A stretch of 45,379 nt of DNA from Microcaldota archaeon (GTDB taxonomy: Archaea; Micrarchaeota; Micrarchaeia; Micrarchaeales; CABMGC01). The notes beneath the pieces are model-generated. The model saw nothing but the letters and a program-made list of their open reading frames with translations, made no database searches and had not been told where the DNA came from. Shown here piece by piece: positions 1-45,379 of this stretch (position 1 is the first letter of the stretch; every line of letters starts with the position of its first letter). The translations under genes and the position numbers were made by a program. The stretch spans positions 1 to 45,379 of the forward strand of contig JAJZND010000023.1 in assembly GCA_021848025.1 (NCBI GenBank), read 5' to 3'.

Positions 1-16
1 ATCAGGAGCTGAAACC

Positions 17-26
17 TTTTTATAAG
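17..26 (+). promoter_or_regulatory. TATA box of tRNA-Thr
   Basis: TTTTTATAAG lies about 33 nt (centre) upstream of the mature tRNA 5' end, as expected for an archaeal TATA box driving a tRNA with a short leader. A second AT stretch at 41-50 is too close to act. Confidence 0.5.
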
Positions 27-54
27 TTAGGCGTTATCTTCTATAAATAAGCCT

Positions 55-126
55 GCCTCGGTAGCTCAGTGGTAGAGCGCTAGTTTTGTAAACTAGAAGT
101 CGAGGGTTCGATCCCCTCTCGGGGCT
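55..126 (+). tRNA. tRNA-Thr (anticodon TGT)
   Basis: The cloverleaf folds completely: acceptor GCCTCGG (55-61) with TCGGGGC (119-125), D arm 64-78, anticodon stem CTAGT/ACTAG (80-84/92-96), a 7-nt loop with TGT at 87-89, and T arm GAGGG/CCCTC (102-106/114-118). The discriminator is T126, as in other archaeal tRNA-Thr. There is no intron and CCA is not encoded. Its last 13 bases recur at 1593-1605, which suggests use as an integration site. Confidence 0.96.
114..126 (+). repeat. Left copy of 13-bp direct repeat (tRNA 3' end, att-like)
   Basis: CCCTCTCGGGGCT at the 3' end of tRNA-Thr is repeated exactly at 1593-1605. Elements that insert into tRNA genes leave this arrangement: an intact tRNA on one side and a copy of its 3' end on the other. 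Only a toxin-antitoxin pair lies between. No integrase is present, so the element, if real, is a remnant. Confidence 0.55.
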
Positions 127-171
127 TTTATCTTAATGTTGAATCTTTTCTTAAGGTATGGCTAATTATCA

Positions 172-846
172 CTACGACTTGATCCATTCTTCTATGACTT
201 CTCTTATCTCTTTGAAGCGCGGCAGTGGCTTAAAAACCAGATTAGCCAGCTCCTTTTCGAATATTCTGTCCTTTTCATTCAATGCGGCTTTGAAATCCGC
301 CAACAAAAAGTTTTTTCCCATATATTTCAGCTTTTTGTCGGAAAGTTCTTTTCTGAACTTAACCTTCTTTTCTTTTATCAGGTAGTAAAGATCGTATGCG
401 TCACGCGCCTTATTTCTGCTCATTATCGCCCTTACCTTCTCTGCTGCAACTTCATCCAGATTCATGCCCATTAGTATCCGTACCGGAAGCTGATATTCCT
501 GTAGGTCGAGTTTTATGGGAATCGTTTCGATTAGTACATTCTCTCTTTTGCTTATCTCAACATAAACCACACATCTGCTATTTTGGTTGGAATACAAAGG
601 TCCATGTGCCATTATCTTGAACGAAAATGATCTTTCGTCATTGCTTTCTATCCTCGCTTCATTTGCTACTCCCAGCAGGCTTAGCCTCTTTGAAACTTTC
701 TCTAAAATCCCGCTGCTGAACTTAGAAACTGCAGTAAAGTCAAGATCTTCGGAAAAGCGTGGCAACCCGTTGAAAAGCCACAGATACGTGCCTCCTTTGA
801 AAACCAGATGTTCATCATAAAGCGCATTCAGCACAAGAGCCTGCAC
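172..846 (-). CDS. AbiEii-type nucleotidyltransferase toxin
   Basis: Predicted toxin half of an AbiEi/AbiEii (type IV-like) toxin-antitoxin pair. The nucleotidyltransferase core is visible: FKGGTYLW at 16-23, then R30-x-S32-x-DLDF (34-37), and a C-terminal block with AEKVRAIMSRNKARDAYDLYYL. Family members are thought to transfer nucleotides to RNA targets (family knowledge). The only standard start in frame is GTG at 846, but the frame stays open upstream and encodes 18 residues ending PWQQEKHY (847-900) that resemble the family's conserved N-terminal segment. The real protein probably starts further upstream, near a non-standard ATT at 916-918, or is made by frameshifting. It follows the presumed antitoxin gene and would overlap it. 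Confidence 0.8.
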   Translation of the reverse strand: MQALVLNALYDEHLVFKGGTYLWLFNGLPRFSEDLDFTAVSKFSSGILEKVSKRLSLLGVANEARIESNDERSFSFKIMAHGPLYSNQNSRCVVYVEISKRENVLIETIPIKLDLQEYQLPVRILMGMNLDEVAAEKVRAIMSRNKARDAYDLYYLIKEKKVKFRKELSDKKLKYMGKNFLLADFKAALNEKDRIFEKELANLVFKPLPRFKEIREVIEEWIKS

Positions 847-899
847 ATAGTGCTTTTCCTGCTGCCATGGCCTTAGCCCTCTAAGCCCGGCTATTTCAT

Positions 900-1499
900 T
901 TAGAGTGCTTTTGTCAATGATCCAACCACCCTGATAATATTGCGGCTTCCGTAGCCCTTATACATATTTGCAAGCTCAAACAGCCTTTTTTTGTTTATCT
1001 TGCTTGAATATTCGCTTAACTTTTCATCTGCATAAGTTCCTAGGTATATGCCGTCAATAAAAGCCTTTTCTGGCTCTGCTACGAACGCATAACTCTGCCC
1101 CCTCTCTACTCTTTTGTATCCATAAAATAAAGGAGGAGGTATCTTATGATAAATTATGCCAAGCTTCTTCAATTTTATTGAATTTACAGTGGTTACGCAT
1201 TCTAGCCCTTTTGTAACCTGCTGGATTATCCCATGAAACAGCAAAGCCGAATCTAGAGAGATGTAAACAGGACTTATTAGTTGCGAAGCTATTGCAAAAT
1301 CGTCATCGATCAGCGCGAGCTTGCCACGCACAAGCCTTCTTGCGAGACCTTTATTGACCAGTCTCGCAGCGTAGACAGCACCGACATTTTTCGGCTTGCC
1401 CAAAATATTAGCTATCTCTGCGGGCGTTATTACTGCTTTTCCTGCACTTATGGCAAATTCCTTTAGAGAGTAAAGAGAATTCTTTTTTATCATTCCCAT
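900..1499 (-). CDS. AbiEi-type antitoxin / autoregulator
   Basis: A 199-residue protein with an N-terminal winged-helix segment (about 8-60, including ITPAEIANILG and AVYAARLVNKGLARRL), followed by the AbiEi C-terminal region with SPVYISLDSALLFHGI and AEPEKAFIDGIYLG. AbiEi proteins counteract AbiEii and repress their own promoter by binding inverted repeats (family knowledge). It starts at ATG 1499; an alternative ATG lies at 1493. A 16-bp perfect palindrome abuts the start codon. It lies immediately upstream of the AbiEii-like gene on the same strand. Confidence 0.8.
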   Translation of the reverse strand: MGMIKKNSLYSLKEFAISAGKAVITPAEIANILGKPKNVGAVYAARLVNKGLARRLVRGKLALIDDDFAIASQLISPVYISLDSALLFHGIIQQVTKGLECVTTVNSIKLKKLGIIYHKIPPPLFYGYKRVERGQSYAFVAEPEKAFIDGIYLGTYADEKLSEYSSKINKKRLFELANMYKGYGSRNIIRVVGSLTKAL

Positions 1500-1515
1500 A
1501 TAACTAATTAGTTAT
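1500..1515. promoter_or_regulatory. 16-bp perfect palindrome, likely antitoxin operator
   Basis: ATAACTAATTAGTTAT reads identically on both strands and touches the antitoxin start codon at 1499. The position fits a repressor site for the AbiEi-like protein. This role is inferred from family behaviour. Confidence 0.5.
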
Positions 1516-1592
1516 TATGAAGTGATAGAAATAAAAATCTATGCTTGTGCATCGTTGTATATCGTCGGCGAGGCGATTAGTTTAGAGGTATG

Positions 1593-1605
1593 CCCTCTCG
1601 GGGCT
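1593..1605 (+). repeat. Right copy of 13-bp direct repeat (att-like tRNA fragment)
   Basis: An exact copy of the tRNA-Thr 3' end at 114-126. The preceding bases (GAGGTATG) could be a decayed T arm. It marks the far boundary of a possible 1.5-kb inserted island carrying the AbiE-like pair. Confidence 0.55.
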
Positions 1606-1710
1606 ATTAGTGTAATTGATCCAATCCCGCATGAGAGTTATATATTTTGATAAAGAGTTGATATCCCACGGATAGAAGTGTGGGAAACTGGCCTTTATTC
1701 TAATGTCAGG
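1606..1710. other. Intergenic stretch with one short hairpin
   Basis: No gene is visible. The only structure is CCCAC (1665-1669) pairing with GTGGG (1680-1684) around a 10-nt loop, preceded by an AT-rich TTATATATTTT (1639-1649) that could be a plus-strand TATA box. Confidence 0.3.
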
Positions 1711-1959
1711 CTACCTCTTCAGTTTATTCATCTCCTTAAACATCTTCGGGTTGATTACGTAGCCGTTCACTGGTTGATCCTTGTGTAGTAAATCCATGGT
1801 TCCTTCAAATCCACCGAAATCCATCTCTGTTTTCTGTGATCTTAGACCACTCCTGTTAAGGAATTCGACAAACTCACGCGGTGTTGCATTATTTGGATTG
1901 GCATTGAAGATCAGCGTATCGGCACCGAAGCCTTGGCAGAGGCAATTCACGTGGCACAT
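1711..1959 (-). CDS. Small hypothetical protein (82 aa)
   Basis: Not recognised. The product has two early cysteines (MCHVNCLCQG) and a polar body with FNANPNNATPREFVEFLN and ends in a basic KEMNKLKR tail. Composition looks protein-like, but no TATA box is well placed upstream and it could be a decayed fragment. Its start region lies against the promoter of the plus-strand membrane protein. No membrane segment or catalytic motif is visible. Confidence 0.35.
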   Translation of the reverse strand: MCHVNCLCQGFGADTLIFNANPNNATPREFVEFLNRSGLRSQKTEMDFGGFEGTMDLLHKDQPVNGYVINPKMFKEMNKLKR

Positions 1960-1960
1960 G

Positions 1961-1970
1961 CTTATATAGT
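1961..1970 (+). promoter_or_regulatory. TATA box for the membrane protein at 1990
   Basis: CTTATATAGT is centred about 24 nt upstream of ATG 1990. This argues for a nearly leaderless transcript and against the in-frame ATGs at 1933 and 1972. Confidence 0.45.
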
Positions 1971-1989
1971 CATGCTCTGTAATACCTTC

Positions 1990-2484
1990 ATGGCCAGCAA
2001 GAGGCTCAAGAAATATGGCTTGGAGGGCGCAGCCAAGATGCTCATTATCGTTGGCTTCCTTCTTTTACTAATTTCCTGGATTGCAGGAACTTATTATTTC
2101 GGTTTGGTGGGCAAGCCTGCGCTATTCATAGTTCCGCTTGCATTTACGTGCGTTCTGGCCGTTCTGCTTCTTGTAATAAAGTACAGGTACGCGTTATTTG
2201 AGAAATACCCTTATCTAATGAACCTTCCTTCCCTATTCTACCGCATCAAGGAGAGGAAAGGCAAAGACAACCAGAGCATTGCGTTCAGCATGATCTTCAC
2301 GGTGCATGCGCTGGTGATAGCTTTTCTTGGGCTCCTAAGCCTTGTCTTGACAATAAGCGTAGGCTCCAGCATCAAGGGCAGCTCCGCCTCGCCTTTCCTG
2401 TACACCTATTTTGCGATAATCGCTATCCTGATTTTGTCTGTGCTGCTTCAGTACCGCAGGATTTATATCCGTTTTGCAAAGTGA
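1990..2484 (+). CDS. Predicted four-helix membrane protein
   Basis: An unrecognised integral membrane protein of 164 residues starting MASKRLKKYG. Hydrophobic segments include MLIIVGFLLLLISWIAGTYY, ALFIVPLAFTCVLAVLLLVI, a third near FTVHALVIAFLGLLSLVLTI and a fourth near YFAIIAILILSVLL. A basic loop (FYRIKERKGKDN) lies between the second and third. The start at 1990 is chosen because a TATA box sits about 24 nt upstream; the frame is open to an earlier ATG at 1933. No catalytic residues or family motif are seen. Confidence 0.6.
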   Translation: MASKRLKKYGLEGAAKMLIIVGFLLLLISWIAGTYYFGLVGKPALFIVPLAFTCVLAVLLLVIKYRYALFEKYPYLMNLPSLFYRIKERKGKDNQSIAFSMIFTVHALVIAFLGLLSLVLTISVGSSIKGSSASPFLYTYFAIIAILILSVLLQYRRIYIRFAK

Positions 2485-2614
2485 ATTCTTCCTGGTTCGG
2501 TTCCAAGAGACTAATCTCTTGTCTGCCTCTCTATCCTGCCGCATTTAAAAATCGCAAAACCTCAAAATTACACTACGTTTAAATCACTTGCCTGCCTAAC
2601 CTATCTGTGGTATC

Positions 2615-2881
2615 ATGGCTATACTTGCAAATTCGATCATTTCCGAGCTTATACTGCTGGCAGGCATACTGCTGCTTATTTTTATAATCTTCAAGCTGGG
2701 CAAGTTTATAATAGGTCTGATAATCAACATCATACTGGGCTTCATAGCAATCTTCCTTCTGAATGCGATCTTCGGGCTTGGCATACCCTGGAACCTGCCG
2801 GTCATAGTGATAACTGCACTCGGTGGAATGGTGGGCGTTGCGATAATAGTAATCCTCGACCTGATCGGCATAGTTCTGTGA
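2615..2881 (+). CDS. BofA-like small membrane protein
   Basis: An 88-residue, almost wholly hydrophobic protein with three likely membrane segments. The layout matches the SigmaK-processing inhibitor BofA family (Pfam PF07441): a first helix, a second with GLIINIILGFIAIFLLNAIFG, a short polar turn (LGIPWNLP), and a glycine-rich last helix with ALGGMVGVAIIVIL. Bacterial BofA regulates an intramembrane protease in sporulation, a process absent here, so the archaeal role is unknown. A TATA-like GTTTAAATC (2577-2585) precedes ATG 2615. Confidence 0.65.
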   Translation: MAILANSIISELILLAGILLLIFIIFKLGKFIIGLIINIILGFIAIFLLNAIFGLGIPWNLPVIVITALGGMVGVAIIVILDLIGIVL

Positions 2882-2955
2882 ATCTGCTATTCCACTATTC
2901 CGAATAGGGAAGAAAGCCTTAAAAATGCGGGGATGCGAAAAATAGTGGCGACATT

Positions 2956-3444
2956 GTGGGTTCCGTACTTGGCAGGATACTTAGCAGTCCATCCCATTCT
3001 TTCTACAGGAGAAAGAGAAGGGAAAGGATATTCAGCATCGCACGCAGCGCAGCCTCAAGATTCCTTATGCACCTGAGCAATAAATACGTGGCTTTTGCAT
3101 TCATAGCGGCAATACTCATAGGCAGCTATTTCATAAAGCCGTTTCTCTGGACTTACATCTTCACTGCTCTGATAACCTACTTTGCAGCGACCCTCTTTAT
3201 AAGATATTCGCTCGCAAAGGGCCTCTTCCAGGTAAGGCATGTAGGTAAAGCGCACGTGGCTGAAGGCCACGCGTATCTTGCGTTTATAATGGTAATAATA
3301 CTCTCAACATTATTCAGCAATCTTCTGGCAGGCTATATAGTTGAATTGACCGTTCTGCATGCGCAGGACAAGCTGGCCATAGTGCTGGTGCAAACAATAG
3401 CCATACTCGCGCTTCTCCTGATAGACATGAAGTTTGAATTCTAG
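2956..3444 (+). CDS. Hypothetical membrane protein (162 aa)
   Basis: Not recognised. A basic N-terminus (YRRKRRER) is followed by four likely membrane helices: AFAFIAAILIGSYFI, TYIFTALITYFAATLFI, YLAFIMVIILSTLFSNLLAG and LAIVLVQTIAILALLLI. The basic first segment suggests a cytoplasmic N-terminus. It starts at GTG 2956; CTTAAAAAT about 30 nt upstream could be the TATA box. It converges on the MazG-like gene. Confidence 0.55.
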   Translation: MGSVLGRILSSPSHSFYRRKRRERIFSIARSAASRFLMHLSNKYVAFAFIAAILIGSYFIKPFLWTYIFTALITYFAATLFIRYSLAKGLFQVRHVGKAHVAEGHAYLAFIMVIILSTLFSNLLAGYIVELTVLHAQDKLAIVLVQTIAILALLLIDMKFEF

Positions 3445-3448
3445 CCGC

Positions 3449-3769
3449 TTACCTGTTGTCTCCTCTGCCTCCTAGCTTTCCGCGCTCTTTCCTGCTTCTC
3501 AGTTTTTCAAGATTGTATGCTGCAGCATCGTCAAGCTCTATGTCAAACTCGGTGCAGATCTGCGAGAGATACCATAGTATATCGCCAACCTCGCCTTTTA
3601 TCTCGTCTTTGCTTACTTCTGCGTTATCCCTTGCTATCTTCTTTATCTTGTTAAGCAGCTCTCCAACCTCGCCTGCCAGTCCCATAGACGGATAAAAGAA
3701 GCGTCCTTCCAGCCTGTCCGGGTAGATTGCGGTTGCCTTAGCGCCTTTCTGATATTCTGAAAAGTCCAT
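3449..3769 (-). CDS. MazG-like nucleoside triphosphate pyrophosphohydrolase
   Basis: A 106-residue all-alpha NTP pyrophosphohydrolase of the MazG/RS21-C6 superfamily. The metal-binding acidic motifs are intact: GLAGEVGELLNKIKK (about 30-44) and EVGDILWYLSQI (about 60-71), the usual EExxE...ExxD pattern. The enzyme cleaves NTPs or dNTPs to NMP and PPi, typically for house-cleaning of damaged nucleotides; the substrate cannot be read from sequence. It is a single-domain form, shorter than E. coli MazG. It starts at ATG 3769. Confidence 0.88.
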   Translation of the reverse strand: MDFSEYQKGAKATAIYPDRLEGRFFYPSMGLAGEVGELLNKIKKIARDNAEVSKDEIKGEVGDILWYLSQICTEFDIELDDAAAYNLEKLRSRKERGKLGGRGDNR

Positions 3770-3884
3770 AATAACACCATAATCATTTAGAAATAATTTT
3801 GCCGACTAAGCATTAACTGTCTAGATCTAAAGGCATTTTAAACTTACTAAAAGTAGGAACAAGAGATCCAAGACTCTGCCGCAT

Positions 3885-4181
3885 TTACCTGAGCGCTAGT
3901 ACGCTTCTATGCGGTGTGTGCTTCTTGCTCGGCTGTGTGCGCTCCCGCTGCTGCCTTGTAGGTATTGGCTTATAGTACAGCTTTGCCTGCGCTATTGTGG
4001 AAACTGCAAGGACTGTATCTACCATGTCTTCAAATTCCCGCTCATCCATCTCGCGTTCCTGCCCTACAACCATCTTCAACGCGTCCGCATATCTGCTTCT
4101 GTATTCTTCATAGCCTTTCTGGTCAAGTCCGATCCCCTGGAGCGTATGTCTGTTCACAAGCTCCTTAACCCATTCTCTCAT
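3885..4181 (-). CDS. Hypothetical helical protein (98 aa)
   Basis: Not recognised. The protein begins MREWVKELVNRHTLQGIG, is rich in charged helix (YEEYRSRYADALKMVVG, EREMDEREFEDMVDTVL) and ends in a basic, proline-containing tail. The frame opens at 4304, but the ATG at 4181 is preferred because TTATTAAAT lies about 35-40 nt upstream and the earlier part looks non-coding. It could be a small nucleic-acid-associated protein, but nothing proves that. Confidence 0.5.
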   Translation of the reverse strand: MREWVKELVNRHTLQGIGLDQKGYEEYRSRYADALKMVVGQEREMDEREFEDMVDTVLAVSTIAQAKLYYKPIPTRQQRERTQPSKKHTPHRSVLALR

Positions 4182-4316
4182 ACTGCTCGCCTGTAATTTA
4201 TTACAACTACTCCATTTAATAATCCTTGCGCAGCGGAGAGGTAGCAGAATGCGCAGATCTACACTTCCGTAGCAAAAAAGGAAGGCTTTTAGTAATTCAT
4301 GCACTATGGGTTCATC

Positions 4317-4391
4317 ATGCCTAAAGGAAAAAAGAAAAAGAAATTGGAAAAAGAGCTTGAGGAATATTTCCTACACGGGAATGGAGATTAG
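4317..4391 (+). CDS. Possible 24-residue basic micropeptide
   Basis: An open frame ATG-TAG encodes MPKGKKKKKLEKELEEYFL plus five more residues. The lysine-rich start and amphipathic acidic helix look deliberate. It ends one base before the convergent sufS stop. No strong promoter or ribosome site is evident, so it may be chance. Confidence 0.25.
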   Translation: MPKGKKKKKLEKELEEYFLHGNGD

Positions 4392-5651
4392 CTAACCTCT
4401 TTTAAGCATGCGTTTTACCTTTGCTACCGCCTCTGCAGCCTTGTCTACATCGCTTTCCGTATTGTAAAGGTAGAAACTCATCCTCGCTACTGCAGGCTCG
4501 CCTATTACCTGTGTGACCAGCGGCATAGCGCAATGGTGGCCGGCCCGTATCGCAACGCCTTCGCTGTCGAATATAGAAGCGACGTCATGCGGATGTACGC
4601 CGCTTATATTAAATGAAATAACGCCTGCCTTGTTGGATTCATTCACGTTCTCAAGCCTCTCCCCGTATATCTCAACGCCTTCCATCTCTTCGAATCTAGA
4701 AAGAGCGTACTTTGTCATGGCAACCTCATGCCTCCTTATCCTTTCAATACCTGTCTTTTCAATATAATCCACAGCGGCTCCAAGGCCTATTCCGCCTTCT
4801 ATGTTCGGCGTTCCAGCCTCGAATTTCCATGGAAGTTCGTTCCATGTGCAAGAGTCGAACCTTACGCTCCTTATCATGTCGCCTCCTCCAAGGACGGGTT
4901 CGGTGCCTTCAAGCAGAGACTCCTTTCCGTAGAGCACCCCTATTCCCGCAGGGCCGAGCATCTTGTGGCTCGAAAAGGCGTAGAAATCAGCGCCAATACT
5001 CTCCATATCAACCTTCATGTGCGGCACTGCCTGGGCTCCGTCTACCAGCACAACTGCCCCGTGCTCGTGCGCAAGCCTAGCCATCTCCTTCGCGTCATTT
5101 ATCGTGCCGAGCACATTCGAGACGTGGGAGAAAGCTACCAGTTTTGGCCCATGCTCAAGCTTCTCCTTATAGTCTTCCATATCGATTGAGAGATTTGGCT
5201 TGGATAGCCCTGCATACTCTACCTTCGCATTCTTCTTCTTAGCAAGCATCTGCCATGGAACTATGTTGCTGTGATGCTCCATCTGCGTAGTAAGTATAAT
5301 GTCGCCCTGCGAGATGTTCTGGTCGGCCCATGAGAGCGCAACAAGGTTTATTGCTTCTGTGGTATTCCTGCAGTATATTATGTTCCTGTAAGAGCCTCCA
5401 TTAATAAGCCTCGCAATCTTCTCTTTTGATCCGGTATATTCGTCTGTAGATCTCACCGAAATCTCGTAGAGACCTCTATGTATGTTTGCATTGTAATTCC
5501 TGTAGTATTCTTCTATCTTGCCTATAACCTGCACAGGCTTCTGTGAGGTAGCCGCGCTGTCAAGATAGACCAGCGGCTTTCCGTTCCTCGTCTTTGTCTG
5601 CAAGATGGGGAAATCCCTCCTTATCTCTTCTACATCAAAGTCCTGCTCCAA
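4392..5651 (-). CDS. sufS: Cysteine desulfurase SufS
   Basis: A PLP enzyme that removes sulfur from cysteine and passes it as a persulfide to the SUF scaffold. The 419-residue length matches group II desulfurases. Visible residues: the PLP lysine in FSSHKMLGPAG (K230), the aspartate of LVDGAQ (about 204), and the catalytic cysteine in RAGHHCAMPL (C374). It is the last gene of the minus-strand suf operon, 13 nt after sufC. No SufE or SufU partner is encoded nearby, so sulfur may be transferred directly to SufB or via an unlinked protein. Confidence 0.95.
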   Translation of the reverse strand: MEQDFDVEEIRRDFPILQTKTRNGKPLVYLDSAATSQKPVQVIGKIEEYYRNYNANIHRGLYEISVRSTDEYTGSKEKIARLINGGSYRNIIYCRNTTEAINLVALSWADQNISQGDIILTTQMEHHSNIVPWQMLAKKKNAKVEYAGLSKPNLSIDMEDYKEKLEHGPKLVAFSHVSNVLGTINDAKEMARLAHEHGAVVLVDGAQAVPHMKVDMESIGADFYAFSSHKMLGPAGIGVLYGKESLLEGTEPVLGGGDMIRSVRFDSCTWNELPWKFEAGTPNIEGGIGLGAAVDYIEKTGIERIRRHEVAMTKYALSRFEEMEGVEIYGERLENVNESNKAGVISFNISGVHPHDVASIFDSEGVAIRAGHHCAMPLVTQVIGEPAVARMSFYLYNTESDVDKAAEAVAKVKRMLKRG

Positions 5652-5664
5652 AATAGCACACCAT

Positions 5665-6390
5665 CTAGATGTTATAGCCTTTTTCCTCTACTTCACGAAT
5701 CAGGTCCCTGCCCCCCTCCTTTACCATTATTCCATCCTTCATTACATGTATAACGTCAGGATTCATATAATTGATTATCCTGCTGTAGTGGGTTATAAGT
5801 ATGGCTCCCATGCCATGCATCTTCATCAAAGCGTTCACATTCTCAGCTACTATTTTAACCGCATCAACATCCAAACCCGAATCCGGTTCGTCAAGGATAG
5901 CTATCTTTGGCTTAAGCACAGCCATCTGGAGTATCTCTGCCTTCTTCTTTTCTCCGCCGGAGAATCCAAAGTTAAGTGATCTCCCTATCAGGTCCTCCTT
6001 CAGAGCGAGCTTCTCGGCATTTTCTTTTATCTCCTGCATAAACTCCTTGAACGAAGGCCTGCTTCCTGTTATCGCACCCTTGGCAGTATTAAGGAAGCTC
6101 ACAAGCCCCAATCCTTCTATCTCCGTAGGCGACTGGAATTCAAGGAAGAGGCCAAGCTTGGCTCTCTCATTGGGCTTAAGCCCTAAGATGCTCTTTCCAT
6201 CTGCCAGTATCTCCCCTCCGATTACCTTGGGCTGCGGGTGGCCCATGATCGTCTTTGCAAGCGTTGTCTTTCCGGAGCCGTTAGGCCCCATTATAACATG
6301 AAGTTCGCCTTGATTCACCTTCAGGTTCACTCCCTTCACTACCTCTTTTTCCTCTATCGAAACTCTAAGATCTTTCAGTTCCAGTTTCAT
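5665..6390 (-). CDS. sufC: Fe-S assembly ATPase SufC
   Basis: An ABC-type ATPase that binds SufB/SufD and drives the conformational change for cluster assembly; it is cytoplasmic, not a transporter. Seen in 241 residues: Walker A GPNGSGKT (35-42), Q-loop in FLEFQSP, signature FSGGEKKKAE (about 143-152), Walker B IAILDEPD (163-170) and switch histidine H200 in ILITHYS. It sits 4 nt after sufD and 13 nt before sufS, so translation is probably coupled. Confidence 0.96.
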   Translation of the reverse strand: MKLELKDLRVSIEEKEVVKGVNLKVNQGELHVIMGPNGSGKTTLAKTIMGHPQPKVIGGEILADGKSILGLKPNERAKLGLFLEFQSPTEIEGLGLVSFLNTAKGAITGSRPSFKEFMQEIKENAEKLALKEDLIGRSLNFGFSGGEKKKAEILQMAVLKPKIAILDEPDSGLDVDAVKIVAENVNALMKMHGMGAILITHYSRIINYMNPDVIHVMKDGIMVKEGGRDLIREVEEKGYNI

Positions 6391-6394
6391 TCCA

Positions 6395-7633
6395 TTACCT
6401 ACTTGTGCTTACGGGCATCCATATTCCTTTTGAGCTAAGCTCAGGCAGGGAGCCGAATTCTCGCCCTTCTATCCTGCCAAGTACTATCGATGAAGCCAGC
6501 TCCAGTGCGAAAGGCTCACTAATGTTCATCATGTACTTCATGGCAAATGCGCTTATGAAGAGCTTTCGCGCTTCATCTTCAGGTATGCCTCTCGAATTCA
6601 GATAAAAAAGCGCCTCTTTGTCGATTGGCGATGTAGCTGCGCTATGGGTTGCAGAGACTTCGTCGCTGTAGTCTATCTTCATGTCAGGCAGCGCGTCTAT
6701 GTGCGCATTTTCGCTGGCAAGAATGCCCCTCTGCGTTATCTTCGACTTCGCTCCCCTTGTCCATTTGTTTATGTCTGCAAAGCCTTTCAGAATGCATAGG
6801 GAATTGCCATCGAGCACCGCCCCTGATTCCAGAAGCGCCTGGCTTCTTGGTTTTGAATTGGCGATATATGTGTTTATGTCAAACTTCTGGTCTCCTGAGC
6901 CGTAAACGATCTCATTGACATGTATCCTGCTTCCGTCGCCGTTGGATGAGAGGATGTTTATTGCCTTGGTTTCTATGGCGCCGTTATAGATAAAGTTCAT
7001 GCTAAGCTTAGAATCATCCAGTGCCTCTCCTTTAATCAGGCTGACAACCTTCGTGTGCTCGTTCTCGTTATGCAGTATGCTTATCTCAACATTGCTACCT
7101 TCCATCGTGCGCACTTCATGCAGCGGAGCCATTATCGATCCGCTCTTTGCAACCGATGCATAATACTCGAAGAGGTTAAGCGCCCCTTTTTCCTTAACAT
7201 TAATGCTTACCTGAATAGGCATGTCGCAGTCATTCACGAAAAGAATCTTGAGCTTGTTTGCTCCACCGCCAGGCGCATTTATGAGTATGGACCTGCGTGC
7301 ATTTGCGTTTATGTAAGCAGCAAGCCTCGTCCCCTCGCTCATATCCTCAGACGCCTTTCCGTTCACTATTTCTGGCTTCGTTATTACTATAGAGCCGGAA
7401 TTGCTCTTGCATAAAGCGCACGAGATCACGGCATCAAACCTTATCTTCAGCTTCTCCTCAATCGAAGAGGCAAATTCCTCTATCCTCCTTGCATTATCCT
7501 GCGTCTCTTCCACAAAATAAGGTGCGTCGGGCAGTACTACAGGCACGCTGTGCTTCTTGTAAAGCTCATCCATTTCCTGAGGTACTGAAAAGTACTTCTC
7601 AACCGCAATCTTCCTGTTTCCATGATCTTCCAA
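6395..7633 (-). CDS. sufD: Fe-S scaffold subunit SufD
   Basis: The second beta-helix scaffold subunit, which pairs with SufB. The C-terminal family core is clear: SATHSAATSPIDKEALFYLN with H330 at the position of the functionally important E. coli SufD His360, followed by SRGIPEDEARKLFI. The length of 412 is usual. Overall it diverges from SufB (no equivalent of the SufB core cysteine), which supports the D assignment. It starts at ATG 7633, 23 nt after sufB. Having separate B and D copies is the full set; many archaea keep only one SufB-like subunit plus SufC. Confidence 0.9.
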   Translation of the reverse strand: MEDHGNRKIAVEKYFSVPQEMDELYKKHSVPVVLPDAPYFVEETQDNARRIEEFASSIEEKLKIRFDAVISCALCKSNSGSIVITKPEIVNGKASEDMSEGTRLAAYINANARRSILINAPGGGANKLKILFVNDCDMPIQVSINVKEKGALNLFEYYASVAKSGSIMAPLHEVRTMEGSNVEISILHNENEHTKVVSLIKGEALDDSKLSMNFIYNGAIETKAINILSSNGDGSRIHVNEIVYGSGDQKFDINTYIANSKPRSQALLESGAVLDGNSLCILKGFADINKWTRGAKSKITQRGILASENAHIDALPDMKIDYSDEVSATHSAATSPIDKEALFYLNSRGIPEDEARKLFISAFAMKYMMNISEPFALELASSIVLGRIEGREFGSLPELSSKGIWMPVSTSR

Positions 7634-7656
7634 AAAAGCACCTGAATGAAATGCAG

Positions 7657-9072
7657 CTACCCTACTCCGCCGCTTGTATCCAGCTTTATCAGCCTCCTGA
7701 GCTCCAGGGAATATTCCATCGGAAGGACCTTGGTAAGGTCTTCTATGAAGCCCAAGACTATCATTGCGATGGCGTCGTCTTCAGGTATGCCTCTGGACAT
7801 GAGATAAAAGATTTCTTCGTCGCTGATCTTCCCGACCTTCGCTTCGTGGCTTATTGTGGCGTCATTTCTGTTTATCTGGTTGTATGGGAAGGTGTTGGTT
7901 TTCGCATTTGCATCAAGCAGAAGCGCATCGCAGGAGACATGGGCCTTCACATTCGCTGCGTTTTTGGCGATATGCATCAGGCCTCTGAATGTGGTAACTC
8001 CGCTTCCCTTTGAAACGCTCTTCGAGATTATTTTCGATGTTGTATTGGATGCGAGGTGGTAGATCTTGCCGCCTGAGTCCTGTATCTGGCCTTCTCCTGC
8101 AATCGCTATCGAAAGCACCTCCCCTTGTGAACCTTCACCTTTAAGGAAGATTGACGGGTACTTCATGTTCACCTTGCTGCCTATATTCGCATCTATCCAC
8201 TCCACGCGTGCATTCTTCCCTGCATGAGCGCGCTGCGTGACAAGGTTGTAGACATTTTTGTACCAGTTCTGTATCGTGACATACCTTATATGAGCATTGT
8301 CAAGGGCGACCAGCTCTACAACCGCAGCATGGAGAGCATCTTCAGAGTATATGGATGCTGTGCAGCCCTCTATGTAAGTTACGTCTGCGCCTTCATCCGC
8401 TATTATCAGGGTCCTCTCGAACTGGCCCGAGCTCTTCGCATTTATCCTGAAATAAGCATTGAGCGGCATGGGCACCTTGACTCCCTTCGGCACATATATG
8501 AAACTGCCGCCGCTGAATACTGCGGTATTGAGTGCAGCGAACTTATTGTCGGTAGGCGGTATTATAGTGCCAAAGTACTTCTTCACCAGCTCAGGATACT
8601 TTTGTACGGCAGTGTCCGTGTCTATAAATATGACTCCGATGTCTTCCAGCTCTTTTTTAATGTGCGAATACACGACTCCGCTGTCCATCTGAGCCTCTGC
8701 GCCTGAGAAGAACTTCCTCTCGGCTTCAGGAATGCCCAGCTTGTCGAACGTGTTTTTTATATCTCTATCCATTCCTTCCCAATCTTTCGACTCTTTGGCT
8801 TTCGGCTTCATATAGTAATAAAAATCGTCGTAGTTCAGCCTGCTTAAGTCCGCTCCCCACATTGGGGTGGGCTTTGCATGGAAGAGACGAAGGCCTGTCA
8901 GCCTCTTTTCCAGCATCCAGTCAGGCTCCTTCTTGGATGCAGAGATGAGCCTTACCACCTTCTCCGATAAGCCTTTAGGGAATTCCTCATATTCGACGGC
9001 CTCCTCGTTAAATCCATAAAGCTCACGGTAATCCCTCTTTTCTACTATCTCTTCTAAGTGTTCATTTGCCAT
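7657..9072 (-). CDS. sufB: Fe-S scaffold subunit SufB
   Basis: The main scaffold on which clusters are built in the SufBCD complex. In 471 residues the essential C-terminal pair is present: C381 in VSCDALLLD and E410 in SHEAKVG, spaced 29 residues as in E. coli SufB C405/E434. The family ending ISDEEIFYLMSRGIPEDDAI follows. It starts at ATG 9072 with AGGTAAG just upstream as a possible ribosome site, 23 nt after the regulator gene, as the second gene of the operon. Confidence 0.96.
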   Translation of the reverse strand: MANEHLEEIVEKRDYRELYGFNEEAVEYEEFPKGLSEKVVRLISASKKEPDWMLEKRLTGLRLFHAKPTPMWGADLSRLNYDDFYYYMKPKAKESKDWEGMDRDIKNTFDKLGIPEAERKFFSGAEAQMDSGVVYSHIKKELEDIGVIFIDTDTAVQKYPELVKKYFGTIIPPTDNKFAALNTAVFSGGSFIYVPKGVKVPMPLNAYFRINAKSSGQFERTLIIADEGADVTYIEGCTASIYSEDALHAAVVELVALDNAHIRYVTIQNWYKNVYNLVTQRAHAGKNARVEWIDANIGSKVNMKYPSIFLKGEGSQGEVLSIAIAGEGQIQDSGGKIYHLASNTTSKIISKSVSKGSGVTTFRGLMHIAKNAANVKAHVSCDALLLDANAKTNTFPYNQINRNDATISHEAKVGKISDEEIFYLMSRGIPEDDAIAMIVLGFIEDLTKVLPMEYSLELRRLIKLDTSGGVG

Positions 9073-9095
9073 AAACTTACCTAAAAAATGCCTGT

Positions 9096-9467
9096 TTAAA
9101 CACGGCTCTCTTTAACTGAGGAGAATTCGCATTCAAATCCGTTCACATTGCTGCACAGCATGCAGATGCATCTGTTAAGGGCGTCCTTCTTCCCATTCAT
9201 TATCTCCTTGGCGTATTCGTCTATAATCTGCTTGTCAAGCCTGGCCTCCATGGCCTTGACTTTTTCTGAGTACTTTCCAGAAAGGTACTTGCTTATCGCT
9301 GCCTGCGTTATGCCTACGTACTCTGCAATCTGGCTCTCCTTTATCCTGTATTTCTCCCTCATTTCCTTTATCAGCGCTAATCTTACTGCAGGTATTACTT
9401 CTTTCTCAGCAACTTCGTATCCGCTTGCCACTAAACCACTTATTATAACTCTGTTATATAAGGACAT
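9096..9467 (-). CDS. XRE-type HTH regulator with four-cysteine tail, likely suf operon sensor
   Basis: A 123-residue predicted transcription factor resembling the archaeal COG2522 group. The helix-turn-helix is at about 44-63 (ESQIAEYVGITQAAISKYLS). The C-terminal tail carries C100-x-C102-x2-C105-x7-C113, a plausible Fe-S or metal site. It is the first gene of the suf operon. By analogy with IscR and SufR, it may bind a cluster and adjust suf transcription, but this is inference; a zinc site is the alternative. It starts at ATG 9467; the TATA box at 9481-9489 is rather close, so a later start such as GTG 9431 is possible. Confidence 0.8.
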   Translation of the reverse strand: MSLYNRVIISGLVASGYEVAEKEVIPAVRLALIKEMREKYRIKESQIAEYVGITQAAISKYLSGKYSEKVKAMEARLDKQIIDEYAKEIMNGKKDALNRCICMLCSNVNGFECEFSSVKESRV

Positions 9468-9480
9468 ATAAACTAGAACA

Positions 9481-9489
9481 TTTATAAAG
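9481..9489 (-). promoter_or_regulatory. TATA box upstream of the suf operon
   Basis: CTTTATAAA on the minus strand is the only good TATA element between purF and the regulator gene. Its centre is only 18 nt from ATG 9467, so transcription may start slightly inside the assigned gene. Confidence 0.4.
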
Positions 9490-9518
9490 CTTAATGGCCT
9501 GCGACTAACCTTCTTTAC

Positions 9519-10982
9519 CTAATTCCGGCGTTCGCTTCTTGGCAGCAGTTCGACAGGCTGCGAATACAAGCCTGTAGTGCATTCATAGCAGAGACTCTTC
9601 ACTGGCATTCCGATTGCAGAAGCATGATCTTCTTTGCTTATGTAAAATACATGATCAAAGCCCAGCTTCTTTGCCACGTCCCCGCTTTTAGCCACAAGTT
9701 CTTCGGTGTAAAAGTCATTGCCGTAAGGGCAACCGCTTATTATAGGCGGATGCCCTACTGCCAGATATACCTCAAAAGCACCTGCAGCTCTTAGTTTCTC
9801 AGCCTGTCGCATGGCTGTCGTACCCCTAACCACACTGTCATCCATCAAGAGAACGCGCTTTCCTTCCACAACAGCGCGGACCGGGTCAAGTTTGGCCTTT
9901 GTCATTCTCTCCCTATCTTCCTCAGAAGGCATCATATACACTCTGTGCCCTATGTATGGATCCCTCCTGAGGCCCAGCTTAAAAGGCACCCCGGTCTCAT
10001 CGTGATAACCTATGGCTATGAGAGTGCCGGAATCAGGCACGCCTATAACTATCAGGTTCTCTTTGCTTCCACCCGGCAGATACCTTTTGCCTATAATGTG
10101 TCCTATCTCCTCCCTGATTTCGTAAATAGATCTGCCGTTTCCGTCAGAAACAGGCGACTCAAAATATGAGTCTATCCTTTCTTTGTAAGATGCCTGAAAG
10201 GAACAATGCCCTGCAGCGGCTTTGAAAATAATACTTGAATCAACTCTATTTCCATCGAGCACTACCATCTCCCCTGCAGCAATGCGGCGATAGTCCGGCG
10301 CATTTAATTTGGCCGGTTCAAATGCGACTGTCTCAGAAGAGACAAACCAGCCTGCATCGTTGCCTCCAATCCACAGTGGCATTTTGCCGTATCCGTCCCT
10401 GACTGCAAGAAGACCTTTCCTGCTTCCTGAAGAGAACAAGACAACCATGGAATACGATCCCGGAACATCCTTCAGCGCTTTGCTTATTGCCTCCTCAATC
10501 TCAAGATTTGGTTCCCTCCTCATTGTTTCAGCAATGAGGATGCCTGCTATTTTTGTGTCAGAAGAGTGGTTAGCCTTATCCCTTCCGATTCCCAAGTCTC
10601 TAGCTATCTCCATTATATTTGGGAAATTTCCGTTATGGCTTATCGCAAATTCCGTGCCGTTGACTTTGTATCCGAAAGGCTGTGCGTGTTCGAATCCATT
10701 TCCAGCAGAAGTTCCATACCGCGTTTGCCCTGTCCCAAATCTGCCGTAAATTGGCTTTTTGAAGATTTCAGAGTCCATCATTGCAGGTCCCTTGCCCCTC
10801 ATTATTCTAATCCCCTCTTGCAGCCTAAGAAATGCAGTCCTTCGTTGCTCGAGCGCTGCAAACCCGTGCGATTCCTCGCCCCTGTGGGTAAGACTCGTCA
10901 TGCCGGTCGCAGCAAAGGAATCCAACCGGCCTTCACGCTTTAACGCTACTCCAAATACTCCACAGCCCACTAGTACACCCAT
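9519..10982 (-). CDS. purF: Amidophosphoribosyltransferase PurF
   Basis: First committed step of purine synthesis: PRPP plus glutamine to phosphoribosylamine. The N-terminal glutamine amidotransferase domain begins at C7 (CGVFGVAL), so six residues must be removed to expose the catalytic cysteine. SLTHRGEESHG follows. The PRPP-binding motif VLLMDDSVVRGTT lies near 377-389. Cysteines in SGCPYG and in LCYECTTGLY match the ligands of the B. subtilis-type [4Fe-4S] cluster. The length of 487 is normal. It lies just downstream of and parallel to nothing in its own operon; the suf operon follows on the same strand, a probable client-supplier pairing. Confidence 0.93.
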   Translation of the reverse strand: MGVLVGCGVFGVALKREGRLDSFAATGMTSLTHRGEESHGFAALEQRRTAFLRLQEGIRIMRGKGPAMMDSEIFKKPIYGRFGTGQTRYGTSAGNGFEHAQPFGYKVNGTEFAISHNGNFPNIMEIARDLGIGRDKANHSSDTKIAGILIAETMRREPNLEIEEAISKALKDVPGSYSMVVLFSSGSRKGLLAVRDGYGKMPLWIGGNDAGWFVSSETVAFEPAKLNAPDYRRIAAGEMVVLDGNRVDSSIIFKAAAGHCSFQASYKERIDSYFESPVSDGNGRSIYEIREEIGHIIGKRYLPGGSKENLIVIGVPDSGTLIAIGYHDETGVPFKLGLRRDPYIGHRVYMMPSEEDRERMTKAKLDPVRAVVEGKRVLLMDDSVVRGTTAMRQAEKLRAAGAFEVYLAVGHPPIISGCPYGNDFYTEELVAKSGDVAKKLGFDHVFYISKEDHASAIGMPVKSLCYECTTGLYSQPVELLPRSERRN

Positions 10983-11010
10983 TAAACAGTCTCTATCTTT
11001 CAGCTCCTGA

Positions 11011-11018
11011 TATAAAAG
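11011..11018 (-). promoter_or_regulatory. TATA box of purF
   Basis: CTTTTATA on the minus strand is centred about 32 nt from ATG 10982, giving a very short leader. Confidence 0.5.
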
Positions 11019-11080
11019 CGTTTTCCCGACTCCTATATCAGTACCTTAATGCAACCGCGCTATACTATCAGTTGTAAAGA

Positions 11081-11090
11081 GTTAATATAT
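11081..11090 (+). promoter_or_regulatory. TATA box of rad50
   Basis: GTTAATATAT is centred about 33 nt before ATG 11119, which predicts a start site near 11112 and an almost leaderless mRNA. Confidence 0.45.
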
Positions 11091-11118
11091 TTTCCATTAC
11101 GGAATACCTTATGTTTAC

Positions 11119-13425
11119 ATGATTACTTCCATGGAGCTTGAAAACTGGAGAGCCCACGGTTCCACAAAGATAGAGTTCGCCAAGGGTACGAACATACTCA
11201 TAGGCCAGATGGGCGCAGGCAAGAGCTCTATAATGGATGCGCTCTCATTTGCCCTGTTCGGCACATTTCCGAGCATCAAAAATAGAAAGATTGCGATAGG
11301 CGACATAATAAGCAACAGGCCATCGCAAAAGAGCATCGCAAAGGTAAGCCTCTCATTTACGGCAGGAGAAGATTCATATAAAGTGGAGCGCGAGATCTCC
11401 CTAAAGGAACCGGCCAAGGCAAAGCTGGAGAAGAACGGCAGGTACGTGCAGTCGCAGCCGCAGCGTGTGACAGAGGAGATAGAGAAAGCGCTCAAAGTGG
11501 ATTACGACCTATTTTCAAGGGCCATATACTCGGAGCAGAATAAGATAGATTATTTTCTGGAACTTAATTCATCGGCAAGGAAGAAACAGGTAGACAACCT
11601 GCTTGGCCTTGACAGGTTCTCAACGGCTCAGGAGAACGCTACAAGCCTTATTAACAGGCTAAAGGAGATGATAAGCGAGAGCGAGCGCATCGCATCCGGC
11701 CTTGATTCCGTAAAAATAGCAGCACAGCTCAAAGTTCTTGAAGATGAGCTTAAGCATGGAGAGGAGGAGCAGGAATTGTTAAGCGGTAGAATAGAGAAGA
11801 TAAACAAGGAGAAGGCTGATATAAGCAGGAAGCTGGGCAGCATAAAAGAAGCATATGCTAAAAAGCAGAGTCTGGGCAAGGAGATTGCAGGTGCGAAGAG
11901 CAAGCTTGAAGTGATAAACAGGGAGATAAGCAAGCTGAAAGCAAAGGAGCTGCCTGAAAAAGCGGTGCTGGAAAGGGAGATAGCAGCGAAGGAGTCTGCA
12001 CTTCAAAAAGCGAGAGACGAGGAGAAACAGATACTGAACAGGCTCCAGCAGATCCAGACCAGGAAGGTGCGTGCAGAGCAGGCTCTTGCGAAGGCACATA
12101 AGGATATGGCTGAAAGGGAATCCTTGGAAGCCGTATTAAAAGACAAGAGCAGTAGTTCTGTAAGAAGCAATATAGAGGAGTCCAGCAAAGAGCTGGAAAT
12201 GCTGCAGAAGGAGCTTGCATCATGCGAAGCGCAGTCGCAGGAAGCAAGAAAATGGGTTGCGGAGCTGGAAAAGCACGTAAGCAGGTGCCCGGTGTGCGAG
12301 AGGGATCTCACAGATGAGATAAAGGCAATGCTGATAAGCAGGAAGAAAGAAGCAGCAGAATTATCTGCAGCAAAGGCCGCAGGCATAAAGGAAGCAGTCT
12401 CGAAAAAGAGGAATGAGATAAATGCATTTGAGAAAGAGCTGCGAATGCTGGTCATTGCAGAAGAAAAGCTTAAGCTGTTCGGAGATATCGGCAAGGCAAT
12501 TGCAGAGTCAGAGAAGGAGCTGGCGGGCGCAGCAGCAGAAGAGAAAACATACAGTCAGTTTCGTATTTCAAAATCCGAAGAAGTATCCAAGGCGTCCGAA
12601 ATCCTGGCAGGCCTGAAGGCTTCCAGGGAAGCCATAGAGCGGTATTGCTCTCTTGAAAAGGAAAGGTCAAAGACCGAGACAGAGATACTGGAAAAGGAAA
12701 AGTCAATAAGCGAAATAACTGCTGATCAGAAAGACATTGATGAAGCAAGCGCCGAGTTCGTAAAGATAAGCGAGGAAGCAAGCAAGACAGCAGCCATGCT
12801 CTTAAATATAGGCAGGGAGCTGAAAGATAGGGCAGCCCAGATAAGCGAGAAGAAAGCAGAGGTTAAGAAGATAGAGAACATATACAAGGAAATAAGCCAG
12901 AAGAAGGCCGTAATAGAGGATATTTCAAAATTCAAGAACGCATTGCAGGAGACGCAGCTTGTGCTAAGGACAAGGCTGATCAATGCAATAAACGAGATAA
13001 TGCAGAATATGTGGCCGGAGCTGTATCCATACGGCGATTACAGCGGAGTAGCGCTCATACCTTCTGAAGATGATTACGTACTGCAGCTTAAAGTGCGCAA
13101 GAACGGCGAAGAAGCATGGACTGACGTAGAATCAATAGCAAGCGGAGGGGAGAGGAGCATAGCCTGCATAGCAATGCGCGTAGCTTTCGCGCTTGTGCTG
13201 GTTCCAAACCTTAAGTGGCTTATACTGGATGAACCAACGCACAATATAGACAAACAGGGAATAGACAGCTTTGTAAATGTCTTCAGTGAGACTCTGCCCA
13301 AAGTGGTAGACCAGATATTCATAATAACGCATGACGAGCAGCTCAAGCAGATATCAAACGGGAAAATCTACCTGCTCAGCAGGAATAAGGAAGCGGGCGA
13401 AGCTACATTCATAGAGGAAGCGTAG
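11119..13425 (+). CDS. rad50: Rad50-type double-strand-break repair ATPase
   Basis: An SMC-like ATPase that bridges DNA ends. The N-terminal lobe has Walker A GQMGAGKS (29-36) and the Q-loop SEQNKIDYFL. Long coiled coils flank a zinc hook, C390-P-V-C393, through which two molecules dimerise. The C-terminal lobe has ASGGERSIACIAM, Walker B LKWLILDEPTHNID and the H-loop FIITHDEQL. The length of 768 is somewhat short for archaeal Rad50 because the coils are shorter. No mre11, herA or nurA lies beside it, which is unusual because these normally form one operon. An SbcC-like label would be equivalent. Confidence 0.93.
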   Translation: MITSMELENWRAHGSTKIEFAKGTNILIGQMGAGKSSIMDALSFALFGTFPSIKNRKIAIGDIISNRPSQKSIAKVSLSFTAGEDSYKVEREISLKEPAKAKLEKNGRYVQSQPQRVTEEIEKALKVDYDLFSRAIYSEQNKIDYFLELNSSARKKQVDNLLGLDRFSTAQENATSLINRLKEMISESERIASGLDSVKIAAQLKVLEDELKHGEEEQELLSGRIEKINKEKADISRKLGSIKEAYAKKQSLGKEIAGAKSKLEVINREISKLKAKELPEKAVLEREIAAKESALQKARDEEKQILNRLQQIQTRKVRAEQALAKAHKDMAERESLEAVLKDKSSSSVRSNIEESSKELEMLQKELASCEAQSQEARKWVAELEKHVSRCPVCERDLTDEIKAMLISRKKEAAELSAAKAAGIKEAVSKKRNEINAFEKELRMLVIAEEKLKLFGDIGKAIAESEKELAGAAAEEKTYSQFRISKSEEVSKASEILAGLKASREAIERYCSLEKERSKTETEILEKEKSISEITADQKDIDEASAEFVKISEEASKTAAMLLNIGRELKDRAAQISEKKAEVKKIENIYKEISQKKAVIEDISKFKNALQETQLVLRTRLINAINEIMQNMWPELYPYGDYSGVALIPSEDDYVLQLKVRKNGEEAWTDVESIASGGERSIACIAMRVAFALVLVPNLKWLILDEPTHNIDKQGIDSFVNVFSETLPKVVDQIFIITHDEQLKQISNGKIYLLSRNKEAGEATFIEEA

Positions 13426-13432
13426 GAGCACG

Positions 13433-14452
13433 CTATCTATTCTTGTCCCATTCAAACTTCCTGTAATGCTCAATCATGTCAAGATTTCTGAAAGGGTACA
13501 GGCCTTTAACAAGCCCGGTCACTCTCGCATACTTTATCTGTATGTTTTCTTCGCTATAAATCTCTTTATGCGATTTTATTGCAAACTCGACTGCTTCTTC
13601 CTTGTTCTGGAAGATGCCTATTCCAAAGAACCTGTAACTGCCGCTCATAGGCGCAAGCAGCTGGAAGCTGTTCAATAGCGGCATATCCTTGTCAAAGGTC
13701 TGATAATATTTCCTGACTTTAATGGCTCTGAGCTGCGAGGTTCTGTTGAAATTGTAGTTGACTGCAAATGCTATCACATAGTCCATGGGCGGCCTGTTTA
13801 CCGCGATGGTCAACCTCTTTATAATGCCCTTCTTGAAAAGGGTAAAGATCCTGTAGTGCAGTGTAGTCCTATTTATCTTCAACTCTTTTGAGAGTTTCAC
13901 TGAGCTGGCCCTTCCGTCTTTGTTCAGTGCATTTATAATTTCCTTGTCCATTCTGTTGATGTTCTTTGATGCTCTGTATACAAGTTCCCCGGATATGGGA
14001 AGATAACCAAAATTAGTCAACATAAGCTCGCTTGGATAAATCTCGACATTGAAGTCTCCGAGCTTTCCGGGAAGAAGGCTTTCCCATATTATGTAATCCA
14101 TCGGATCTGGCGTAACCACATGCAGTATCAATCCAAAATCACCCTCGCAATAGTATGCGTTAGAGACAAGAGGATCGTTGCAGAAGATCTCTTTGAGCTT
14201 TTTCAGAGAAGGCTTCTTCAGGAACCGCACTATCACTATGTGGCGCTGGTTAAATCCCAGCTTGTCCTCATCTACCTCGACAATGAATCTTATGTCATAC
14301 CTGCGCACAAGCTCTCTGATATACTTGACTACTGTTATTCTGGAGCACTTCGCATCTTTCGCGATGCTGCTTACCGGTGCCCTGGAATCTTCACTCAGGG
14401 ATCTAAGTATCGCTTTTTCCCTGAAGCTGTAATTTACATCCGAACTCGCCAT
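13433..14452 (-). CDS. Lrp/AsnC-like regulator with two winged-helix domains
   Basis: A 339-residue predicted transcription factor. The first HTH is at about 10-48 (ILRSLSEDSRAPVSSIAKDA, then SRITVVKYIREL). The second is near 167-205 (DKEIINALNKDGRASSVKL, then INRTTLHYRIFTLFKKG). Each is followed by a ligand-type alpha/beta segment. Duplicated Lrp proteins of this kind occur in archaea; the ligand is unknown. A perfect 10-bp inverted repeat brackets its TATA box, which points to autorepression. It is divergent from the coiled-coil gene at 14593 and convergent with rad50, ending 7 nt away. Confidence 0.85.
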   Translation of the reverse strand: MASSDVNYSFREKAILRSLSEDSRAPVSSIAKDAKCSRITVVKYIRELVRRYDIRFIVEVDEDKLGFNQRHIVIVRFLKKPSLKKLKEIFCNDPLVSNAYYCEGDFGLILHVVTPDPMDYIIWESLLPGKLGDFNVEIYPSELMLTNFGYLPISGELVYRASKNINRMDKEIINALNKDGRASSVKLSKELKINRTTLHYRIFTLFKKGIIKRLTIAVNRPPMDYVIAFAVNYNFNRTSQLRAIKVRKYYQTFDKDMPLLNSFQLLAPMSGSYRFFGIGIFQNKEEAVEFAIKSHKEIYSEENIQIKYARVTGLVKGLYPFRNLDMIEHYRKFEWDKNR

Positions 14453-14483
14453 AGTTTTCGCTCTTTATCAAATCTCTTCGTAC

Positions 14484-14519
14484 AATATGCCAAATTAATA
14501 TTATTTAAATTGGCATATT
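14484..14519. promoter_or_regulatory. Inverted repeat bracketing a TATA box (putative Lrp-like operator)
   Basis: AATATGCCAA (14484-14493) and TTGGCATATT (14510-14519) are exact inverse complements. The 16-nt AT-rich space between holds TTTAAATAAT on the minus strand, a TATA box for the regulator at 14452. A dimer bound to both arms would exclude TBP. Confidence 0.6.
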
Positions 14520-14555
14520 TATAAGCTATCACTATAAGCTAAATTCATGCCGTAT

Positions 14556-14568
14556 CTAAATATATATA
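14556..14568 (+). promoter_or_regulatory. TATA box of the coiled-coil gene
   Basis: CTAAATATATATA is centred about 30 nt upstream of ATG 14593, a standard archaeal spacing. Confidence 0.5.
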
Positions 14569-14592
14569 ACAAAAGGGAATGAAGGTTTTGCA

Positions 14593-15807
14593 ATGTTCTT
14601 TGATAGGGGAAATGGCGGCAGTCAGGAGGTGCATCTTAATGAGATAAGAGGCATGGCAAACCACCTTCTGAACCAAAAACTGACTCAGCTTGAAGAGAAA
14701 GGATCCTACATAACTGGCAGCTTCGGCGAATATCGCAAGCAGTTTCTTGGCGCTTGCGTAAAGCTCGAGAAACTCAATGCCGAGCCTGACACTGAAGATA
14801 TCTACATACAAAATACAAGCTCGCTCTCGAGCCAGAAGAGCTCCTATGCCAAGTCGCTAATGCGCATAATGGAAGATTATTCTGAAATAGCAGAGGCCGA
14901 GAATGTCTACAGGAAATACGAATCGGTACTCTCATCAATGGAGGGCATCATAAACAGCATCATGAAGTCTAACAACGCCTTCAGGCTCCCGTTCCTGGCA
15001 TACTCAAAATACCTGGGCGACTTCAAGAAAATCTTTGCCGGAATGGAGCGGCTTACCGCCAGCTTGAAAATGGAGCTCGAAAGGAACAGGGGCAAGTTTA
15101 TGGAGTACGAGAACATAGTGGAGGAAGTAAACAAACTTCTCAGCCTGGATGCAGAGATGAACGATATGGCAGACAACATAAAGAAGCTTGAATCAGATTC
15201 ATCGGCAGGCGCAAGCAAAGATGCCGGCATCGCGGATATAGAAAAAGAGATCTCAAAAAAGCGCGAAGAGCTTGCGCAGGTAAGGGAAAAAATTTCATCT
15301 TCATCATCTAGGATTACACACACGCTCTCCCCGCTAGAACGAATTGCAAGGAAATACGATCATGAGTTCGGAAAGAAAAGGCGCCTTTCAGAGATGATAA
15401 AAAATCCAAAAGCAGAAATTGCGAGCGAATCAGATTACAATGAAATGATTCGGCTTGTAAAGGATATGGAAAGTGCGATAAACTCGGGCAAAATTGATGT
15501 AAGGAATGATGAAGGCATACAATTTGCCATTTCCAGAGTCCTAAGCGCAGACGTATACTCTGAACTTTTGGTCATGAAGGACCTGAAGGACAAGGAGGTA
15601 ATCTTAAGCGGAGAGATCTCATCATATGAGCGGATTCTCGTAGAAGCGGAAAAAGAGAAAAACAGGGCTTCACATTACGGCGATGTGGTTTATGATATGA
15701 AGAGGAACTTAGAGACCATGGAGAAGGCAAGGCAGGCTGCAAAGCGGGAGATAGAAAGGTGCTTCATGGCGTATTACAAGAAGAAGGTTAATGTAATCCT
15801 CGAATAG
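14593..15807 (+). CDS. Coiled-coil protein of unknown function (404 aa)
   Basis: Not recognised as a named family. The sequence is almost entirely charged helix with heptad-like runs, notably about 165-260 (EEVNKLLSLDAEMNDMADNI and later IEKEISKKREELAQVREKI) and 330-395. A low-complexity serine run (SSSSSR) separates two halves. There is no P-loop, membrane segment or zinc motif. Neighbouring genes are a DNA-repair ATPase, a regulator and a helicase-nuclease, so a chromosome or repair scaffold is possible but unproven. Confidence 0.7.
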   Translation: MFFDRGNGGSQEVHLNEIRGMANHLLNQKLTQLEEKGSYITGSFGEYRKQFLGACVKLEKLNAEPDTEDIYIQNTSSLSSQKSSYAKSLMRIMEDYSEIAEAENVYRKYESVLSSMEGIINSIMKSNNAFRLPFLAYSKYLGDFKKIFAGMERLTASLKMELERNRGKFMEYENIVEEVNKLLSLDAEMNDMADNIKKLESDSSAGASKDAGIADIEKEISKKREELAQVREKISSSSSRITHTLSPLERIARKYDHEFGKKRRLSEMIKNPKAEIASESDYNEMIRLVKDMESAINSGKIDVRNDEGIQFAISRVLSADVYSELLVMKDLKDKEVILSGEISSYERILVEAEKEKNRASHYGDVVYDMKRNLETMEKARQAAKREIERCFMAYYKKKVNVILE

Positions 15808-15864
15808 CCGGGCCAAGAAGTCTGCTCAACTTAAGAGGGCCGAGGAGATGCGCCATTATCTATT

Positions 15865-18606
15865 CTAAGCCTGGGAGTATCTGGTAAGTTCAGATACGAT
15901 TCTTTGATAAAACGGATCCGATTCATTGCAATCTAGCACCGCCTTCACAAATTCCTCGGTGTCGTTTCTGTACCTCAAGTAATCGTTCAGGTGTTTCTCA
16001 AATGTTTCAACCTGTTTTGCCTTCGGATCTTGATCATCAATCTCATAACCTGTTGCTCCTGTGTTTATGTTGCCCCTCAGACCCACAAATCCCAGTGCGG
16101 TGCATATTTCGTCCTCCTTAACCCCTCTATCTAAAGCATATATCTTTCTGTAAACAGCTAGCTGCCTCCTGTGCTCCGAAGCTCTATCGATGTTTTTGTC
16201 CGTTTTCCAGTCAAGTATGAGGTACTTTTTGCCATTGCCTTGTTTTATCTCGTAGATTGCATCAAGTTGTGCCTTGAATGCAAGGCCATCTGCCTTGCAG
16301 TTAAACACATCCTTCAGGTCCTTCACAATTTCACATTCTGCTGCTATCTGGACACAGTTATATCTCTTTTTGATATCTTCATCGATCTTCTCTATGTTTG
16401 CGAAGAATGGTAGGTATTCCTTCTTTATTGCCGACCTGTCAAGAGTTCCGTTGAATCTCTTTTCCGCAAGTTCATGAACGTCCGTACCTATCCTGAGGCC
16501 CTCTCCCCTCGGAGGCTTTATCCCTAGTATATACGATTTGAGGAACTCGTATGGCTCGGTCGATGCTTCAATCAGGCTAAATGAAAGGCGGTCTTTTGTT
16601 TTGAAGAAGTTTGATATTTTGTCTCTAAGCCAGTCTTCCTTTTCGGTAAGCTTCTTTTTGGATTCCTCCTTCTTTCCTGCCACGAACATGGCATAAGCTT
16701 CATCATACTTCCATGAGAGCGGCTCCTTCTCCTGATCAGCTTCGTATACCTCGCTTTCTGACAGGCCTTCGATTTGATATCTCTGGGCTAGCTTATCTTT
16801 GCCTGCCACAATATAAAGCTCGTCTTTTGCTCGCGTGAATGCAACAAAATCCACGCGTAGGTGCTCCTCCTCAAGCCCTCCGCGTATATCTATCCCTTTT
16901 GAGGCCTTGATTATTGAGTATACTACTGCATCTATGAAGCTAAGGCTGCCTCTTACATCCTTCGGCGCATAAACAACAGCATCAAATTCAAGCCCCTTGG
17001 CTTTGTGTACCGTGGTTAAGGTTACCTGGTGCTGCTTTTCCACAGGTTCGTAGTTCTCTTCAGTTATGGCAAGGTAGTCGAATAGTGCCTTTCTGTCAGG
17101 GATCCTTTCTATGTTGAAGAACTCGGTGATGTTTTCATAGATAGCCGATGCAGTTAAGTAATATTCCTTGCCGATTGACACTGAGATCGGCATTATCCTG
17201 TCTAAGAATATATTTGGAACTTTGTCAAGCGTCAGCGATTCCTTTGTCTTGAAGAACTCACGGGCAATGCCCCCTGCAAATTCCAGGCCCGCTGTCTTCG
17301 ATTCCTTTACCTTTTCAGATATTTCAAACGCATGTTTCAAACTTATTCCAGAGAAAGGTGTAAACAACGCCCCGACTATGTCATCGGCGCTGTCGAAAAG
17401 GAGCCCACGCAAGTAAGATATTATCTCATCCTTTGCTTCTCTGCGGGTATTGCCGCCAACGGTTGTAGTATAATTGATGCCCTTTGCATCAAGCATCTTG
17501 GATATTGCCACGATCTGCCCATTGGTCCTGGTTATTATTGCAACCTTCTTTTCGGTCCCCTTGTATCTCTCAACTATGTCAATCAACCTGGAAACAGATG
17601 CGCGGTTCTGATCTTTCGATGTGATTATCTTGATTTTTGCCTTGCCGTCTCTTTTCCCCTTAAGTCCCTCTAATTCATCTACATAGCTTTTATCAGTGGT
17701 ATTTGCAAGGAAATGTGTTTTTGAATAATCCAAAATGCCCTGCAGGCTCCTGTAATTCAGTGTCCTTGTCTCCTTCTTTGTGCCTTTACGTACCATGAAG
17801 CGGGTGAAGTTTTCTACACTGCCACCCTGAAATCCGAATATTGCCTGCTTTCTGTCCCCGACAAGAAACAGGGAGTCGCCAGAAGCAATTGCAATGTCTG
17901 CCTCAAGCTCATTTACGTCCTGCAGCTCGTCCACAAGCACAAATTTGTAGTGCCTCGCCTTCTTGTCATATTTCCTCACGAGTTCCATTAGCATGTCATT
18001 ATAATCAAGGTACTTGCCTGAAGAGTTCTTTTTGTGCTCATAGTTTGAGAACGCAGTGACGAAGTATTCCAGGAACTTCTTGTTCTCATCAAGGCTTATG
18101 TTTGCGATGCCCTCCTCGAGATACACTCCCTCTAATTCCCTTTCAGCCTCCTTGATCTTAATCTGTTTCGGGAGTATCCCGAAGCTCTTTAGGTACCTTA
18201 TCGCGTTTTCGCACTTCGGAACTATTTCCCCAATTATGTAATCGTCCTGATAATTTAAGGCGCCGAGTTCTTTGAAGCTGCGGTATATGGAATATCTTGT
18301 ATAGTTGTTGGTCGCGACTTCACGATCCTCTCCGCGTTCTTGCAGATAATCAAACGCGTAACTGTGGAAGGTATGGATGTCTATGTTCTGCGGTTTTGCA
18401 GAAATCCCGCTTGCTTTGACAGATTTTGAAACTCTCTGGCGCATCTCCTCAGCTGCCTTGGTTGTGAAGGTTATACATAGAATGTCCTCTTCCTTTGCAC
18501 CTCCCTTAAGCAGTTTTACCACCTGCTCAGCAATGGCTGTGGTTTTGCCTGTGCCAGGGTTCGCTATGACAAGCGTATCCTGTGCAAAATCCTTTTCTCC
18601 TGCCAT
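15865..18606 (-). CDS. UvrD/PcrA-type helicase fused to RecB-type nuclease
   Basis: A superfamily 1A helicase with a C-terminal nuclease, 913 residues. Helicase motifs in order: ANPGTGKT (15-22), ITFTTKAAEEMRQRV, LVDELQDVNELE, LVGDRKQAIFGFQGG, LNYRSLQGIL, TVHKAKGLEFDAVVY and VDFVAFTRAKDELYIV. The C-terminal PD-(D/E)XK domain shows GTDVHELAEKRF, AQLDAIYEI, LILDWKTDK and RRQLAVYRKIY, all the RecB/AddA-type catalytic elements. It probably processes DNA ends. TTG/ATG codons lie at 18624/18621, but ATG 18606 is chosen because a TATA box is centred about 28 nt upstream. RecBCD/AddAB-like partners are not encoded nearby. Confidence 0.92.
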   Translation of the reverse strand: MAGEKDFAQDTLVIANPGTGKTTAIAEQVVKLLKGGAKEEDILCITFTTKAAEEMRQRVSKSVKASGISAKPQNIDIHTFHSYAFDYLQERGEDREVATNNYTRYSIYRSFKELGALNYQDDYIIGEIVPKCENAIRYLKSFGILPKQIKIKEAERELEGVYLEEGIANISLDENKKFLEYFVTAFSNYEHKKNSSGKYLDYNDMLMELVRKYDKKARHYKFVLVDELQDVNELEADIAIASGDSLFLVGDRKQAIFGFQGGSVENFTRFMVRKGTKKETRTLNYRSLQGILDYSKTHFLANTTDKSYVDELEGLKGKRDGKAKIKIITSKDQNRASVSRLIDIVERYKGTEKKVAIITRTNGQIVAISKMLDAKGINYTTTVGGNTRREAKDEIISYLRGLLFDSADDIVGALFTPFSGISLKHAFEISEKVKESKTAGLEFAGGIAREFFKTKESLTLDKVPNIFLDRIMPISVSIGKEYYLTASAIYENITEFFNIERIPDRKALFDYLAITEENYEPVEKQHQVTLTTVHKAKGLEFDAVVYAPKDVRGSLSFIDAVVYSIIKASKGIDIRGGLEEEHLRVDFVAFTRAKDELYIVAGKDKLAQRYQIEGLSESEVYEADQEKEPLSWKYDEAYAMFVAGKKEESKKKLTEKEDWLRDKISNFFKTKDRLSFSLIEASTEPYEFLKSYILGIKPPRGEGLRIGTDVHELAEKRFNGTLDRSAIKKEYLPFFANIEKIDEDIKKRYNCVQIAAECEIVKDLKDVFNCKADGLAFKAQLDAIYEIKQGNGKKYLILDWKTDKNIDRASEHRRQLAVYRKIYALDRGVKEDEICTALGFVGLRGNINTGATGYEIDDQDPKAKQVETFEKHLNDYLRYRNDTEEFVKAVLDCNESDPFYQRIVSELTRYSQA

Positions 18607-18629
18607 AATAATCCCATTCATCAATATTG

Positions 18630-18881
18630 TTATTTAACCCTGCGTTTCTGCTTAGCAGATTGCCATTTTGCAAGTAAGAGACAGATGAGCACTGCTCCTC
18701 CGATAAGGCGGACTGACGAGCTTGTATAAGAGCAGGCAGGAATTATGAAGATTGCTACTATTACGAAGACGGCATGCGCTCGGAGCATTCTTATCCTCAA
18801 AGAAACTTGCCGAGCCAAAAGAAAGATTAGCCGTAAGGAACTGAGCATCACGAGCCTTATAATAAACGATTCGCCCCGCAA
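18630..18881 (-). CDS. Possible small membrane protein (83 aa)
   Basis: Not recognised. Two hydrophobic stretches (AHAVFVIVAIFIIPACSY and RLIGGAVLICLLLAKW) sit in a strongly basic frame that begins MRGESFIIRLVM and ends AKQKRRVK, a pattern that fits a small two-helix membrane protein. It lies upstream of and parallel to the helicase-nuclease, whose TATA box overlaps its last codons, so the two may be transcribed separately. It could also be a chance open frame. Confidence 0.35.
   Translation of the reverse strand: MRGESFIIRLVMLSSLRLIFLLARQVSLRIRMLRAHAVFVIVAIFIIPACSYTSSSVRLIGGAVLICLLLAKWQSAKQKRRVK
18631..18638 (-). promoter_or_regulatory. TATA box of the helicase-nuclease gene
   Basis: GTTAAATA on the minus strand is centred about 28 nt from ATG 18606. 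This supports a leaderless mRNA and the downstream start codon. Confidence 0.5.
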
Positions 18882-18886
18882 ACCCC

Positions 18887-19135
18887 TTATTTCAATGGTG
18901 TGTTAGGGGTGTGAGAAGGTACGCAAATCTCAGCTCCCAATAACTTCTCAACAGAAGGCGCTTGTAGAGAACGGACACATAATGGGTAGGTGCTCATAGG
19001 TTGCTTTCCTATTCGCCATAACCTATGCGAAAGGTTCCGAAAGTAATGACTATGTTTACCGACTCATAGCAAAGACGATGAAACTAATGACCTTTAGCCG
19101 TTGGAGGATGTCACTTGCCACTTATTTGAGTTGAA
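18887..19135 (+). ncRNA. Candidate structured RNA (unassigned)
   Basis: About 265 nt between 18882 and 19147 lacks any plausible gene but is unusually rich in local inverted repeats: TGAGAAG/CTTCTCA (18912-18918/18944-18950), CATAGGTT/AACCTATG (18995-19002/19020-19027), CTATG/CATAG (19050-19054/19065-19069) and TGAC/GTCA (19088-19091/19110-19113). A TATA-like CTTATAATAAAC (18856-18867) would start transcription near 18887. I looked for the conserved cores of RNase P RNA and SRP RNA and did not find them convincingly on either strand. Strand and ends are inferred. Confidence 0.35.
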
Positions 19136-19147
19136 CAGCTATACATT

Positions 19148-19248
19148 TGCCGCAGGTCGGATTTGAACCGACGACATTCCGGTATCTGATAAGGCTTTGG
19201 TAAAGCCCATCTTCAGCCGGACACTCTCCCGGACTGAGTTACTGCGGC
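19148..19248 (-). tRNA. tRNA-Phe (anticodon GAA) with 27-nt intron
   Basis: Acceptor GCCGCAG/CTGCGGC, D arm ACTC...GAGT, anticodon stem TCCGG/CCGGA and T arm GTCGG/CCGAC all pair; the discriminator is A. The anticodon loop is interrupted by an intron at 19184-19210, between positions 37 and 38. CTGA in the loop pairs with TCAG of the intron, flanked by 3-nt bulges (AGA and ATA), and the intron core GGCTTT/AAAGCC forms a hairpin: a bulge-helix-bulge recognised by the archaeal splicing endonuclease. Removal gives loop CTGAAGA with anticodon GAA. Confidence 0.95.
19184..19210 (-). other. tRNA-Phe intron
   Basis: 27 nt. Cleavage after the second base of each 3-nt bulge gives a correct 7-nt anticodon loop, which supports the assigned boundaries. 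Confidence 0.88.
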
Positions 19249-19272
19249 ACATTATAATAGCTATCCATCCAA

Positions 19273-19282
19273 TATTTTATAC
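19273..19282. promoter_or_regulatory. Shared bidirectional TATA box (tRNA-Phe / hef)
   Basis: ATTTTATACC (plus) or GGTATAAAAT (minus) lies 29 nt (centre) from the tRNA-Phe 5' end and 33 nt from ATG 19310. It is the only good TATA element in this 61-nt space. Confidence 0.5.
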
Positions 19283-19309
19283 CTTTTCAGTCATATCTAA
19301 CTACTGTAA

Positions 19310-20872
19310 ATGATCCTGATGGCGTACGATACAAGATGGGATAAGATTGGTAAGGCGTTAGAATATATAAACCTTGATGGCTTCGAATTCAGGGAGTACC
19401 AGGCAAACATAATAGACGCGGTGCTCAAGCATAGAAATACGCTCGTTGTTCTTCCGACTGGCCTGGGCAAGACAGTAATAGGCATAGGAATAATAGCGGA
19501 TTCGCTGTCGAAAGGAAGAAAAGCTCTTTTGCTTGCGCCTACCAAGCCGCTGGCAGAGCAGCATTACAACAACCTGCTTGACCGTCTAAGAGTGCCAAAG
19601 GAAAAGATTGCGCTCTTTACCGGAAAGATAGGAAAGACATCGAGAAAGGAGCTGGCGCTTAATGCCAGCGTGATAGTTGCAACGCCGCAGACAATAGCAA
19701 ATGATCTCAAGCAGGCAAACATGTCGCTTATGGATTTCGGCTGTGCAATCTTCGATGAATGCCATCGCGCAGTAGGGCGCTATGCATATACCTATATAGC
19801 AAACGAATGTTCAATCAACGATGTTCTCATAGTAGGACTTACCGCTTCTCCGGGAAGCAAGAAGGAGAAGATAAACGCACTTGTAAAGACGCTCAACATA
19901 AGGCACATAGAGATAAGGATCTCGAGTGATCCGGACGTTTCGAAGTACGTGATGTCCAAGGAGATGCACATAAAGACTGTCGGAAAGACACCTACAATGG
20001 AAAGCATAGCTGCACTCATGAGGCCTAAGATAGAGGAGAGCCTGTCTGGCCTCAACAAAATTGGCTTCCTTCATTTCAGAAATTTCGAGAGCATTCCCAA
20101 GGGAAGGCTGCTTCAGGCAGGCACCGAAATCAGCAAACTCCAGGCGCCTAATTACAAATATGCCGCATTATTCAACTATGTAAAGCTGCTTCACCTTTCC
20201 CATGCATATGATCTCCTTCTGACTGAGGGCATCTATCCATTCTCCAAATACTTCGAGGCCCTCGAGAAGAGGGAGAAGAAGAGTAGGAGCGTAGAGCATA
20301 TACTCGGAAATGAGAATATAATCAAGGCCAGAAACCTGGCTCGCGAAGCTATAGAACGCGGGGAAGAGCATCCAAAGGTACTTGCTGCCCTGGATATAAT
20401 AAAGTCAAATAGCCAGAAGAGCACGATAATTTTTGCGCAGTACAGGACAACTATAAAAATGCTGACTGATTATCTTAATGGCGCCGGATACAGTGCAATG
20501 CAATTTGTAGGAAAGAAGGAAGGCATGACCCAGCAGCTCCAGGAGCAGACAATACAGGACTTCAGGAACGGAAAGTTCAAGGTCCTCGTCGCTAGTTCAA
20601 TAGGCGAAGAAGGCCTTGACATACCGTCTGTTGACGTTGTTATCTTCTATGAGCCAATACCCAATGAGATAAGGAACATTCAGCGCCGAGGCAGGACGGG
20701 GCGGTTCAGAACTGGCGATATATATGTCCTGATCACAAGAGGCACAAAAGACGAGGTTTATTTCTATATATCCGGGCAGAAGGAGAGAAAGATGTTTGGC
20801 CTTGTACGGGCAATAAACGAGAAGATGGAGCTTAAAAGAAACGGCGAAGCCAGAAACCAGAAGACGCTTTAA
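19310..20872 (+). CDS. Hef/FANCM-like SF2 helicase, helicase-only form
   Basis: A DNA helicase related to the helicase half of archaeal Hef and eukaryotic FANCM, which act on stalled forks. In 520 residues: FREYQ Q-motif (27-31), Walker A PTGLGKT (49-55), VATPQTI, DECH box (148-151), LTASPG, IIFAQYRTT, EEGLDIPSVDVVIFYEP and RRGRTGR. The insert between the two RecA lobes (about 225-370) is typical of this family. It ends shortly after the last motif, so the XPF-type nuclease and HhH domains of full-length Hef are absent. ATG 19310 fits the promoter; ATG 19319 is possible. Confidence 0.9.
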   Translation: MILMAYDTRWDKIGKALEYINLDGFEFREYQANIIDAVLKHRNTLVVLPTGLGKTVIGIGIIADSLSKGRKALLLAPTKPLAEQHYNNLLDRLRVPKEKIALFTGKIGKTSRKELALNASVIVATPQTIANDLKQANMSLMDFGCAIFDECHRAVGRYAYTYIANECSINDVLIVGLTASPGSKKEKINALVKTLNIRHIEIRISSDPDVSKYVMSKEMHIKTVGKTPTMESIAALMRPKIEESLSGLNKIGFLHFRNFESIPKGRLLQAGTEISKLQAPNYKYAALFNYVKLLHLSHAYDLLLTEGIYPFSKYFEALEKREKKSRSVEHILGNENIIKARNLAREAIERGEEHPKVLAALDIIKSNSQKSTIIFAQYRTTIKMLTDYLNGAGYSAMQFVGKKEGMTQQLQEQTIQDFRNGKFKVLVASSIGEEGLDIPSVDVVIFYEPIPNEIRNIQRRGRTGRFRTGDIYVLITRGTKDEVYFYISGQKERKMFGLVRAINEKMELKRNGEARNQKTL

Positions 20873-21005
20873 CAAAGTGAGCGGGAGTGAAATCCAATAT
20901 CCCAAGTATATTTTGCGGGGCTTGATCTATGCCTATTTTTATTGCCAGAATGTTGAATTGTCTGCGATATCTTTATATATCTAAAAAGCGCTATCTAATA
21001 CGGGT

Positions 21006-21272
21006 GTGGAAGTGGGAATAAAAACCAGAATGGCGAGCAGAGCTGTGCGGCAGGCTCAATCCTGCATGCCTACCGGCATGGAGGAGATGGAGCGGTATGC
21101 TCTGGAGTACCCGGAATACAGAAAGGAGATAGTAGCGGCAATCACAGCTTACGGAGGACGGGAGAAGAACTGGAAAAAAGCAAGGAAGGCAATGGGCATA
21201 GTTGAGAGGATAAATGCGGCAAGCATGCTGGAAGGCTTACGCGACGAAGAAGACGCGGAGCAGAGATATTAA
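21006..21272 (+). CDS. Hypothetical small helical protein (88 aa)
   Basis: Not recognised. Charged and helical, with MEEMERYALEYPEYRKEIVA followed by REKNWKKARKAMGIVERIN; no membrane segment. It starts at GTG 21006, with TATA box CTTTATATAT (20971-20980) centred 30 nt upstream, which favours a leaderless transcript; ATG 21030 is an alternative. It overlaps the end of the convergent VKOR gene by four bases. Confidence 0.55.
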   Translation: MEVGIKTRMASRAVRQAQSCMPTGMEEMERYALEYPEYRKEIVAAITAYGGREKNWKKARKAMGIVERINAASMLEGLRDEEDAEQRY

Positions 21273-21673
21273 CCGTGCTTGGCTGCATCATACAGAGTAA
21301 GTATGAAAAGCAGCACTATTGTTACATGCACTGTAGTGCAGAAAATGCAGATATGCCCGATAAGATATTCCAGGTAAATGAAGTAAAAGACGAAGACCAA
21401 CCCGAGAGCATTGTACACTGCCTTGAGGTCCTTATATCTTAAATTAAGTATCACCAGTTCGACAACGAAGAAGACCAGTCCGTAAACTGCCAGCGGCACA
21501 CCAAGTATGTAAGCATATGCGCTGTTGAGTACAGATGCGCAGTTGATTAGGCCGGTGTCAGGGCACGCCAGCGGCACAGAGCTGCTGTAATGGTAAGCAG
21601 TAAGGTAGATAGAAACGAGCAGACCCAGCACTGCCAAAATCATGCATGACAGATACACTCTGTCTTTGTTCAT
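21269..21673 (-). CDS. VKOR-family disulfide-generating membrane protein
   Basis: A vitamin K epoxide reductase homologue, the functional equivalent of DsbB: it reoxidises a thioredoxin-like partner and passes electrons to a quinone. In 134 residues it has four membrane helices, the loop pair C37/C45, S51, and the active-site C109-IF-C112. The C37/C45/S51 spacing matches human VKOR C43/C51/S57. Its gene starts 2 nt after the DUF929 thioredoxin-like gene, so the two are surely cotranscribed and probably form one redox relay. Confidence 0.9.
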   Translation of the reverse strand: MNKDRVYLSCMILAVLGLLVSIYLTAYHYSSSVPLACPDTGLINCASVLNSAYAYILGVPLAVYGLVFFVVELVILNLRYKDLKAVYNALGLVFVFYFIYLEYLIGHICIFCTTVHVTIVLLFILTLYDAAKHG

Positions 21674-21674
21674 G

Positions 21675-22490
21675 TTATGCGCCTAATTGCCTTTCTATGC
21701 TTTTGACATAGTCCTGGCCGCAAACGCTCTGCGGGGTGTTATTGTCTGCAGTGCAGATCTGCGCTGTTAGCAGATTCGCGGTTCCGATTATTGCCTGTGA
21801 CTGCACAGACGACGGATTCTGCAAGTCCTGTGCTATAACGCTCCAGTTGGTTGCGTATAAAACTGCCTTGGGCTGATAGTTGGCTCCTATCTGTATGGAG
21901 TAGTTTCCGATGTCTATAAACGGTATGCTGCCTCTCTCGATGCTAGGCAGTTGCGGGTTATTCGCATCATAGAAATTGAAAAGCGCCTGCTCCTGGCTCG
22001 TAGGGCTCTCCAGCGGAGCACCCGTATTGGTCTCAGCTTCTACTGGTATGAAAGTTATGTACGGGCTATAGTAGCTTGAATTATAAAAAGTAAAGGTAGG
22101 CGTGCTTGGGGAGACAGCATCCGTTGCGCTCGATGTCATAAATTTAACCCCTTTGAATGTACCAAACCTCATCAGTGCAATTAACATGCCCCATCTCTCG
22201 GCAGCGCAGTATGGGCAGTATTCCGCACCATAATAAAACACTGTCGTTTTATTATCTATTCTGAGTGGCGTTGCATTGGCTAGGATGGTCGGGAAACTAC
22301 TCACGCTTCCTATGCCTACCTGATTGCTTATGCTGCCGGAAACATTAAGCTGCGACAGAAACGAAGCAGGCACAGGCTTATTATCGTATGTTGCAAGCGC
22401 CTGGTCTTTAGGTCCTCCGTTAAGAACAAAGATTGCTGAAGCTGCAATTATGACCACTATCAATATCATAATGTAAAGTTTGGCTTTCAT
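21675..22490 (-). CDS. DUF929 membrane-anchored thioredoxin-like protein
   Basis: An N-terminal anchor (KLYIMILIVVIIAASAIFVL) is followed by an extracellular domain with the redox motif C92-PY-C95 in FYYGAEYCPYCAAERW, typical of DUF929 (PF06053), and a C-terminal cysteine pair (QICTADN, SVCGQDY). It probably oxidises or isomerises cysteines in exported proteins as a DsbA-like partner of the adjacent VKOR; this is inferred from pairing and motif. ATG 22490 is chosen over TTG 22502 because an AT-rich TATA-like element (AATAATTAAAG) lies about 23 nt upstream. Confidence 0.88.
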   Translation of the reverse strand: MKAKLYIMILIVVIIAASAIFVLNGGPKDQALATYDNKPVPASFLSQLNVSGSISNQVGIGSVSSFPTILANATPLRIDNKTTVFYYGAEYCPYCAAERWGMLIALMRFGTFKGVKFMTSSATDAVSPSTPTFTFYNSSYYSPYITFIPVEAETNTGAPLESPTSQEQALFNFYDANNPQLPSIERGSIPFIDIGNYSIQIGANYQPKAVLYATNWSVIAQDLQNPSSVQSQAIIGTANLLTAQICTADNNTPQSVCGQDYVKSIERQLGA

Positions 22491-22635
22491 TCTAATTCCC
22501 AATTACTTTAATTATTTGCTGCCCAAAGGCTAAAAAAGCTTGCCTCTTCTACTCTGTTGGCTCTTTGTTTTCTGTTCTTTGCCCATGCAGAAGCGCACTC
22601 TTGCGCAGGTTAGCAGCTTATCCATCCTGATTGCA

Positions 22636-24048
22636 TTACTCCGCCAAATTCTTCCTTATTATGGCAACTATCTGCCTTAAGACCTCATTTTTCCCGGATT
22701 CTCCGGAAAGCTTTATGCCTACTGCGTTCCTGTGCCCTCCTGCCGAGTCTATCCTGCTGCCATATCGCTCTAGCAGTGTGCCTGCTAGCTGGACAAGCCC
22801 TGCCGCTTCGCCAATGTCCCTGCTTGCCCTTATAGAGATGAAGTTTCCTACATGGCATACAACTACACATCCCTTCCCATTTTCCTTCTCCAGTTTCTCC
22901 AGCAGTTTCGATGAGAATCTGCCCAGCAGAGGGTATCGCGACTGTTTCTCTTTTACATTGCCGTAATCAAGAGTATATATGCTATGCCCTCCTGCATTGT
23001 TCTCCTTCAGCAGCGGGATGGCCTCATCTGCAGCCTCTGCGACCCTCACATTTGCGTACATTGCAAGTTCGCTGGATCTTGCCTTGTCCTGAAGGAGCTG
23101 CTCTATTTCATATGGAGTTAGGTTTCCGTTCCTGCCAGAATGCACGAATGATGCATCGCTTGTTATTAAGTCCAGAAGGGCGGAGAGATCCTGGGCTTCC
23201 TTGTAAAGATTTGCATGCTTGCTGTAGTCACCTATCAGCGAAGCATCTTTGAAGATAGTCGTGTCTGCATTCGAAAATGATTTAACCAGCACTGATGAGA
23301 GCAGGCCTGCAGTATAATCAGAATTCCCTCCAAACATCCATGGATTTATGTAATATTCAAGGCTCTTTCCTTCAAAGTCCCCGGGCACCGGATGATGGTC
23401 AAGCCACAGTATATCAAAATACCTGCCTATGCTTTTTATGCCTTCATTGCTCTTTTCCGATGTGCCAAAATCTATCAAGATCATCAGCGGCTTCTCCAGC
23501 GACTCATACGCATTCACCAGCATTATATCATAATTCGCCTCTTCTTTTCCGTAGATGACGCCTCTATTCATGATCCAGAAAAGGTTTATCCTCTTCTCTA
23601 TCCTGCCATTTCCTTCTGAGAAGTCCTTAAGGCCTTTATAGATTGAATATGCGCCGCTGCTCCCATCTGCATCGTTATGGAATCTCACCACAATTGGCGC
23701 TCCTGCGAGAAACTTTTTAAGCAGAAGGGAAGCCCCTTTCGTTATCTCAGGCCACATCTCCCTGTTAAGCTTGTCCAGTTCATTTACTCCGCTTGCCGGT
23801 GGCGTTTCCTTTAGAGCAGATTCTATCTTCCTTCCAATTGCTTTTTCTATGAGCTTCCTCCTAAGCCGTGCATGTTTGCCATTTGCAGGTTCAGCTGTCG
23901 CACCCTCCGCGTCAGTCATTTCCCCGAGCTCAATCTTCAGCGGGCTTTCTAGCTCAATGGTGAAGAGCCCTCCCTTTCCGTCATCAGCAGTTACATAGTA
24001 AAAATCCAGGTTTGGCCTGTGTTTTATGCACGACACAATTCCATACAT
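22636..24048 (-). CDS. DHH/DHHA1 phosphoesterase (RecJ-like)
   Basis: Metal-dependent phosphoesterase of the DHH superfamily. Seen in 470 residues: HNDADGSSG (124-132), LIDFGTSE (191-198), LDHHPV (216-221) and the C-terminal DHHA1 motif SAGGHRNAVGI. An N-terminal region of about 110 residues may be a substrate-binding domain. Archaeal relatives include RecJ-like nucleases (GAN) and oligonucleotide or cyclic-dinucleotide phosphodiesterases; sequence alone does not decide. It is the last gene of a three-gene operon, 3 nt after the cysteine-rich protein. Confidence 0.85.
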   Translation of the reverse strand: MYGIVSCIKHRPNLDFYYVTADDGKGGLFTIELESPLKIELGEMTDAEGATAEPANGKHARLRRKLIEKAIGRKIESALKETPPASGVNELDKLNREMWPEITKGASLLLKKFLAGAPIVVRFHNDADGSSGAYSIYKGLKDFSEGNGRIEKRINLFWIMNRGVIYGKEEANYDIMLVNAYESLEKPLMILIDFGTSEKSNEGIKSIGRYFDILWLDHHPVPGDFEGKSLEYYINPWMFGGNSDYTAGLLSSVLVKSFSNADTTIFKDASLIGDYSKHANLYKEAQDLSALLDLITSDASFVHSGRNGNLTPYEIEQLLQDKARSSELAMYANVRVAEAADEAIPLLKENNAGGHSIYTLDYGNVKEKQSRYPLLGRFSSKLLEKLEKENGKGCVVVCHVGNFISIRASRDIGEAAGLVQLAGTLLERYGSRIDSAGGHRNAVGIKLSGESGKNEVLRQIVAIIRKNLAE

Positions 24049-24051
24049 GCG

Positions 24052-25224
24052 CTATCCGCTCTGGCCAGTTCCCGAAGAGGTCCGGTTAAGCACTGCTTCC
24101 ACACACGCTGAATTTGCAGTGCCGTTCTGTATATATCCGCAGTAGCTGGACTGGTTGTAAGATACGGCAAGCGAAAAGTAGCAGTAATCACCAAAAGACT
24201 GGTTAAACGATGCACAGGCGCTTGCATTTTTGTTCAGAATGGCATAGTAAAGCATGTACTGATTCTTAAGCTGGTTTATGCTAGGGCAGTATTGGCTTAA
24301 AGTATTATTGTCAATGCATTGCTGATACAGCTGAGTGTAGTTTTCCGAGAAGTTTAACTGAAGCGAGGAGTTGGCAGCCGGAATCGTGGTTGCAGAAGCC
24401 GCTACTGAATAATAAGCGCATATCTGCCCAAGAGACAGGTTTGATATTGCTGAGCAATAAGCCTGGTTATGTGATTTCATAGCCAAGTCTACATAGCACT
24501 CGTCCCTGGGGCTGGCATTTACATACTGGCTCAATATTATGCTGCTTAGGGGGTCGGTTATATTTGTATACGCATAAGCTTTGTTCCCATATGAATTGAG
24601 GTATGTAAAGAAAAGCCCTGTCTCGTTTAAGTTAGTATTGTTCTCTACTGCGGCGCAGTAGCTGGCATTTTCTCCAACTATTGCTTTTTCGAAAGAGATA
24701 GTGGAGGTGCACATCGTCCTGTTCACTCCATCTGTTATGCTGCTGCATATACTCGTGTTCTCCAGCTTGAGTGCAAGTTCCATATCGCATTTATCCAGGT
24801 ATGTGCCGTTCAGCGTGGCGCAGTCCTGGTATGAATCAGTGGAATTGGCTATATAAATGGTGCAACCGGCATTTACTGATCCGGGGGAAGCCATATCACA
24901 AATCGTAAGATTTTTCTCCTGTTCTGCGATGGAAGAATAGCAGTTGTTGGCCATTGGTTCAGGTACATACCTGCAGATTGAGTAATTGCCTGTCGACTGT
25001 GCAAGATTCTCCAGGCAAGAATATTTATACCCTGAAAGGACTATGCCTCTGCATCTCTCAAATGCGCTTCCTGAAGGGATAAGCAGGTAAATTATAAGGG
25101 TCAGTGCGAGAAGTATGCCTATTGCAAATATCGCCAGTTTTATCATGCCTGCATGCTGCTCTTCGGCAGTAACTTCAGCTTCACCATTTTTCTTGCCTTT
25201 GCCAGGATTTTTCATCTCAATCAT
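24052..25224 (-). CDS. Membrane-anchored 20-cysteine repeat protein
   Basis: Unrecognised. A basic cytoplasmic start (about 1-27) leads into one membrane helix (IKLAIFAIGILLALTLIIYL), then about 340 extracellular residues rich in N-x-S/T sites. All 20 cysteines lie outside the membrane. They recur in a degenerate unit C-x(2-3)-(I/L)A-x(6-8)-C: CLENLAQSTGNYSIC, CYSSIAEQEKNLTIC, CDMELALKLENTSIC, CYVDLAMKSHNQAYC, CYFSLAVSYNQSSYC. This suggests a chain of small disulfide-locked helical repeats. It overlaps the upstream KaiC-like gene by 8 nt. A likely client of the VKOR/DUF929 pair 1.5 kb downstream (inference). Confidence 0.8.
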   Translation of the reverse strand: MIEMKNPGKGKKNGEAEVTAEEQHAGMIKLAIFAIGILLALTLIIYLLIPSGSAFERCRGIVLSGYKYSCLENLAQSTGNYSICRYVPEPMANNCYSSIAEQEKNLTICDMASPGSVNAGCTIYIANSTDSYQDCATLNGTYLDKCDMELALKLENTSICSSITDGVNRTMCTSTISFEKAIVGENASYCAAVENNTNLNETGLFFTYLNSYGNKAYAYTNITDPLSSIILSQYVNASPRDECYVDLAMKSHNQAYCSAISNLSLGQICAYYSVAASATTIPAANSSLQLNFSENYTQLYQQCIDNNTLSQYCPSINQLKNQYMLYYAILNKNASACASFNQSFGDYCYFSLAVSYNQSSYCGYIQNGTANSACVEAVLNRTSSGTGQSG

Positions 25225-25936
25225 AGTTTACTATGTTCTCAGCCGCAGTTATCTTGAAACCTGAAGGGGTTATTTCATAAGGCGTTGTTATCATGCTGTG
25301 GGATGTGCCCCTCATCTTGATAACCTCTATAGCAGGCATCCTCTTGAAATCCTCGCCGGTCTGGTACATTGTAATTATGCCGTCAAATACGAAATGCTCC
25401 GGGCTGAATTCAAGTCGGTTCCTTTCCGGAGATTTCATTTCTTCAGTAAATAGGGAAATCACCCCATGCTTCCTCAGGCTTGTTATGATTTCGACTATCG
25501 CTCTTCTGAAACGGGCAGGCTCGGGGGCCATCAGCGCAAGCATAGCCAGCGAGTCAATGACAACACATTTGGCATTTGATTCTTCTATTTTTGATTCTAT
25601 TGCGGAAAGAAGCTTGCCCAGTTCATACTGTGTTCCTGAAGTAGTATAATATGGATCGGGGTAGACAAGCATCTTGCCGCTCTCTATCATCTCGTCTATC
25701 CTGTCCAGTTCATAGAATGCTGCCTTGGCATTTCTAATCACCCTCTCTGGCTCTTCATCTAATGAAAAGAAGATTCCGGTAGCGCCGTTCAGCGCATTCC
25801 TGTATAAGAATTCAAATGAAATCAGCGTTTTTCCGGAACCGGGCCCTCCCTCAACTATTACCTGATTGCCTTCAGGTATGCCTCCATTTAGCATCGCATC
25901 TAGACCATCTATCCCGGTCTTTACATATCCTGCCAT
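25217..25936 (-). CDS. KaiC-like RecA-superfamily ATPase (paralog 1)
   Basis: A single-domain KaiC-type ATPase of 239 residues. Walker A GGPGSGKT (30-37), tandem glutamates in SLDEEPE (61-62), Walker B VVIDS (125-129) and the KaiC C-terminal signature IKMRGTSHS...YEITPSGFKI are visible. Archaeal single-domain KaiC relatives are thought to act in signal transduction and oligomerise as hexamers (family knowledge); RadA recombinase is excluded by the lack of an N-terminal HhH domain. First gene of an operon with the 20-cysteine protein and a DHH phosphoesterase. A paralog lies at 29354. Confidence 0.88.
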   Translation of the reverse strand: MAGYVKTGIDGLDAMLNGGIPEGNQVIVEGGPGSGKTLISFEFLYRNALNGATGIFFSLDEEPERVIRNAKAAFYELDRIDEMIESGKMLVYPDPYYTTSGTQYELGKLLSAIESKIEESNAKCVVIDSLAMLALMAPEPARFRRAIVEIITSLRKHGVISLFTEEMKSPERNRLEFSPEHFVFDGIITMYQTGEDFKRMPAIEVIKMRGTSHSMITTPYEITPSGFKITAAENIVNYD

Positions 25937-26001
25937 CTTATCAGAACCTATATATATGTAAGATATTAGATAAAAATGATTTAAATACCCGCTGTGATTA
26001 T

Positions 26002-26781
26002 CTGGAAAAAAAATTAGTTCTGGTAGGCATAATATTGCTTGCTATGGGAATACTGGTTGCGGGCCTTTCCGCTCCATCTCCGCAATCGCTTGTTAAGAAT
26101 TCGCAGACAGCCTCGCTCCTGCCAAATAGCATAGTAAAAGTTCCATTGCAGGTGAGCTTCAACTCCTTAAACCTTTTTATCTTCACCTATGCTTCGGCTT
26201 ATCCTGTCGACTTCTACGTCATAACCTATAACAATTCAAATGCCACGCTCTCAGCACTAGAACGCTTGAATTTCTCAAACTCCACCGGCTCGGCAAGCCG
26301 CTCGCTACTAAATTCCATACCTGCAAACATGCTCAGCAGGAATATTGTTTCAATAGTGCTGGATTCGAAGGAAGGAATCTTTCCGTATACACAAAACTTT
26401 TCCGGGCTTGGGTTTTCGCAGCCGCTTTACCAGAACCTAAATGCTTCGCCACCAGGCTCTATGCTTTATGCCATATACAGAAACACGGGAAACATGACTA
26501 CTGATGTATCGTATGATCTCATTGAGCAGAATCTCAACGTGACTTCTCCAGCTTCAAGTGTCGGAATAAGCAGTGTGGGTGGCATCTTCTCTGCTCTGAT
26601 GATACTGGCCGGAATAATACTTGTGATAATAGGGATTGTTACAAAGAGAGCCTTAAGCGTACCTGATGACGAGGTAAGTAAAATATATGCGGACATAAAC
26701 AAAAAGGTGCCTGCAGCCAAGCACAGCCAGAAAAGACGCAGAAACCAAAAAATCAGGAAGCCAGGGAAGAATCGAAAATAA
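26002..26781 (+). CDS. Membrane protein with two anchors and extracellular domain; start unusual
   Basis: Unrecognised. The N-terminal hydrophobic run KKLVLVGIILLAMGILVAG looks like a signal anchor, followed by an extracellular beta-rich domain of about 170 residues with many N-x-S/T sites, a second helix (GIFSALMILAGIILVIIGIV) and a cytoplasmic tail ending in a strongly basic stretch (SQKRRRNQKIRKPGKNRK). The first ATG in a sensible place (26044) and TTG (26035) would cut the anchor in half. The coordinates given use CTG 26002 to keep the anchor whole; a TATA box (GATTTAAATACC) at about 25978-25989 fits a start site near 26010. Divergent from the KaiC-like gene. Confidence 0.65.
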   Translation: MEKKLVLVGIILLAMGILVAGLSAPSPQSLVKNSQTASLLPNSIVKVPLQVSFNSLNLFIFTYASAYPVDFYVITYNNSNATLSALERLNFSNSTGSASRSLLNSIPANMLSRNIVSIVLDSKEGIFPYTQNFSGLGFSQPLYQNLNASPPGSMLYAIYRNTGNMTTDVSYDLIEQNLNVTSPASSVGISSVGGIFSALMILAGIILVIIGIVTKRALSVPDDEVSKIYADINKKVPAAKHSQKRRRNQKIRKPGKNRK

Positions 26782-26906
26782 TGGTTTGGTCTTTATAATC
26801 AGCCTATCTATCTTCAAAGCTGCTCTTTAGCGCACAGCCAAGTTTGTCTAAGTAGGCTTCGTCACATATCTTATTAAGCTTTGCATGCCTAAACATACAT
26901 GATACT

Positions 26907-27605
26907 ATGGATAGCCTTAAAGAGAGAATAGCCGGGGAAATTGCCCTCTCAGATACGCCCGGCAGCACCATGAAGAAATGGCGCGAACTCTTCGGCATTT
27001 CACAGATAGAGCTTGCCAAGTATCTTAAGATCTCCACTTCAACGATAAGCGATTATGAGGGAAATAGGAGAGCTAGTCCTGGGGTCGGTGTCATAAAGCG
27101 GTTTGTAGACGCACTCTTTACACTGGATTCGCAGCATGGAGGAGAAGTAGTTAGAAACCTCGAACGTTTCAAGGACGAATCCGGAGCAATGCCAAAGAAC
27201 CCATTCTATTTTATAAAGGACTTTACTGCTCCTATAAACGGTGTTGACTTCGCAAGAATGATAGATGCGAAGATAGTGGCTAATCCTGGCTATCTGGATT
27301 CGATGAAACTCTTCGGATACACACTCCTTGACAGCCTGCGCGTTATCCTTGAAATATCGCCTTCAGAGTATCCCAGGCTGTTTGGTTCCACGAACGAAAG
27401 AGCCTTTATTTTTGATCAGGTAAGCACAGGCAGGTCGCCGATGGTCGTAGTAAGAGTAGCTCCGATAAAGCCAAGGCTTGTAGTGATACAGAATCTTGAC
27501 TCGGTTGACAAGCTGGCAATAAAGATATCGCAGATTGAGCATATACCTCTTCTCACTACGAGGCTTGATGGAGAAGAGATAAAGGCGAGGCTAAGCAACA
27601 TATGA
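26907..27605 (+). CDS. XRE-family transcriptional regulator (COG1709-like)
   Basis: The N-terminal HTH (about 22-63: MKKWRELFGISQIELAKYLK, then STSTISDYEGNRRASPG) is followed by a conserved archaeal C-terminal domain of about 150 residues with NPFYFIKDFTAPINGVDF and MVVVRVAPIKPRLVVIQN. This matches the archaeal COG1709 group, whose ligand is unknown. It starts at ATG 26907; CTTATTAAG about 34 nt upstream can serve as TATA box. The next gene follows 65 nt later on the same strand. Confidence 0.82.
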   Translation: MDSLKERIAGEIALSDTPGSTMKKWRELFGISQIELAKYLKISTSTISDYEGNRRASPGVGVIKRFVDALFTLDSQHGGEVVRNLERFKDESGAMPKNPFYFIKDFTAPINGVDFARMIDAKIVANPGYLDSMKLFGYTLLDSLRVILEISPSEYPRLFGSTNERAFIFDQVSTGRSPMVVVRVAPIKPRLVVIQNLDSVDKLAIKISQIEHIPLLTTRLDGEEIKARLSNI

Positions 27606-27670
27606 AGCATATTGCCCTGTAGATGCACAAGACCCTCATGCCTCTTAGCCTTTTCTTTCCTAATTCCTCT

Positions 27671-28027
27671 ATGCCAACTGTCAATATTTACTATAAAAAC
27701 GATGCAGACTCTTCATCTCTTTGCATGCTTGCAGACAAGCTTAAGGCATATCTGGCGAGCGAACTTACCTGCAGCAACATTACGCTAGATAAGCATGAGA
27801 TAAGCATTAGGCTGGTAAAAGTAGGCCAGGAAGGGCCGCTCGGCGAGATAGAATTGGACATAACTGCCCATGCTTTCGCAGAGAGGATAGAGCGCCAGGA
27901 TGCCATATGCCGCAATACAAAGAGGTATCTGGAAAAAGCTGCACCATCACTGGGCAACATCCGCGTGTGGCTGCATCTGTGCCAATTGGGACATGATGTG
28001 TCTCCAGATTCAGAAAGCAAAAATTGA
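27671..28027 (+). CDS. Possible tautomerase-superfamily protein
   Basis: A 118-residue protein starting MPTVNIYYKND. A proline right after the initiator methionine, followed by a short beta strand, is the hallmark of the 4-oxalocrotonate tautomerase/CHMI/MIF superfamily, whose catalytic base is Pro1. The later strand-helix pattern (GEIELDITAHAFAERIERQD then LEKAAPSLGNIRVWLHL) also fits CHMI-like proteins. Similarity is by eye only. The frame is open from 27623, but the Pro1 logic and the non-coding look of the extension favour 27671. Confidence 0.5.
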   Translation: MPTVNIYYKNDADSSSLCMLADKLKAYLASELTCSNITLDKHEISIRLVKVGQEGPLGEIELDITAHAFAERIERQDAICRNTKRYLEKAAPSLGNIRVWLHLCQLGHDVSPDSESKN

Positions 28028-28210
28028 ACTATGCGCAGTGGTTCCTTTCATATTTCTTTCTATCTCATAAATCAGTATGTAAATATTATTGTTCCATGCC
28101 CCTAAAATTCAAGAAACGCAGTCATGTTTCAAATTCTTTGGATCATCAAGCATAATCCTATTATCTGACAAGTGCCTGCCACGGGTATGCTCTGGCCTGG
28201 CGTTTACTAA

Positions 28211-28696
28211 CTATTTGCCTCTAAGTTCTATTTCTACGCGCCTGTCTTCCCCGGTTACATAGGCAGCGGCCAATTTTATCTTGAAGAATCTAAACTCGGC
28301 ACTTCCAAGGTAATTTTCTGGCACATACCTTTTTGTAGGTTTCATGTCTGAATCTGGGAAAACCTTCTTGCAATATAATGTTATCGCATTCTCAATGTCA
28401 CCCTTTTCAACCAGGCTTGCTTTTCCACTGGCCTGAATGCCTTCAGAAACGCCAATCTCCTGTCTGGAATCAAATATCGAAATTGCTACGTCCGCATTTT
28501 CCAAGATATTCTTAGAGTGAAGAGCGTCAACAGCGGATAAGAAGTAGATATTGAAATCGTTATCATATACAAATAAGACGGGTGCTACCCACGGAGTTCC
28601 TCTTTTTGTGCTGGTCCCAATTACCATATAAGTACAGTTATCGAGTATCCTCTTGGCTTTCTCCTCGTATGCGCTATGATGCCCCTCCATACACAT
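28211..28696 (-). CDS. Pyridoxamine 5'-phosphate oxidase-family flavin-binding protein
   Basis: A split-barrel FMN-binding protein of 161 residues. The family pattern is visible: YMVIGTSTKRGTPWVAPVLFVYDNDFNIYFLS with later NADVAISIFDSR and SGIQASGKASLVEK-type strands. Members use FMN or F420 to reduce or oxidise diverse substrates, so the substrate is unknown; true vitamin B6 synthesis is unlikely at this length. It starts at ATG 28696, but ATG 28690 fits a leaderless transcript from CATTAAAATG (28711-28720). Confidence 0.82.
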   Translation of the reverse strand: MCMEGHHSAYEEKAKRILDNCTYMVIGTSTKRGTPWVAPVLFVYDNDFNIYFLSAVDALHSKNILENADVAISIFDSRQEIGVSEGIQASGKASLVEKGDIENAITLYCKKVFPDSDMKPTKRYVPENYLGSAEFRFFKIKLAAAYVTGEDRRVEIELRGK

Positions 28697-28820
28697 GTAT
28701 AAATGCTAAACATTTTAATGCTTTCTTAGGTTGTGCTAGGCAAGGCAGAATCAGAGCTAAATAAAGGGATGGCTTAGCCTTGCACAGAAATATTAAAAAG
28801 CCTTGAATAGATAAGAATGC

Positions 28821-29348
28821 ATGGCCAGTGAATTTGTCATAAGGGATTTGCGTTTCGAAGATTTCAATGATCTGGTAAATGCTTACTTTTCCTATTATGA
28901 CGAGAGCAAAAGCAATCAGAATCTAGGGATAACGCTCTTCAAGAGGAAACCTACTTTGAAGGAAGAGGTTGCATGGTTCAAGGAGATGTACGTTAAAGTG
29001 CTCGATGGCGACGTGATAGTGAAGGTTGCAGAGGCAGATGGCGCTGCAGTAGGCTTATGCTCCGTCACAAGACAAAGACCAGGCAGTGAACGTGACCATA
29101 CGGGTGTGCTTGGCATAGCCATAAAGAAAGCCTACAGGGGCCGCGGCGTCGGGCGTGCGCTCATGGAGAGTACGCTGAAAAGATGCAAAGGCACATTCGA
29201 GCAGGTAATTCTGGAAGTGTTTGAAAGCAATGCACGTGCGCAGAGCCTGTACAAGAAAATGGGTTTCAAAGGATATGGAAAGATACCTAAAGCAATAAAG
29301 CGTGGTGAACGTTACATAAACGTCAATCTCATGTACCTTTGCCTGTAA
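28821..29348 (+). CDS. GNAT-family N-acetyltransferase
   Basis: 175 residues with the acetyl-CoA-binding motif A in AIKKAYRGRGVGRALMEST and motif B in VFESNARAQSLYKKMGFKGYG, typical of Rim-like GNAT enzymes. The substrate (protein N-terminus or small amine) cannot be read. The start at ATG 28821 agrees with the TATA box AATATTAAAAAG about 28 nt upstream, so the mRNA is probably leaderless. It converges on the second KaiC-like gene with only 5 nt between. Confidence 0.9.
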   Translation: MASEFVIRDLRFEDFNDLVNAYFSYYDESKSNQNLGITLFKRKPTLKEEVAWFKEMYVKVLDGDVIVKVAEADGAAVGLCSVTRQRPGSERDHTGVLGIAIKKAYRGRGVGRALMESTLKRCKGTFEQVILEVFESNARAQSLYKKMGFKGYGKIPKAIKRGERYINVNLMYLCL

Positions 29349-29353
29349 AGCAG

Positions 29354-30088
29354 CTAGAGCTTCCTTTCGTTAAGCAGCATGATATTTATGCCTGAAGGGG
29401 TTATCTCATAAGGCACTGTCGCATAGCTGTGGGCAGAGCCGCGCATTTTGACTATCTCAATTGATGGAACCCTGTTGCCCGCTTCGGCCTCCCCGGAATA
29501 CATTACGAATATGCCATCATATACGAAGAACTCAGGAAGAAAGACCAGCTTCTCTCTGTCCGGAGCCTCTATCTCCATTGTGAGGAGGGAAGTAACATTG
29601 AATCTTCTGAGCACAGAAACAAGATTCATTGAGACGGTCCTATATTCAAACGGATCCCTTATCAGGAGCTTTATTAATGAGACAGAGTCAATTACTACCC
29701 TTGTGGCATGATACGTGTCAATAAGCGACTCTATGGCGGACACGAATTTGCCAAATGTATAAGAGGAAGTCTGGGCTTCCTTTTGCATATACATGCCTGT
29801 CTTGTCAGTACCATAAACAACAAGTTTCTTGTTATCTATAAGCTGCTTCAGGTCGCTTAAGTCTGTGAAGGCATTTGTGGCATTCTCTATTATCATTGAA
29901 GTGTCTTCTTCAAGAGAAATAAAAATCCCTATTTCTCCCTGCTTTGCATTTCTGTAGAGGAATTCCATGGAGAATAATGTCTTCCCCGATCCGGGTCCTC
30001 CGGCGACAACCACATCATTGCCTTCAGGTATGCCCCCATATAGCATTTTGTCTATACCCACAATGCCTGTCTCCACTCGCTTTCTCAT
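29354..30088 (-). CDS. KaiC-like RecA-superfamily ATPase (paralog 2)
   Basis: 244 residues, clearly paralogous to the ATPase at 25217. Shared blocks are GGIPEGNDV...GGPGSGKTLFSMEFLYRNA (Walker A 30-37), SLEEDTS (59-65), RVVIDSVS and IVKMRGSAHS...YEITPSGINI. It carries an insertion around MYMQKEAQTSSYTFGK. It starts at ATG 30088; a GTG at 30103 is possible, but the TATA-like AGATAAATAAA at about 30108-30118 predicts transcription starting near 30088. It stands alone with no partner gene on its strand. Confidence 0.88.
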   Translation of the reverse strand: MRKRVETGIVGIDKMLYGGIPEGNDVVVAGGPGSGKTLFSMEFLYRNAKQGEIGIFISLEEDTSMIIENATNAFTDLSDLKQLIDNKKLVVYGTDKTGMYMQKEAQTSSYTFGKFVSAIESLIDTYHATRVVIDSVSLIKLLIRDPFEYRTVSMNLVSVLRRFNVTSLLTMEIEAPDREKLVFLPEFFVYDGIFVMYSGEAEAGNRVPSIEIVKMRGSAHSYATVPYEITPSGINIMLLNERKL

Positions 30089-30257
30089 AAAATTACAACC
30101 CACCTTTATTTATCTAAATAATCCAACAAGTTATATATATCATACGGCTAAAAATTACGGCTGGAAATAACGGGTTACTTTGCATATTTACAAAATCAAT
30201 CAAATAATTTGCTAAAAATGTATATTATTTATATATCTTAAAGAGTTACAGAATTAT

Positions 30258-30278
30258 CGGATAATCCCCAATTATCCG
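30258..30278 (+). promoter_or_regulatory. Leader hairpin upstream of the 30302 gene
   Basis: CGGATAAT (30258-30265) and ATTATCCG (30271-30278) form a perfect 8-bp stem with a 5-nt CCCCA loop. ATTATC upstream (30254-30259) could pair with GATAAT instead, so two alternative hairpins exist. A GGTGAT ribosome site follows at 30287. It could be a leader control element or a protein-binding site. Confidence 0.4.
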
Positions 30279-30301
30279 CAAAATCCGGTGATATAGTGTC
30301 T

Positions 30302-30883
30302 ATGCAAACCATGGTAAGCCCTGAGAGAAAGTCAATTCCGACTTTTCGAGAACGTTTCGAGCATGCAGCTGAAATCGTAAGAGGCGTTGTATTCGGCGAT
30401 ACAAAGCAGGCTGCGCTTAGGAAGGCATATGCGCAGCGCGAAGCAGATATAAAATTCAAACTTAATCCCAGATTCATCGGCGCTGTAAGCAGGGCCGAGT
30501 TCGCAATCCAGAGCAAAGCGACAAGCATGGGTCTAAGCGCAGGGGATCCGGTAGTATCTGGTTTACTGGGTTCATTCCAAGATGCGTTCATTAGAAAGGT
30601 GTCAGATCACCTTACCGGTGGCATATCATCCCCAAAGCAGGTCAAAGGTGCGGTCAGGTCGCACGTATTCCAGTTCGAGAGGGTTGTGGACAGTGACATA
30701 ATACCCAGAGTCTGGAGCGTGGAAGGCAAACAGGGCTTAGTGCCCATAACCACCAGAGTAGATGCAGAAACCAATTCAAGCAGGATAAATCTATATGATG
30801 CTGCCCGCAAGGTAAATGAGAGCGTGGATTCCGCAACAAGCAGAGGCGCGTTCTTGTCAAAAGCGGTAAGGAAAACATCCTGA
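30302..30883 (+). CDS. Hypothetical protein (193 aa)
   Basis: Not recognised. It is soluble, helical and basic near the start (RKSIPTFRERFEHAAEIVRG, KQAALRKAYAQREADIKFK), with no membrane segment or catalytic motif. GGTGAT at 30287-30292 is a good ribosome site 9 nt from ATG 30302, which decides the start over GTG 30296. A TATA-like TTTATATATC lies at about 30228-30238, so unlike most genes here it has a leader of roughly 40 nt containing a stable hairpin. Confidence 0.65.
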   Translation: MQTMVSPERKSIPTFRERFEHAAEIVRGVVFGDTKQAALRKAYAQREADIKFKLNPRFIGAVSRAEFAIQSKATSMGLSAGDPVVSGLLGSFQDAFIRKVSDHLTGGISSPKQVKGAVRSHVFQFERVVDSDIIPRVWSVEGKQGLVPITTRVDAETNSSRINLYDAARKVNESVDSATSRGAFLSKAVRKTS

Positions 30884-31093
30884 CTCTTACTCATTAAATC
30901 TTCAATTGCTCTTCCCTCGTCTATCCTAGCAGCAGCATGCATAAAGTACATATAGTCAGTGCTTGCAGGCTAAAGAATGCCTTCCGGTGCATAAAAAACA
31001 TGTGTTCCAGAAGCGCATATGCTCTCGTGCACTTATCTTCTCTTCGTCTTAGTGAGCAGAACCCCGACAACAGCTTCGCATAGAATAACTGGA
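30884..31093. other. Intergenic stretch, nothing recognised
   Basis: About 210 nt between the hypothetical gene and tRNA-Val. I see no coding frame that looks real and no clear inverted repeat on either strand. Confidence 0.4.
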
Positions 31094-31164
31094 TGGAGGT
31101 AAGGAGAATCGAACTCCTGTTTACAGAATGTCAATCTGTCGTCCTACCATTAGACTATACCTCC
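31094..31164 (-). tRNA. tRNA-Val (anticodon GAC)
   Basis: Acceptor GGAGGTA/TACCTCC, D arm GTC...GAC, anticodon stem ACAGA/TCTGT with loop TTGACAT (GAC at 31130-31132), a 4-nt variable region, T arm AGGAG/CTCCT and discriminator A. No intron, no encoded CCA. It begins 12 nt after the RNase Z stop on the same strand, so it may be carried on the rnz transcript. Confidence 0.94.
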
Positions 31165-31176
31165 ATTTACTGCATG

Positions 31177-32067
31177 TTAAATCCGAATTCGATATCCGTC
31201 GCTTGCAGCAAACGTACGCATAAATATGCTCCTTGCTTCTTTAAGTATCTTCGCTGTCGTCTTATATCTTGCGCTGAAGTGCGTGAGCACGAGCATCTTG
31301 ACACGCGAGCTTTTTGCCAGCCTTGCAACTTCAACGGATGCAGAGTGCTTTCTTTCTTTCGCAAGCGCAATCTCGCCCTCCTCATACGCGCACTCATGGA
31401 TCAGAAGATCTGCGCCTCTGGCGGCATTTACGGTACTGCGCACGGGCCTTGTATCAGTTGCATATACTACTCTCTTCCCTTTCTCTATCCGGCTAACGCT
31501 TCTTATTCCTACAGTTTTGCCGTTTACATTTATCCTTTTTTTCTCCAGTAATTCGGGAAACATCATGCCTCTGATGCCAAGTTTCCGGCATTTCACTTTG
31601 TTGAACTTTATCTTGTTGTTTTCGCTTATCACGTAGCCGTATGTTTTTACTGTGTGGTCCAGCCTGAAAGCACTAACTGAGAAATCCCTGCCTGAGAAAA
31701 TCCTCCCGGCCTCTACGCCTTTTATGATTATCCTGTAGCCTATTATTGCATTGTCAAATTTTACCAGGCTGCGCACTATCTTCTCGCTTCCTGCCGGCAC
31801 AAAGATCTCAAGGTCTTCCCTCCTGTTGTTCAGGGCGAGGCTTCGGACAAGGCCTGCTATCCCTATCACGTGGTCTCCATGCACGTGGCTTATGAAGATG
31901 GCCTTGAGCCTTGACATGTTTATGCCATATCTGAGCATCTGCATCTGCGTGCCTTCCCCGCAATCAAAGAGATAGAGCAATCCATCGCGCACAACTGCTA
32001 CTGAGGGCATGCCCCTCTCCCTGGTGGGCGTCGAGCCGGAAGTGCCCAGCACCGTTATCTCAAACAT
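31177..32067 (-). CDS. rnz: Ribonuclease Z (tRNA 3' endonuclease)
   Basis: A metallo-beta-lactamase-fold enzyme that cuts pre-tRNA 3' trailers. The zinc motif SHVHGDH (H61, H63, D65, H66) is intact, with the partner residues DHTVKTYGY, YATDTRP, IHECAYE and LVLTHFSARY. The length of 296 is the normal short form (RNase Z-S). The exosite arm region is present around VKCRKLGIRGMMFPELL. It overlaps the RqcH-like gene by 8 nt, so the two are translationally coupled, and a tRNA gene, its substrate class, lies 12 nt downstream. Confidence 0.95.
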   Translation of the reverse strand: MFEITVLGTSGSTPTRERGMPSVAVVRDGLLYLFDCGEGTQMQMLRYGINMSRLKAIFISHVHGDHVIGIAGLVRSLALNNRREDLEIFVPAGSEKIVRSLVKFDNAIIGYRIIIKGVEAGRIFSGRDFSVSAFRLDHTVKTYGYVISENNKIKFNKVKCRKLGIRGMMFPELLEKKRINVNGKTVGIRSVSRIEKGKRVVYATDTRPVRSTVNAARGADLLIHECAYEEGEIALAKERKHSASVEVARLAKSSRVKMLVLTHFSARYKTTAKILKEARSIFMRTFAASDGYRIRI

Positions 32068-33184
32068 TCTCCTTCACCATCTCTATCTTCATTATATTCT
32101 TCTTAAAGTCTATCTCCTTTACTATTATTCTGCTGCCTAGCCTGTTCAGCTCCTCCTTCGTCGCCCTCTTGTTCCTCCTGAAATACTCTATAAGCTTGTT
32201 TATCTCGTCCATATTCTCGAATATCATGTTTCCGCACTCAGCAAAATAAGACACCTCCTTCCTTGTCTCCTCAAGAAGCCTCTCCTGTTTTTCTATGCTT
32301 GACCTGATCTCATTGAGCCTCCCTTCCATCTCTTCCTGCTCATTTCCCCCTGCCGCGGCTCTCCCCTCCCGGTATATGCTATCAAGAAGTTCATTCATTG
32401 TGGCGTACTCCTTTTTCTCAGCGCCCATGTACTTCCCTATCTCAAAGAGCGAGTAATCTATCACAGCGCCCCCCGCAATATATGCTATGGGTTTCGAATG
32501 CAACGCCTTCTCCTTGAGTTCGACAAGTGCATCGAAGATCTTTCCTGCTTCTTTGCCACTGGCTGTGCCTGAAGGGTCCAGTCCAACGCGGCGCAGCATA
32601 TCGTCCAGATAGAGCGGGCCTATGTTGATGTACTTCGAGAGCGCTATTATCAGCCTCTCGCTTCCTGAGCTTTCCAGAAAAGCCTCAAGCTCTTCCCTGT
32701 TTAATGTATTGAAATTTCGCATGCCTGCCTGCACGGGCGGTTCATATTTTCTCCCATTCTTTATGACCCTGTCTCTGTAGGTAAAAACCTTGTAGCACGC
32801 TTCTATGGTGCCTTCCGCATTAACCAGCACCATGTTTCCTTTTCCGAACATCTCTATAATAAGTTTATGCGAGCCATGCTCAAGGTCAAACACCAGTATG
32901 CGCTCCATGTTTGGCTGTTCCAAGCCGTCAACAAACGAATTGGATATCCTCTTTCTGATTGCCATGGCAAAGCTTGTTGCGGCTTCCGCCTGCTCAGCAA
33001 AGACGGTTGTATTAAAGGTTTTTGCAAGTTTGCAGTATATGTCTGTGTTTTTGCCCTCCTTGTATAATGAGAATCTGAAAGAATCCTCTCCAACTTCATA
33101 GAACTTCCTTATCCTGCTTCCAGTTATACTACTCCTTGCCTCGCTAATTACTCTAAATAACTCCAAAGAAGAAAGGTCTCTCAC
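32060..33184 (-). CDS. RqcH/NEMF-family protein lacking the NFACT-R domain
   Basis: Ribosome quality-control factor family: RqcH/NEMF binds stalled 60S/50S subunits with peptidyl-tRNA. The 374 residues contain the NFACT-N domain (about 1-180, with NMERILVFDLEHGSHKLIIEMFGKGN split across it), a helix-hairpin-helix segment (IGPLYLDDMLRRVGLD, about 190-220) and a short coiled coil (about 280-350). Typical archaeal homologues run to about 600 residues and continue into NFACT-R (DUF814); here the frame stops cleanly and the rnz start overlaps. It starts at GTG 33184. Confidence 0.85.
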   Translation of the reverse strand: MRDLSSLELFRVISEARSSITGSRIRKFYEVGEDSFRFSLYKEGKNTDIYCKLAKTFNTTVFAEQAEAATSFAMAIRKRISNSFVDGLEQPNMERILVFDLEHGSHKLIIEMFGKGNMVLVNAEGTIEACYKVFTYRDRVIKNGRKYEPPVQAGMRNFNTLNREELEAFLESSGSERLIIALSKYINIGPLYLDDMLRRVGLDPSGTASGKEAGKIFDALVELKEKALHSKPIAYIAGGAVIDYSLFEIGKYMGAEKKEYATMNELLDSIYREGRAAAGGNEQEEMEGRLNEIRSSIEKQERLLEETRKEVSYFAECGNMIFENMDEINKLIEYFRRNKRATKEELNRLGSRIIVKEIDFKKNIMKIEMVKENV

Positions 33185-33200
33185 TCATAAGCACCAAGTA

Positions 33201-33989
33201 TCACTTCTTTTTCTTCGCTTCATCTTTTATTATTTCGGAAAAGAACCTGGCCTGCGAGTATGCATCATTTGACTTCTCTATAGCCGTGCCTATCTGCACT
33301 ATGTCTGCGCCGCTCTTTATAACCGTGCGTATCGTTTTTTCGTCACGTATGCCGCCTGCTACTATATATGGGACATGTATCGATTTTTTTACCATGGCTA
33401 TTATTTCGCTTGGAACAGCAGACTGGCCCTGCAGTTGCGGGTTTGACCCTACATCAGTTATTATAAAGCGGTTGCCGAGGTACTCTCCCGCCATGGCAAG
33501 CGATGCAGCTATCTCAGGTTTCTCTCTCGGCACCAGGTTCACATCGCCAACCCATCCTACTGTGCCGCCTGGCGCCACCACAATATATCCAACAGGCATG
33601 GGCTCAATGCCAAATTTATTTATCAACGGCGCAGAGAGCATCTGAGCCTGTGTTATCCAGTATGGGTTTCTTGCGTTAAGCAGGGACATGAAGTAGACTG
33701 CATCAGCATATCTTGTAAGAGTAGCAACATTGCCTGGAAAAAGAACTACGGGAACCTCCACTTTCTCCTTTATCGTCTTTGTCACATAATCAAGCAGCTC
33801 CCCCTGTGCACCTATGCTGCCCCCTATAAGTACTATATCGGCACCTCCTTCTGCAGCGCCAATTGCCGTCTTTACAGCAAGATCAGGTTCAGCATAATCT
33901 ACCGGATCTATTACCATGAAGAGCAAAGCCTTCTTGCTATCCAGTTCCTCATGTATTCTTTTTTCCACTTTGCCAATCCTAATCTGCAT
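33201..33989 (-). CDS. Geranylgeranylglyceryl-phosphate synthase
   Basis: Makes the first ether bond of archaeal membrane lipids: sn-glycerol-1-phosphate plus geranylgeranyl diphosphate. The TIM-barrel signatures of the PcrB/GGGPS family are evident: LFMVIDPVDY (23-32), GGADIVLIGGS, VVLFPGN, VGYIVVAPGGTVGWVGDV, YLGNRFIITDVGS, and the phosphate-binding IVAGGIRDEKTI and GADIVQIGTAIE. The length of 262 matches group II enzymes. It lies 4 nt after the SDR gene and 16 nt before the RqcH-like gene. Confidence 0.94.
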   Translation of the reverse strand: MQIRIGKVEKRIHEELDSKKALLFMVIDPVDYAEPDLAVKTAIGAAEGGADIVLIGGSIGAQGELLDYVTKTIKEKVEVPVVLFPGNVATLTRYADAVYFMSLLNARNPYWITQAQMLSAPLINKFGIEPMPVGYIVVAPGGTVGWVGDVNLVPREKPEIAASLAMAGEYLGNRFIITDVGSNPQLQGQSAVPSEIIAMVKKSIHVPYIVAGGIRDEKTIRTVIKSGADIVQIGTAIEKSNDAYSQARFFSEIIKDEAKKKK

Positions 33990-33993
33990 GTTA

Positions 33994-35001
33994 TCACATC
34001 TTTTTCTCGTGTTTCATGAATCTGTCTACAAGATCCTTGCTCCCTTCAGATATCCCTATCTTAGGTACATAGCCAAGCTCTGCCCTTGCCCTGCTTATGT
34101 CTATTATCCTGTCAGCCATTATAAACCTGAGCTCATCGCTGTCTATTCCCATCCTCTTTGCCATCATCTTGACTACAATGGAACTAAGGTGTCCGCTCGG
34201 CTTCTTAACACCCAGCAATTCAGCAACAAGGCCAAAAAGAGCTTTCTGTGTATGTGTGCCTCCATCGGAGATGTTGCACAAGAAATTTCTCCTGCCGTCA
34301 TTTTTATCATTTGCAAGCATCATTGCTTCAACTGCATCGGTAACATGAACCAACGGCAGCACATTCTCTCCGTTCCCTACGATGTACGCTTTTCCATCCT
34401 TTATTACCTTGAATATTTTGAAGAATGACTTCTCAAATCCCGGGCCATAGATTGCGGCAAGCCTCAATATGCTGTGCGAGAACGACCCGGCGAATTCTTC
34501 TATGGCTTCTTCAGCGAGCTTTTTGCTGAGCCCATACGTATCGGTAGGCTTTAACACTGTGTCCTCATTAATAATGCCTTTCCTCTTCTGCCCGTAAACA
34601 TCAACGCTGCTGGAAAATACAAACTTGCCCACCCCTGCTTTTTCGCATGCTGCAAGCAGGTTTCGTGTGCCGTCAACATTTACCTCTATTATCCTCTCCG
34701 CGCTCTCCTTATACTGGCTCACAATCGCGGCTAAGTGGTAAACTACATCTATGTCCCTTGCAGCATGTTCGAGTGTGCCTTCCTGCAGAACATTTCCTAT
34801 TATTGGGATACATCCCTGCGGAAGCTTATATATGTCCTCTCTCCTTGAGACAAGCGCCTTCACTATCCTTCCCCTTGTGACAAGTTCGCGTGTGACAGCG
34901 TTTCCCAGCTTGCCTGCCGCGCCGGTCACTAATACGCTTTCCCTGCGGTGCTCCTCCTCTGAAACCGTTTTGGCTTTGTTATGCGTGACTGAGCGATCCA
35001 T
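33994..35001 (-). CDS. NAD-dependent epimerase/dehydratase (extended SDR)
   Basis: Rossmann-fold extended short-chain dehydrogenase of 335 residues. Seen: nucleotide motif VTGAAGKLG (about 25-33), VYHLAAIVS, the active-site serine region FSSSVDVYG, catalytic YGLSK (Y and K), and LRLAAIYGPG. Relatives act on nucleotide sugars or sterol-like 3-hydroxy substrates; the substrate is unknown. Its ATG touches the stop of the proline-dehydrogenase-like gene and it lies 4 nt before GGGP synthase, so a role in lipid or surface-glycan chemistry is conceivable. Confidence 0.88.
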   Translation of the reverse strand: MDRSVTHNKAKTVSEEEHRRESVLVTGAAGKLGNAVTRELVTRGRIVKALVSRREDIYKLPQGCIPIIGNVLQEGTLEHAARDIDVVYHLAAIVSQYKESAERIIEVNVDGTRNLLAACEKAGVGKFVFSSSVDVYGQKRKGIINEDTVLKPTDTYGLSKKLAEEAIEEFAGSFSHSILRLAAIYGPGFEKSFFKIFKVIKDGKAYIVGNGENVLPLVHVTDAVEAMMLANDKNDGRRNFLCNISDGGTHTQKALFGLVAELLGVKKPSGHLSSIVVKMMAKRMGIDSDELRFIMADRIIDISRARAELGYVPKIGISEGSKDLVDRFMKHEKKM

Positions 35002-35829
35002 TCATTTTCCTCTTTTATTGTCTTCTTTAAGCAGGTTGCCTACTATGAAGCGCATATAGCCTTCAGAGACGTTGTTGGCAGCATAACCTGCCCAGTCCTT
35101 GCCGAAAGGTACGCTCAGGCTCACGCGTGCACCCTTTTTGACAGCCTTGTTTATCTTTTTTCTGCTGTAGCCCATGCCAAATTCGAAAATTGCCGATTTC
35201 TTGTACTTGCTACCGTTCTTCAGCATCGGCCAGAGCCTGCTTTCTGGCATATGCGACAATACAGTGTTGCCAGCTTTGCCGCAGATGTAATCAATATTCC
35301 TATCTCCAGCTTTTTTCCCAGCATTTTTCTTAATGTTCGCCTCTCCGAATATGACTTTTATCGCTTTTGAGTTTCCATACTTCCTTAAGTATTCCACCGC
35401 TGAGGTTTCGTCGAGAGCTACGCCGCAGCCCCTATACTGCTCAATGCTCTGTATTTGCTCCGGAAGCACGCCATTGAGCTCAAACCAGACGAATACTCCG
35501 TATTTCCGTGCGGTTTCACGGATAGCAAGCTCATTTTCCTGCTCGAGCTTTGTATCTCCATCATAAGTCAGCTGTTCTAAAGGGACATGAACACTGGCTC
35601 TGAGCCCATGCCTAGAAACCTGCCTTATAAGCTCCAGATAGGTGGTAGTAACATACTTTGCCTTAGCTTTGTTCTCGGGCTTGTTTGCTAAAAAGGTTAT
35701 GGAAGCCAGCAGGTTTCTCTTATTGAGCTCTTTGGCCTTTGAAAGCGCGGAACTCATTGTTGTACCGGAGATGTGCTTCTTTACAAGCCTATACGCTATG
35801 CGTTCCAGCAGGGATTCTTCTTTCAACAC
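35002..35829 (-). CDS. Proline dehydrogenase-like protein
   Basis: 275 residues with similarity to the PRODH/PutA barrel. The C-terminal FGKDWAGYAANNVSEGYMRF resembles the substrate-contacting end of PRODH, and ASITFLANKPENKAKAKYV resembles the N-terminal strand and helix. The central strands are divergent, so FAD binding and true proline oxidation are uncertain. It starts at GTG 35829 and is the first gene of the operon running to rnz. No P5C dehydrogenase is nearby. Confidence 0.6.
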   Translation of the reverse strand: MLKEESLLERIAYRLVKKHISGTTMSSALSKAKELNKRNLLASITFLANKPENKAKAKYVTTTYLELIRQVSRHGLRASVHVPLEQLTYDGDTKLEQENELAIRETARKYGVFVWFELNGVLPEQIQSIEQYRGCGVALDETSAVEYLRKYGNSKAIKVIFGEANIKKNAGKKAGDRNIDYICGKAGNTVLSHMPESRLWPMLKNGSKYKKSAIFEFGMGYSRKKINKAVKKGARVSLSVPFGKDWAGYAANNVSEGYMRFIVGNLLKEDNKRGK

Positions 35830-35920
35830 ATCACGCTTATATCTCTATTGGAGCAAAAGGTTTATTAAGCAAATTGAGCTCATCCGAGCCTTTCATACGT
35901 CTTATATTCAAAGTGGTTGC

Positions 35921-37150
35921 TTGCTTACTTTTTCCAAGTCAAATGGTACAGGAGGAATGATCAAAAAATCTCCTGAAGATTTTGTTGTAATGGAGGTAAC
36001 CGGGAAGGGTCTGGTTCTTGAGCCGGGAATGGGGTATTCTCCTGCAGAACTTTCAGAAGAAACATGCGAAAATGGGAAGTTTACAACCTTCGTGCTCGAA
36101 AAAAAGTCATGGGATACCATAAACGCGCTGATAAAGATAGCAGGAAATCTGAACCGCGGCAGGAAATCGATAAGCTATGCCGGCACAAAAGACAAGGTGT
36201 CAGTTTCAGTGCAGCTTGCTTCCATATACGGCGCAGCTCCTGAAATGCTTGAGAGAGTAAGGATAAAGGACATAAAAATAAACGGAGCATGGAAGAGCAG
36301 GGAAGCAGTTTCAATGGGCTCGAATCTTGGCAATAGGTTCAGGGTAAAGGTAAGGAATGCGGATTTTCCGGATCATGCGGGAGAGGTACTGGAAGAGCTG
36401 GGCGGCAGGTTCCCCAATTATTTTGACAGGCAAAGGTTTGGCTACCGGATGAACAATGCGAAGATAGGCATGCATATGCTCAGAAACGAGCTGGAACGCG
36501 CTGCGATGGAATTCCTTACAGGGACTTCAAACGAGTCGAATTCAGATGCGATAGAGGCAAGAAAGAAGCTTGCCGAAGAGCAGGATTTTGTTGAGGCATT
36601 AACGTATTTTCCAAGGTACCTGCGCGCAGAGCGTGCAATGATTGCCTACCTGGCAAAGGAGAAGAATTACGCCAATGCATTTATAGCAATGCCCCGTGGC
36701 CTCTCCATCATGTTCATACATGCGGTCGAGGCAGAGATCTTCAACAAAGCCCTGGAGGAGAGGATAAAGGCAAACGACTTCGAAACAGGCCTGTCATTCA
36801 AGCAGAATTTCTATGGTTTCCCTGACTCCAGCTCGCTAAATGCCGGAAACGATGGTTTTAGCGCAGCACCGCTCATCGGCTACGAGACGAAGGAGACAGA
36901 GATAAGCAGCTATGAGCAGGAGATACTGAAAAACATGCACATCTCTAAGTCAGACTTCAAGATCAAGTCGCTGCCGCAGCTAAGCATGAAGGGCGCGTAC
37001 AGAAGCCTCTTCAGCCCAATCAAAGACGCTTCATATACGGTAGAAGATGACAATTCTGTCAACGTTTCATTTTCCATACCTGCAGGCTCATATGCAACAA
37101 TACTGATGGGTGAGATAACCAAAACCAACAATTCTGCGGATAGCATGTAA
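35921..37150 (+). CDS. truD: tRNA pseudouridine synthase D
   Basis: Converts U13 of tRNAs to pseudouridine. The catalytic aspartate is D91 in SYAGTKDK, followed by NYFDRQRFG and the TruD insertion domain. The C-terminal LKNMHISKSDFKIKSLPQL and YRSLFSPIKD blocks match archaeal TruD. The ATG at 35957 is the first standard start that looks coding, but the preceding residues (TFSKSNGTGG) match the usual TruD N-terminus before IKKSPEDFVV, so TTG 35921 is preferred. GGAGG at 35951 is too close to ATG 35957 to serve it. Confidence 0.9.
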   Translation: MLTFSKSNGTGGMIKKSPEDFVVMEVTGKGLVLEPGMGYSPAELSEETCENGKFTTFVLEKKSWDTINALIKIAGNLNRGRKSISYAGTKDKVSVSVQLASIYGAAPEMLERVRIKDIKINGAWKSREAVSMGSNLGNRFRVKVRNADFPDHAGEVLEELGGRFPNYFDRQRFGYRMNNAKIGMHMLRNELERAAMEFLTGTSNESNSDAIEARKKLAEEQDFVEALTYFPRYLRAERAMIAYLAKEKNYANAFIAMPRGLSIMFIHAVEAEIFNKALEERIKANDFETGLSFKQNFYGFPDSSSLNAGNDGFSAAPLIGYETKETEISSYEQEILKNMHISKSDFKIKSLPQLSMKGAYRSLFSPIKDASYTVEDDNSVNVSFSIPAGSYATILMGEITKTNNSADSM

Positions 37151-37234
37151 TATAATATAAATATTATATTAAAATAAATAAAGTAATACTTGAATATAAA
37201 GATTTAAGTATCTGAGCTGCTATAGTATAAGCAT

Positions 37235-38275
37235 ATGGGAATTAAGATGGAGAACCACACATTAACAGCATTAAAAGGGGTAAAAGTAGGGCACTCAACA
37301 CACAAAGACAAATTGACCGGATGTACTGTAGTGCTTTTTGATAGAGCTTTGCCTGTAGGCTATGGCTGTTATGGCGGGTGCCCGGTAACTTATAATACTG
37401 ACTCGCTAAGAGAAGGAAAAATGAACTTCTATAGGCATGGCTTGTTCATTGCCGGAGGCAGTTTAAGCGGTTTATCGTGCGCTACGGAGATACTTAAGGA
37501 AATCCGCAAGAGTAAAAAGGGCTTCAGAATAGGCAATCAGACCATGCCTTCAATAAGCGGAGCAGCAGTCTATGACTTGGGTGCTTTTTTAGACTCTTAT
37601 GACCCGCTTTATGGGGCCGAAGCAGCGCAAAATGCCACCGAAAAACCAGTAGAGCGCGGAAATGCAGGCGCCGGAACAGGCACATCTGTAGGTAAGTTTT
37701 CATATGAAAAAGGCGGTTTAAGATTAAATATGAAATCCGGAGTAGGTTCTTCGAGGATAGACTTAGGCGATGGCGTAATGGTCTGTGTTCTTTCTGTGGT
37801 AAATGCTGTTGGTAATGTTATCCTGCCGAATGGAAAAATATTGGCAGGCAATAGAGATACTAAAACCAAGAAATTCAGGACATTTGAAAAAGAATCCCTG
37901 AGTGCAGATAATGATTCAAATACAACTATCTCTATAGTGGGACTTAATATTGACCTTCAAACGAAGGAAAATTATGATAAGATTGCACAGATAGCTTCAC
38001 ATGGCCAGGTTAGGGCAATTAAGCCATTAAACACCTTTAGAGACGGCGACACAGTCTTTGTCTTTTCTACAGGCAAGATCAAAAAGCCCAGGTTTAAAGG
38101 TTCAATTGCCGCAGCATGGCCGGAGGAATACAGCCATTATCTAACTTTGGACGTGGTTGCCCAGGCGGCAGCCGATGCAGTCCAGGAAAGCATCTATGAT
38201 GCATGCATTAAAGCCGAATCAGTAGAATTTCAAGGCGCGTTCCGCAAAGTTGTGCCAGCGTATAAAGATTATTAA
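37235..38275 (+). CDS. P1-family N-terminal nucleophile peptidase (DmpA-like)
   Basis: A self-cleaving aminopeptidase/esterase family (P1, DmpA/BapA). Family marks in 346 residues: the N-terminal GVKVGHSTHKDKLTGCTVVL, GGSLSGLSCATEIL, the glycine-rich ERGNAGAGTGTSVGKF, and MVCVLSVVNAVGNV, where autoproteolysis and the nucleophile are expected. The substrate is unknown. It starts at ATG 37235 and GATTTAAGTATC (about 37200-37210) is a fitting TATA box. The surrounding spacer is very AT-rich and by eye the gene is more AT-rich than its neighbours, which may hint at transfer. Confidence 0.85.
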   Translation: MGIKMENHTLTALKGVKVGHSTHKDKLTGCTVVLFDRALPVGYGCYGGCPVTYNTDSLREGKMNFYRHGLFIAGGSLSGLSCATEILKEIRKSKKGFRIGNQTMPSISGAAVYDLGAFLDSYDPLYGAEAAQNATEKPVERGNAGAGTGTSVGKFSYEKGGLRLNMKSGVGSSRIDLGDGVMVCVLSVVNAVGNVILPNGKILAGNRDTKTKKFRTFEKESLSADNDSNTTISIVGLNIDLQTKENYDKIAQIASHGQVRAIKPLNTFRDGDTVFVFSTGKIKKPRFKGSIAAAWPEEYSHYLTLDVVAQAAADAVQESIYDACIKAESVEFQGAFRKVVPAYKDY

Positions 38276-38359
38276 TGGCGTAGTCTTCCACGTAAAGAAA
38301 TACCTGCATACAAAACGGCTTCAGAAACTTATTTATCTTTTGAATAAGAAGTCTAAACG

Positions 38360-39421
38360 GTGGCTAGCATGTATGCTCAAGATATAATGCAGAAGAAAAG
38401 CGAATTCGATGACGATTTTTTCAAGCCAAAGATAGCGGTTATAGGGGTAGGAGGCGGAGGGAACAATACCATACACAGGCTTAGTTCAATAGACATTAAA
38501 GGGGCATCACTGTATGCTCTCAATACGGATGGAAAGCAGCTTAGCACGCTGCCTTCCAGCATAAGCAGCATAATGCTTGGCAGGGAGATAACCAGCGGGC
38601 TCGGAGCCGGCGGCTATCCGGAAGTCGGCGAGCGTGCCGCGGAACTTACGCGTGACAAGATAACAGAGATAGTGCAGGACAAGAACCTTGTATTTGTCAC
38701 TGCGGGAATGGGGGGTGGCACCGGCACCGGAGCCTCTCCTGTAGTGGCAAGGATAGCAAAGGAGCAGGGCGCAATCGTTGTTGGCATAGTAACAACTCCA
38801 TTCTCGCTTGAAAGGGTAAGGCTGAACACTGCCAAGAGCGGCATATCGAAGCTCAGGGAAAATCTCGATACGCTAATAATAATAGACAATAACAGGCTGG
38901 TAAAGCTATATCCGAATCTGCCTATAGAGAAGACCTTCAGACTTGCCGATGAAATAACTGCCAAGGCGGTAAGGGGCATAACTGAGACAATAACCCAGCC
39001 TAGCCTAATGAACCTTGACTTCGCGGATGTGCGCAGCATAATGGGCATAGGCGGTTTCTCTGTAATATGCGTTGGCAGTGCCAGCGGCCATGATCGTGCC
39101 GATGAAGTTGTAAAAAGCACAATGAACAACAAGCTGCTTGATGTCAACGTGGAGAATGCAAAAGGCGTGCTTTTCCATATAACCGGAGGAACTGATCTGA
39201 CTCTTGGCGAAGCAACTAAGATAGGAACAAAGCTCACCGAAAGCGTTTCCGACAACGCCTATGTGTGCTGGGGCGCCAGGCTGGATCCTGCCTACAAGGA
39301 CCAGGTAGAGGTAATAGCCATCTTTACCGGCGTATCCGGTTCAGATTTTGACGTAGGCAAGAAAGACGATACTGAATTATCCTGGTCGCGGCTGAGCCAA
39401 AGGCCGCGCTTCATGGACTAA
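38360..39421 (+). CDS. ftsZ: Cell division GTPase FtsZ
   Basis: A tubulin-like GTPase that forms the division ring. In 353 residues: GVGGGGNNTIHRL (29-41), ALNTD (53-57), the tubulin signature GGGTGTG (118-124), LIIIDNNRL, and the T7 synergy loop NLDFADVRSIM whose aspartates complete GTP hydrolysis across subunits. The C-terminal tail is short (ELSWSRLSQRPRFMD) and lacks a long linker. GTG 38360 fits the TATA box TTATTTATC (38329-38337) as a leaderless start; ATG 38369 is possible. FtsZ1 versus FtsZ2 needs a tree. Confidence 0.96.
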   Translation: MASMYAQDIMQKKSEFDDDFFKPKIAVIGVGGGGNNTIHRLSSIDIKGASLYALNTDGKQLSTLPSSISSIMLGREITSGLGAGGYPEVGERAAELTRDKITEIVQDKNLVFVTAGMGGGTGTGASPVVARIAKEQGAIVVGIVTTPFSLERVRLNTAKSGISKLRENLDTLIIIDNNRLVKLYPNLPIEKTFRLADEITAKAVRGITETITQPSLMNLDFADVRSIMGIGGFSVICVGSASGHDRADEVVKSTMNNKLLDVNVENAKGVLFHITGGTDLTLGEATKIGTKLTESVSDNAYVCWGARLDPAYKDQVEVIAIFTGVSGSDFDVGKKDDTELSWSRLSQRPRFMD

Positions 39422-39450
39422 ACGGAGTGCGCTTAAGATCGAAATCAATG

Positions 39451-41160
39451 CTACGAGCAGACTGCGAAAAGCAGGTACCTCGCACTACCATAGTTTGTAT
39501 CGAATGTAAGCGTGTACGTTCTATCTTGCTCAGCAGGGCATTTATTCCCTAAATTGTAATATAAAGTTACCGCGTCACCGTCTTTCCTTATGTTGTATTC
39601 AGTTCCAGATATCCTGTATGTTGTCGAATTTGCAGTAATTTGGCCATTAGTTACTTTAATGTAGTTGAAACTGCTGTAAGTTGCATTTATCAGCTTAAGT
39701 GGAGTAGTGTTTGCCATCTGCGTAATATTTAGAAACTTAAAGCTGCCGATATCAGTCCCAGAGTAAAAAGAACTGGCAATGCCTCTGGTTACAGAAACAT
39801 TTGCTATATTTAAAGGAGTGGAAAAAACATCGCTTATAGTAAATGTAAGGTAACTGCTGGTGCCATAATTCTGGTACACTAAAATGCCTCCAGGAAGAGT
39901 TGCAGGGTCAATATACACATTGGCAGAAAGAGTGGAATTGTCTACAACTGCTTTTACAGTGTGGTATCCTACGCCAAGCTTTTCGTTATATACTATAAGA
40001 TAATTATAATACCTGCTATAATTAACCTGGTTTCCATCAATATAAAGTGATACATGCGGATCTGTGAGGTTCATATTTCCCAAATTTACTAATGCAGTAT
40101 CATTAATATAGCCGAAGGAGTCTATATTCGGACCTATGCTGCGGTTGTAAAGCATCTGCGCCATCTCATAATAGACATATTGATTTAAAGAAAGCTTATA
40201 AAATAATTCACTTAAGTAAGTTGCATTATTTGCTCCTTTAAAGCCGCTTCCAAGCGATGTAACTTCACCTAGTGCAATCCAGCTGCTCGGCACACCAGCT
40301 CCGGAAACGCTGTCATAAATACTGCCATTCAGTATTGTAGTTAGCGCAATGGTACCAATCATAATGGGCGGAAAAGGCAGCATGGCAAGACTCATTCCCG
40401 GATTTGCTTCTGATGGCAGCTTGGATATTGTCACGTTACCAGAACTAATATCCAACCCGCTCAAGCCATTAAAATATCTGCTTTCAAGAAGGGATCTCAA
40501 AGTATCTGTTGAGAGAGGAACGTTTAGGGCGTATCCTTTGAGTTCAAATAAGGATTGCAAGTCAGACACATTCTCCGGCACAAGAAGCTGTGAACTGTAC
40601 TTGGATAAATTCTGGGTAGTAACTGCCGTATGGTTGCTAGTGTTGAATATCACAAAGCCAATAGTAGATAGCGTATTTAGTTCTTTAGCTCTGACCGAGG
40701 GGCTGTAAAGATACAGATAAGTATTGTTTGCGCTAGCAGGTGACACTCCAATGAATTTCAATGCAGATGAAAGGCTCTGGCTGTCATTTGCCATTTCAGT
40801 AAGGTTAGCATACAGCGCCACTGATGCTGATTGATTTCCAAATGCAGCATAATACGCACTTCTATTAGCAAGCATATACCTCAGATTGCTTCCATACGCA
40901 AGTATCCTGCCATTTAAGTAGGTCAACGTTCTGGTAGCGTTCTGGCTTACTGCAGAGGCATTGTAGCCAATTGTAGTAGCATTGTAACTGCTTGCAGGCG
41001 TTCCCCCAGCTACCGAGTTAACTGTAGTTGCATTGTGGTTGCTTTTAGGGTTTATATAAAATACTGCTAGTGCAGCAAGTGCTACTATAATGACAATAAC
41101 TGCCAGGACATAAATTAGGGACTTGCTATTGGAATGTACGCCTCCAGCCATAGTCATCAT
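39451..41160 (-). CDS. Large membrane-anchored surface protein (569 aa)
   Basis: Unrecognised. One N-terminal membrane helix (LIYVLAVIVIIVALAALAVFY, about 15-35) is followed by about 530 extracellular residues with dense N-x-S/T sequons, suggesting heavy N-glycosylation. The chain alternates helical stretches (about 75-200) with beta-rich segments in the last third. Only two cysteines (KCPAE and the last residues AVCS) lie near the end and could form one disulfide. It could be an S-layer or pilus-like surface component; no family motif seen. TATA-like ATATTAAAAT lies about 30 nt upstream. Confidence 0.7.
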   Translation of the reverse strand: MMTMAGGVHSNSKSLIYVLAVIVIIVALAALAVFYINPKSNHNATTVNSVAGGTPASSYNATTIGYNASAVSQNATRTLTYLNGRILAYGSNLRYMLANRSAYYAAFGNQSASVALYANLTEMANDSQSLSSALKFIGVSPASANNTYLYLYSPSVRAKELNTLSTIGFVIFNTSNHTAVTTQNLSKYSSQLLVPENVSDLQSLFELKGYALNVPLSTDTLRSLLESRYFNGLSGLDISSGNVTISKLPSEANPGMSLAMLPFPPIMIGTIALTTILNGSIYDSVSGAGVPSSWIALGEVTSLGSGFKGANNATYLSELFYKLSLNQYVYYEMAQMLYNRSIGPNIDSFGYINDTALVNLGNMNLTDPHVSLYIDGNQVNYSRYYNYLIVYNEKLGVGYHTVKAVVDNSTLSANVYIDPATLPGGILVYQNYGTSSYLTFTISDVFSTPLNIANVSVTRGIASSFYSGTDIGSFKFLNITQMANTTPLKLINATYSSFNYIKVTNGQITANSTTYRISGTEYNIRKDGDAVTLYYNLGNKCPAEQDRTYTLTFDTNYGSARYLLFAVCS

Positions 41161-41233
41161 ATCAAGATATACTAAATAGGCATATTTTAATATACTCTGC
41201 CATTGGACCTGCCCTACCCATTGCCCCTAATAA

Positions 41234-41959
41234 TTACCTGTACAGATAAGTTGCTTCCACACTTTCCGTTATGCCTTGCTTGCCGTAGAAGAAGAGTTGC
41301 TGGCTGCCGTATGCACCTGAACTAAGTGCCGCCCCGGCAGCGTTTTCATAGGCACCAGCAGGGAATATCCTGTAATAGGTATATACGCTTATGTTTTCGA
41401 GCGAGACGGAGAAATTACCTGCAAGCGCCTTCGCCTCATAAGTAGCATTTGATAGCGCATCCTTCAGTGCGCTGCTTATCAATGCGTTTGCCTGTTCTGC
41501 CGAAAGCTGCGCGTATGCATCCTGCACGTAGACGTTTTTAAGTCCGGAGAGGTCAGCAAGCGCCTTTGTAGTGTTCTTGATCTGCGGCAAAGTAACCTTA
41601 ACATCCTCCATGGCCACATAGCCTGTACTGTTCACAGGCCTGTATACTGAATAATAGGTAGTTTCAATTGCACTTGCATTGTTGTTGTCATACCTCGCCA
41701 GTGTAGAATTGACAAGATCAAGTGTCGTGCTGATGTTTGCAACCGCGCCTGAGCTGGAAAGGCCAGAGCCGTTTACCATAAGGTCTATCACAGACTGCTG
41801 CGGATATGCGTAGGCCGTGCCTGTTGCACTTACTGTTATAGTCCCCCTAGCTTGCTGTCCGGTTATGCCTTTCGGATACAGCGCTATGAAGATGAGCACA
41901 AGGCATGCAACTACGAAGGCTACAAGCCCAAAAACAAGAGTGATATGTTCTCCTTTCAT
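41234..41959 (-). CDS. SIMPL-domain (DUF541) membrane-anchored protein
   Basis: 241 residues. An N-terminal helix (LVFGLVAFVVACLVLIFIAL) leads to an extracellular SIMPL domain: GTITVSATGTAYAYPQQSVI, then two beta-alpha units and a central repeat-like helix with AEQANALISSALKDALSN. SIMPL proteins form large pore-like or channel assemblies in some bacteria; function in archaea is unknown. ATG 41959 is preferred over TTG 41995, because the minus-strand TATA box at 41997-42005 then gives a leader of about 16 nt. Confidence 0.82.
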   Translation of the reverse strand: MKGEHITLVFGLVAFVVACLVLIFIALYPKGITGQQARGTITVSATGTAYAYPQQSVIDLMVNGSGLSSSGAVANISTTLDLVNSTLARYDNNNASAIETTYYSVYRPVNSTGYVAMEDVKVTLPQIKNTTKALADLSGLKNVYVQDAYAQLSAEQANALISSALKDALSNATYEAKALAGNFSVSLENISVYTYYRIFPAGAYENAAGAALSSGAYGSQQLFFYGKQGITESVEATYLYR

Positions 41960-41969
41960 TCCAAGCCCG

Positions 41970-41981
41970 TTTATTATAGAT
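41970..41981 (+). promoter_or_regulatory. TATA box of the OMP decarboxylase gene
   Basis: TTTATTATAGAT is centred 28 nt before ATG 42004, so its mRNA should be leaderless. It lies inside the start region of the divergent SIMPL gene. Confidence 0.5.
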
Positions 41982-41996
41982 ATGCATGAACGCAAA

Positions 41997-42005
41997 GATT
42001 TAAAT
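41997..42005 (-). promoter_or_regulatory. TATA box of the SIMPL gene
   Basis: ATTTAAATC on the minus strand overlaps the start codon of the divergent gene at 42004. The two promoters physically exclude each other. Confidence 0.45.
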
Positions 42006-42747
42006 GGGCTTTCGAAGAGATTCTTCTGATGATCTAGTGTCTAATATAATAAAGCAGGAGAGAAGCCTCATAGTAAGCTGCGAAATTCATGATCTCTCCA
42101 GGCTCGAATGGCTGGTAAAGGAGACCTGCAGGATAAAAAAAGTGGGGGCATACAAAGTCGGCGCGGTTCTTGCCATAAGATACGGGCTGCCAAGAGTCGT
42201 TGAGGCAATACGGAAACACACCAAAGCAGCAATAATCTACGATCACCAGAAGGGCGGAACAGACATACCTGAGCTAGGAAGAGAATTTCTGCTTTCAGTA
42301 AAAGATTCAGGCATAGACGCGCCTATCCTTTTTCCAATGTCGGGGCCTGTCTCAGAGGAAGCATGGATAAATGCTGCAGAAGAGCTCGATGTCAGTCTTA
42401 TAATAGGCGGAGAAATGACGCATAAAGGATACAAGGCCAGCGAAGGCGGCTACATAAGCGAAGCATCGATAGAAAAAATGTACGGTATAGCAGCGAAGCA
42501 TGGCATAGAAGATTATGTGGTTCCAGGAAACAGGCCAGAAAGAGTTGCATATTACCGCAAGACGATTTCCAAGGAGCTTGGTAAAGAGCCAATATTTTAC
42601 TCACCCGGCTTTATTGCCCAGGGAGGATCGATAGAGAAAATGGCCGAGGTAGCGGGAAACAGATGGCACGCCATTGTGGGAAGGGGCATCTACGCGTCAG
42701 AGAATCCTGGCAAGGCAGCTGAAGAACTGGCAAATCTTATTCCATGA
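42004..42747 (+). CDS. Orotidine 5'-phosphate decarboxylase, variant active site
   Basis: Last step of UMP synthesis, in the OMPDC/HUMPS TIM-barrel superfamily. In 247 residues: substrate lysine in GAYKVG (K51), the catalytic D80-HQK83-GGTD87 segment, LFPMSGP, and the phosphate-binding SPGFIAQGGS with GNRWHAIVGRGIY. The usual D-x-K-x-x-D spacing is replaced by D-x-x-K-x-x-x-D, a variant I associate with some archaeal OMPDCs; a different superfamily reaction cannot be excluded. A TATA box 28 nt upstream of ATG 42004 decides the start. Confidence 0.8.
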   Translation: MGFRRDSSDDLVSNIIKQERSLIVSCEIHDLSRLEWLVKETCRIKKVGAYKVGAVLAIRYGLPRVVEAIRKHTKAAIIYDHQKGGTDIPELGREFLLSVKDSGIDAPILFPMSGPVSEEAWINAAEELDVSLIIGGEMTHKGYKASEGGYISEASIEKMYGIAAKHGIEDYVVPGNRPERVAYYRKTISKELGKEPIFYSPGFIAQGGSIEKMAEVAGNRWHAIVGRGIYASENPGKAAEELANLIP

Positions 42748-42807
42748 GAGCAGAGCGAACTTAAAAAGGAATAAAAGGCTTGCAGTACATAACAAATAGA
42801 TAATATC

Positions 42808-42880
42808 GCGAGTTTAGTCTAGCCTGGTAGGACTTTGCCTTGCCAAGGCAAGAACCCGGGTTCAAATCCCGGAGCTCGCA
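42808..42880 (+). tRNA. tRNA-Gly (anticodon GCC)
   Basis: Acceptor GCGAGTT/AGCTCGC, anticodon stem TTGCC/GGCAA with loop TTGCCAA (GCC at 42842-42844), T arm CCGGG/CCCGG and discriminator A42880. No intron and no encoded CCA. A clear TATA box at the usual distance is lacking. Confidence 0.95.
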
Positions 42881-42919
42881 TTTAACTGTAAACCTGTTAA
42901 GCTAGTAAAGGCTCTCGCC

Positions 42920-43771
42920 ATGCATCCTGCCAAGCCGTATGCGAAACGCAAAAGCAAACCAGCAAACCTGAATAAACTTTCAGATATCCTGAATAGTAAA
43001 AGACTGCCTCCTTCAATATCAAACAATACATTGGAAAAGGGCATATTATTCAGGTGGATACAACAGATAGAGGCCATAGCAGCAGATAGGAGCCTCGATG
43101 CATATTATGCAGAAGCTGCTTCTCAAAAGGACTACCTGCCTAAAATCAGGAAACTGAGGGAATTTTACAGCGGCTCGGTAGCCGCGCTTGAAACTTGGCG
43201 GTGCATGAATGCAATAAAGTATAATGCCCCATTTAAGGATAAATGGATTAAAAGAACTGTTAGCCTTGCAGAAGAAGAAGGCAGGTATTCAGAGATAGCA
43301 AAAGATTCGAAGGTTCTGGTAATAGGCAGCGGACCGCTTCCAGAAACTGCGTTTGCACTGGCGCAGCGTTTCGGCTGCAATGTAGTTTGCGTGGACCATA
43401 GCCTGACTACTGTGGCGCTCTCATCTTTCCTGGTAAAGAGGCTGGGACTGGCTAATAAGATAAGAATTGTCTTTGGCGACGGAACTAAATTTAATTGCCG
43501 TGGATATACGCACATAGTTGTAACCTCGATGTCCATTCCGAAAAAGCAGATACTTGAGAACGTGATTAAATCAGCAGGAAAAGAGGCAAAGATAATATGC
43601 CGTGACGCGGATGGAATCGGGGGCATTATACATGAACCTATAAACAAAGCGTTTCTAAAAGGATACAGGCTAATTGCAAAGGTAACCCTAAAGGATTCAT
43701 TACTCGTTTCCCTTATACTGTGCAAAGACACTTCAAAGGCAAACAAATTTGAATCTAAACATGCAATATAA
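42920..43771 (+). CDS. Nicotianamine synthase-like SAM-dependent enzyme
   Basis: 283 residues: an N-terminal helical domain (about 45-125) and a Rossmann SAM-binding domain with VLVIGSGPLPETAFALA (about 133-149), VVCVDHS, IRIVFGDGTKF, THIVVTSMS and KIICRDADGIGGIIHEP. GSGPLP and the arginine-containing strand before a glycine-rich loop are marks of nicotianamine synthase, which joins aminobutyrate units from SAM into a metal-chelating molecule. The match is by eye; an ordinary methyltransferase is the alternative. It begins 39 nt after tRNA-Gly. No opine-type dehydrogenase or metal transporter is adjacent. Confidence 0.65.
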   Translation: MHPAKPYAKRKSKPANLNKLSDILNSKRLPPSISNNTLEKGILFRWIQQIEAIAADRSLDAYYAEAASQKDYLPKIRKLREFYSGSVAALETWRCMNAIKYNAPFKDKWIKRTVSLAEEEGRYSEIAKDSKVLVIGSGPLPETAFALAQRFGCNVVCVDHSLTTVALSSFLVKRLGLANKIRIVFGDGTKFNCRGYTHIVVTSMSIPKKQILENVIKSAGKEAKIICRDADGIGGIIHEPINKAFLKGYRLIAKVTLKDSLLVSLILCKDTSKANKFESKHAI

Positions 43772-43848
43772 AGATGCAATCCGTATATAAAGGGCTTATG
43801 ATTAGGCCCTGAAACCCAAATAAACACAAATCACAAAACCGTGAGAAT

Positions 43849-44571
43849 GTGGCATCCCCTACTATGTATGTTAAGCAGACATACTCTGTAAGACAAGATT
43901 GGATTAAATCTATAGACACTGCTGCAAAAGAGAGATTAAGATTGCCTACGGCAGCAGAGGCGGAGCAGCAAAGCAACCCTTACCGCGCATACGCGGGCTT
44001 GAATAACCTCATCTGGACAGATACTGTCCTTGTCGTGCCCGGTATTGGCAGGAGTTTTATAAAAGACCAATCAGTTACAGATGACCAGACAGGTTGGAGG
44101 TATGTCGGCCCCTTCCCAGCAGGGCAAATAGAGTTGGGGAATATAAAAGGCCGTATAGGCATAGCAGTGGACCATCCTGTAGTAACACAAAATAATAATG
44201 GCGCATATGAAGTATCAGTAGGGCCTTCTTCACGCATTGTAATTGTAGGGCCTCTGTACTACAGCGGTACAATAAGGCTAAATGAACACGGTGAGCCTGT
44301 TTCCGGAATACCTGAGCAGACCTCTGTGCATACTTACGGCAGCCATGGCCGCATAATATCGCATAATGGAAATGCCCCATATGATTACCAGTTCACTCGT
44401 ATCCTGCACCTTCCGGCATCGCCTGAAAATTCAGCTTCAGCGGCATCAACAGTAAGGCCGGTAGCCAGAGGCGGTGCTACCTTCTGGGAGAAAATCGAAG
44501 TGCATGCCGATCTGAATCCAAAGGAAGAGCTTCAATTAGATTTATTGGTCAGGAATGCAGAGAGGCATTAA
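43849..44571 (+). CDS. Hypothetical protein (240 aa), beta-rich
   Basis: Unrecognised. No membrane segment or signal peptide. The middle is beta-strand-like and glycine/proline-punctuated (VLVVPGIGRSFIKD, WRYVGPFPAGQIELGN, SRIVIVGPLYYSGTIRL), followed by a serine/alanine-rich linker (SPENSASAAS) and a helical end. GTG 43849 fits an AT-rich element about 30 nt upstream; ATG 43864 is an alternative. Function unknown. Confidence 0.6.
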   Translation: MASPTMYVKQTYSVRQDWIKSIDTAAKERLRLPTAAEAEQQSNPYRAYAGLNNLIWTDTVLVVPGIGRSFIKDQSVTDDQTGWRYVGPFPAGQIELGNIKGRIGIAVDHPVVTQNNNGAYEVSVGPSSRIVIVGPLYYSGTIRLNEHGEPVSGIPEQTSVHTYGSHGRIISHNGNAPYDYQFTRILHLPASPENSASAASTVRPVARGGATFWEKIEVHADLNPKEELQLDLLVRNAERH

Positions 44572-44594
44572 CCACGCTGGACGCATGGCAAGCG

Positions 44595-44948
44595 CTACTT
44601 CCTGTGCAGCATCTTGTAACCCGATCTGACTGCCATGGCTCCTAATTTTACAGTTAAAGCAGCAGATGCAGCTGAAGCCAGTATCTCCCAGCTGCCTCCG
44701 CTTGTCGACGCATTTACGAAAAGCGCGGTGAACGTTCCCGCTGTAATGGCAGATAAACTATACGTACAGGCATCTGTCCTGTCCTCTTTCCTTATAGAAG
44801 CCCTGATCGCAGCTTTCCTATCTATCTCAGCGAGCGCTTTTGCTAGCGTCTTAGATGGTATCACTTCCACTTCAGATACGTGAATTCTGCCATTGAGCTG
44901 TGTTACCTGTGCAGCATGCTGTCTTAATATTATCATGGCATCGCGCAT
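44595..44948 (-). CDS. Hypothetical protein with weak membrane segments (117 aa)
   Basis: Unrecognised. A helical N-terminal half (MIILRQHAAQVTQLNGRIHV, KTLAKALAEIDRKAAIRASI) is followed by two weakly hydrophobic stretches (SAITAGTFTALFV and ILASAASAALTVKLGAMAV) and a basic end. This could be a peripheral or tail-anchored membrane protein. CTTTATATATC (about 44976-44986) is a suitable TATA box for ATG 44948. It converges on the beta-rich gene. Confidence 0.5.
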   Translation of the reverse strand: MRDAMIILRQHAAQVTQLNGRIHVSEVEVIPSKTLAKALAEIDRKAAIRASIRKEDRTDACTYSLSAITAGTFTALFVNASTSGGSWEILASAASAALTVKLGAMAVRSGYKMLHRK

Positions 44949-45020
44949 TGATGCATCCTATACGCTCGTCCCTGATATATAAAGCTGCTTAAGAGTACTT
45001 AAAAGCTTTAACATGTTGCA

Positions 45021-45120
45021 CTGTCGTGGTTGAAATAGGCAATATTTAATACAAATGAAAATTGTTTAGAATCCGCACGGGCAATCTGTAGAGTTGGCGG
45101 CGAATCAGCGGCCACGACAG
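45021..45120 (+). ncRNA. Candidate structured RNA closed by a 9-bp stem
   Basis: CTGTCGTGG (45021-45029) and CCACGACAG (45112-45120) are exact complements 82 nt apart, strong for a chance match. Inside, an AU-rich hairpin (ACAA...TTGT, about 45052-45067) and a GC stem CCGC (45073-45076) with GCGG give a plausible three-way junction. CTTAAAAGC (44998-45006) could be a TATA box. No coding frame covers it. It does not match tRNA, 5S or the SRP core. It could instead be transcribed on the minus strand as part of the TRAM gene's 3' region. Confidence 0.4.
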
Positions 45121-45200
45121 ATCCGAAGAAAATGGAATTAATCGAGCAGATAAGCTGGCAACCGGATAATCTGAAACAAAATATAAAGAAAGGAAGAGAA

Positions 45201-45220
45201 TTAAAAATGAAAAATAAATA
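45201..45220 (-). terminator. T-rich terminator after the TRAM gene
   Basis: On the minus strand there are two T-runs (TATTTATTTTTCATTTTTAA) 30-50 nt past the stop codon, which is the usual archaeal intrinsic termination signal. Confidence 0.4.
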
Positions 45221-45249
45221 TGATTCCCGTTTAAATGTGGCTTTTGTTT

Positions 45250-45379
45250 TTAGGCTGCTATTATTTCTCCTATTGCAAACCTTGCTCTTACCTCTGTTAT
45301 CTTTACCTTCACAGTGTCCCCCTGCTTCGCATCCTTTATGAAGATAACATAACCGTCCTTCTTGGCTATGCCGTCTCCT
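45250..45379 (-). CDS. TRAM-domain RNA-binding protein (C-terminal 42 residues only)
   Basis: The gene enters from the right edge; only the C-terminus is in the window. The visible residues include GDGIAKKDGYVIFIKDA followed by GDTVKVKITEVRARFAIGEI, the typical TRAM beta-barrel pattern: a glycine-rich first strand, VIFIxxA, GDxVxVxIxxV. Small archaeal TRAM proteins bind RNA and act as RNA chaperones. Stop TAA at 45250-45252. Confidence 0.85.
   Translation of the reverse strand, partial: GDGIAKKDGYVIFIKDAKQGDTVKVKITEVRARFAIGEIIAA

Follow-up and report, generated by a model that had tools for sequence, protein, structure and literature searches.

The locus described here raises the question of whether an enzyme pair for disulfide formation and a nearby surface protein with 20 cysteines form a single functional unit. 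The preliminary description of the window (the whole stretch of 45,379 nucleotides analysed here, from an archaeal genome of 1.05 Mb in 31 contigs) had read them as a module for oxidative folding together with its dedicated client. On the minus strand, a KaiC-like ATPase gene (25217..25936; PF06745, E=1.8e-50) is followed by the gene for the 20-Cys repeat protein of 390 aa (24052..25224), a gene for a DHH/RecJ-like (Hef-associated-nuclease-like) protein (22636..24048; PF01368, E=9e-6; NF053577, E=7e-12), an intergenic gap of 133 nt (22503..22635), a gene for a membrane-anchored, thioredoxin-like DUF929 protein with a CPYC motif (21675..22502; PF06053, E=6.3e-28) and a gene for VKOR, a predicted membrane quinone-linked thiol oxidase (21269..21673; PF07884, E=1.8e-22). 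The start of the 20-Cys gene overlaps the KaiC-like gene by 8 nt, and the DHH/RecJ-like gene begins 3 nt past the 20-Cys gene. VKOR and the CPYC protein are adjacent, as had been described, with 1 base between them, and the 20-Cys gene was indeed found 1.5 kb upstream of them on the same strand; it is not directly adjacent to VKOR, since the DHH-family gene (22636-24048) lies in between. The 133-nt gap contains a T-rich stretch and, just before DUF929, an A+T-rich stretch, and this sequence suggests a possible transcription start of the DUF929-VKOR pair itself; scans for sigma-70 promoters and terminators around the operon yielded signals at background level only. The ATG at 22490 appears to be the likelier start of DUF929.

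Both members of the enzyme pair scored well above the cut-offs of their families. VKOR obtained 80.4 bits against PF07884 (gathering cut-off 27.5), and its conserved residues are complete, comprising the loop pair C37 and C45, S51 and the CxxC motif C109-x2-C112; a role as a quinone-dependent oxidase is predicted from the family domain and these conserved residues. The DUF929 protein obtained 98.2 bits against PF06053 (cut-off 24.6) and carries CPYC after an N-terminal transmembrane (TM) segment, features that make it the likely donor in a predicted DsbA-like role. VKOR transfers electrons to quinone from a donor with a thioredoxin fold, and both the gene adjacency and the knowledge of the two families are consistent with an electron path from DUF929 to VKOR. 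As in the VKOR-DsbA pathway, a quinone-linked VKOR would act with an exported thioredoxin-fold CxxC protein, here encoded by two adjacent genes; the donor differs in being a DUF929 protein, a family placed in the thioredoxin-like clan by sequence as a fold assignment only (PMC3091736) and also present in an archaeal secretome (PMC8345856). VKOR was detected in 141 of the 164 genomes of the order, and the VKOR-DUF929 tandem, observed at about 25 of the 30 loci viewed, is present in nearly all of the f1 family genomes inspected; the two genes lie apart in family f2. Some genomes of the order have two VKOR genes, and a second type of VKOR with a longer loop occurs away from DUF929 (L036, L042, L052, L053, L059). 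A second, divergent and longer DUF929 protein (~350-400 aa) is also encoded away from VKOR in almost all genomes of the order (G000:C6:1401-1772 and equivalents).

The 20-Cys protein consists of a short cytoplasmic tail, one N-terminal TM segment (approximately residues 28-47) and a repeat ectodomain. It contains exactly 20 cysteines, which amount to 5.1% of its residues compared with 0.86% in the sampled ORFs of its own genome, and no other exported protein in the sampled part of that genome is as dense in cysteine. A profile search of the order detected it in 146 of 164 genomes, and those lacking it are all less than 90% complete; the gene is a core gene of the order. The identity of the orthologues to the window protein is only 22-35%, rising to 89% within its genus. 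A single-protein scan of genome contigs gave one relative, 89% identical, labelled Candidatus Micrarchaeota. Because the 20 Cys columns are kept across the order at 22-35% identity, the cysteine pattern is not a chance feature. The ectodomain Cys counts of 148 orthologues, which are not independent of one another, were 20 (120 sequences), 18 (23), 14 (4) and 19 (1), and the sole odd count belongs to a protein truncated by a contig end (G255), such that the remaining 147 of 148 are even. Moreover, cysteines were lost only pairwise: C13 and C14 are missing in G037/G046 and likewise in G219, the g32-g36 lineages lack two of C15-C20 (which pair is ambiguous in one clade), and G054/G059/G235 lack the last six. 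If the cysteines pair in the phase C1-C2, C3-C4 etc., each of these losses takes out complete units; the other phase would strand partners. The spacing inside the pairs is variable, mostly 9-14, and that between pairs is fixed at 14 at most positions. The even counts and pairwise losses suggest that the protein is very probably fully disulfide-bonded. In the window protein, the array from C58 to C374 (24103..25053, minus strand) would accordingly form ten i/i+1 disulfides, namely 58-70, 84-95, 109-121, 135-146, 160-172, 190-243, 257-269, 303-313, 337-348 and 362-374; the pairing 190-243 is less certain, with a variable insert of 18-78 residues between the two cysteines. The repeat unit is about 26 residues long (C-x11-C-x13). 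The regular C-x4-A-x8-C motif of the preliminary description is present in six segments, and what it marks is the 14-spaced linker helix between disulfide units; the bonded unit is the other phase, C-x10-12-C. N-x-S/T sequons are also enriched in the ectodomain (mean 17.7 versus 6.6 in shuffles), and many of them take the form N-x-S/T-x-C at the leading cysteine of a pair, consistent with a predicted glycosylation of the ectodomain.

Modelling of the repeats, as had been suggested, produced a clear architecture. The AlphaFold model of the 20-Cys protein (alignment of 56 sequences) is all-alpha with a mean pLDDT of 81, reaching 93-97 over the first repeats, and short and long helices alternate to form a solenoid. 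For a regular 27-Cys paralogue (15 sequences), the pLDDT was 91.7, and helices of six and fifteen residues alternate every 26 residues. The models therefore predict alpha/alpha units, each of which would contain one disulfide as judged from parity and pairwise loss. Foldseek searches against the PDB revealed local TPR-like similarity only, with TM-scores of at most about 0.26 among the matches listed and no global fold match. Short local similarity is thus shared with TPR and other alpha-solenoids, from which the present repeat differs by its 26-residue unit, its six-residue short helix and its intra-unit Cys pair. Among the closest known systems are the Helicobacter cysteine-rich proteins (Hcp), exported proteins of tandem alpha/alpha Sel1-like repeats in which disulfides brace each unit (PMC2581425, PMC3851747). 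The 20-Cys protein would share with Hcp the export, the alpha/alpha tandem repeats and the bracing disulfides; in Hcp, however, the repeats are 36-38 residues long instead of about 26, and at the sequence level the protein matched none of the PDB chains. Pfam also returned no Sel1 match for the 20-Cys protein, placing it outside the Hcp/Sel1-like proteins by profile. In other words, the protein would work like Hcp but is not a member of that family, as unit length and the lack of a sequence or global fold match indicate. Alpha-helical tandem repeats with cysteines at regular intervals are likewise known from the middle repeat region of CagY of Helicobacter pylori (PMC2581425), although the CagY motifs are 38-39 residues long, differ in sequence, are K/E rich and belong to a type IV secretion system.

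The neighbourhood of the 20-Cys gene was compared across the order. The DHH gene adjoins it at about 132 of 146 loci, as its conserved downstream neighbour, and the KaiC-like gene adjoins it at most loci, as the conserved upstream neighbour. VKOR-DUF929 is its neighbour in no more than about 10 of 146 genomes, all in one subclade of family f1, in addition to G026, in which DUF929 alone is nearby. On the tree of the DHH and 20-Cys proteins, the VKOR-proximity label comprised 11 rows and required six changes, at least four of which are forced by well supported branches. In the remaining f1 genomes, which make up most of the family, VKOR and DUF929 are still in tandem but are located elsewhere. 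Because VKOR adjoins the 20-Cys gene in about 10 genomes of one subclade, lies elsewhere in other f1 genomes and is apart from DUF929 in f2, the proximity observed in the window is a derived arrangement of recent neighbours. The gene neighbourhood does not support a module, and the stable neighbours of the 20-Cys gene are the DHH and KaiC-like genes. The pairing of the DHH gene with the 20-Cys gene is conserved across the order and in family f15, and in most of the order the gene for the KaiC-like ATPase flanks the 20-Cys gene on the opposite side (window 22636-25936; L241, L243); genes for a cytoplasmic nuclease-like protein and an ATPase thus accompany that of a predicted surface protein.

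The distribution of the oxidases bears on the same question. If VKOR-DUF929 had evolved together with the repeat protein and chiefly to serve it, the same-strand closeness in the window and in the approximately 10 f1 genomes, the cysteine density of the protein and the core status of both VKOR and the repeat protein in the order would be readily explained. Nevertheless, three genomes with 90-94% completeness and no VKOR match (G009, G056, G214) keep all 20 cysteines, and family f15 retains a 20-Cys orthologue with no VKOR, DUF929 or DsbB detected. Outside the order, VKOR was below the cut-off in nearly all genomes; a VKOR profile tuned on the VKORs of the order found none in 36 near-complete genomes, with positive controls matched in a second run, and DUF929 was absent from the same 36 genomes. 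The repeat family is therefore independent of VKOR, as its members persist in genomes without VKOR or DUF929. The co-occurrence expected from the preliminary description accordingly failed outside the order, where the paralogues occur mostly in genomes without VKOR; inside the order this is not the case, and the correlation between VKOR and the repeat protein was set aside as uninformative there, both being core and their absences (23 and 18 of 164 genomes, 4 shared) fitting incomplete bins. The client is probably also not a solitary one. Among the exported-like proteins with cysteines in the window's genome, 17 had even and 2 had odd counts, compared with 67 and 98 of the non-TM proteins (Fisher p=4e-5), in a test covering about 40% of the genome with TM and export calls from a simple hydropathy rule. 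Disulfides are thus probably common in this exported proteome, in which the 20-Cys protein, at 5.7% Cys, is the richest case and not the only one. Taken with the location of VKOR-DUF929 elsewhere in most f1 genomes and its dispersal in f2, these results make a dedicated pairing unlikely. What stands of the earlier reading is the VKOR-DUF929 pair itself and the very probable disulfide bonding of the 20-Cys protein; the terms "module" and "dedicated client" do not.

Herein, we propose with good confidence that the 20-Cys protein is a surface scaffold rich in sequons and braced by ten i/i+1 disulfides, and that its oxidation in this order depends on a general VKOR-DUF929 pathway serving the exported proteome. 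The protein would be a single-pass surface protein whose ectodomain forms an alpha-alpha solenoid of hairpins of about 26 residues (short helix, loop, long helix), each stapled by one disulfide from the cysteine of the short helix to a cysteine close to where the next long helix begins, leaving zero free thiols. It would be exported unfolded and then oxidised by the CPYC motif of the DUF929 protein as a DsbA-like donor, which VKOR would re-oxidise with quinone as the acceptor. The pair would serve the exported proteome of the order in general, with the 20-Cys protein as its most Cys-rich known client, and outside the order the repeat family might be oxidised by DsbA-like enzymes. Most likely, the protein would provide the cell surface with a rigid scaffold, for binding or for structure, that withstands proteases and acid. 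Two other functions of the cysteines were considered. Metal-rich acidic habitats may be home to many members of the family, and a reservoir against acid or metal stress in which the cysteines bind zinc, copper, iron or Fe-S clusters could be envisaged; this is very improbable for an extracytoplasmic protein without CxxC, CxC or conserved His/Asp partners, in which the cysteines are even in number and lost in i/i+1 pairs, and whose lipoprotein paralogues show the same spacing. KaiC-like ATPases have a proposed role in archaeal signalling, and the conserved gene pair and the many cysteines might instead indicate that the protein acts as a thiol/disulfide relay or sensor, carrying information between the cell exterior and the ATPase encoded upstream. 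This also seems improbable, although slightly less so: the protein has no CxxC, every cysteine is conserved within a structural hairpin, the only possible contact with the ATPase is the short, poorly conserved cytoplasmic tail, and the KaiC-like gene has moved or is absent in several genomes.

The surface scaffold with ten disulfides proposed above appears to be one version of a much wider family. No match for the repeat was found in Pfam, NCBIfam, PHROG or the PDB, no relatives of the protein were found in plasmids, phages or a viral scan, and no description of the repeat family was found in the literature. The C-x11-C-x13 repeat is a new family, with a match in 255 of the 301 genomes of the phylum Micrarchaeota searched. 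Genomes outside the order usually encode several lipoproteins with the same 12/14 spacing, in arrays that mostly start and end with the spacing of about 12. After removal of the lipobox cysteine, 25 of 26 listed proteins had an even Cys count, one listed antisense ORF row being left out (26 of 27 with it). In family f15, a close orthologue with 20 ectodomain cysteines lies beside the DHH gene. DsbB as a replacement for VKOR in other orders was rejected, as it was absent in all but 2 of the 46 genomes searched. DsbA-like Thioredoxin_4 proteins showed a distribution opposite to that of VKOR, occurring in 9 of 14 genomes outside the order and 0 of 7 inside, and in several lineages outside the order none of VKOR, DUF929, DsbB and Thioredoxin_4 was found. 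We are somewhat inclined to regard disulfide-stapled alpha-solenoids with the 26-residue C-x11-C-x13 unit as an undescribed, major exported class of Micrarchaeota, present as multicopy lipoproteins in most orders and, in the order that has VKOR, as one membrane-anchored copy with ten disulfides, its gene fixed beside those of a DHH nuclease and a KaiC-like ATPase; the oxidising enzymes might have been exchanged (DsbA-like for DUF929-VKOR) and the client family kept. DPANN surfaces are poorly known, with few exported families of predicted architecture, and a repeat that spans the phylum and shows a clear fold and disulfide code is a target for structural and host-contact studies. The family also offers a way to study the oxidation of exported proteins in small archaea that are anaerobic or acidophilic, and a comparison of lineages that have VKOR-DUF929 with those without a detected oxidase would make archaeal disulfide donors testable through one client family.

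Several further arrangements were observed among the relatives. CPHC is the thioredoxin motif of E. coli DsbA, and in G143, from a lineage without VKOR, a lipoprotein with this motif is encoded directly upstream of a Cys-repeat lipoprotein (L244 3402-3947). In another lipoprotein architecture with the Cys repeat, a long N-terminal domain precedes four to six Cys hairpins, which are followed by a Cys-rich domain at the C-terminus (L145 634-2103; L149 1198-2586; L134). Several other families encode a second Cys-repeat lipoprotein, with 22-33 cysteines, convergent with a gene that by eye resembles ribosomal protein uS2 (L241 4095-6146; L242 2948-4885; L247 2018-5178; L248 3219-5579; L251 3081-5159), and this position is conserved and distinct from the DHH-linked one.
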